From Verrucomicrobiia bacterium (lineage in GTDB: Bacteria > Verrucomicrobiota > Verrucomicrobiia > Limisphaerales > UBA11358), in NCBI GenBank assembly GCA_025451535.1, contig JANWKE010000183.1, forward strand, positions 1 through 35,521: a stretch of 35,521 nucleotides of DNA. The letters run 5' to 3'. The position numbers and the translations under genes are program-made. Below the pieces are notes generated by a model. That model was given only the letters and a program-made list of their open reading frames with translations, did no database searches and was not told the origin of the DNA. Shown piece by piece: positions 1 to 35,521 of the stretch; the first letter of the stretch is position 1; each line of letters begins with the position of its first letter.

Positions 1-1903
1 CGCCGCCGCTGCCGCCGCCGCCGCCGATGCTTTCGGCAAAGATCCCATGGGAATTGGTGCCATGAGTGACAATCAGGCCGCTTGCCTCCTGTATGACATC
101 CACATCCCCGCCGCTGCCGGCGCTGTTGCCGTCGCCGCCTTGAGAATAAAAAATACCCGCCTGACCGCCGCCCTGGCCGCCAAACCCGCCAACGCTTTCG
201 GCATAAATGCCGTACGAATTGTCCCCGAAAGTTTCAACCGTTCCACCGCTGTTAACGGTGACCGTGCCGCCGTCGGTGGCCTGGCCGCCATTACCGGGGT
301 GCCCGGCAATCCAGCCGCCGCTGCCGCCAGTCCCTGCGTTGCCACCGACACTTTTGGCCCAGATACCATGGGCATAATCACCCGTGGTCGTGATGTTCCA
401 ATCTCCATCCACAGTCACCGTGCCTCCGTATCCGCCATTGCCGCCGTTGCCGCCGCCGGTGAAAACCCTGTCGCTGGTGCCGCCCGCACCGCCGTCGCCC
501 CCGGCACTAAGGGCCAAGATGCCGCTGGCGTAGTCGCCTGCGGTTGTGATCGTCCCGCTGCCATCCACGTGAACCTCGCCGCCGTTGCCGCCGGTTCCTC
601 CGGGGCCGCCATATCTCCAAAACCCTCCATCACCGCCCTGGCCGCCGGTACCGCCCTGGCTCCAGGTCACCACGCCACACGAATAATTTGACACGGTCGT
701 GATGCTGCCGGCCGCCGTAACGGTGACAGTGCCTCCGCTGCTTCCGGCACTGCCCTGACCGGCACTGTGCGATATGCTTCCACCGCTGCCCGTTGCGCCG
801 TTGCCGCCGATGCTCTGCGCAAAAATCCCGGCCGCGTTGGTGCCGTAGGTCTCGATGTTCCCGTCGCTGTTAACCGTCACGCTGTTACCGGCGCCGCCGG
901 CGGATGCGATGGCTGCCTGGGTCTGGCCATAGCCGGCCAGGTCGGGGAACACAGAATTCGTGTTGGCGCTCGTGCCATAGGTGTCGAAATAGGCTCCGCT
1001 ATTGGTGACCAACCCGTTGGTGGTCATCGTGATGGTTGCCACCAGGGTGCCCAGGAGATTACTGGTGATCCCCGTGTTATTGACGCCCTGCACGGTGTAG
1101 TTCACCGTCGACTGAAAGCTTTCACCTACAGCCAGACCGTTGAGGTTGGTCCCGGCATTAAAGCTGAAGGTCCCGTTGGTATTGACCACAAACGTTCCCC
1201 CGTTACCGGCCAGCGGAGCGCCATTGGTGTCCACGAGCGTGCCTGCGGCCGAACCGCCGATAGTCGCGGCGGTGCCGTCGGCATTCGTCACCCCAATCAC
1301 CGTGAAGGTGATATTGGTTCCCTTGTAACCTGCCAATTCCAGAACGACCAAAGGCGAATAACCGGTCGTCTGGCTTATGGCGACGATCCCGGCCGCGTTG
1401 TTGCCTTCAGTGGTGATGTCGCTGTGACTCTGCACATTCACTACCCCGCCCGGCACGGTGGAATTGGTCAAGGGGATCGGAATGCCCAGAAACGGGTCAG
1501 GCGTCGGAACGAACGGCGCGCTTCCGACGCTGCCGGCGCTGATGCCGGCAGCACCGGTCGTGTTGATGACGATGTTGCTGCCGCTCAAGCCGGCATTAAT
1601 CGTCACATCGCCGGCACCCGTTTTCTGGAAATTAATGCCGGACACGGCATTGGCAGGCTGAATCGGCCCGCTCAAAGAATTCACGTCGAGCGTGGTCACA
1701 TTGGCGGGTTGAAAATCCCCTCCAATGCCGCTGGTGATACCGTTGGTTTGGTTCCCTTGAAAGAGTGCCACGTTGTTGGTGATGAACACCGGGGGGTCCG
1801 GCGACGCTTGGACAAGGTTAACGCCCGTCAGCGTTGCCATACCAACAAAGGCCGCGATGCCGAATCGGAACGAGCGCAGGAAGGATCGTGTGGAGGTGTT
1901 CAT
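1..1903 (-). CDS. Autotransporter-like glycine-rich passenger protein, 3' partial
   Basis: This frame is open from an ATG at 1903 to the left edge (634 codons, no stop seen), so only the N-terminal part is present. Residues 1 to about 34 form a signal peptide (basic start, hydrophobic core around GIAAFVGMATLTGV, then VQAS). A beta-rich stretch with many Asn/Thr/Gly follows. From about residue 350 there are at least six degenerate repeats of roughly 50-60 residues. Each contains a short core like YGTNAAGIFAQSIGG or GDYAHGIWAKSVGG followed by runs of GG. This pattern is typical of giant autotransporter passengers that fold as beta-helices and act at the cell surface. The C-terminal barrel expected for the family lies outside the window, so type V secretion is inferred. 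No strong ribosome binding site precedes the ATG; the signal peptide decided the start. The high-GC repeats create long false open frames on the plus strand. Confidence 0.8.
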   Translation of the reverse strand, partial: MNTSTRSFLRSFRFGIAAFVGMATLTGVNLVQASPDPPVFITNNVALFQGNQTNGITSGIGGDFQPANVTTLDVNSLSGPIQPANAVSGINFQKTGAGDVTINAGLSGSNIVINTTGAAGISAGSVGSAPFVPTPDPFLGIPIPLTNSTVPGGVVNVQSHSDITTEGNNAAGIVAISQTTGYSPLVVLELAGYKGTNITFTVIGVTNADGTAATIGGSAAGTLVDTNGAPLAGNGGTFVVNTNGTFSFNAGTNLNGLAVGESFQSTVNYTVQGVNNTGITSNLLGTLVATITMTTNGLVTNSGAYFDTYGTSANTNSVFPDLAGYGQTQAAIASAGGAGNSVTVNSDGNIETYGTNAAGIFAQSIGGNGATGSGGSISHSAGQGSAGSSGGTVTVTAAGSITTVSNYSCGVVTWSQGGTGGQGGDGGFWRYGGPGGTGGNGGEVHVDGSGTITTAGDYASGILALSAGGDGGAGGTSDRVFTGGGNGGNGGYGGTVTVDGDWNITTTGDYAHGIWAKSVGGNAGTGGSGGWIAGHPGNGGQATDGGTVTVNSGGTVETFGDNSYGIYAESVGGFGGQGGGQAGIFYSQGGDGNSAGSGGDVDVIQEASGLIVTHGTNSHGIFAESIGGGGGSGG

Positions 1904-2327
1904 AAATTGCGTTTCGAACAGGGTTGAGTGGAAGGGAGAAGGCGACAACCGGACGGAGGACCAGCAGGCAAAGTTTTTGCCCTGCCGGGAAATCGCTTCA
2001 GAACGGCAAAGCCGCGGTTTCCTTCGAGCAACCTCACTTCTGGCCGGCTGGTTTGCACCATGGGCAGACGCGGGACGGAGACTTAAATCGCCACGACCGT
2101 GCAGACGTTCTGAACCGCAATATTTCCACTGGCACGACCGCTTGGAGCGGCGGCTTGCGATACTGAAGCTGCGGCGTTCACACCGGACGGACGACACGCC
2201 CGAACACATCAATAATAATCATATCTTACTGATTGTAAACAATTAATTTTGTATTCTTATACGTGAACGGCGACCGGTTTGTCCGGTTTGGAAAACGCGA
2301 AGACACTCGAACGGGCGGAGAGTGGTG
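1904..2327. other. Gene-free leader upstream of the autotransporter-like gene
   Basis: No gene is supported here. At 1964-1986 an imperfect hairpin (GCAGGCAAA against TTTGCCCTGC with a one-base bulge) would sit about 60 nt upstream of the minus-strand start codon, in its 5' leader. The stretch 2204-2262 is strikingly AT-rich against a GC-rich background and contains a 12-bp dyad, ATTGTAAACAAT, at 2232-2243. It is the likeliest promoter or operator area for the minus-strand gene. Open frames across this stretch look like noise. Confidence 0.5.
2204..2262 (-). promoter_or_regulatory. AT-rich putative promoter/operator region
   Basis: This AT-rich island reads, on the minus strand, TTGTTTACAATCAGTAAG and then GATATGATTATTATTG. 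Several weak -35/-10 pairings are possible (for example TTTACA with a 17-nt spacer to ATTATT), but none is close to consensus. The 5-2-5 dyad at 2232-2243 could be an operator. It lies about 330 nt upstream of the autotransporter-like start, so a long leader is implied. Confidence 0.25.
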
Positions 2328-2403
2328 TGGTGGGCCCAGCAGGATTTGAACCTGCGACCAAGCGATTATGAGTCGCCTGCTCTAACCACTGAGCTATGGG
2401 CCC
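2328..2403 (-). tRNA. tRNA-Ile(CAU), lysidine type, with encoded CCA
   Basis: The minus strand folds into a full cloverleaf: acceptor GGGCCCA/TGGGCCC, D-arm GCTC-AGTGGTTA-GAGC, anticodon arm GGCGA-CTCATAA-TCGCT, variable TGGTC, T-arm GCAGG-TTCAAAT-CCTGC, discriminator A and CCA. The anticodon is CAT. The anticodon and D-arm sequence closely matches, from memory, bacterial tRNA-Ile2, whose C34 is converted to lysidine by TilS so that it reads AUA. It does not resemble initiator tRNA. Elongator tRNA-Met is the alternative and is less likely. The mature 73 nt are 2331-2403. Confidence 0.9.
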
Positions 2404-2515
2404 ATAGGACAGTCCAACCAATAACCGAAACGGGAAGATTTGACAATTTGAGATACTTGCCTCGCCAACGCCTCCCCATCAGTCAGGCGCTTGAAATCGT
2501 ATTTTCGCCAACCAA

Positions 2516-2551
2516 CCCCGAACGCTTTCGGGGCTGCTCTGACCACTGAGC
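2516..2551 (-). other. tRNA-like fragment: D-arm copy plus hairpin
   Basis: On the minus strand the 18 nt at 2534-2551 (GCTCAGTGGTCAGAGCAG) match the D-arm of the neighbouring tRNA-Ile (2377-2394) at 17 of 18 positions. They are followed directly by a perfect 7-bp stem, CCCCGAA/TTCGGGG, with a 4-nt loop (2516-2533), in the place of an anticodon arm. No T-arm or matching acceptor could be assembled, so this is not a functional tRNA. It could be a tRNA pseudogene fragment or the end of a dispersed repeat. Confidence 0.55.
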
Positions 2552-2669
2552 CGGGATGCTGCAAAAGACGGAAAAGACAGGTCTCTGCTGAGGGGAAATT
2601 CATTTTCTCAAGCCGTTTAGCTTCAATTTTCATTGCGGCCCGGTACTCAAGCTGTTTTGTTTCCGTGGC

Positions 2670-4046
2670 GTGAGAATCACCAATCTGAATCCCGACACCG
2701 ACATCGGCGCCAGCGGCTGGCTGGTCGAAGTGGACGATTGCCGCATTCTGCTCGATGCCGGAATGCACCCGAAACGCGAAGGACGCGCCGGTTTGCCCAT
2801 GTTCAACAAGGCTGGCACCACCGACCTGGACGCCATCGCCATCTCACACTGCCATCATGATCACGTCGGCGCCCTGCCGGTGGCCGTGCGGCATTTTCCC
2901 AAGGCGCATGTGTTGATGACGGAATTGAGTTATTTCATTGTCGAACGCGTGCTGCACAACTCGGTGAACGTGATGGTGCGCCAGCGTGACGAACTGGGCA
3001 TCCGCGAATACCCGCTCTACACGCACGACGAGGTGGACGACCTGGCGGCGCAGTTTCAAGGTTTCAAATACAACCGTGAAATCGAATGGGCGGCATTTCA
3101 CAAATCACGCGCGGGAATGCCTTCGCCCACCCTGGAATTTTTCGATGCCGGCCACACGCTTGGTTCGGCGGGCATTCTCCTGCGCGGCCGAAAGGAAACC
3201 CTGTTTTATACGGGCGATGTTTGCTTCCATGACCAGACGATTTTACGCGCGGCCCGGTTTGAAGACGTAAAAGCCGACGTACTCATCATGGAAACCACCC
3301 GCGGCAACCGTGTCACCCCGCCGGGATTTTCCCGGGAAAGTGAAATCGAGCGGCTGGTCGGTGCGATTCAGCATGCGCTCAAACGCAAGGGTTGCGTGCT
3401 GATCCCGTCGTTTGCCCTGGGCCGCACCCAGGAAATGCTGGCGTTGCTGGCGCTGCTGATGCACGCGGGGAAACTGAAGACGCAGCCGGTTTACATCGGC
3501 GGTCTGGGACGCGTGTTCACAGAAATTTATGATTTGGAGGCACATCGCATGCACCGCCGGCATACAAATCTGCAGTTGCGCGAGGCGCTGGAACTCATCG
3601 TCCTGGAAAAAGGCCAGGCGGAAAAAATGAAACTGAGTGGCGGGCGGATTTTTGTCATTACCGCCGGCATGATGAGCGAGAATACCGCGGCCCACGATCT
3701 CGCCCTGCGGATGATCGGGGACGAGCGGCAATCCATTTTCTTTGTCGGCTACGCCGATCCGGACACGCCGGGCGGACGATTAAAGGCGGCCGGGCCGGGC
3801 GAGACGTTTGTATTCAGCCCGAGCGCCGGTCGGGTCACCCACAAATGCGATGTGCAGCATTTCGATTTGACGGCGCACGCCAACCGGGAGGATTTGCTGG
3901 ATTTCGTCGGCCAGGTTTCACCCCGGGCGGTTTTACTCGGCCACGGCAGCGTTGATTCGCGCGCGTGGTTTGAGGAACAAATCCGGTCACGCCATCCAAA
4001 AATCAAAATTCTCCAACCGCAACCCGGCAACGCGGCGGCGGTCTAA
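2670..4046 (+). CDS. MBL-fold, beta-CASP RNA-processing exonuclease-like protein
   Basis: 458 residues starting with GTG at 2670; no better ATG lies nearby. The N-terminal metallo-beta-lactamase half shows motif 1 (LLDAG, residues 27-31), motif 2 HCHHDH (60-65), motif 3 in DAGHTLGSAG and motif 4 in TGDVCFHD. The beta-CASP half follows, with METTRGNR (motif A region), LIPSFALGRTQEM, TAGMMS, FDLTAHANREDL (motif B His) and LLGHGS (motif C). This is the layout of the CPSF73/RNase J-like and YSH1-like bacterial proteins, which cut or trim RNA using two zinc ions. Length and order of motifs look complete. It faces the convergent gspF-like gene with a 57-nt gap and no clear terminator. The RNA substrate cannot be told from the sequence. 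Confidence 0.85.
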   Translation: MRITNLNPDTDIGASGWLVEVDDCRILLDAGMHPKREGRAGLPMFNKAGTTDLDAIAISHCHHDHVGALPVAVRHFPKAHVLMTELSYFIVERVLHNSVNVMVRQRDELGIREYPLYTHDEVDDLAAQFQGFKYNREIEWAAFHKSRAGMPSPTLEFFDAGHTLGSAGILLRGRKETLFYTGDVCFHDQTILRAARFEDVKADVLIMETTRGNRVTPPGFSRESEIERLVGAIQHALKRKGCVLIPSFALGRTQEMLALLALLMHAGKLKTQPVYIGGLGRVFTEIYDLEAHRMHRRHTNLQLREALELIVLEKGQAEKMKLSGGRIFVITAGMMSENTAAHDLALRMIGDERQSIFFVGYADPDTPGGRLKAAGPGETFVFSPSAGRVTHKCDVQHFDLTAHANREDLLDFVGQVSPRAVLLGHGSVDSRAWFEEQIRSRHPKIKILQPQPGNAAAV

Positions 4047-4103
4047 GCCCGGCCAGGGGCAAACTGCATTTCTCAGTCGTCCCGGGCGATCCGCCGCGAA
4101 ATT

Positions 4104-5318
4104 TTAGCCGCCGTTTCCGCTGACGATATTGCCGAGGTTGAAAATTGGCAGATACATGCAGATAACCATTGAGCCGATGAGCAGTCCCAAAAAGACGATC
4201 AGGATCGGTTCAAGCAACGACATCAGACCGGAGAGCATGGCTTCAACTTCTTCATCGAGAAAATTGGCGACGCGCTCAAGCATGTTGTCAATGTTACCGG
4301 TCTGTTCACCGGCGCTGACCATGCGGATGATCATGGGGGGGAAAACCGGGTGCTTGGCCAGGGCGGTGGCAATCCCTTCGCCACGTTCAATGTCGCCGGC
4401 CGAGGTCTTGATGGCTTTTTCCATGACCGTGTTGCCGACCGTTTGAGAAACAATCTGCAGCACTTCGAGAATCGGAACACCGCTGCGGATGAGCGACGCC
4501 AGGGTGCGGGTAAAGCGGACGAGACAGATTTTGTGCGCGATGGGACCGAAAACCGGCAATTTAATGCGGTTTCTATCCCAGAAGTCGCGCCCACTCTTGG
4601 TCTTGATGAAGTATATCCAGCTGTAAACCAAGGCGCCCAGACCGATGAGGAAGAAGATCAGGTAATGCCCCATAAGGTCGCTCAGCGTAATAAGGAATTG
4701 GGTGGGCGCCGGCAATTTGGCGCCAAAGCTTGAGTAGACGTCTTTAAAAACCGGGACCACCTTTACCAGCAAGAAGATGGTAATGGCAATGGCCACCGTG
4801 CTCACGACGATGGGATACATCATGGCGGATTTGACCTTGCGGCGTAGACGGGCGCTGCTTTCAAGATAAGTTGCCAACCGTGCCAGAATTTCCGCCAAAA
4901 GACCGCCTTTTTCACCTGCGGAAACCATCGAAAAGTAGAGTTTGTTGAAGGTTTTTGGGTGTTTTTGCAGGGCTTCAGAAAAACTCTCGCCGCTTTCCAC
5001 CCGTGTGCAAACGTCCCGAATGACATCGCGCATGACTTTGCTGGTAGCCTGGTCGGCCAGTGCCTGCAGGGATTGCACGATGGCGATACCGGCGTCGACC
5101 AGGGTCGCCAACTGGCGGGTAAACACCACCAGTTCGGCCAAAGAGACTTTGCCGCCCTTGGTTTTGCCCTTTTTAGAGATTCTTTCCTCAATGGATACCA
5201 CCAGGAGATTTCGGTTCAGCAACGCCGCCACGGCGGCTTGCTCGGTCGCGGCCTCCACCGAACTGCGAATTTCGCGACCGCTGGCCGTCTCCCGGGCCGT
5301 GTAAGAATAAGATGCCAT
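4104..5318 (-). CDS. Type II secretion / type IV pilus inner-membrane platform protein (GspF/PilC family)
   Basis: 404 residues with the standard start MASYSYTAR. The family's two T2SSF domains are visible: the first about residues 65-190 (LAELVVFTRQLATLVDAGIAI, then SGESFSEAL and VSAGEKGG), the second about 265-395 (RFTRTLASLIRSGVPILE, then VSAGEQTGNI). Hydrophobic segments around 165-190, 215-240 and 370-395 fit three transmembrane helices. Such proteins recruit the assembly ATPase and help extract pseudopilins from the inner membrane. It stands alone here: no GspE/PilB ATPase or prepilin peptidase lies beside it, and the only pseudopilin in the window is 17 kb away. Whether it serves secretion or pili cannot be decided. 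Confidence 0.92.
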   Translation of the reverse strand: MASYSYTARETASGREIRSSVEAATEQAAVAALLNRNLLVVSIEERISKKGKTKGGKVSLAELVVFTRQLATLVDAGIAIVQSLQALADQATSKVMRDVIRDVCTRVESGESFSEALQKHPKTFNKLYFSMVSAGEKGGLLAEILARLATYLESSARLRRKVKSAMMYPIVVSTVAIAITIFLLVKVVPVFKDVYSSFGAKLPAPTQFLITLSDLMGHYLIFFLIGLGALVYSWIYFIKTKSGRDFWDRNRIKLPVFGPIAHKICLVRFTRTLASLIRSGVPILEVLQIVSQTVGNTVMEKAIKTSAGDIERGEGIATALAKHPVFPPMIIRMVSAGEQTGNIDNMLERVANFLDEEVEAMLSGLMSLLEPILIVFLGLLIGSMVICMYLPIFNLGNIVSGNGG

Positions 5319-5568
5319 ATGGTTTGTCGATAAAACGTTTTACTTGCCGAACCGCATTGTCGTCATTTCTTTGCTTCCCAACTTTTCTCGTGCCATTGCA
5401 AAGCATCCTCTATTCCAAACTCGATTCCAAACCTGGCACCCCAAAAGTCGCCACCGCGTGCCTTCGGCCAGGCCCAATCCCTGTCCAGGAATGAGATAAA
5501 AAACTGCCCTAAAATGCAACAATCTCCGCTTCAACATCTTGTGCAGATACATTTCCCCAAAAAAAATA
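5319..5568. other. Divergent intergenic region, gspF-like / porin
   Basis: No gene supported. It contains a short tandem repeat of ATTCCAAAC at about 5413-5434 (two units, 12-nt spacing) and otherwise nothing recognisable until the porin promoter. It must hold the minus-strand promoter of the gspF-like gene, which I could not identify. Confidence 0.4.
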
Positions 5569-5597
5569 TTGTCAAATGTCCAGATTTTCCCTATTTT
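5569..5597 (+). promoter_or_regulatory. Putative sigma-70 promoter of the porin gene
   Basis: TTGTCA at 5569-5574 and TATTTT at 5592-5597 are separated by 17 nt, a good sigma-70 spacing, just after an A-tract (5559-5566) that could act as an UP element. The leader to the start codon would be about 95-100 nt. A later GATAAT-like box near 5602 is an alternative -10. Confidence 0.45.
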
Positions 5598-5689
5598 CAC
5601 GGATAATTGCACCATGCGGTGCCGGGGTAAACGGTTTTTTACCCTGAAGTGCACAGGCACAAGGCAGAAAAACATTAACAAACAACATC

Positions 5690-5694
5690 GGAGG
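5690..5694 (+). promoter_or_regulatory. Strong Shine-Dalgarno GGAGG that fixes the porin start
   Basis: GGAGG lies 6 nt before the ATG at 5701. The same frame is open further upstream to 5539, but only the 5701 start has this site and is followed at once by a signal peptide. Confidence 0.85.
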
Positions 5695-5700
5695 AACCAG

Positions 5701-6909
5701 ATGAAGTTTAATAAATGGACAGTGGGTCTGGCGGCGGTCGGGGTGGTCAGCCTCGCGTCGGCCGCCCGCGCAGACGAAAAAATGAACGCCGTGCAAACGG
5801 CGCTCTCAAACACCACCCTCAGTGGTTATGTGGATACCGCGGCAACCTGGCGGCCGGGTACCGATCAAAACAATAACGGTGGGCCAAACCTGCCCCAATA
5901 CGCCTTTGCGAAAAACGACGGCTTCAGCCTGAATGCCGTTGATATCGCACTGGACAAGCCCGAAGACGAAAGCCCGTGGGCCGCAGGTTACCATGTCGAA
6001 ATGATGTTCGGTTCGGACTCGGTTCCGGCCGCCAATTTCGGCAACTCCGGCGCCTTGGTTAATGGGTTCGGCTCCATCCGTCAGGCCTATGTCACGTTGC
6101 GCACACCCGTGGGCAATGGCATTGATTGGAAAGTCGGCGTGTTCGATACCATCATTGGCTACGAATCCACCAGCTCTCCGCTTGACCCGAACTACACCCG
6201 CTCTTACGGCTATTCCATCGAGCCGACGACGCACACCGGCGTTTTGGCCACGTATAAAGTCAACGACATGCTCTCGCTATCTGCCGGCATCGCCGACACT
6301 GTGAACGACAATTCCACAGGTTTTGGCCTTAACGCCACCTCCCCTGTAGAATCGCAGAAAGCCTACATGGGTTCGATTGCGTTCACGGCGCCAGACAGCG
6401 CAGGGTTTATGAAAGGCGCAACCCTTAACTTGGGTGTGATTGATGCCGCTGGTTTTGGCGGCACATTCAGCGGTGCTGGTAATACCACCAGTTGGTATAT
6501 GGGCGCTACGCTCCCGACACCGGTTACGGCCCTCAAGGTTGGTGCCGCGTTTGACTACCTTGACATCCATAATGGCGGTACCGCTGCCAATTCGACCGAT
6601 GACAGCACATGGAACATCGGCCTTTTTGCCAGTTTCCAGGCAACGGATAAATTGAGCTTCAACACCCGCGCTGAATATCTCTCCAGCCAGGGCAATGGTC
6701 TCTACAACAACGGCGCCCATCCCGGCAATGCAGCGGAAGAGCTGACAGTCACAACCCAGTATAATCTGTGGGCAAATGTGATCAGCCGCGTGGAATTCCG
6801 TTGGGACCATGCTGAACACGGCAACTTCTTTGGCGCCAATTCAGCTACTGGTGCTGCCAACAGGGCTAATGACTTCCTGCTGGCTTTGAACCTGATCTAT
6901 CAGTTCTAA
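5701..6909 (+). CDS. Outer-membrane beta-barrel porin, OmpL-like (BBP2 type)
   Basis: 402 residues. Residues 1-24 are a signal peptide ending ASAARA before DEK. The mature part has alternating polar and hydrophobic stretches rich in Gly, Asn, Thr and aromatic residues, and ends in phenylalanine (NLIYQF), the usual C-terminal signature for barrel assembly. The early segment TLSGYVDTAATWRPG, and later DIALDKP, QAYVTLRTPVGNGIDWKVG and YGYSIEPTTHTGV, resemble the putative beta-barrel porin-2 (OmpL-like) family common in Verrucomicrobiota and Planctomycetota. It probably allows passive diffusion of small solutes; the substrate is unknown. It is a single-gene unit with its own promoter, strong ribosome site and intrinsic terminator, as expected for an abundant outer-membrane protein. 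Confidence 0.85.
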   Translation: MKFNKWTVGLAAVGVVSLASAARADEKMNAVQTALSNTTLSGYVDTAATWRPGTDQNNNGGPNLPQYAFAKNDGFSLNAVDIALDKPEDESPWAAGYHVEMMFGSDSVPAANFGNSGALVNGFGSIRQAYVTLRTPVGNGIDWKVGVFDTIIGYESTSSPLDPNYTRSYGYSIEPTTHTGVLATYKVNDMLSLSAGIADTVNDNSTGFGLNATSPVESQKAYMGSIAFTAPDSAGFMKGATLNLGVIDAAGFGGTFSGAGNTTSWYMGATLPTPVTALKVGAAFDYLDIHNGGTAANSTDDSTWNIGLFASFQATDKLSFNTRAEYLSSQGNGLYNNGAHPGNAAEELTVTTQYNLWANVISRVEFRWDHAEHGNFFGANSATGAANRANDFLLALNLIYQF

Positions 6910-6928
6910 TCCAAGTTGGAACTTTCAG

Positions 6929-6963
6929 GCCCCTTCCGGCAAACCGGAAGGGGCTTTTTATTT
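6929..6963 (+). terminator. Rho-independent terminator of the porin gene
   Basis: A perfect 11-bp stem, GCCCCTTCCGG / CCGGAAGGGGC, with a CAAA loop (6929-6954) is followed by TTTTTATTT. It starts 19 nt after the stop codon. Confidence 0.95.
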
Positions 6964-6992
6964 CTCAGCCAGCGCCCGAAAATCGCTTGTCG

Positions 6993-7027
6993 TTTTGGAC
7001 TGCGGTGGCCGTGACACCGCTTTTGAA
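6993..7027 (+). repeat. Short palindromic element, copy A
   Basis: TTTTGGACTGCGGTGG, then CACCGCTTTTGAA. The core stem is GCGGTG/CACCGC (7002-7007 with 7015-7020), flanked by TTTTGGACT on the left and TTTTG on the right. It shares its flanks and core with copies B and C. Confidence 0.7.
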
Positions 7028-7077
7028 GCCCACAAACCGCTGCGAACGCATTGGGCCTTCGCTTACCCGTAGGACGT

Positions 7078-7115
7078 TGAAAGCGGTGGCGCACCCCGTT
7101 TGCCGCCGCACTCCA
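7078..7115 (-). repeat. Short palindromic element, copy B (inverted)
   Basis: Read on the minus strand it is TGGAGTGCGGCGGC, then a short loop, then GCCACCGCTTTCA: the same layout as copies A and C in the opposite orientation. The stem is GCGGTGGC/GCCGCCGC with one G-T pair. The loop differs in sequence from the other copies. Confidence 0.65.
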
Positions 7116-7155
7116 CGACGCTACGCGAATTTTAATGCCACCAAACTCACTTGCC

Positions 7156-7188
7156 TTTTTGGACTGCGGCAGCCCCTGCCGCTTTTGA
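7156..7188 (+). repeat. Short palindromic element, copy C
   Basis: TTTTTGGACTGCGGCA, then CCCC-type loop and TGCCGCTTTTGA. The stem is GCGGCA/TGCCGC (7166-7171 with 7177-7182). The outer flanks match copy A almost exactly while the stem has changed on both sides, a compensatory pattern. Confidence 0.7.
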
Positions 7189-7243
7189 GCGGAATTCATC
7201 CTGACATTTGCTCCAAGCCCCCCTACAATCCGCCGTTCAAAAA

Positions 7244-8131
7244 ATGCAATTCATCCGCGACATTTATACGTCCAAAACAGCAGCCGGCCAGCCGGTCATT
7301 TCCTTTGAATTTTTTCCGCCCAAGACGGATGAAGGTGAATCGAATCTTCTCGGAAAACATATCCCCGCGCTGCTTCAGGCCAAACCGGATTTTTGCTCCG
7401 TCACCTACGGCGCGGGTGGCAGTACGCGCGACAAGACGTTGATGATTGTGGATCGCATTCAGCGTCAACATGGCCTGACGGCGCTGGCACATCTCACCTG
7501 TGTGAACCACACGCGGGAACAGGTGCGCGAACTGCTCGGACGGATCCGCAGCCTTGACTGCAAGAATATCCTCGCCCTGCGCGGCGATCCGCCCGACGGC
7601 GGCGAATTCCAACCAACACCGGGTGGCTTCGAATTCGCCTCCCAACTGGTGAAATTCATCCGGGAAGCCGGCGATTTCTCCATTGGCGTCGCCGGTTTTC
7701 CTGAAGGCCACATGGCCTGCCACCAGGGCAAACATGCCGATTGGCGGCATTTGCAGGAAAAGGTGGATGCCGGGGCGGATTTTGTCCTTACCCAGTTGTT
7801 TTTCGACAATGCCGATTACTTTGAATTCCGGGAATATATGACGGACAAGCTCGGAGTACGCGTCCCGCTGGTACCCGGAATCATTCCCATCGTCAGCGCG
7901 GCGCAAATCACTAAATTTACCCGGCTTTGCGGCGCCAAAATCCCGCCGCCCCTGCGAATACAATTGGATAAGCTGGGCGACGACGACGCGGCCGCCGTTG
8001 AATTTGGCATCGAATACGCGACACGCCAGTGCGAGGAACTGCTTGGTGCCGGCGCGCCGGGCTTGCATTTCTACACACTGAACAAGTCACACTCCACCGT
8101 GCAGGTCGTGAAAAATCTCAATTTGGCGTGA
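7244..8131 (+). CDS. metF: Methylenetetrahydrofolate reductase (FAD-dependent)
   Basis: 295 residues from the ATG at 7244 (MQFIRDIY); an upstream TTG at 7208 is in frame but lacks support. MetF reduces 5,10-methylenetetrahydrofolate to 5-methyltetrahydrofolate for methionine synthesis, using FAD in a TIM barrel. Family motifs are SFEFFPPKTDEGE (with the catalytic Glu), YGAGGSTRDKT, HLTCVNHTREQ, NILALRGDPP (FAD-contacting Asp), GVAGFPEGH, TQLFFDN, VPGIIPI and, near the end, HFYTLNKS. Length equals the bacterial enzyme. The three palindromic elements occupy most of the 280 nt upstream, so its promoter must lie among or before them. Confidence 0.95.
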   Translation: MQFIRDIYTSKTAAGQPVISFEFFPPKTDEGESNLLGKHIPALLQAKPDFCSVTYGAGGSTRDKTLMIVDRIQRQHGLTALAHLTCVNHTREQVRELLGRIRSLDCKNILALRGDPPDGGEFQPTPGGFEFASQLVKFIREAGDFSIGVAGFPEGHMACHQGKHADWRHLQEKVDAGADFVLTQLFFDNADYFEFREYMTDKLGVRVPLVPGIIPIVSAAQITKFTRLCGAKIPPPLRIQLDKLGDDDAAAVEFGIEYATRQCEELLGAGAPGLHFYTLNKSHSTVQVVKNLNLA

Positions 8132-8247
8132 AATCCAATCGCAGGAACCGGGGCAATACGTCTCAAATTTGTTCTGAAACAATAAGCGCAGGCCAGCGCG
8201 GCACTTTGCCATTGACTATTCCGTGGTATTGGCTAGAAGCAACGCCC

Positions 8248-9117
8248 ATGATGCTTTTGCATCCGCTAGCGCGTTTTGTTATGGCGTCGTTGTTCTTCCT
8301 TGACGCGCAAATGATCAGCCAAGCGAACAGTGTTTCCCTGGCACCCGTCGCGGACACAGCGATCACTCAAAAATCCCCGCCGCCGCCAAACACACGCCTG
8401 GATGTGGGAACCAATGGTAAATCGCAGAGCAGCCGTGCGCTTCTGGAATTTGATATTGCGGGCAATATTCCCCCGAATGCCATTATCACCTCGGCGTCGC
8501 TGACCGTAACCGTCACCAGCGTGCCAAGCACGCCTGTAAACTCAATTTTCGACCTGCGGGCCGTGCTGGAGGACTGGAGTGAGACCGATGCAACCTGGGC
8601 CAACCGGCTGGTTACAACTCCCTGGAGCACCCCTGGCGGAGCCGTGGGCGCGGATTTTTCGGGTCAAATCAGCCAGACAAATTTTATGGGAAGCAGTACT
8701 GGTCCCACCACCTTTGTTTCCAGTTCAAACCTGGTTGTCGATGTGCAAAATTGGCTGCAAAATCCCGGCGCCAACTTCGGGTGGGTCATCATCAGCGAAT
8801 CGCAAGGGGTCAATTTCACAGAACGCGGAATCGCCTCCCGCGAAGACACCGCCGATGGACCGCCGACGTTGCTCATCCAGTTTACTGTCCCGGCCACATC
8901 GCCGATGATAACAGTACTGCCGCTGACGAATGCCGTCTTTAGCTTCAGCTTCAATGCTGAGGCCGGCCGCACGTATGCCGTTCAATATACCGGCGGGTTG
9001 TCGGGCACCAATTGGCATGTGCTTACAAATTTCAGTGCGGCAACGGCACCAACAAATTTTGTCGTGAGCGATTTGCTTACCTCCAGCAACCGCTTCTATC
9101 GTGTCCAAACGCCTTAA
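8248..9117 (+). CDS. Secreted DNRLRE-domain protein
   Basis: 289 residues from the first of two ATGs at 8248. The frame is open further upstream but overlaps metF. The N-terminus (LARFVMASLFFLDAQMISQANS) looks like a signal peptide. Residues about 30-215 match a DNRLRE-like beta-sandwich: ADTAI, GTNGKSQSSRALLEFDIAGNIPPNA, the hallmark WSETDATWANR, and VDVQNWLQNP with GWVIIS. The C-terminal 65 residues (FSFNAEAGRTYAVQYT and SNRFYRV) form the small beta module that often ends secreted verrucomicrobial proteins. Such proteins are extracellular and often bind glycans or build surface structures; the ligand here is unknown. No strong ribosome site is visible. Confidence 0.75.
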   Translation: MMLLHPLARFVMASLFFLDAQMISQANSVSLAPVADTAITQKSPPPPNTRLDVGTNGKSQSSRALLEFDIAGNIPPNAIITSASLTVTVTSVPSTPVNSIFDLRAVLEDWSETDATWANRLVTTPWSTPGGAVGADFSGQISQTNFMGSSTGPTTFVSSSNLVVDVQNWLQNPGANFGWVIISESQGVNFTERGIASREDTADGPPTLLIQFTVPATSPMITVLPLTNAVFSFSFNAEAGRTYAVQYTGGLSGTNWHVLTNFSAATAPTNFVVSDLLTSSNRFYRVQTP

Positions 9118-9330
9118 GTTGTCGGGCTAAAAAGGAAGTCACGTTATAGCGACGAGTGGATTTGCAATCGTAAGACGAGGCCATTGCCGCAGTAATAATC
9201 AAACGTAACCCAACCTGCCGCGCTGATTTCCAGGTTCGACTACCGGACCGGCGGCCGGCAAGGAATTGCTCTTTGGGCGTGGTTTGAAACCTGGCGCTTC
9301 TTTACCGCGCGTGACCTTTGGGATTATGCG

Positions 9331-10293
9331 TTACAATCCCAGGTTGCTCGCCACAATACCTAGAACGCTCAATGGCCCCTGATCTTCCAGACTGTCGGCC
9401 GCCTTGTCCACCTTCTGCAAAGTCAATTTCGCGTTCTTGTAAAGGTCCTGGTCGTTGACGAGCTTGCCGATTGAGCCCTGGCCCTGATTGACCTTCTGCA
9501 AAATCTGGTTCAGGTTCGTCATCGAGGCGGTGGTGGCATGGTAAAGCGTTTCGTCCGTCACCAGCTTGCCGATCGTGCCCCGGCCTTCATTGACCCCGTT
9601 GACGACCTGCCGGGCGGCGGCCACGGTCTCCTGCAAATTGCTCACGGTGTCCATGGCGGAACTGTAAAGCGTGTCCGTGTAAATCAGCTTGCCCACGGTT
9701 CCCTGTCCGCTGGCAATCTGGCCGGAAATAGCTTCAACATTCGAAATCGTGGCGCTGAGGTGACCGCTGTTTTGCCTGATTAAATCGGTCAAGGGACCAA
9801 GCAGATTGTTAATGGTGTCGCCGGTGAAACTTTTGGTCAGGTTTTGGATGCCCGTGGCGGCGTCGTTGAGCTTGGCCATGATGGCGTTCAGGTCCGGCTG
9901 CTCCACAGTAGCCAGCACGGCACCGTCCACCGCCTGCGGCGCGTCCGGTGACCCAAAGTCAATGGCGACAAAATTCTGCCCCATCAACCCGGTGAACCGG
10001 ATCGCCGCCTGACTGTCCGTTTTCACCACAGTACCGCTGTTCAGTTTCATCATGACACGGACCTTGTTGACCTTGGTGGTCTCAAGCGTGATTTTTTCGA
10101 CGTGCCCGACCTCCACGCCGGCCATCTTGACGCTGTCGCCGGCTTTTAATTCCTGCACGGTGTCGAACAGGGCGCTGAGGTGGTAGCCACGCTGGAAGAA
10201 ACCGACGCCGCCGAGCGTTTCCATGATGAGCAAGGCGGCAATGACCACCAGGACGGCAAAAATGCCAAGTCGGGTTTCGAGTGAATTTTTCAT
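9331..10293 (-). CDS. mlaD: MlaD/MCE-domain substrate-binding protein of a phospholipid ABC transporter
   Basis: 320 residues. A single N-terminal membrane helix (about 9-26, IFAVLVVIAALLIMETLG) anchors it; the MCE domain follows (about 35-115: YHLSALFDTVQELKAGDSVKMAGVEVGHV, then IRFTGLMGQNFVAIDFG). The C-terminal half is helical and carries three copies of a short motif, GQGTVGKLIYTDTLY, GRGTIGKLVTDETLY and GQGSIGKLVNDQDLY, which may stack along a channel wall. MCE rings bind lipid in the periplasm and hand it to or from the MlaE permease. It follows mlaF by 11 nt. No MlaB or MlaC gene follows; the strand switches after it. Confidence 0.9.
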   Translation of the reverse strand: MKNSLETRLGIFAVLVVIAALLIMETLGGVGFFQRGYHLSALFDTVQELKAGDSVKMAGVEVGHVEKITLETTKVNKVRVMMKLNSGTVVKTDSQAAIRFTGLMGQNFVAIDFGSPDAPQAVDGAVLATVEQPDLNAIMAKLNDAATGIQNLTKSFTGDTINNLLGPLTDLIRQNSGHLSATISNVEAISGQIASGQGTVGKLIYTDTLYSSAMDTVSNLQETVAAARQVVNGVNEGRGTIGKLVTDETLYHATTASMTNLNQILQKVNQGQGSIGKLVNDQDLYKNAKLTLQKVDKAADSLEDQGPLSVLGIVASNLGL

Positions 10294-10304
10294 AAATATA
10301 AATA

Positions 10305-11066
10305 TTATGGGGATTCGTGTTGAAAATCGGCGTGCAAAAATTTTTGGAGGGCCGGGTCGTTGAATTGTTTTACTTCCTCCGGCGTGCCAATGGTAAGGAT
10401 GCGGCCTTCACTGATGACCGCGATGCGGTCGGCGATGCCAAAGGCCAGGTCGCGGTCGTGCGACACGACGAGCGAGGTGACGTGGATGCGCTGTTTGAGC
10501 TTCACAATTTCCCGCCCGATGACCGCGGCGGAGAGCGGGTCGAGTTCGCTCGTCGGCTCATCGTAAAGAATCAATTGCGGCTCAATGACCAGCGCGCGGG
10601 CGATGGCCACGCGTTTTTTCATGCCGCCGGAAAGTTCGTTGGGCATTTTGTCCGCGGTGTCTTTAAGGCCGACCGCCTCGAGTTTTTCCTCAACCACCCG
10701 CGTGATTTCCTCCGGCGGCTTGAGCCGGTGTTCGCTCAGGTAAAGGCCGACATTTTCGCCCACCGTCAGCGAATTCAGCAGCGCGCCGGATTGGAAAACC
10801 AGCGCCATCCGGTATTTGCCCGCGATTTCGGGCGACTGGATCGACTCCCCGTTGATAAGAATTTCCCCTTCGTCAGGCGATTCCAGGCCGATGAGATGCT
10901 TGAGCAGGACGCTCTTGCCGCTGCCGCTCGGCCCCATGATGACGAAAATTTCACCGGGCTGGACCTCAAAATCAATACCGCGGAGCACTTCCTCCCCGTT
11001 GAAACTTTTTCGCAGGTGGCTGACCTGGAGTCCCACGCCGGAATGATTGTTCGTCGCGTCGTTCAT
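10305..11066 (-). CDS. mlaF: ABC transporter ATP-binding protein, MlaF family
   Basis: 253 residues. Walker A GPSGSGKS (45-52), Q-loop LVFQSGALLNSL, signature LSGGM (145-149), Walker B LILYDE (165-170) and the H-loop His203 are all present, so it should hydrolyse ATP. The sequence closely follows the MlaF/Ttg2A group that energises phospholipid movement between inner and outer membranes. After Walker B it has PTSELDPLSA rather than the more usual AGLDP. Its ATG overlaps the stop codon of mlaE by one base (TAATG), so translation is probably coupled. Confidence 0.94.
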   Translation of the reverse strand: MNDATNNHSGVGLQVSHLRKSFNGEEVLRGIDFEVQPGEIFVIMGPSGSGKSVLLKHLIGLESPDEGEILINGESIQSPEIAGKYRMALVFQSGALLNSLTVGENVGLYLSEHRLKPPEEITRVVEEKLEAVGLKDTADKMPNELSGGMKKRVAIARALVIEPQLILYDEPTSELDPLSAAVIGREIVKLKQRIHVTSLVVSHDRDLAFGIADRIAVISEGRILTIGTPEEVKQFNDPALQKFLHADFQHESP

Positions 11067-11803
11067 TATTTCAAAAGGATGCGCGTCAGCACATAGTCAA
11101 AAATTACGATGATGACGATGGAATTGACGACCGCTTTCGTCACCGAACGGCCGATGCCGCGCGGCCCGCCGATGGTCGCCAAACCCTGGTGGCACGATAC
11201 CGCGCCGATGATCAGCGCGAAGCAAAAACTCTTGAACACGCCGTTGGCCACGTCCTTGAGCTGGACAACGTTTCGCAGGTCGGAGAAGAATGCCTGGATG
11301 GGAATACTGATATGGTTGTTCAGGTCGGCAACCACCGCACCGCCAAACCAGCCGACGAGAATTGCAAAGACCACCAGCATCGGCAACGCCACCGCAATGG
11401 CCACCATGCGCGGCAATACCAGATAGTGGATCGGGTCAATGTTCATGGTTCGCAAGGCGTCAATCTCCTGATAGACGCGCATCGAACCGATTTCCGCCGC
11501 CATGGCCGAGCCGATGCGGCCGGCGATGAGGATCGCCATCATTACCGGCGCGAGTTCCTTGGCAATGGAAATGCCCACCACACCGCCCACGGCGCTGGAA
11601 AGGCTGCGTTCCACCAGTACCGGGCCGGTTTGCAGGGCAATGACGGCGCCGATGAAGAAGGACAACACGCAAACCATCAGCAGGCTGGCGTTGCCGATCT
11701 CGAAAAACTGCTCGAACACCTTCTGCCGCTGCCGCCACGCCAGCGGCAGGGCCAGCATCGTCCGCCAGAACAACAGAATAATCTCGCCGATGTTCTCAAA
11801 CAT
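11066..11803 (-). CDS. mlaE: MlaE-family ABC transporter permease
   Basis: 245 residues, the usual MlaE length. The family signatures are clear: FFIGAVIALQTG, ELAPVMMAILIAGRIGSAMAAEIGSMRVYQEIDAL and CHQGLATIGGPRGIGRSVTKAVV. About five hydrophobic segments fit the known fold. It forms the membrane channel with MlaF and MlaD. It starts 99 nt after the end of the unknown repeat protein; that gap contains heptanucleotide repeats. Confidence 0.93.
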   Translation of the reverse strand: MFENIGEIILLFWRTMLALPLAWRQRQKVFEQFFEIGNASLLMVCVLSFFIGAVIALQTGPVLVERSLSSAVGGVVGISIAKELAPVMMAILIAGRIGSAMAAEIGSMRVYQEIDALRTMNIDPIHYLVLPRMVAIAVALPMLVVFAILVGWFGGAVVADLNNHISIPIQAFFSDLRNVVQLKDVANGVFKSFCFALIIGAVSCHQGLATIGGPRGIGRSVTKAVVNSIVIIVIFDYVLTRILLK

Positions 11804-11816
11804 AATGATTCCCGAA

Positions 11817-11900
11817 GGCAGAAGGTAGAGTGTAGCAGGCAGAATTACCAGCCGCGGTTGGCTGTGACTTCCGGCCCTTCGGCATTCTGCATTCTATCTG
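11817..11900. repeat. Two-armed heptanucleotide repeat tract (intergenic)
   Basis: Left arm 11817-11844: four 7-bp units, GGCAGAA GGTAGAG TGTAGCA GGCAGAA. Right arm 11880-11900: CGGCATT CTGCATT CTATCTG, which on the other strand resembles the left arm. The arms flank about 35 nt and could pair imperfectly. The tract fills nearly the whole mlaE leader. Confidence 0.7.
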
Positions 11901-11902
11901 TT

Positions 11903-13357
11903 TCATTTGCTGGTCGTTGGTTTGGTTTTAACCACTGGAAGGTAAAACACGCGCACGCATTTCTCTCCCGAATCGGATTGATACTGGAAAAGGCCGAAAA
12001 GGACCGAGCATTTTTGGGATGCGGGCGCCGTGTCGTAACGATACAAATTCCACAACAGCGACTGGCTTGTCTTGCCGGGTTTGGCGCTGCCTTCGGAACG
12101 CCATAACGACCATAACGGTGACCAGTTGCATTCCACGCCGCGGTTGTTGGGCAGCATCGGCTCAATCGGGGCGAGAATTTGTAACCGTTCGTCTCCATTG
12201 AAATCCCGGTGATAAGTGAACAAGGGCCACATATCCACCCGATGGCGCAGGGCCCCGGTTTCCAGATTCTTTTCCGCCACATTCACAAACAAATAAAACA
12301 GGACGCGCGTGCGCCGGTCGTCCAGCGTATCGGCATGGAGACGATCGTACCGGTAAAGCGGCCAGAGATAGTAATCGCTTTCCAGCGCGTCACTATGTGC
12401 CTGGCTGAACAGCGGCCAGACCCGCGTGACGGTCTTGCCCGGGCCGCGTGCGACCACAACAAATGGATACGGTCCTTCCCATTCGCGATATTTCTCCCCA
12501 CGATCATTAACCCAGCTGAAAAACGGCCACAACACGGAGGTGGAATCGCGTTGGGGTGAGCGCAGCACGCTGTAAAACGGCAGATCAGCCCGGAATTTCG
12601 CCGGATCCTCGGTGCCGATGCCGGTATTCTGGTAAAAATGGATCGGCCAGAGCGCGAAAAATTTGTCATGGCCGGCTATGGTTTCAACATCTCCAAATCC
12701 GTTGGTCTGCGTGGTCACGTCCTTGTGCTCGGTGCCCATCAATGGCCAGAGCTGCCAGCCGTGCAGGCCGTTTCCGCGGCGCAAATCGAAAATCGGAAAA
12801 AAGTAGTTGTCGGTAATCACGTCTCGTTTGCGGGTCTCGCTGTAAAGCGGAAACATGACGAAGAAAATCTCGTCGTGGAACAACCGGTTCTGGAGATGGC
12901 CATAGAAGGGCACCAGGGCGGTGTAATTTTCCTTTGGGTCCGGTGAACGTTGCTGGAAGTAAACCGGGAAAAGCGTGAAGCGATTCTCATGAAAACCTTG
13001 TGGAGCTTCGCCGCCCGCAAAACTGAGCAGTTGGCCAAGCTGCCACCGATATTCGGTTCCAAAGCGCCGGTAGGTGAGTACCGGATAAAGCAAGTCATTC
13101 TCGTCCGATTCAACAGCGGAATCCGAGTCGAATGAGAACAATGGTGGAACACCCCAGATTTTTTCCGAATCCTTTCTCTGGCTGTAAAAGAACGGGCCGA
13201 TGGCCTCGGTCCGAGACCCTGAATCCAGTGTCAGCGTAAACCGGCTAAAAAGTGGTCCGGCAACAAAGTCGTCCGCACCGAAAGCAGCAAGAGGAAAACT
13301 TAGTGCCATCAGCCACAAACAGATTCGCAAGCAAAGCCTGAATTTTCGATAGATCAT
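11903..13357 (-). CDS. Unknown exported protein with repeated WPLF/WPLY motifs
   Basis: 484 residues, family not recognised. Residues 1-27 are a signal peptide ending LAAFGA. The mature protein contains about a dozen copies of a short aromatic-proline motif, each like WPLF, FPLY or LWPFF, spaced about 20-40 residues apart: LFPVYF, LVPFYG, MFPLYSE, LWPLMG, LWPIHF, LWPFFSW, VWPLFSQ, LWPLYRYD, MWPLFTY and LLWNLYRYD. Charged residues and turns lie between them. This suggests a repeated beta-strand fold such as a barrel or propeller, in the periplasm or outer membrane. It sits between an RND lipid-exporter-like gene (102 nt upstream) and mlaE (99 nt downstream), all on one strand, so a role in envelope lipid transport is a reasonable guess and no more. 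Confidence 0.7.
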   Translation of the reverse strand: MIYRKFRLCLRICLWLMALSFPLAAFGADDFVAGPLFSRFTLTLDSGSRTEAIGPFFYSQRKDSEKIWGVPPLFSFDSDSAVESDENDLLYPVLTYRRFGTEYRWQLGQLLSFAGGEAPQGFHENRFTLFPVYFQQRSPDPKENYTALVPFYGHLQNRLFHDEIFFVMFPLYSETRKRDVITDNYFFPIFDLRRGNGLHGWQLWPLMGTEHKDVTTQTNGFGDVETIAGHDKFFALWPIHFYQNTGIGTEDPAKFRADLPFYSVLRSPQRDSTSVLWPFFSWVNDRGEKYREWEGPYPFVVVARGPGKTVTRVWPLFSQAHSDALESDYYLWPLYRYDRLHADTLDDRRTRVLFYLFVNVAEKNLETGALRHRVDMWPLFTYHRDFNGDERLQILAPIEPMLPNNRGVECNWSPLWSLWRSEGSAKPGKTSQSLLWNLYRYDTAPASQKCSVLFGLFQYQSDSGEKCVRVFYLPVVKTKPTTSK

Positions 13358-13459
13358 TGATCAGATAACATGAAATCGTTTGAGCGGTAACGTTATCGCA
13401 AAGCCATTTTGTGCGGTTTTCACCTTTGTAAACCTATTTTTAACATTGAGGTTGACATT

Positions 13460-16264
13460 TCACTGAATTGCTTTACCTTTGCCTTTCACTTGAGGTTTTG
13501 ACCTCGGTTCCTCCTGACCCAGTGTCGGCAACGATGAATTGTCGGCACTGGGTTGATTCGTTTGTATCAACGGACGCCACCGGCCAAGCAAATTGAGCAG
13601 GGCTGGCAAAAAGGTTAAACCCGCGATCATACACGTTGCGATGCCGATGGACATTATGCAACCGAGGCTGTGAATACCACGGTCTTTGGCAAGAATCAAA
13701 CTGCCGAAACCCGCAATGGCCGTCAACCCGGACACCAGCACGGCTTTGCCGGTGCTCCGCGCCAGAATGCCCGGTGTGCGTTCCTCGGCAAACCGATTCA
13801 ACACATGGATGCCGTTGGTAACCCCGATACCGATGACCAAAGGCAGGGTCATGATGTTTGCGGGGTTGAACGGAATGCCGAACCATCCCATGAAGCCCAC
13901 CAGCCAAAGCGTGCCGATGCCGACCGGTAACAACGCCAAAGCCACCGCACCGGGACTGCGGAAATGGAAGAAAACCAAAATCGCAATGGCCGCCAGCGAA
14001 TACCAAGCCGCCTGAAGGTAGCTGTTTTTTAGCAGCTCCTCAAATTCGTAAAGTTGCACCGGCGTCCCGGTAACGTCGGGATCCACCGTTCGCAACTCCG
14101 CGATAAACTTTTCCTGATTGTCACGCTGCCACACGTCAATATTCGGAAACGCCTGCAACAGAAATTTTCCGGTCCTCCCCACAAACTGGTTACGGAACGC
14201 CGGGGGCAGATCGTCCACACGCAAAGGCGCGCTATTATCCTGATGCTGCAGCACCTGAAACGTCGTGCGCATGTCGGTGAAGAGTGCCTGCTGAAACTGC
14301 GTCAGCTTGCCCGCGTGTTCCGTAAGCGCCTGGTCGTTGCCTTGCAACATCGTCTTGCGCAGATCTTCGATCGCCTGGCGCAACACGATGAACTGTTTCG
14401 TCAATTCCGGGTCAGTGTTCCCGACCGCATCCAACGCTGCGCCCAAGTAGCCGTACAGCGAGTACAGCGTCCCGCTGAACCGGTTAATCTCCACCGGTTT
14501 TGCGTCCGGCACACCAAACCGCAGCCCCGCCAATTCATTTTTGATCTCACCGATCAATCCCAATTTTTCCGCATCGCTTGAGTTAAGAAAGTCCTCGAGC
14601 AGGCTCACCGGCGGCACAACCTTGGCCACGGACGGCAGTCGGCTGAGGCGTTTCTCCAAATCAATGGCATTGGTCAGCGAATTGGCCATGATCGCACCGC
14701 TCAACAGGGATTGGTCGGCCGCGGCAAACAGTTTCTGTTCAAATACCACCGAGGGCAGCCCGACGCTCTGCAATTTCTGCAGGTTGTAGTCAAATTTGAC
14801 CCTGCGGGCCAGTACCAGTGTCAGTGCGCACAGAACGAGTGTAACGGCAATCACGATGACCGGACGTTGCAGCCAGACATTTTCAATGCGCGCCCGGGTC
14901 TCGTCTTCAGTGGTTTGATGATCAATGACGTTCTGTCGCCCATGCAACAGCAGCGCCGGCAGCATCGTCATCATCGGCACAAAGCAAAGCAACAGGCCGC
15001 CGCCGCAAATGACGCCCATTTCCTGAATCCCCCGAAAATGGGTGAAGTACATTGCCAGGAAGGCGCCGGCTGTGGTCAACGCACCGGTGAAAATACCCTG
15101 CCCGGTGAAGACCATGGCCTTGGTCATCGCGGCTTCCTTGGGATGGCCGTGGCGCAATTCCTCCTCGTAACGTGTGATCAAATGCACGCCAAAATCAATT
15201 GCCAGCCCGATGAGCATCGGCACAAAGGTGACCGTCAGAATGTTTAAATGCCCGATGATCAACGTGGCGAACGCCAGCGTGTAGGCCAGCCCGATCACCA
15301 GACAGATGTTCGCCTTGATGGGACGCCCCGTTTCGTTGTAACCGTAGACGAAGATCAATGCGCACAAAACCAGCGATACGATGCTTGCGACCGTGACGTC
15401 CTTCTGTGACTGCTTCATTTCGTCATAATCCAGCACCGGCTCGCCGATCAGTCCCACATTGAGGCCGGGAACTTCATCCTGGGTTTGCCGGATGAGCTGG
15501 CGCAAACGTTCAATCGCGTCGCCATTGAGCGCGTCGCTCGCCGCCCGCGCCGCCACCAGAAACATGCGACCGTGGTCAAAAGTGATGTAAGTATTCGTTT
15601 CGCTGCCGGCATTGAACAGCGAAACCACGCTGGGCGAGGGCGGTGTGCCGCCCAACTCCAGACTGTCGGTAGCCTGTTGGATGATCGTCGTCAGCGCCGG
15701 GATGGCTTGTACCAGGGATTCGGTCTGCGCGTTGGTTTCCCGCGGCGCGGTGCGGAAGCTCGTGTTGACCTGCTCAAAAAATGAAATCAAGTTCGTCGTC
15801 GGTGTAAACTGTCGGATGAACGGCAGCGCATCGTCGAGCGTCTTTTTCAGTCCGATCAAATCGTCCTTGGATGCGAACAGCAATGCCTTTGCCCCCATGA
15901 CCGACGGGTCCTGCTGGTAAAAGACGTCGGCGAACAAATTGGTTTCCGCCCGCATTTTCGCGGCGATGCGCTCGACGAACTGCCGGTTGCGTTCAATGTT
16001 GCCGCCCTCCACGACCACCTCCAGATCGTTGCCCTGTTGGGGGAATTCCTTCTGCAGACGAAGATAATTCTCCTGATTTTTATGGTTGGGACCTACCAGG
16101 TTGTCCCGGTTCATGTCTGCCTTCAGATAGCCGACGGTGTAGAGGACGCACACCACGAACAGGACCACCTGGGGATAGACAAACCACCGGGGATGGCGAA
16201 AAACCGCCGCCGTCAGTTTGCCCAGCAGTCGCGCAAGAATGGAATCAGCGCTCAACGCCTTCAT
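13460..16264 (-). CDS. RND/MMPL-family transporter, HpnN-like
   Basis: 934 residues with the two-fold RND layout: a first helix (about 25-47), a large periplasmic loop, five more helices, then the same again. Signature helices are GLAIDFGVHLITRYEEE and GIGVTNGIHVLNRFAEE, with FRSPGAVALALLPVGIGTLWLVGFMG before the second. The early loop (NRDNLVGPNHKNQENYLRLQKEFP) is typical of the MMPL/HpnN subgroup. HpnN moves hopanoids to the outer membrane in some bacteria, and related proteins export lipids. No hopanoid synthesis gene is in this window, so the cargo is unknown. It starts 20 nt after yebC and is followed by the WPLF-motif protein and mlaEFD, which supports a lipid-related role. Confidence 0.82.
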   Translation of the reverse strand: MKALSADSILARLLGKLTAAVFRHPRWFVYPQVVLFVVCVLYTVGYLKADMNRDNLVGPNHKNQENYLRLQKEFPQQGNDLEVVVEGGNIERNRQFVERIAAKMRAETNLFADVFYQQDPSVMGAKALLFASKDDLIGLKKTLDDALPFIRQFTPTTNLISFFEQVNTSFRTAPRETNAQTESLVQAIPALTTIIQQATDSLELGGTPPSPSVVSLFNAGSETNTYITFDHGRMFLVAARAASDALNGDAIERLRQLIRQTQDEVPGLNVGLIGEPVLDYDEMKQSQKDVTVASIVSLVLCALIFVYGYNETGRPIKANICLVIGLAYTLAFATLIIGHLNILTVTFVPMLIGLAIDFGVHLITRYEEELRHGHPKEAAMTKAMVFTGQGIFTGALTTAGAFLAMYFTHFRGIQEMGVICGGGLLLCFVPMMTMLPALLLHGRQNVIDHQTTEDETRARIENVWLQRPVIVIAVTLVLCALTLVLARRVKFDYNLQKLQSVGLPSVVFEQKLFAAADQSLLSGAIMANSLTNAIDLEKRLSRLPSVAKVVPPVSLLEDFLNSSDAEKLGLIGEIKNELAGLRFGVPDAKPVEINRFSGTLYSLYGYLGAALDAVGNTDPELTKQFIVLRQAIEDLRKTMLQGNDQALTEHAGKLTQFQQALFTDMRTTFQVLQHQDNSAPLRVDDLPPAFRNQFVGRTGKFLLQAFPNIDVWQRDNQEKFIAELRTVDPDVTGTPVQLYEFEELLKNSYLQAAWYSLAAIAILVFFHFRSPGAVALALLPVGIGTLWLVGFMGWFGIPFNPANIMTLPLVIGIGVTNGIHVLNRFAEERTPGILARSTGKAVLVSGLTAIAGFGSLILAKDRGIHSLGCIMSIGIATCMIAGLTFLPALLNLLGRWRPLIQTNQPSADNSSLPTLGQEEPRSKPQVKGKGKAIQ

Positions 16265-16284
16265 ACTTCAGGCCGCGCAGAGGT

Positions 16285-17028
16285 TCATGCCTTCACCGCC
16301 TCGCCGGGGAAGTCGGCGTTGGAAACAACTTCCTTCACATCGTCGTGCTCCTCCAGCGCCTCGATCAAGCGGTTGACGGCGGCAATGTCGGCTTCGCTGG
16401 TGAGCGGCACCAGGAGGGTTGGCAACGACGTAATTTCCGCCGCTTCGCATTTAATCCCTTTGGCCTCCACTTGTTTGTGGACGGCTTCAAAATTTCCCGG
16501 CTCGGTCAGTATCTCGTAACCTTGCGGCTCCACCTTGAAATCTTCCGCACCGGCTTCGAGCGCCAGTTCCATCAGCTCGTCTTCACCCGCCGCTTCCCGC
16601 GAGACAATGATCTGCCCTTTGCGTTGAAACAAACGGCTGACCGAGCCGGGCGTGGCGATGCTGCCGCCACCTTTGGTCACGAGGCTGCGAATATCCGACG
16701 CCGTGCGATTGCGATTGTCCGTGCTCACTTCCACCAACAGCGCCACGCCGTGCGGCCCGTAAACTTCATAGGTCAATTCCTCGAAGTTCACGGCTTCGCC
16801 GCCGCCGGTGCCTTTCTTGATGGCACGCTCGATGTTGTCGCGCGGCATGTTGGCGGTGCGGCACTTGAGCAGCACCATGCGCAGGCGCGGGTTCATGCCC
16901 GGATCGCCACCGCCGATTTTGGCGGCGATGGTTATTTCGCGGCTCAATTTGGCAAAAATCTTCGCGCGCTTGGCGTCAATCGCGCCCTTGAAATGCTTGA
17001 CCTTCGCCCATTTGCTGTGTCCGGCCAT
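16285..17028 (-). CDS. yebC: YebC/TACO1-family protein
   Basis: 247 residues from the ATG at 17028; the frame extends upstream but MAGHSKWAKVKHFKGA is the conserved start. Other hallmarks are DAKRAKIFAKLSREI, GGGDPGMNPRLR, MPRDNIERAIKKGTGGGE, YEVYGPHGVALLVE, DNRNRTASDIR, KGGGSIATPGSVSRLFQRKG and the acidic end EEHDDVKEVVSNADFP. Family members were long labelled transcription regulators; recent work ties them to translation of proline-rich stretches. Full length, no defect seen. It starts 5 nt after the ybjQ-like gene ends. Confidence 0.95.
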   Translation of the reverse strand: MAGHSKWAKVKHFKGAIDAKRAKIFAKLSREITIAAKIGGGDPGMNPRLRMVLLKCRTANMPRDNIERAIKKGTGGGEAVNFEELTYEVYGPHGVALLVEVSTDNRNRTASDIRSLVTKGGGSIATPGSVSRLFQRKGQIIVSREAAGEDELMELALEAGAEDFKVEPQGYEILTEPGNFEAVHKQVEAKGIKCEAAEITSLPTLLVPLTSEADIAAVNRLIEALEEHDDVKEVVSNADFPGEAVKA

Positions 17029-17033
17029 ATCAA

Positions 17034-17372
17034 TTAATGCGATGCTTCCACGTAAACGGCGGTGCCATAGCACAGCACCTCGGTGATGCCCGGCGCTATT
17101 TCCGTCGCGTCATAGCGCACGGCGACGACCGCGTTGGCGCCCAGCTCACCGGCGTGCGTCAGCATCAGATTGAAAGCGTCCTCACGCGCCCGTTCGCACA
17201 GATTGGTATAAAGGGAAATGTTCCCGCCAAAAATGCTCTGGATGCTCGCGCCAATGTTGCCAATCACCGAACGCGACCGCACAATGATGCCGCGCACGAC
17301 ACCAAGCGACTTGGCCACGCGATAACCAGGCAGCTCAAAGGTCGTGGTTGTCAAGGGATGTGTCAGACTCAT
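17034..17372 (-). CDS. YbjQ-like protein (UPF0145, heavy-metal-binding-domain family)
   Basis: 112 residues. The family pattern is visible throughout: [68 protein letters not shown] and [10 protein letters not shown]. These small proteins form ring-like oligomers; their function is poorly known and the metal-binding label is historical. It lies between the DUF2752 gene (69 nt upstream) and yebC (5 nt downstream). Confidence 0.88.
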
Positions 17373-17441
17373 AGGTCAACGATTGAACACGAGAACGTGT
17401 GCCCGCAAAAGCGAAAAAGTTCCGCCCGGCGGGGCCCCGAC

Positions 17442-17882
17442 CTACGGTGAAAGAAATGAAAAGGCCGGTAAATTTCGCAGCACGGTGAAAACCACGGCCA
17501 CGATCAACAGGGGCCAGAGAAATTTCGGCGGCAGAAACGACCCGACCGGCCGACGCCGCAATTTTTGGGTTTCTAACCACGCCGCGCGCCCCGCCAGCCC
17601 CGCGAGGAACAACACCGCCAGCGCGTTGTCCTGCAACGCTCTTAAAAGATGCCCGTGCAGCAACTGGTAGACGGCGCGCGTGCCGCCGCAGCCCGGACAA
17701 TTCAACCCCGTCAATTGGTGAAACTCGCAGACGGGATAAAATCCGTGTGTGCTGGGATTGAAGAAATACATCACCGCGCCGGCGCCGAGAATGGCCGCGC
17801 CCAATATCGCACCCGTGAAAAATTTCAGCCCGGAGAACAGTGAAATTTTTGGCGGAACGGCCTGTGATTTGGCTTGCGACAT
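17442..17882 (-). CDS. DUF2752 membrane protein
   Basis: 146 residues from the ATG at 17882, chosen because it follows the previous gene by 5 nt; the longer frame runs into that gene. The DUF2752 hallmark NCPGCGGTRA occurs at about residues 63-72, preceded by HGFYPVCEFHQLTGL. Three hydrophobic segments (about 22-42, 90-105 and 125-140) fit a small inner-membrane protein. The clustered cysteines suggest metal or disulfide chemistry, but the family has no known function. Confidence 0.85.
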   Translation of the reverse strand: MSQAKSQAVPPKISLFSGLKFFTGAILGAAILGAGAVMYFFNPSTHGFYPVCEFHQLTGLNCPGCGGTRAVYQLLHGHLLRALQDNALAVLFLAGLAGRAAWLETQKLRRRPVGSFLPPKFLWPLLIVAVVFTVLRNLPAFSFLSP

Positions 17883-17887
17883 CGGGA

Positions 17888-18382
17888 TCAGAAACGGTGA
17901 AAGCCCCCGCTGAGATGGAAATTGCCGGTAACCAGGGCGATCAGGATGAACAGGATGGCCAACAACAGGCTCAAAATTGAAAGGACGAGACCGGCAATGG
18001 CGAGGCCGCGGCCTTCGTAAAACTCCGGATGCCGGTTGATTTGCGAAAGCCCGACGAGCGAGAAAATAAGGCCCAGCGGGCCGAACAGAAATTTGCAGCA
18101 GCAAAAAAATGCCAGAATGCCAAAAATCAACCCTGCCATGGCATTGGAGTTTGTTTTCCGGACTGGTCCGGGAACCGGCGGACTGATGGTCGGCGGAGTT
18201 TGCGGTGCGAAACGGGTTGCGAACTCCGGCACCACGCCGAGTGGTTTCCATTCCGTCGCACCCTCCGCGAGCGTGTGCGTCTGCGCGTTCGCGCGGCCTT
18301 CGGCGATCCATTGCTGCAATTGCTCCGCGAACACCGGGCCATATTGCCGGCCATCCGCACCAATGATTCGATACCTGCCCAT
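17888..18382 (-). CDS. GYF_2 and DUF4190 domain membrane protein
   Basis: 164 residues. Residues 1-50 match the bacterial GYF_2 domain (YRIIGADGRQYGPVFAEQLQQWIAEGR, later EWKPL), thought to bind proline-rich peptides. A proline-rich linker (QTPPTISPPVPGPV) follows and could be its own ligand. The C-terminal part is a DUF4190-type two-helix membrane module (AMAGLIFGILAFFCC, then GLAIAGLVLSILSLLLAILFILI) with a CCC cluster between. Its ATG follows the lpxA stop codon directly, so it is almost certainly cotranscribed and coupled with lpxA. Confidence 0.85.
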   Translation of the reverse strand: MGRYRIIGADGRQYGPVFAEQLQQWIAEGRANAQTHTLAEGATEWKPLGVVPEFATRFAPQTPPTISPPVPGPVRKTNSNAMAGLIFGILAFFCCCKFLFGPLGLIFSLVGLSQINRHPEFYEGRGLAIAGLVLSILSLLLAILFILIALVTGNFHLSGGFHRF

Positions 18383-19180
18383 CTATTCCTCTTCACTTTC
18401 TACGGTGGCGTGCCCCACATCCGCGCACACACCGCGTTTGGCACCCGTTACAAAGTCTAACAGAATTTTCGCCGGGTTGCTGGAAAATTTTTTTTGCGCC
18501 GTGCCCAGCGCTTCGCGCAAATTTTTCCCGCCACGAAACAGCCAAAGATAAAGCCGTTTCAATTCCAGGCGCTGCTCCAGGGTGATCCCCGCGCGCCGCA
18601 GCCCGACACTGTTCAAGCCGCAAATTTCATTTATGCGCAAGGCGATTGTGAATGGCGGCAAGTCCCTGCTGATGGCCGAGTTGCCCTGCATCAAAGCCAG
18701 CGTGCCTACTCGTGTGAACTGATGTACGCAACAGTTCCCGGAAAGGAATGCGCGGTCCTGTACTTCGGCGTGTCCGCCCAGCACCGCGCCGTTGGCCATA
18801 ATGACATGGTCGCCCATAACGCAGTTGTGCGCCACATGCGTGCTGGCCATGAGAAAATTGTGCGAACCGACGATGGTTTCTGCGTCGGGCTTCGTTGAAC
18901 GATGCACCGTGACATGCTCACGGAATACGTTGTGGTCGCCAATGCGCAGCCGCGTCGGCTCACCCTGGTACTTCAAATCTTGCGGCGCGTCGCCGATGAC
19001 GCAACCGGCGTGAAACAGGTTGTGCGGACCGATGGTCGTCAGGCCCGTCAGATAAACGTGCGGTCCGACCACGCATTCCGCACCCAGTTCGACCCCTTCA
19101 TCAATCACAACATAAGGCCCGACCCGGACCGTTGAGTCCAGTTTCGCCTTGGGATGAATGATGGCAGTTGGATGAATCAT
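18383..19180 (-). CDS. lpxA: Acyl-ACP--UDP-N-acetylglucosamine O-acyltransferase
   Basis: 265 residues from the ATG at 19180 (MIHPTAIIHP, the conserved start); the frame is open 17 codons further but without support. LpxA attaches the first hydroxyacyl chain to UDP-GlcNAc in lipid A synthesis. The left-handed beta-helix hexapeptides fill residues 1 to about 190. The catalytic His is His118 in STHVAHNC, matching His125 of the E. coli enzyme. GDAPQDLKYQGEPT and FREHVTVHRST are conserved substrate-site stretches, and the helical C-terminus is present. The usual partners lpxD, fabZ and lpxB are not beside it. It appears to head the long minus-strand run that ends with mlaD. Confidence 0.95.
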   Translation of the reverse strand: MIHPTAIIHPKAKLDSTVRVGPYVVIDEGVELGAECVVGPHVYLTGLTTIGPHNLFHAGCVIGDAPQDLKYQGEPTRLRIGDHNVFREHVTVHRSTKPDAETIVGSHNFLMASTHVAHNCVMGDHVIMANGAVLGGHAEVQDRAFLSGNCCVHQFTRVGTLALMQGNSAISRDLPPFTIALRINEICGLNSVGLRRAGITLEQRLELKRLYLWLFRGGKNLREALGTAQKKFSSNPAKILLDFVTGAKRGVCADVGHATVESEEE

Positions 19181-19331
19181 TTTCCGCACAGATGAACATA
19201 GAAGCACGCGGATGAAAACTGGATTTTTCAACGCAGCGGCAGCTAAATCAGCCGGCGGGTTCAGGGACGGCCGCCTGGACGGCCAAAGATGCTTTGTGTG
19301 TTCGCGGGTTCGCGGTTAAATTCAACCTGAA

Positions 19332-21944
19332 ATGACCGGCACCATCACCAACGAACCCGTCGGCCATCGGCAACCGGCAATCGCCAAAGTGCCGGAACTG
19401 CTCGCGCCGGCCGGCGATTGGGATTGCGCCCGCGCCGCCGTCGAGAACGGCGCGGACGCGATTTATTTCGGCCTCGAGAAGTTCAACGCCCGGATGCGGG
19501 CGCAAAACTTCACCGAAGCTGACCTGCCGAAGCTGATGGAATTTCTTCATCGCCGTGGCGTGCGCGGTTACGTGACGCTTAACACGCTTGTTTTTGAAAA
19601 TGAACTCGCCGATGCCGAAAAATATCTGCGCACCATGATTGCCGCCGGTGTAGATGCGGTCATCGTACAGGATGTGGGCATTTGCAGGCTTATCCGCCGC
19701 CTTTCCCCCGATTTCCCGATTCATGCCTCGACGCAGATGACCATCACCAGCACCGCCGGCATGGAATTCGCCCGCGCGCTCGGCTGCAATCTCGTCGTGC
19801 TCGCCCGTGAATGCTCCATTGCCGAAATTAATAAAATTCGCGCTGCCGACGAAGCGATCTCGTCACCCGTCACCCGTCACCCGTCACTCCCATTGGAGGT
19901 TTTTGTCCACGGTGCTCTTTGCATCGCCTATTCCGGCCAATGCCTGACCAGTGAGGCGCTCGGTGGGCGCTCGGCCAATCGCGGGGAATGCGCCCAGGCC
20001 TGCCGGATGCCCTACGAACTGATTTCCGACAACCAGCTCGTTCCGCTCGGCGATCGGAAATATCTGCTGAGCCCGCAGGACCTGGCCGGGCTGGAAGTTC
20101 TGCCGGATTTGATCCGCGCCGGCGTCGCGTCGTTAAAAATCGAAGGTCGCCTCAAATCGCCTGAATACGTGGCCAATATCACGCGGATTTACCGGCAGGC
20201 CCTGGACAATTTGCGATTTACGAATGACGATTTACGGGCTTGTGGTGAATCGGCTCGTAAATCCGAAATCGTAAATCATAAATACGAAATGGAGATGGCC
20301 TTTTCACGCGGCCTCTACACCGGCTGGTTCGGCGGCACCAACAATCAGCAGCTCGTCCACGCGCGGTTCGGCAAAAAACGCGGCGTGTCCCTCGGCAAAG
20401 TGAAAAAAGTTTTGCGCGACGCCGTGGTGGTCGAACTCGAAGCGCCACTGCAACCTGGCGACGGCGTGGTCTTCGACGCCGGCCGCCCGGAAGCAAAAGA
20501 GGAAGGCGGAAGGGTTTACGAAGTTAAAAATTCAAAACCAAAAATTCAAAATTCGGCGCGCGAGTTGCGTTTCGGCCACGGCGATATTGATTTCTCACGC
20601 ATCCGCGTTGGCGACAGGTTGTGGAAGACGGACGATCCCCGACTGAACCGGCGGCTGCGTCAAAGTTTCGCCGGCGACACGCCGAAATTTCAGCGGCCCA
20701 TTGAAATGGAAGCTCATGGAACGGTCGGCAAACCGCTCACACTGATTACGCGCGACGAATTGGGAAATGTTGCGAAAGTGGAATCCACCATGCCGCTGGC
20801 AAAAGCGGAAAAGCAGCCACTCACAGAAGAAAAGTTGCGCGAACAACTCGGCCGGCTTGGCGGTACACCGTTCAAGTTCGGGGGGTTGAAAAATTGTCTG
20901 AGCGGCGACGTTTTGTTGCCGGTGAGCGAATTGAACCGTCTGCGCCGCGAGACCGTGGCGGAACTGGAGCGTTTGTGGACGTGGCCAAAACGCTGGCAAC
21001 TGAATGAGTGTAGCAGCCGCGGTAACGAGGCTCATCCTTCAACTCCGTTCAGTCAGAGCCTCCTCACGTCAGCTGCTACCCATCCAGAATTGATTGCCCT
21101 GGTTCGCAACCTGCCGCAACTCGAAGCCGCACTGCACTGCGGCGTGACCACGATCTATTGCGAATTTGAAGACCCCAAAAAGTACCGTGAAGCTGTAACG
21201 TTGTTTCACACCGCTCGCGGCCGCGACTCCGCCCTCCGTATTCCGCATTCCGCAATCTTCGTGGCTCCCCCGCGCATCTTCAAGACCGGCGAGGAATGGA
21301 CGCTGGAACAGGTGCGCTCGTGCAACGCGGACGGCTACCTGGTACGCAATTATGACCACCTCAAATTCTTCGCCCACGACCGGCGGATTGGTGATTTCTC
21401 ACTGAACGTGGCGAACCGGTTGGCAGCGGATTATTTCAAAAACCGGTTCGGCCTGGAACGCGTGACGGCGAGTTACGATTTGAATTTTCAGCAACTCGAA
21501 GCGTTATTGCACGCGGCGCCGCCGGATTGGTTCGAAGTGACGATTCACCAGCACATGCCGATGTTTCACATGGAACACTGCGTGTTCTGCGCGTTTCTGT
21601 CGAGCGGCACGGATTTCCGGAACTGCGGCCGTCCGTGCGATCGGCATGACGTCAAACTACGCGACCGCGTGGGCGCCGAACATCCGGTGAAGGCGGACAT
21701 CGGCTGCCGCAACACGGTCTTCAACGCGCTGGCCCAGACCGGCGCGGAGTATGTTTCGCGCATGATTGAACTGGGCGTGCGCCATTTCCGCGTGGAATTT
21801 CTTAACGAAACGCCCGAACAGGTGGCGCGGACGATTGTCCAATATCGCCGACTTCTCCGCGGCGAAATGACCGGCACCCAACTCTGGCGCGAATTGAAAT
21901 TGATCAACCAGCTCGGCGTTACCCGCGGCCAGATCGGGAAATAG
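19332..21944 (+). CDS. U32 peptidase-family protein, RlhA/YdcP-like, with extended C-terminus
   Basis: 870 residues, longer than the roughly 650 of E. coli RlhA, which hydroxylates a 23S rRNA cytidine. The N-terminal U32 domain is clear: PELLAPAGDWDCARAAVENGADAIYFGL, FVHGALCIAYSGQC, NRGECAQACRMPY and SLKIEGRLKSPEYVA. The cysteines of the second and third motifs are those that hold an iron-sulfur cluster in the family. A DUF3656-like collagenase-associated region follows (about 390-560), then a third part with HMEHCVFCAFLS and GRPCDRHDVKL that adds more conserved cysteines. Activity on rRNA or tRNA is inferred from relatives. The gene holds several heptanucleotide tracts and one palindrome at domain boundaries, which account for part of the extra length. 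Confidence 0.85.
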   Translation: MTGTITNEPVGHRQPAIAKVPELLAPAGDWDCARAAVENGADAIYFGLEKFNARMRAQNFTEADLPKLMEFLHRRGVRGYVTLNTLVFENELADAEKYLRTMIAAGVDAVIVQDVGICRLIRRLSPDFPIHASTQMTITSTAGMEFARALGCNLVVLARECSIAEINKIRAADEAISSPVTRHPSLPLEVFVHGALCIAYSGQCLTSEALGGRSANRGECAQACRMPYELISDNQLVPLGDRKYLLSPQDLAGLEVLPDLIRAGVASLKIEGRLKSPEYVANITRIYRQALDNLRFTNDDLRACGESARKSEIVNHKYEMEMAFSRGLYTGWFGGTNNQQLVHARFGKKRGVSLGKVKKVLRDAVVVELEAPLQPGDGVVFDAGRPEAKEEGGRVYEVKNSKPKIQNSARELRFGHGDIDFSRIRVGDRLWKTDDPRLNRRLRQSFAGDTPKFQRPIEMEAHGTVGKPLTLITRDELGNVAKVESTMPLAKAEKQPLTEEKLREQLGRLGGTPFKFGGLKNCLSGDVLLPVSELNRLRRETVAELERLWTWPKRWQLNECSSRGNEAHPSTPFSQSLLTSAATHPELIALVRNLPQLEAALHCGVTTIYCEFEDPKKYREAVTLFHTARGRDSALRIPHSAIFVAPPRIFKTGEEWTLEQVRSCNADGYLVRNYDHLKFFAHDRRIGDFSLNVANRLAADYFKNRFGLERVTASYDLNFQQLEALLHAAPPDWFEVTIHQHMPMFHMEHCVFCAFLSSGTDFRNCGRPCDRHDVKLRDRVGAEHPVKADIGCRNTVFNALAQTGAEYVSRMIELGVRHFRVEFLNETPEQVARTIVQYRRLLRGEMTGTQLWRELKLINQLGVTRGQIGK
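19861..19888 (+). repeat. Heptanucleotide tract (CGTCACC x4) in the rlhA-like gene
   Basis: Four tandem 7-bp units, CGTCACC three times and then CGTCACT. It encodes about residues 177-186 (SPVTRHPSLP), just before the conserved FVHGALC motif. Confidence 0.85.
20214..20290 (+). repeat. Two-armed heptanucleotide tract in the rlhA-like gene
   Basis: Left arm 20214-20234: CGATTTA CGAATGA CGATTTA. Right arm 20256-20290: CGTAAAT CCGAAAT CGTAAAT CATAAAT ACGAAAT. The arms are inverted relative to each other (GATTTACG against CGTAAATC, twice), flanking 21 nt, and could form a long hairpin. It encodes about residues 295-319. Confidence 0.85.
20527..20554 (+). repeat. Heptanucleotide tract (AAAATTC x4) in the rlhA-like gene
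   Basis: Units AAAATTC, AAAACCA, AAAATTC, AAAATTC. AT-rich in a GC-rich gene; encodes about residues 399-407 (NSKPKIQNS). Confidence 0.8.
21010..21079 (+). repeat. 70-bp imperfect palindrome inside the rlhA-like gene
   Basis: Arms of 24 nt (21010-21033 and 21056-21079) begin GTAGCAGC and end GAGGCTC on the left, with the matching inverse on the right; about 18 of 24 positions pair, around a 22-nt loop. It is read in frame as about residues 560-583, between the DUF3656-like region and the last domain. Confidence 0.7.
21222..21256 (+). repeat. Heptanucleotide tract (CCGCATT-like x5) in the rlhA-like gene
   Basis: Units CGCGACT, CCGCCCT, CCGTATT, CCGCATT, CCGCAAT. Encodes about residues 631-641 (DSALRIPHSAI). 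Confidence 0.75.
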
Positions 21945-21998
21945 GGCCACCCTCGGGGTGATGTGCCGGACAATCGAGAAATTGCGACGGTCAGGTTG

Positions 21999-22733
21999 TC
22001 AATTCAGTTGCCCGCCGTTCCAGCTCGCGGGATTGCACCAGAGTTCGTTTGGCTCCAGCCCCTGCACCGCCAGGGCGTTGAAGTTCAGGAGTGTCAGTTT
22101 CTTGGAGCTGCCGTCGAACAATCCGACCGTCACCACGGTCCGGTGTCGCCGGGTGGCTCCTTCTGACGGATAATCCGAACAATCATTGAAAGGAACTTCT
22201 CCTTTTTCATTGCCTTCCCATTGGAGAATTGCATTGGGTTTGAATTGGCCAAGTTTGTATGGTTTATCGGCCATTTCATTGCTGTACCCACACACAGCGC
22301 CGTTCCAGACATAACTGGAAATATAAACCACCCGCATATAGAAAAGGGCGTCAGGCCGGTCATCCGGGCACCTGAAGACATCGGTTGTTTTCAAGTACGT
22401 AAAAAGCAGACCTTTCCGGGCGGATTCCACTTGGGATGGGTACACCGATTCATAACCACTCCTGGAACCACTCCCCCCTTCCACAAAGGGAACGTTGAAT
22501 GCCCAACACGCATAATCCGTGCCCCAACCAGGTGGCGGCAGCTGATCCTCGTTGTCGCCGGCGTACAAGTGCGCAGCCAGTAAAATCTGTTTATGATTAT
22601 TGAGGTCGACCGTGATTCCGGCCTGGTTTTTGGCCTGGCTCAACACCGCCAGCAATAACGCGGCCAGAATGCCGATTACGGCAATCACCACCAGCAACTC
22701 GATCAATGTGAAGCCCTGGCTTCGTGCTGTCAT
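21999..22733 (-). CDS. Pseudopilin-like protein with prepilin N-terminal methylation motif
   Basis: 244 residues. The N-terminus has the class III prepilin signal GFTLIELL at 7-14: Gly before the cleavage site, then Phe at +1 and Glu at +5, running into a 20-residue hydrophobic helix. The rest is a soluble domain ([32 protein letters not shown] and [12 protein letters not shown]) of the type found in the very expanded pseudopilin families of Verrucomicrobiota and Planctomycetota. It would be cleaved by prepilin peptidase and may assemble through a GspF-type platform; none is adjacent. Its ATG overlaps the stop of the sigma-factor gene by four bases (ATGA). Confidence 0.88.
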
Positions 22734-24544
22734 TCGGGCAGACTCCTTTCCAGCGTTAGCGGATGCGGGCCGCTATTATCGCGCCAGATGCCGTAGAGCT
22801 TCCCGTTTCGAAATTCTCCCTCAAACCGGCTGCCGATCCCGACCCAGCGCAATTGCAGGTTTGGCGCCGAAAACCGAACCAGGCTTGCTTCAATTCCACT
22901 CATGAATTCATCCGGGCTGTCCAGCAAAGCCACAAAGGTATTATCCGGCATTTTCGCAATGTGTAAAACCATATGCAGCTTTACTTTTTTGCCGTTTCTT
23001 TCGGTGCTCATCTCTCCCCGCCAGTGGCCCTGGAGTTCGTCATCAGCGACAAAAACGTAATTTCCGGCTCGCGCCCGCGCCGCGTCGATGGCCGGATCCA
23101 TGCGCTGAAAAACCACCGGAAATGTCCTGGTCGCGCTCACTCCCCAGATACCCGCGATCCGGGTGTCGTTGGCTTCCACATTGCCCTCAAACCAGGATCC
23201 ATACCCGTCGACTTGAACTTTGATCCGCGGCCGGGCATAGGTAATCGAGACGGGAATATTTCTCATGCCTTCCTGTACGCTGTCGAACTCAGCACGAAAT
23301 GTCCGGTCCGGTTGCTCGACAATTTTTAAATTCACAGGCATCGAAGCTAACGTTCCTTTCCAATAACCCTGTAAATCCGAACCTCTGCGCGGCGCATAAT
23401 CTTTTTCCGTCAGCGGTTCGGACGCAATCTCAGGTTCGCTGGTCCGCTTCAGCTTCAAACGGGTCGATTGATTCTGCTGTTTCCAAACCCCAGCCATTTC
23501 TGTCGCGTCCGCATTCAAAGTCGCCTCCCAGACGGCATTGCCGCCGGCAAATTTCAATTCCGCGTGAACCGAGGGATACTTGTAAATAAAGACACTGAGC
23601 GGAATGTCTTGCTTGCCCTGGTCGATTACATCCACCGTGGCCCGGTAGGTGCCGTTGGTCAGGGTAATTTTCATCACCGCGCGGTTGCGGGTATGCTGAT
23701 TGGTGTCTTCCGCAACGCCTTCCCAGGCTCCCCGGATATCGGGGGCCGCGGCGGGCTGCGCCCGGTGCGCGTTCTGCACCACGACCGCCGTGGTGCCGGC
23801 AGCGACGATGATGATCACACTGGCGGCGGCCGCCATCTTTGCCTTGGCCCAGGCCATGAGCCTGAGCGTCTCTGCGGCCAGCGCCGCGGTTGCGGTCGTC
23901 GCCGTGGCTCCCTGGCCCGCTGCGATGGCGACAGCCTTGGCCAGCCCCGCTGGCGCGGCTTGAATTGAATTGGCCGAAAGGGCCCCAGCGATTCCGGTTA
24001 TTGAAAGCACAACGCCGCGCTTTGTGAAAAATTTCCGCAATTTTTCCAAGGCTCGAGTGATCCGCTTTTTAGCGGCTTCTTCACTTACGCCCAAAACATT
24101 CCCGACCTGAAGCAGGCTTTTCCCGTCGAAAAATCGCAGGACGATGGCGTCATGATCAGCGGCTTTCAAGGTCGCGAGCGCCGGCTCCAACAGCGGCGAA
24201 ACCTGGTTCCATATCTCCGGTTCGGGTTCGTTGGTTACAGACTGCATATAGGCCTCCTGTTCGCGGCGTTGACGGCGAAATTGGACGGTCAAGACATTGG
24301 CTGACGCGAACTGTGCTGTGCGACAAAGCCAGCCGACGAGAACTGTTTTCGCGCTGAGCGAACCCGCTTTCTGCGCCAGAATAATGAAAACCGCCTGCGT
24401 CACCTCCTCCGCCAGCTGCGGGTCGCGCACCTGGCGCAGCGCCACGGAATAAACCAGATTGACATACCGCGACACCAGCGTGGCAAACGCCTCCTCTGAC
24501 TTGTGCCGGGCATAATCCCGCACCAGGATCATGTCATCATTCAT
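22730..24544 (-). CDS. ECF sigma factor fused to a membrane segment and three beta-rich repeats
   Basis: 604 residues from the ATG at 24544; two in-frame GTGs just upstream (first at 24550) are alternatives. Sigma region 2 is at about 15-85 ([41 protein letters not shown]) and region 4 at about 118-173 ([38 protein letters not shown]). A hydrophobic Ala-rich linker follows, then a transmembrane helix at about 237-256. The outer part holds three related repeats of about 100 residues, each opening with a Trp-Gly pair (GAWEGV at 272, GYWKGT at 393, GHWRGE at 506) and closing with AGVWK, AGIWG or YGIWR. This suggests a sigma factor tethered to the membrane with its own sensory or lipocalin-like domain outside. 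No separate anti-sigma gene is adjacent. It is coupled to the pseudopilin gene by a 4-nt overlap. Confidence 0.85.
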
Positions 24545-24712
24545 CACCACCTATAGATTTACGCTCCGGTGAAAAAGGGACAAATTTTATTTCCCGTAGT
24601 GGAAAGCAACCTTCGGATCCAGCTGGAGCACAAAGAGTAAAACCAGGCGATTCATCGAATAACTGCGAAGTGATCCCATTTGATCCGGCATTTTCCATAA
24701 GCTGGGTCGACG

Positions 24713-24734
24713 TTCCGCGCTCGGCGGAGCGGAA
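24713..24734. repeat. Small palindrome between radC and the sigma gene
   Basis: TTCCGC (24713-24718) pairs with GCGGAA (24729-24734) around GCTCGGCGGA. It lies just past the radC stop, but has no T-run on the minus strand, so it is not a convincing intrinsic terminator. The rest of the 200-nt gap shows nothing clear. Confidence 0.35.
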
Positions 24735-24746
24735 AATAAACCATGC

Positions 24747-25457
24747 TTACTGGTAAAAATACCCCAGTTCCCGCAGCGAAGCAAAATCCTTGGGCCGTTC
24801 CGGTGTCGCGTGGCCGATAATGACGTGGTCGAGCACTTCAATCTTCAAAAGCTGCCCGGCCCGAATTAGATCGCGTGTCACCTTGATGTCCGCCTCGCTC
24901 GGCGTCGGGTCGCCGCTGGGATGATTGTGCACCAGCACCACGGCAGCGGCGTTGGCAGCAATGGCGGCCTTGAACACCTCGCGTGGATGCACCAGAATCG
25001 TGTCGAGCGTGCCGTCCGTAATTTCCACCACGCGAATCAGCCGCCGACGCGTGTTCAGCAGCAACACCTGCAAGGTCTCCACCTTTTTCATCAGATTTTT
25101 CTCGCGCAACAGCCGCACCACGTTTTCGGGATTATCGAGCACGGGCGATTCGCGCTGCAAATCCTCCGCCATCTTACGCGCCAGGGCAAACGCTGCCATC
25201 AGCGTCGCCGCTTTGTCGCGCCCGATGCCTTTGACGCTCCGTAAATCCTCCACCGATGCCTGCGCCAGCGACTGCAGTGTACCGAACTTCAGCAAAAGCT
25301 CCCGGCCGATGTCGACAGCGTTCGCTCCTTTCAAGCCCGTCCGGAGCAAAATGGCGATCAATTCCGCGTGGCTCAAGGCGTCCGCACCTTGTGCCACCAG
25401 CCGTTCGCGCGGCCGCTCGCTGACCGGCTGGTCCTTGAGGCGGAAGCTTTGGGACAT
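24747..25457 (-). CDS. radC: RadC-family JAB1/MPN-domain protein
   Basis: 236 residues, standard length. A helix-hairpin-helix stretch (SVKGIGRDKA, about 74-83) precedes the JAMM metal site VHNHPSGDPTPSEAD, with His177, His179 and Asp190 as zinc ligands. LLNTRRRLIRVVEITDGTLD and HPREVFKAAIAANAAAVVLV are conserved. The family is called DNA repair protein RadC by tradition, but a direct repair role is not established; the JAMM site suggests a protease or nuclease-like hydrolase. It is divergent from addA with a 339-nt gap. Confidence 0.94.
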   Translation of the reverse strand: MSQSFRLKDQPVSERPRERLVAQGADALSHAELIAILLRTGLKGANAVDIGRELLLKFGTLQSLAQASVEDLRSVKGIGRDKAATLMAAFALARKMAEDLQRESPVLDNPENVVRLLREKNLMKKVETLQVLLLNTRRRLIRVVEITDGTLDTILVHPREVFKAAIAANAAAVVLVHNHPSGDPTPSEADIKVTRDLIRAGQLLKIEVLDHVIIGHATPERPKDFASLRELGYFYQ

Positions 25458-25796
25458 GAGTAAACATTATCCTGCGCTCCCGTAAAATCACGTCGAAAAA
25501 TCAATGAACGACTTTCGCAAGCAAGCGACTTTACCAGGCGTAAAGATTTATACGAACGCGCCGCGCGATTAATCTTTGTTTCATCCGCTTATAGCGGTGT
25601 GGCCGCCACGCAACTTTACGCCGTTTTCATCTGCGGCTAAAATTTTGCCGGATGGAATCCACGCGCACCTAGAACAAGTCGCTCTTTTATCTCCCTCTCC
25701 GCCGCAAAATGGGGGAGAGGGCCGGGGCGAGGGGACAAAGTTCTTGCGGGTGGCACTTTTCCAAATTTCAACCCCGTGTTAGCCTGCGGCTGTAGC
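25458..25796. other. Divergent intergenic region radC / addA-like
   Basis: No gene supported. The only clear structure is the palindrome at 25693-25721. Around 25593-25611 (AGCGGTG, then CCGCCACGC) there is a faint resemblance to the palindromic elements upstream of metF, too weak to call. Promoters for radC and addA must lie here but no good box pair was seen. Confidence 0.4.
25693..25721. repeat. REP-like palindrome
   Basis: CCCTCTCC (25693-25700) pairs perfectly with GGAGAGGG (25714-25721) around a 13-nt loop, followed by CCGGGGCGAGGGG. The layout resembles the extragenic palindromes that many bacteria carry in tens to hundreds of copies. Confidence 0.6.
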
Positions 25797-28700
25797 ATGG
25801 AATCACCCACAACAAGAAATGCCGACGCCCTGACTCCTTCGCAGCAGCAGGCCGTCACCGCGCGCGGCAATGTGTTGATCATGGCCGGGGCAGGCACGGG
25901 AAAAACCCATACGCTCGTCGAGCGTTGCCTGGATTGTCTCCGCCGTGAATCACCGCCCGTTTCGATCGACGAGATGCTCATCATCACGTTCACCGATGCA
26001 GCGGCGGTAGAAGTCCGCCGGCGCATCCGCCGCGAACTGGAGAAAGAAATCCCCCCCCGGCCCGGCGAAGACCATTGGGCCAGGCAGCTCGCGCTCTTCG
26101 ATATCGCGCCCATCGGCACATTGCACAGTTTTTGCCTGAGGCTCGTGCGTGAACATTTTTACGAACTCGGCCTCGACCCGCAGCTGGCCGTGCTCGACAC
26201 GGTCGAGGCTCGTTTGCTCGCGGAGGAAACGCTGGAGGAACAATTCCAATCGCATTACGCCGGGCCAGCCGGGCTCTCCGCCGCCGCGCAATACCTCATT
26301 CAAATTTATGGCAACGGCGACGAACACCCCATCCGCGCGATGCTGCTGCACTTGCATCATTACGCCCAAACGCGGCCTGACGCCGACCGCTGGCTTGCGG
26401 AACAAATAACGCGGTTCGCGTCGCCGGAGCCGATCGAATGGCGCGAGTGGTTCAGTCAAGCCATCCAAAATTGGCGCGAGGAATGGCTGCCGCTCCTGGA
26501 AAATCTAAAGCGTGGAAACGAAAAGGCGGCGGAACTGTTCAAAATCCTTGGGCAAAAGGGCAGCGAGACGACCGCTGAAGTTCTGAAAAGAATCCTTACC
26601 ACAGACGAGAATTATCCGGCGCGCAAAAAAGGCGCACTGCGCAAGCCGCTGGAAAATTTCCTTGCCGATGCCGCTTTCCTGCAGTCACTCATGCCCGTGG
26701 CCGGCGCCCGCGAGCCGCTGGCCGAGGATTGGGACTGGATTCGCGGTCATATGACTGCACTGCTCCAACTGGCGCAGGAATTCGGGGAAAAATTCGGTGA
26801 ACGCAAACGCGCCGACGGCGTTCTGGATTTTCATGATCTCGAACAGTTCGCCTTGAAGCTGCTTTGGGATTCCGCCAACGGCCATCCGACCGCCATTGCC
26901 GAACGTTGGCGCCAAAAAATCCGCTTCGTCTTCGTAGACGAATACCAGGACATCAACGCCGCGCAGGATAAAATCATCCAGGCATTGAGCCGCGATGGCG
27001 GGGAGACCAACCGTTTCCTCGTCGGCGACGTGAAGCAGAGCATTTACCGTTTCCGCCTGGCCGACCCGAAAATCTTCCGTGATTACGCCAATCAATGGCA
27101 CGGAGAAAATGGCCAGGTGATTCCGCTCATGGAAAATTTCCGCAGCCGCGAGAGCCTGCTCGCTTTCGTAAATTCGATTTTTGAGCTGCTCATGCACAGG
27201 GAAGTTGGCGGTGTGGATTACGGCGTGGCGGCGCGATTGCAGTTCGGCGCGCCGGAACAACGGACGGCGCTCAGCCTCGCCCAAAATCCGACGCCACGCG
27301 CGGAATGGCTGGTGCGATTCAAAGGCGGCCGCGGTGACCGCCCGGCGGACGATGGCACCGGCGAAAGTGATTTGGTGGAACTCGAGGAAACCGAAAAAGA
27401 GGCGCGGCTCGTGGCGTACCGGTTACGCGAACTGATCACGCAAAAGCACCAAATTTGGGATGAAGAGAACCATGCCGAACGCACAGCCGAATGGCGTGAC
27501 ATGGCGGTGTTGCTGCGCGCGCCAGCGAACAAGGCCGAGGCGTATGCCAAGGAATTCGAGCGCGCGGGCGTGCCACTGATCGTCGAGCGCGGCGGTTTTT
27601 ACGACAGCACCGAAATCGCCGATCTGCTGAGCCTGCTGCAGCTGCTCGACAATCCGTTGCAGGATGTGCCGGCTATTGCCGTGCTACGCTCGCCGCTGGT
27701 GGGGTTGTCGCTGGATGAACTGGCAACGGTCCGGCTGGCCGCGCCGGAGGTTCAGTTCTGGACGGCGCTGACCAGAGGTCAGAGGTCAGAGATCAGCGGT
27801 CAGAAGTCGGAAATCAGAAATCAGGACAAGACGACGCAGAAAATTGAAAAATTTCTCGAACAATTTTCCCGCTGGCGGAAGCTGGCAAGGCAGGCGTCGT
27901 TGTCACAGTGCCTGGAAAGTGTGCTGGCGGAAACGCATTACGCCGAGTGGCTCCGCTCGCGCCCGCGCGGTGCACAGCGACAGGCAAACGTCGAACGGTT
28001 CCTCGGCCTCGCGCAGCAGTTCGACCAATTCCAGCGGCAGGGCCTGTTTCGCTTTTTGAAATTCATCGAGGCGCAACAGGCGGCCGACGCCGAACCCGAG
28101 GTCGCGGCGGTGGCGGAGGAAAACGCCGTCCGGCTGATGAGCATTCACCAGAGCAAAGGTTTGGAATTTCCGGTCGTGGTGGTCGCCGATCTGGCCAAGC
28201 CGTTCAACGAACAGGACCTGCGCAACGAAATCTTTTTTGATGAACAATTCGGCCTGTGCCCGCGCATCAAACCGCCCCATACCGGCCGGCGTTATCCGAG
28301 CCTGCCGCACTGGCTCGCGCAGCGGCATCAGCGCCGCGAACAACGCGGCGAGGAGTTGCGACTGCTGTACGTGGCGATGACGCGCGCCCGCGACACGCTG
28401 ATTCTCACCGCCACCATTTCGGAGAAAAAATGGGAATCGCTCTGGCTGGAGCCGGAAGCCATTACCACTCAGGCCATTGTCGCCGCGAAAAGTTATGCGG
28501 ATTGGCTGGGACTGTGGTTCGGAGTTCGGGGTTCGGAGTTCGGAGTTCGGAGTTCAACCGAAGGCCAGTTGCCGCATTTGCGCTGGCGAAGGGTGAAAGA
28601 CGAAGCATTGGCGGAGGAATCGGAAATCGGAAACCAGAAATCGGAAATTAAAACTCCGGTGCTCGATCAGGCTACGGCGAAAAGGCTGCGCGCCATGTTG

Positions 28701-29441
28701 TCGTGGGAATATCCGTTCGAGGCAGCGACGCGGCGGGCGGCCAAGTCGTCCGTCACCACGTTGCGGCGGCAGGCGGAGGAACTGGATGACGAAGCAGAAT
28801 CCATGTTTCAGACTTCATCCCGTTTTGGGGACCAGCCTTCCGGGCAACGACCCGGGGATTCGCCCTCAAATCCGCCATCCGCCATCCGCCATCCGCCATT
28901 GACGGCGGCGGCCACCGGCACGGCGCATCACAAGTTTCTTCAGCATTTCTCCTTTGAAAATGTCGGGGGGCTGAAATCGTTTACAGCCGAGGCAAAACGT
29001 CTGGAACACGAAAAAGTTTTGTCGACGGATGAATATGCCGCTTTGGATTTGCAAAGCATTGCGGCGTTCTGGACTTCGTCCGAAGGGAGAAAAATTCTTT
29101 CGCAGCGGAAATGGGTCCAACGTGAGCTGCCGTTCACGGCAAAATTCAGCCCGGCGGAGGTGGACACCATTATTGGCGCGAAAACGCCGCCGGGACTTGA
29201 AGCTGAATTTGTGGTCGTGCAAGGCGTGGCGGATTTGGCGGTATTGCTGCCCGGGGAAATCTGGCTCGTGGATTTCAAGACGGACGCAAGCCCGCCCGGG
29301 GAATTGGTGGCGCGAAAACGGCTCTACGAACCGCAGTTGAAACTTTACGCGAAGGCCCTGGCGCGCATTTATTCGCGGCCGGTCACGAATTGTTGGCTGC
29401 ATTTTCTCACCGCGCGGCAAACGATGGACATTAATATTTAA
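25797..29441 (+). CDS. addA: AddA-like UvrD/REP helicase with C-terminal RecB-type nuclease
   Basis: 1214 residues from the ATG at 25797; a GTG at 25776 is possible. AddA is the helicase-nuclease subunit that processes double-strand breaks with AddB. Helicase motifs in order: Q-motif LTPSQQQAV, Walker A AGAGTGKT (30-37), TFTDAAAVEVRRRI, GTLHSFCLRL, Walker B VFVDEYQD (about 379-386), VGDVKQSIYRFR, MSIHQSKGLEFPVVVV (about 780-795) and LLYVAMTRARDTL. The nuclease domain near the end keeps GVADLAVL, WLVDFKTD (about 1156-1163) and YEPQLKLYAKAL. No AddB gene lies beside it. Four heptanucleotide tracts insert linker peptides at about residues 659-676, 907-920, 941-950 and 1025-1034. Its stop overlaps the stop of the convergent GrpE-like gene within TTAA. 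Confidence 0.9.
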   Translation: MESPTTRNADALTPSQQQAVTARGNVLIMAGAGTGKTHTLVERCLDCLRRESPPVSIDEMLIITFTDAAAVEVRRRIRRELEKEIPPRPGEDHWARQLALFDIAPIGTLHSFCLRLVREHFYELGLDPQLAVLDTVEARLLAEETLEEQFQSHYAGPAGLSAAAQYLIQIYGNGDEHPIRAMLLHLHHYAQTRPDADRWLAEQITRFASPEPIEWREWFSQAIQNWREEWLPLLENLKRGNEKAAELFKILGQKGSETTAEVLKRILTTDENYPARKKGALRKPLENFLADAAFLQSLMPVAGAREPLAEDWDWIRGHMTALLQLAQEFGEKFGERKRADGVLDFHDLEQFALKLLWDSANGHPTAIAERWRQKIRFVFVDEYQDINAAQDKIIQALSRDGGETNRFLVGDVKQSIYRFRLADPKIFRDYANQWHGENGQVIPLMENFRSRESLLAFVNSIFELLMHREVGGVDYGVAARLQFGAPEQRTALSLAQNPTPRAEWLVRFKGGRGDRPADDGTGESDLVELEETEKEARLVAYRLRELITQKHQIWDEENHAERTAEWRDMAVLLRAPANKAEAYAKEFERAGVPLIVERGGFYDSTEIADLLSLLQLLDNPLQDVPAIAVLRSPLVGLSLDELATVRLAAPEVQFWTALTRGQRSEISGQKSEIRNQDKTTQKIEKFLEQFSRWRKLARQASLSQCLESVLAETHYAEWLRSRPRGAQRQANVERFLGLAQQFDQFQRQGLFRFLKFIEAQQAADAEPEVAAVAEENAVRLMSIHQSKGLEFPVVVVADLAKPFNEQDLRNEIFFDEQFGLCPRIKPPHTGRRYPSLPHWLAQRHQRREQRGEELRLLYVAMTRARDTLILTATISEKKWESLWLEPEAITTQAIVAAKSYADWLGLWFGVRGSEFGVRSSTEGQLPHLRWRRVKDEALAEESEIGNQKSEIKTPVLDQATAKRLRAMLSWEYPFEAATRRAAKSSVTTLRRQAEELDDEAESMFQTSSRFGDQPSGQRPGDSPSNPPSAIRHPPLTAAATGTAHHKFLQHFSFENVGGLKSFTAEAKRLEHEKVLSTDEYAALDLQSIAAFWTSSEGRKILSQRKWVQRELPFTAKFSPAEVDTIIGAKTPPGLEAEFVVVQGVADLAVLLPGEIWLVDFKTDASPPGELVARKRLYEPQLKLYAKALARIYSRPVTNCWLHFLTARQTMDINI
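27770..27825 (+). repeat. Heptanucleotide tract (GGTCAGA-like x8) in addA
   Basis: Eight consecutive 7-bp units: GACCAGA, GGTCAGA, GGTCAGA, GATCAGC, GGTCAGA, AGTCGGA, AATCAGA, AATCAGG. Translates to about RGQRSEISGQKSEIRNQ. This is the longest tract in the window. Confidence 0.9.
28517..28558 (+). repeat. Heptanucleotide tract (GTTCGGA x5-6) in addA
   Basis: Units GTTCGGA, GTTCGGG, GTTCGGA, GTTCGGA, GTTCGGA, GTTCAAC. Translates to about FGVRGSEFGVRSS. Confidence 0.9.
28618..28645 (+). repeat. Heptanucleotide tract (AATCGGA x4) in addA
   Basis: Units AATCGGA, AATCGGA, AACCAGA, AATCGGA, then a degenerate AATTAAA. Translates to about ESEIGNQKSEIK. Confidence 0.85.
28870..28897 (+). repeat. Heptanucleotide tract (ATCCGCC x4) in addA
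   Basis: Four identical units of ATCCGCC. Translates to about NPPSAIRHPP, in the linker before the nuclease domain. The only perfectly uniform tract here, so possibly the youngest. Confidence 0.9.
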
Positions 29442-30319
29442 TCCGGCGAGCCCAGCGGCAGTTCGTCCTCCTGGCCACCTGTTTGATTTTCCTTTGTGGG
29501 CAATTCAATCGAAGTGGAATGCACAGGCGGCGCGGCACGCGCGCCGGTCTCGCGCAGGCGCACGACCGCCGGGCGCAAGAGTTTCCCTTGAAAGGTGTAA
29601 CCCGAGGCAATGGTTTCGGCAACGACGGCGCCGTCCGGCGGTTTTCCATTGGAATCGGCGACTTGATGCCGCCCGGCATCAAAGGCCTCGCCCGGTTCGG
29701 CGGCAAACGGCGTCAGGCCGATGCGACGGACCGTGCCGCGGCAGGCATTTTGGAAATGGGTGATTTGCTCGGCCAACTGCGGTTGGCCCGAACGCAGGGC
29801 GGCAGCGTGCAAGGCAAAAATGTGGTCAAAAACGCGCACGAGCATTTGCAGCCATTCGGCTTCGCCACGGTGCATTTTTTCAACCTCCAGCCGGAGCGCG
29901 GCCTTCTCACTGTCACTCATCTTCTGCATGAACTCGGAAAATTCGCGGACTTCGGCGCCCATTTTATCGGCGATCTGTTTGGCCCCGGCGGCGGTTTTTT
30001 CGGCCTGGCCCTGGGCGACCTCCCATTGGTTCGTAGCGGATCCGATTTGCGCAACGAGTTTTTCCAGGTCCTGAATTTTGTCGGCCACTGCACCGAGGGC
30101 GTTGATCTGCAGGGCGGTACCCATCGCACGATAATCCAGCAGGAACGGAAGAATCCCCAGCACCGCGCCGAGGGCGGCGGCGGAAAAACAGGCGGCGACT
30201 TCCCACTTGGAAATCGGGTGCGGCGATTTCCAGACAATCAGATACGCAAACGCGAGCAGCAAGGCGTTGCCCAGCAGGAACGGCCACTTGGGAATTTTCC
30301 AATCTCTCACGTCGTTCAT
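29438..30319 (-). CDS. Membrane-anchored GrpE-like protein
   Basis: 293 residues from the ATG at 30319 (MNDVRDW); the frame opens 12 codons earlier at 30355. Two hydrophobic helices (about 13-30 and 39-61) come first, then a long coiled coil (about 70-155), then a C-terminal domain (about 198-257) that matches the GrpE head: GLTPFAAEPGEAFDAGRHQV, DGAVVAETIASGYTFQGKLLRPAVV. GrpE is the nucleotide exchange factor of DnaK, normally soluble and about 200 residues. The membrane anchor suggests a partner Hsp70 acting at the inner membrane, or a role unrelated to exchange. No dnaK or dnaJ is nearby. The last 40 residues are low complexity and acidic. Confidence 0.7.
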   Translation of the reverse strand: MNDVRDWKIPKWPFLLGNALLLAFAYLIVWKSPHPISKWEVAACFSAAALGAVLGILPFLLDYRAMGTALQINALGAVADKIQDLEKLVAQIGSATNQWEVAQGQAEKTAAGAKQIADKMGAEVREFSEFMQKMSDSEKAALRLEVEKMHRGEAEWLQMLVRVFDHIFALHAAALRSGQPQLAEQITHFQNACRGTVRRIGLTPFAAEPGEAFDAGRHQVADSNGKPPDGAVVAETIASGYTFQGKLLRPAVVRLRETGARAAPPVHSTSIELPTKENQTGGQEDELPLGSPD

Positions 30320-30507
30320 GTTTCTGATTTTCGCGGAATCAGGCCGCCAGTGCAAGTAAAGGCCTCACCTTCTCCGGTGACGCGCCAAAGTGGCGAGGGG
30401 AGGCTGCCGGCGAGACGGCCCGCCAGAACGCTCACCCCCCAAAGCGTAAACCGGCGCACCACCTTTCTCCTCGACTAATGGCGGGCACACCCCGAATCAT
30501 TTAAGGC

Positions 30508-31398
30508 GTGCGCACTTGCGTCATCTTCAACCCGGCGGCACGTGCCGACAAGGCCCGGCATTTTCGCCGCCATCTGGATGGAATCGCCTCGCGGGGTGCG
30601 TTGAAGGCGACGGCCACCCCCGATGACGCGCGGCGGCTGGCGGCGGAAGCGGTGGCAGACGGCTTTGAATTGATCGTGGCCGCCGGCGGTGACGGGACGG
30701 TGAACGAAGTGCTCAACGGCATCGGCGACGCAGCCGGCGGTTTTGCCCGGGCGCGGCTCGGCGTGTTGCCACTTGGCACGGTAAACGTTTTTGCACGCGA
30801 AATCGGGTTGCCTTTGCGCATTGACCGGGCGTGGGAAACGCTGCAGCACGGACGCGAGCGGCGCTTGGATTTGCCCTGCGTGGAATTTTCGGCCAACGGT
30901 GTCCGCCGGCGCCGGTATTTCGTTCAGCTCGCGGGTGCGGGCCTGGACGCGCGCGCCATCGAGCTGGTGACCTGGCCGCTGAAGAAGAAATTCGGCCCGC
31001 TGGCGTACGTCATCGCGGGCGTAAAAGCACTGCGCGGCCGGTTGCCGAAAATCACGGCGCGCGGGGACGGACAAACCCTCACCGGCGAATTGATTCTGAT
31101 TGGTAATGGCCGTTTCTACGGCGGGCCGCTGGACATTTTCCCCGGCGCGGATTTATCTGACGGACTCATGGATGTCTGTGTCTTGCCACGGGCGAACTGG
31201 CTGAGCCTGCTGCGTTGCGTGCCCGGTTTGCTGGTGAGACGGAAACTGCCCGCCCGGGCCGTGCACCGTTTCCGAGCCTCCGCTGTTGAGCTGACCGGTG
31301 ACGCTTCCGCGTCCTTTGAACTGGACGGCGAATGGGTCGGAAATCTGCCTGCGACTTTTTCTATCACCCGCGAATACCTGCGCGTGGCCGTTCCCTGA
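30508..31398 (+). CDS. Diacylglycerol kinase-family lipid kinase (YegS/BmrU-like)
   Basis: 296 residues starting with GTG at 30508; no ATG alternative. The catalytic-domain signatures are FNPAA at the start, VAAGGDGTVNEVLNG (58-71, nucleotide-binding GGDGT), LGVLPLGTVNVFAREIGLP, GAGLDARAI and, later, NGRFYGGPLDIFPGADLSDGLMDVC. It phosphorylates a lipid such as diacylglycerol, sphingoid base or phosphatidylglycerol; the substrate cannot be told. It ends 5 nt before the convergent zinc-ribbon gene. Upstream, 30361-30470 is GC-rich with no clear promoter. Confidence 0.9.
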   Translation: MRTCVIFNPAARADKARHFRRHLDGIASRGALKATATPDDARRLAAEAVADGFELIVAAGGDGTVNEVLNGIGDAAGGFARARLGVLPLGTVNVFAREIGLPLRIDRAWETLQHGRERRLDLPCVEFSANGVRRRRYFVQLAGAGLDARAIELVTWPLKKKFGPLAYVIAGVKALRGRLPKITARGDGQTLTGELILIGNGRFYGGPLDIFPGADLSDGLMDVCVLPRANWLSLLRCVPGLLVRRKLPARAVHRFRASAVELTGDASASFELDGEWVGNLPATFSITREYLRVAVP

Positions 31399-31403
31399 AT
31401 CGT

Positions 31404-31769
31404 TCAATCCCAGCGACGGAAGGGGATTGCACCCGGTTCCAGGAAGGTTCCACACTTCGGGCATTTGTCGGGTTGTTTCCACAAACGAATCCGGTGGCGG
31501 GCAGAGATGGGACAAACCAATTTGAGCTTGACCCAATACCGCACCTTGCGCGGCGGCAAACGGTTTACCAGGGCAACGAACCTGGGAGTGACCTTGGGAT
31601 GAATTTCCTTTCGTGACGACGGTTTGAATTCAATCACCGCGTCGTAAAGTTCCTTGCACTCGGTGCACAGGATGGTTTGGACAGCAACGTGCCGGCCGCG
31701 ATCGGCGCTGCCCGACACGCGGGCGCGATAACCGCATTTGGAACATTCAAAGAGATACGTGCGGCCCAT
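31404..31769 (-). CDS. Small zinc-ribbon protein, unknown function
   Basis: 121 residues. Three CxxC pairs are visible: Cys9/Cys12 (FECSKCGYRA), Cys35/Cys38 (LCTECKELYD) and Cys103/Cys106 (DKCPKCGTFL), plus Cys86. The first two pairs probably bind one zinc and the last pair with Cys86 could bind a second. The middle (48-85) is basic, suggesting RNA, DNA or protein contact. I do not recognise the family. It is alone on its strand between the lipid kinase and tRNA-Lys. Confidence 0.75.
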   Translation of the reverse strand: MGRTYLFECSKCGYRARVSGSADRGRHVAVQTILCTECKELYDAVIEFKPSSRKEIHPKVTPRFVALVNRLPPRKVRYWVKLKLVCPISARHRIRLWKQPDKCPKCGTFLEPGAIPFRRWD

Positions 31770-31788
31770 AAGCCGTTTGTCGAATCGC

Positions 31789-31885
31789 AGCTCGGAGCGT
31801 TAGTTAATTTGGCCGCCGCCCGCCTGCGCTCTTCCTGCTGCGGCGTGGCAATCTTCTGGCTTGCCGGGTCGTAGCTCGGAGCGTT
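31789..31885. repeat. 13-bp direct repeats flanking a 71-bp segment
   Basis: AGCTCGGAGCGTT occurs at 31789-31801 and 31873-31885, exactly 84 bp apart. An inverted copy of the core (CGCTCCGAGC) lies at 31951-31960. The segment between has no gene. Confidence 0.6.
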
Positions 31886-31930
31886 GTTCGAAGGAGGCCC
31901 AAAGCCCGCCTTCACTGCGTTTCGGCGCGG

Positions 31931-31968
31931 CAGTCTTCGCTCTCCGCATGCGCTCCGAGCGAAGACTG
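31931..31968 (-). terminator. Perfect 12-bp inverted repeat at the 3' end of tRNA-Lys
   Basis: CAGTCTTCGCTC (31931-31942) pairs perfectly with GAGCGAAGACTG (31957-31968) around 14 nt. The right arm includes part of the encoded CCA of the tRNA. It could end transcription or guide 3' processing, but there is no T-run after it, so it is not a standard terminator. Confidence 0.45.
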
Positions 31969-32042
31969 GTGGGTTGGCAGGGACTCGAACCCTGGACCAA
32001 TGCCTTAAAAGGGCACTGCTCTACCAACTGAGCTACCAACCC
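31967..32042 (-). tRNA. tRNA-Lys(UUU) with encoded CCA
   Basis: Full cloverleaf on the minus strand: acceptor GGGTTGG/CCAACCC, D-arm GCTC-AGTTGGTA-GAGC, anticodon arm GTGCC-CTTTTAA-GGCAT, variable TGGTC, T-arm CAGGG-TTCGAGT-CCCTG, discriminator A and CCA. The anticodon is TTT. Mature 73 nt are 31970-32042. Confidence 0.95.
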
Positions 32043-32096
32043 CCCAAAGAGCATCATCCTAAAAAAGCCGCCAAAACCCGCAAGGTTTTTCGTGCA

Positions 32097-34190
32097 TCAG
32101 GGTGCCGGGACATTATTTGTATTTTGCGGCGTACCATTTTTTACTCGTAACGCGGCGGCCAGGTTACGCTGTGCGTCCGTGAAGCCGGGCTTCAATTTCA
32201 AGGCTTCCTGGAATTGTACCACGGCTTCGTCCAACCGTTGTTTTTGAAGGAGAATGGCGCCCAGGTTGTTGTGCGCATCCGCCGCCTGGGGATCCAGTTT
32301 CAGCGACGCCCGAAACTGTTCAATGGCCCCGTCCCGATCGCCAATGCGAACGAGCGCGTTGCCCAGATTGTAACGAAAATCACTGAAGTCCGGAGCCAGT
32401 CGGACGGCTTCCCGCAGTTGCTGAACCGCTTCCTTCCGTCTTCCCAGGCGCCCCAGGGTGACCCCGAGGCTGTTGTAAACCTCGGCCGAGCCGGGTTTAA
32501 GTCGGATGGCCTCTTGGTACTGACCAATGGCATCGTCGGGCCGGCCCACCTGATTCAGTACGTTGCCCAAGGCGATGCGGGTGGCGGCGGCGGCGGGATC
32601 CAGAGCGAGGGCTTGTTGCAACTGGGTCGCGGCCTCAGCGTTGTGCCCGGTCTTGCTCAAAGTCTCCCCCAGGTTCCTGTGTGCGTCGGCATAACCCGGC
32701 TGGATTTGCAGGGCTTGCTGATACTCACTGATGCTTTCAGCAAGGTTTCCATTCCGGCCCAGCGCCACACCGAGGTCATTGTGAGCCAAACTTTCATCCG
32801 GGTTGATGCGCAACGCGGCACGGTATTGTTCAATGGCCTCCTCCGTTCGTCCGGCATCGCACAAGGCCATACCGAGGTCGATGTGCGCTAATATATTTTT
32901 GTTGGTGACCGCCAGGGTGTGCCGGAACAGGGTTATGCTGTCCTTCCACCAGGCGATTTGCTGACAGGTCAGAATCATACAGGCAATGATGGCCGTCGTT
33001 GCCGCAATGGACAGGATGAGTGTCTGTCGTTTCCAGGTCCGGGTCAGCTCCTGGGCGCCCCAGACCAGGCAGAACATCAGGCCGATTTGCGGGATGTAGG
33101 TGTAGCGATCGGCCATGGCCTGTTGGCCAACCTGCACCAGGCCGATGACCGGTATCAATGTTCCCAGAAACCACAGCCAGCCGAACAGCAGGTAAGGATA
33201 TTGCCGCCGCTGCCGAATGAAAATCAACGAAATGATGGCCAGCAGGATGGCCGACAAAAAAACCGCGGCCAACGGCCAGTAACCGGGATGAGGATAATAA
33301 ACGCAGAGGTTTTCCGGCCAAAATAATTTGCCGATATATCGGACACAGGATACGACCGCATTTTCGGTTCTGAAGCGGGGCGGTATCCAGACCACCGCCT
33401 TTTCGTGCTGTTGAACGACGAAAGTGACAATGCTGGCCGATGCCGAGAGGAGAAAGAATGGCCATTTTTCCACTATCAGCCTCCCCATATTATTCCGGCC
33501 GTCCCGCAGCCGGCCCAACGGCCAGTAGTCCAGCAGTAAAAGCACAAACGGCAGCGTTACCAACATGGGCTTGGCCATCAGACCAAGCAAAAAGAACACC
33601 GCCGCCAGCGCGTAACATCTTTTTGCCCCGGAAGCATGGGATTGAGATTTTTTGACGAACTCCACGTAAGCCCACAAGGTCAACAGCCAAAACAACCCGC
33701 TCAGCACATCTTTTCGTTCCGCCACCCAGGCCACCGATTCCACCCGTAAAGGATGCAGGCCAAAAAACGCGGCGAGGAAAAAACTCCGCCAGGTGGCGCC
33801 CGTCACCAGGCGCGCCCACAAAAAGACAAGGGCCGTATTCAGGGCGTGAAGTAACACATTGGTCAGGTGATGGCCCCACGGTTTCAGCCCGTAAAGCTGG
33901 CAGTCCACCATGTGTGAGATCCATGTCAGGGGAAGCCAGATGCCACCGTCGGTGGCTTGAAACGCCCATCCAACGCCAGCCCACGTCAACCCCGGGTTCA
34001 CATGAATATTGTCAACGACGTAAATGGGATCGTCGAAGTTGACAAAATCATTCTTGAGCGTCGGCAGAAACGTGCAGGCGGTCAGCAGGAATAACAACAG
34101 GCTCAGCGCGGCCGGGCTTTTCAGGAACAACCGGGCGCGATCAAGTCCCCCGCCATTTCCGGCCGGGGTTGTCTCGGAACGCAGCTTCAT
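32097..34190 (-). CDS. TMTC-like membrane glycosyltransferase-type protein with C-terminal TPRs
   Basis: 697 residues from the ATG at 34190 (MKLRSETTP); the frame is open up to 34301 but that part has no hydrophobic or conserved content. About 10-11 membrane helices fill the first 420 residues. The first loop carries NFDDPIYV, the acidic pair typical of GT-C transferases, then WLPLTWISHMVD, HHLTNVLLHALNTAL, FFGLHPLRVESVAWVAERKD and LMAKPMLVTLPFVLLLLDYWPL. These are the signatures of TMTC/PMT-like protein O-mannosyltransferase relatives. The last 270 residues hold seven to eight TPRs of 34 residues, each with a start like AHNDLG or VYNSLG and an end like ALKLKPG. TPRs probably bind the acceptor. 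Gene is divergent from the MBL hydrolase. Confidence 0.85.
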   Translation of the reverse strand: MKLRSETTPAGNGGGLDRARLFLKSPAALSLLLFLLTACTFLPTLKNDFVNFDDPIYVVDNIHVNPGLTWAGVGWAFQATDGGIWLPLTWISHMVDCQLYGLKPWGHHLTNVLLHALNTALVFLWARLVTGATWRSFFLAAFFGLHPLRVESVAWVAERKDVLSGLFWLLTLWAYVEFVKKSQSHASGAKRCYALAAVFFLLGLMAKPMLVTLPFVLLLLDYWPLGRLRDGRNNMGRLIVEKWPFFLLSASASIVTFVVQQHEKAVVWIPPRFRTENAVVSCVRYIGKLFWPENLCVYYPHPGYWPLAAVFLSAILLAIISLIFIRQRRQYPYLLFGWLWFLGTLIPVIGLVQVGQQAMADRYTYIPQIGLMFCLVWGAQELTRTWKRQTLILSIAATTAIIACMILTCQQIAWWKDSITLFRHTLAVTNKNILAHIDLGMALCDAGRTEEAIEQYRAALRINPDESLAHNDLGVALGRNGNLAESISEYQQALQIQPGYADAHRNLGETLSKTGHNAEAATQLQQALALDPAAAATRIALGNVLNQVGRPDDAIGQYQEAIRLKPGSAEVYNSLGVTLGRLGRRKEAVQQLREAVRLAPDFSDFRYNLGNALVRIGDRDGAIEQFRASLKLDPQAADAHNNLGAILLQKQRLDEAVVQFQEALKLKPGFTDAQRNLAAALRVKNGTPQNTNNVPAP

Positions 34191-34339
34191 TTCGTTTGGC
34201 CATCGAAAATCTGACAGAACCTCCACCAGATGGGCTGGCCTGGCCGGGCCGACATGATTTTGATTGCCGAAGTGGTGTTTTGCCATTTGTTTTTTTGCCA
34301 AACGCGAGTTAGATTCCCGGCATCAAAACCGCCACATGC

Positions 34340-35179
34340 GTGAAATTCTGGGGCGTGCGCGGCTCGATTCCGACACCGGGACCGAAGACGGTGCGTTTTG
34401 GCGGCAACACTTCCTGCGTGGAAATCCGCAGCGGCAACCAGATTATCATCCTCGACGCGGGCACCGGATTGCGGGCGCTGGGCCAGTCCCTGTTGGCGGA
34501 ATTCAAAAATCAGTCGCTCAATCTCACCCTGCTCCTGACGCACACGCATTGGGACCACATCCAGGGCCTGCCGTTCTTCGGGCCGATTTATCATTCGCGC
34601 TGCCGGTTGCGGATTCTGGGTTGTGAAGGCGCGCGCAAAGGCCTGGTCAGTGTGCTCACCGGCCAGATGGAAAGCACCTACTTTCCCGTGCCATTCGACA
34701 AATTGCCCAGCAACATCGAAATCGAGGAACTCAAAAAATTTGATTTCAAGATCGGTGCCGTGCAGGTGCGGGTGCAACGCGCGCATCATCCCGGCATGTG
34801 CGTCGGGTACCGGCTGTTCACGCCGCGCGGGTCGGTGGCCTATTTCCCCGACAGTGAACCGCAGCCCGGCGGCGAGGACCAGGAAATGATCAAATTCCTC
34901 GACCAGGCGGACGTGCTGATTCTCGATTCACAATACGATGCCGTGGAATACGAACGGCACGCGGGCTGGGGCCACGGCTGCGTGGACGACTCGGTCGCGC
35001 TGGCGCTGGCGGCAAACGTCAAACAGTTGTGCCTGTTTCATCACGACCCGGAACGCAGCGATAAACAGCTGGCGGCTCTGCTCCAGCACGCGCGCCAGCT
35101 CGTGACCCGGCAACGGGCGAAATTGAAAGTGGACGCCGCCCGCGAAGGCATGACCATCCGGCTGGGCGGGGAACGTTAG
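34340..35179 (+). CDS. MBL-fold metal-dependent hydrolase
   Basis: 279 residues with a GTG start at 34340; a stop lies 10 codons upstream in frame, and no ATG is available. Conserved points are MKFWGVRGSIPTPG, FGGNTSCVEI, LDAGTGLRALG, the zinc motif HTHWDH (68-73), RAHHPGMCVGYRL, AYFPDSEP, VLILDSQYD and LFHHDPERSD. This group is related to PhnP and to class III-like phosphodiesterases that act on cyclic or phosphoribosyl substrates; the true substrate is unknown. In related proteins this domain is often tied to signalling. It is the second MBL protein in the window but not close to the beta-CASP one. Confidence 0.85.
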   Translation: MKFWGVRGSIPTPGPKTVRFGGNTSCVEIRSGNQIIILDAGTGLRALGQSLLAEFKNQSLNLTLLLTHTHWDHIQGLPFFGPIYHSRCRLRILGCEGARKGLVSVLTGQMESTYFPVPFDKLPSNIEIEELKKFDFKIGAVQVRVQRAHHPGMCVGYRLFTPRGSVAYFPDSEPQPGGEDQEMIKFLDQADVLILDSQYDAVEYERHAGWGHGCVDDSVALALAANVKQLCLFHHDPERSDKQLAALLQHARQLVTRQRAKLKVDAAREGMTIRLGGER

Positions 35180-35407
35180 CAGATTCTGCCAGCGAACAGG
35201 CAGGGTGGGTAGTCCTCTGCCCTCCGCAAACACAGAGCACGACGCGCCCTGCCGAAATCAGGCGAAGATTTGCCGCCTTTGCCTGATGAAGATATCCGTT
35301 CCTCCGCGACGCAACTTCCTGTGGACAAATCATTTTCCCGGAAATAAGGTCTAAATTATGAAGCCGGATGGGCTGCAAAACAAGCCGCCGATTGTTTGTT
35401 AGAAAAC
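35180..35407. other. Intergenic region after the MBL hydrolase
   Basis: No terminator or gene is supported. A 14-codon open frame (ATG 35358 to TAG 35402) is too short to believe. The AT-rich part around 35340-35360 may hold the promoter for the gene at the right edge. Confidence 0.35.
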
Positions 35408-35461
35408 ATGAGGGCAGAGAGCGGGCGCGTGAACGCCCTGATAAACTCTCTGCCTGTATGA
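35408..35461 (+). CDS. Possible 17-codon leader peptide overlapping the next start
   Basis: ATG at 35408 opens a 17-codon frame (MRAESGRVNALINSLPV) whose TGA overlaps the following ATG as ATGA. No good ribosome site is seen. It runs through the hairpin at 35413-35454, so its translation would change that structure. It may be chance. Confidence 0.25.
   Translation: MRAESGRVNALINSLPV
35413..35454 (+). promoter_or_regulatory. Stem-loop in the leader of the right-edge gene
   Basis: GGCAGAGAG (35413-35421) pairs perfectly with CTCTCTGCC (35446-35454), with an inner 5-bp stem GGGCG/CGCCC. It ends 3 nt before the ATG at 35458 and would cover any ribosome binding site. A translational control element is possible. 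Confidence 0.45.
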
Positions 35462-35521
35462 ACTATCACAACGCAGTTTCTACTCCGGCGGTTGCCGCAG
35501 TGCAACCGGTAAATCATCGTC
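35458..35521 (+). CDS. Start of a hypothetical gene, 5' partial view at right edge
   Basis: The frame opens at ATG 35458 and is still open after 21 codons (begins MNYHNAVSTPAVAAVQPV). Too little is visible to name it. It lacks a clear ribosome site because the stem-loop occupies that position, so the true start may lie further downstream beyond the window. Confidence 0.35.
   Translation, partial: MNYHNAVSTPAVAAVQPVNHR

Follow-up and report, generated by a model that had tools for sequence, protein, structure and literature searches.

Short tandem arrays with a period of seven bases recur at the same few linkers of the repair enzyme AddA in related verrucomicrobial species; the unit varies between species, yet the register with the conserved flank is common at most sites. 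We consider it probable that the genome behind the window (the whole stretch of 35,521 nucleotides analysed here) is heptanucleotide-prone, and that its arrays arise, homogenise and decay within tolerant loops under selection that keeps them stop-free and in frame. The host is a Limisphaerales-like verrucomicrobium; the records closest to it in AddA carry the names Verrucomicrobia or Limisphaerales.

The first-pass annotation had reported four period-7 tracts in an addA-like gene. TRF and direct reading both recovered them (Table 1); the ATCCGCC tract had been ended 2 bp early. Judged by its sequence the gene is a genuine addA: a domain search of the product found UvrD_N (E = 1.7e-52) and UvrD_C (E = 1.2e-29), similarity to B. 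subtilis AddA in PDB 3u44/3u4q was full-length (E = 1.8e-151), and the nuclease motif with DFKTD was present. Relatives suggest that the true start is the ATG at 25797 ('MES...') and not the GTG at 25776. All four arrays lie inside a single ORF, past its midpoint (AddA residues 666-1042), and three of them are degenerate. As had been noted, they pass through all three frames without a stop.

Table 1. Period-7 arrays in the window and the addA gene
Feature	Coordinates	Strand	Unit or description	Encoded peptide and context	Basis
addA ORF	25776..29441	+	1221 aa from GTG 25776; UvrD-type helicase and nuclease		
Array 1, site H1	27773..27824	+	CAGAGGT -> CAGAAGT -> CAGAAAT, graded, ~7.4 units	TRGQRSEISGQKSEIRNQD, after FWTAL	TRF and direct reading
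Array 2, site H2	28517..28555	+	GTTCGGA, 5.6 units	WFGVRGSEFGVRSS, after ADWLGL	TRF and direct reading
Array 3, site H3	28618..28648	+	AATCGGA, 4.4 units, one AACCAGA	ESEIGNQKSEI	TRF and direct reading
Array 4, site H4	28870..28899	+	ATCCGCC, 4.3 units, exact	NPPSAIRHPPL; linker preceding nuclease domain	TRF and direct reading
Array in U32-peptidase ORF	19861..19887	+	CGTCACC, x3.9	SSPVTRHPSL	
Degenerate tract in U32-peptidase ORF	20255..20283	+	TCGTAAA-like		
Degenerate tract in U32-peptidase ORF	20527..20554	+	AAAATTC-like		
Short tract in U32-peptidase ORF	21235..21254	+	TCCGCAT		

The earlier placement of the tracts between conserved motifs also held, and in an AlphaFold model of AddA all but one of them fall at or against the loops predicted with least confidence. 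The model has four segments with pLDDT <50, of which three contain or adjoin an array: array 1 is in such a coil (residues 672-680), array 3 overlaps one (residues 952-963), and array 4 lies in or beside one (residues 1003-1039). Array 2 occupies the end of a helix and a loop with pLDDT of about 80-89; that it is not at a low-confidence loop counts against the explanation preferred here.

Period 7 was special in this genome, as the annotation had supposed. About 1.8 Mb of stretches of the genome was examined, and the counts by period come from an unbiased sample of 1.42 Mb from which the window and pattern-selected contigs were left out. At a score of >=18 this sample held 25 period-7 arrays vs. 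0-1 for each other period from 4 to 15, and at >=12 it held 87 vs. 1-13. Exact period-7 arrays with at least three copies numbered 23, against 0 in fifth-order Markov sequence. The control periods were not empty, period 6 yielding some low-score matches from codon structure. With period 7 exceeding both its neighbouring periods and chance, the arrays belong with heptanucleotide simple sequence repeats. The commonest 14-mers were heptamer dimers; 143 arrays fell into 59 unit classes, and the dominant units (AAATCGT, AACTCCG, AAGTCAG and others) lacked GGG. Array lengths showed a modest mode near 29-32 bp, although the bump is small. Arrays were about seven times denser outside genes (204 per Mb in non-CDS vs. 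30 per Mb in CDS); 35 of the 87 (40%) were nevertheless intragenic, all 35 of them without a stop on the coding strand, and several per gene were found in e.g. addB, mfd, leuS and pheT. An assembly artefact was rejected because arrays recur across many independently assembled metagenome genomes.

We compared 61 AddA genes, one genome per species, with the window gene denoted L101 and its nearest relative L121. Arrays were detectable in 20 species, and 41 of the 61 genes had no detectable one. All 47 arrays lay at five homologous linkers, forming 5 clusters vs. a mean of 21.8 (minimum 13) under random placement; clustering was judged by cluster count, a binomial P being circular where the sites had been defined from the arrays. 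At three of the four sites L121 carried the L101 unit, identical or with one letter changed. More distant relatives, including L149 and L167 (placed in other families), had arrays with other units at matching sites. The register with the conserved flank exceeded all 2000 random rotations at H1 left, H2 right and H4 right, and at H3 reached p of about 0.003; these tests draw on related species, and the p-values are a guide only. Between species, units at the same site matched at 4.49 of 7 positions vs. 3.77 at different sites and 3.6 when shuffled. Within one AddA gene, units at different sites matched at 3.90 of 7, barely above shuffled. The H1 peptides have in common a hydrophilic x-Q-x-S/K-E/K flavour, and those at H4 were wholly different between species (NPPSAIRHPP, NRQSPIANHQ, KNPKSKIQNP, KTGNRKPETG).

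Units also changed in number and in letter. At H1, L101 has seven units and L121 four, a difference of exactly 21 bp (7 aa) between nearly identical flanks, which is one clear case of a whole-unit change between relatives. The four L101 units at H4 share a final C and the four L121 units a final A, which is what homogenisation predicts. Summed over the five sites, the presence of an array changes at least 36 times on a 59-gene tree. Of the description of the tracts as old, fixed insertions, the degeneracy of most units stands, but such frequent change and the homogenisation within arrays do not fit fixation. 'Insertion' is the wrong picture too, because array-bearing linkers are mostly no longer than array-less ones (typically 20 vs. 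21.5 residues at H1, 19 vs. 19 at H2 and 29 vs. 30 at H3; 23.5 vs. 19 at H4), and at H1-H3 this holds even against distant array-less relatives. Simple lineage-specific insertion is likewise at odds with the units shared with L121 and the matching sites in L149 and L167. The array-less linkers of the genus showed a weak lag-7 excess (H1 0.297, H2 0.320, H4 0.331; rest of the gene 0.247) that was clearly weaker outside the genus, and some linkers without arrays (L102 H3, L105 H2, L125 H1) resemble decayed arrays of equal length. We infer that within the genus several linkers now lacking an array are decayed ones.

We propose that short 7-bp arrays, often of about four units, arise from local sequence throughout the genome, that slippage-like events would homogenise them and alter the unit, and that point mutation would make them decay. 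Slippage-type replication errors would be the generator and selection the filter: arrays surviving in genes would be those that leave the coding strand stop-free, change length in steps that keep the frame (three units being 21 bp or 7 aa), and sit in flexible loops tolerated by the protein. AddA would have five tolerant loops, and therefore five shared places with species-specific array sequence, and the encoded peptides would be at most hydrophilic linkers. Counting against this, simple slippage should lengthen linkers, and typical lengths at H1-H3 are the same with or without an array; constant length would call for arrays that were ancestral and then decayed, or for deletions that made up for them under a constraint on length. 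The decayed-looking linkers and the residual lag-7 signal in the genus favour the former.

Equal linker length is also what a dedicated writing process would leave, in which about 30 bp are overwritten by copies of a local 7-mer at unchanged length, not by ordinary slippage but, for example, by stepwise template switching. The modest length mode near 30 bp, the many different units in use, and a four-unit preference seen independently in Xanthomonas and Nostoc (PMC4692102) and in Geobacter (PMC2700814) suit such overwriting. The smallness of the length bump, the equal-length linkers that look decayed, the residual lag-7 signal in the genus, and the want of an enzyme candidate speak against it, and we judge it unlikely; there is a similarly slim chance that length-preserving rewriting, distinct from slippage or insertion, recurs at the same loops of AddA, and perhaps of AddB and Mfd, across a genus. 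Still less probable is a mobile or REP-like heptamer cassette put into target sites in the manner of GTAG-tagged REPs. The genome does contain GTAG-tagged REP-like palindromes (43 vs. 0 in the control) and Y1-transposase genes, about eight relatives have a GTAG REP-like sequence at H3 in place of heptamers, and GTAG REPs are known from within repair genes, in some cases with related species sharing the site (PMC3733652). A cassette, however, predicts units more alike within a gene than at one site between species, the opposite of what was found; the arrays are mostly without net insertion, share no flank or terminal repeat, and in the four window arrays no palindrome or tag of the GTAG/CGTC REP or Rickettsia palindromic element type was found. 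The idea that heptamers flank REP-like elements genome-wide was set aside: the insert sequences of L102 and L126 do not recur in the own-genome sample, which has 0 copies of CATCCGCCTTCGC.

Two further readings we hold to be very improbable. If the repeats of seven-residue peptides were functional linkers with their sequence under selection, the shared flavour at H1 and the conserved linker length would be expected, but the wholly different H4 peptides and the many genes without a detectable array would not. The other treats the arrays as contingency loci, at which gain or loss of one heptamer turns AddA and other genes on or off. Because three does not divide seven, a one-unit change shifts the frame, and tract 1 did differ by three units between L101 and L121; phase variation of Haemophilus HMW1A is reportedly linked to tandem heptanucleotides. 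The on/off switches suggested by the first-pass annotation are nevertheless unsupported, because all 47 AddA arrays keep frame, with 0 of 47 out-of-frame alleles among relatives. The window arrays, mid-gene and mostly degenerate, are also unlike the long uninterrupted repeats near a gene start or promoter expected of contingency loci. Similar arrays occur in presumably essential core genes (those for leucyl- and phenylalanyl-tRNA synthetases), and AddA carries four arrays and AddB three, so most one-unit changes would just break the enzyme. The arrays are very probably not switches.

Heptanucleotide arrays, some of them intragenic, are already known from Geobacter, Xanthomonas, Nostoc and Beggiatoaceae; what appears to be new is a pattern, in core repair genes, of common sites and common register with a unit that changes. 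As relayed in PMC4679880, Mrazek et al. (2007) found period 7 to be the most abundant class of 5-11 nt repeats in most genomes, with long heptanucleotide SSRs patchy in taxonomy and slippage proposed; our arrays are alike in these respects. In that account multiple-of-three units are likeliest in coding sequence, whereas 40% of the 7-bp arrays here are intragenic, several per gene and at shared linkers. The 49-element family of Geobacter metallireducens, with four tandem GGACCGG heptanucleotides, has a single consensus and was read as regulatory RNA (PMC2700814), in contrast to the 59 unit classes and the cross-species unit turnover at fixed sites described here. Xanthomonas GGGAATC and Nostoc GGGGA(C/T)T arrays (PMC4692102) are likewise heptameric, dispersed, degenerate, typically of four units and strongly biased to non-coding sequence, but they are G-rich and G-quadruplex-forming, whereas our units are widely varied, mostly without GGG, and the dominant ones contain no G-runs that could fold into G4. 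TAACTGA direct repeats of Beggiatoaceae (PMC4679880) also form short arrays at many places of one genome, with one dominant unit, intergenic and upstream of starts, where ours have many units and are in part intragenic. Intragenic REPs of the GTAG/CGTC type, Rickettsia palindromic elements among them, are likewise tolerated in frame within repair and replication genes; those in recB sit at nearly one position in two species, and the verrucomicrobium O. terrae is among the richest in such repeats (PMC3733652). They are palindromic, the GTAG ones being attributed to RAYT transposases, whereas heptamer arrays are neither palindromic nor tagged and are mostly not net insertions. The comparison with cyanobacterial STRRs made at first pass is apt as a likeness of kind only, the host being a verrucomicrobium and not a cyanobacterium.

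Genes are expected to be purged of microsatellites with a unit length not divisible by three. In this uncultured group such repeats are found again and again in core enzymes, with more than one to a gene. Sites are common and units different, and repeat birth, homogenisation and decay can therefore be observed against the frame constraint of a protein. The arrays point to loops at which variable sequence is tolerated in AddA and probably in AddB, Mfd and aminoacyl-tRNA synthetases, and the bias to seven bases and about four units recurs across unrelated phyla. In annotation, the repeated peptides could pass for real domains.

Similar tracts, overlooked at first pass, are carried by the U32-peptidase gene (19332-21944) of the same window (Table 1). 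In the AddB of this genome one array lies at residues 249-261, and the coordinates in another genome (G010) suggest an AddB array near residue 261.

In a 1.42 Mb sample of the genome, from which the window and contigs chosen for matching a heptamer pattern were left out, we counted 87 degenerate tandem arrays of period 7 at a score of at least 12, whereas each of the other periods between 4 and 15 had 1-13. Raising the minimum score to 18 left 25 arrays of period 7 and 0-1 of any other. The first-pass annotation had proposed this comparison with neighbouring periods, and the excess is clear. Exact period-7 arrays of at least three copies numbered 23, against none in fifth-order Markov sequence, in a 1.18 Mb sample that overlaps the former and includes the window. 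Heptamer dimers were the most frequent 14-mers of the fetched sequence. Period 7 is special in this genome. Units were diverse: 143 arrays fell into 59 rotation/strand classes, led by AAATCGT, AAATCAT, AACTCCG, AAGTCAG and AACATTC. The lengths of exact arrays had a modest mode at 29-32 bp, slightly above four units. The assembly probably breaks at long arrays, which lowers their count: contig C49 opens within an AAGTCAG array of 103 bp. Of 49 genus-group genomes, 39 contained at least one match to the heptamer pattern; across the order matches were patchy. In both searches counts often, not always, exceeded the control. Among 16 pairs of arrays less than 150 bp apart, the same unit tended to recur in inverted orientation (five pairs clearly inverted, one direct), and such inverted pairs would form hairpins.

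Heptanucleotides are described as the commonest repeats of 5-11 nt in most prokaryotic genomes, with polymerase interaction as the proposed reason (Mrazek 2007, as summarized in PMC4679880). Those of Xanthomonas and Nostoc are G-rich and prefer four units (PMC4692102). Among the open-licence papers searched we found no description of arrays that share site and register while their units change.

The genome has 4.40 Mb in 188 contigs, of which the window is C183. Its addA ORF encodes UvrD helicase domains; the best solved relative is B. subtilis AddA (E = 1.8e-151), and among public genomes the nearest relatives occur in records with the names Verrucomicrobia, Limisphaerales or Verrucomicrobia subdivision 3. 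Four heptamer tracts passing through all frames without a stop had been claimed for this gene. All four do lie inside the ORF, and 4/4 pass through three frames with no stop. The true start probably lies downstream of the listed GTG; the alignment with relatives begins at an ATG there.

Coordinates of the features discussed (window positions unless a locus is named; residues approximate, in window AddA numbering)
Feature	Position	Site	AddA residue
addA ORF	25776-29441
addA start region, GTG to ATG	25776-25797
AddA array cluster		H0	97
Period-7 tract 1	27773-27824	H1	679
Period-7 tract 2	28517-28555	H2	921
Period-7 tract 3	28618-28648	H3	953
Period-7 tract 4	28870-28899	H4	1035
U32-peptidase gene	19332-21944
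Clear heptamer tract in U32-peptidase gene	19861-19887
GTAG-tagged REP-like palindrome	21010-21031 (+)
AAGTCAG array, start of contig C49	L007:1-103
Mixed intergenic tract	L016:5755-5910
Neighbouring arrays (inverted-pair observation)	L008:6816-6903
Neighbouring arrays (inverted-pair observation)	L093:1236-1325
Neighbouring arrays (inverted-pair observation)	L027:16070-16142
Neighbouring arrays (inverted-pair observation)	L191:17816-17909

A search of 48 other genus-group genomes and a sample of the order gave 61 aligned AddA genes, 20 of which carried arrays scoring at least 10. The 47 arrays formed five clusters (H0-H4), compared with a mean of 21.8 and a minimum of 13 at random placement. 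Units at one site differed among species (CAGAGGT, CAGAAGC, AATTCAA, AATTAAA, CAAAGTC and GAATGCG at H1; ATCCGCC, GCCAATC, AAATCCA, AAACCGG and CGGAAAG at H4), and two genomes of other families (L149 and L167) had arrays at H1 and H4. When register was measured from the conserved flank, units at one site were in register between species: the mean match at H1 (left), H2 (right) and H4 (right) beat 2000 of 2000 random rotations and that at H3 gave p about 0.003, while H0, and H4 from the left flank, stayed below significance; these figures are a guide, as the compared species share kinship.

Units agreed at 4.49 of 7 positions within a site and at 3.77 between sites. A common cassette copied around addA is therefore unlikely: different sites of the same gene agreed at 3.90, compared with 3.6 for shuffled units, and each site has its own history. 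Tract 1 has seven units in the window and four in the nearest relative (L121), a difference of exactly 21 bp between nearly identical flanks. At H4 the last letter is C in 4/4 units of one of these genes and A in 4/4 of the other, as would be expected under concerted change. On a 59-gene tree, array presence and absence required at least 36 changes summed over the five sites, a parsimony count that inflates gains where decayed arrays go undetected. In array-less linkers of the genus a lag-7 signal persisted weakly at H1, H2 and H4; elsewhere in the order it was clearly weaker. In one relative (L102) the H3 linker resembles the window's array after decay.

Simple insertion of arrays into the linkers is opposed by their similar median lengths with and without arrays (20 and 21.5 residues at H1, 19 and 19 at H2, 29 and 30 at H3, 23.5 and 19 at H4); at H0, linkers with arrays were longer. 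This similarity is the main point that ordinary slippage alone leaves over. We attribute it to ancestral arrays, their decay and selection on length; the alternative, overwriting without length change, would be novel.

The AlphaFold model of AddA residues 22-1221 had a mean pLDDT of 83.5. Three of its four segments below 50 (672-680, 952-963 and 1003-1039) contain or adjoin arrays 1, 3 and 4, and the fourth has no array; array 2 occupies a helix end and loop of fair confidence. The arrays likely encode a tolerated hydrophilic linker. The suggestion that some tracts act as on/off switches was not supported by the comparison between species, since 47/47 arrays in AddA keep the frame and the window's own sit in the gene's second half.

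With genes called by a purpose-written simple Markov-model caller, array density in the 1.42 Mb sample was 30 per Mb in coding DNA versus 204 per Mb elsewhere. Wholly intragenic arrays made up 35 of the 87, all 35 stop-free on the coding strand, and five genes held two or more, versus 0.8 expected. Multi-array genes, some on pattern-picked contigs, encode AddB, Mfd and leucyl-tRNA synthetase (three each) and phenylalanyl-tRNA synthetase beta and GlnE (two each); in the window they are AddA (four) and a U32 peptidase (several). One intergenic period-7 tract of 156 bp has strongly mixed units of the TCYGNCY kind.

The U32-peptidase gene has one clear heptamer tract and three weak ones, and carries in frame a GTAG-tagged REP-like palindrome, GTAGCAGCCGCGGTAACGAGGC. 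Genome-wide this palindrome had 43 near matches, and reversing the pattern gave none. Of seven Y1-transposase matches in the genome, five exceeded the cut-off. Within the heptamers of unit CAAAGTC at H1 of L102 and H2 of another relative, L126, lie GC-rich inserts (ccatccgccttcgc...), a motif absent from the own-genome sample. GTAG REPs are known within repair genes, some at a matching site in two species (PMC3733652). In eight relatives (L106, L107, L108, L121, L122, L125, L126 and L127) H3 of AddA holds GTAG-REP-like sequence, degenerate in some copies; heptamers occupy it in other species, so this single loop is permissive to two unrelated kinds of repeat.
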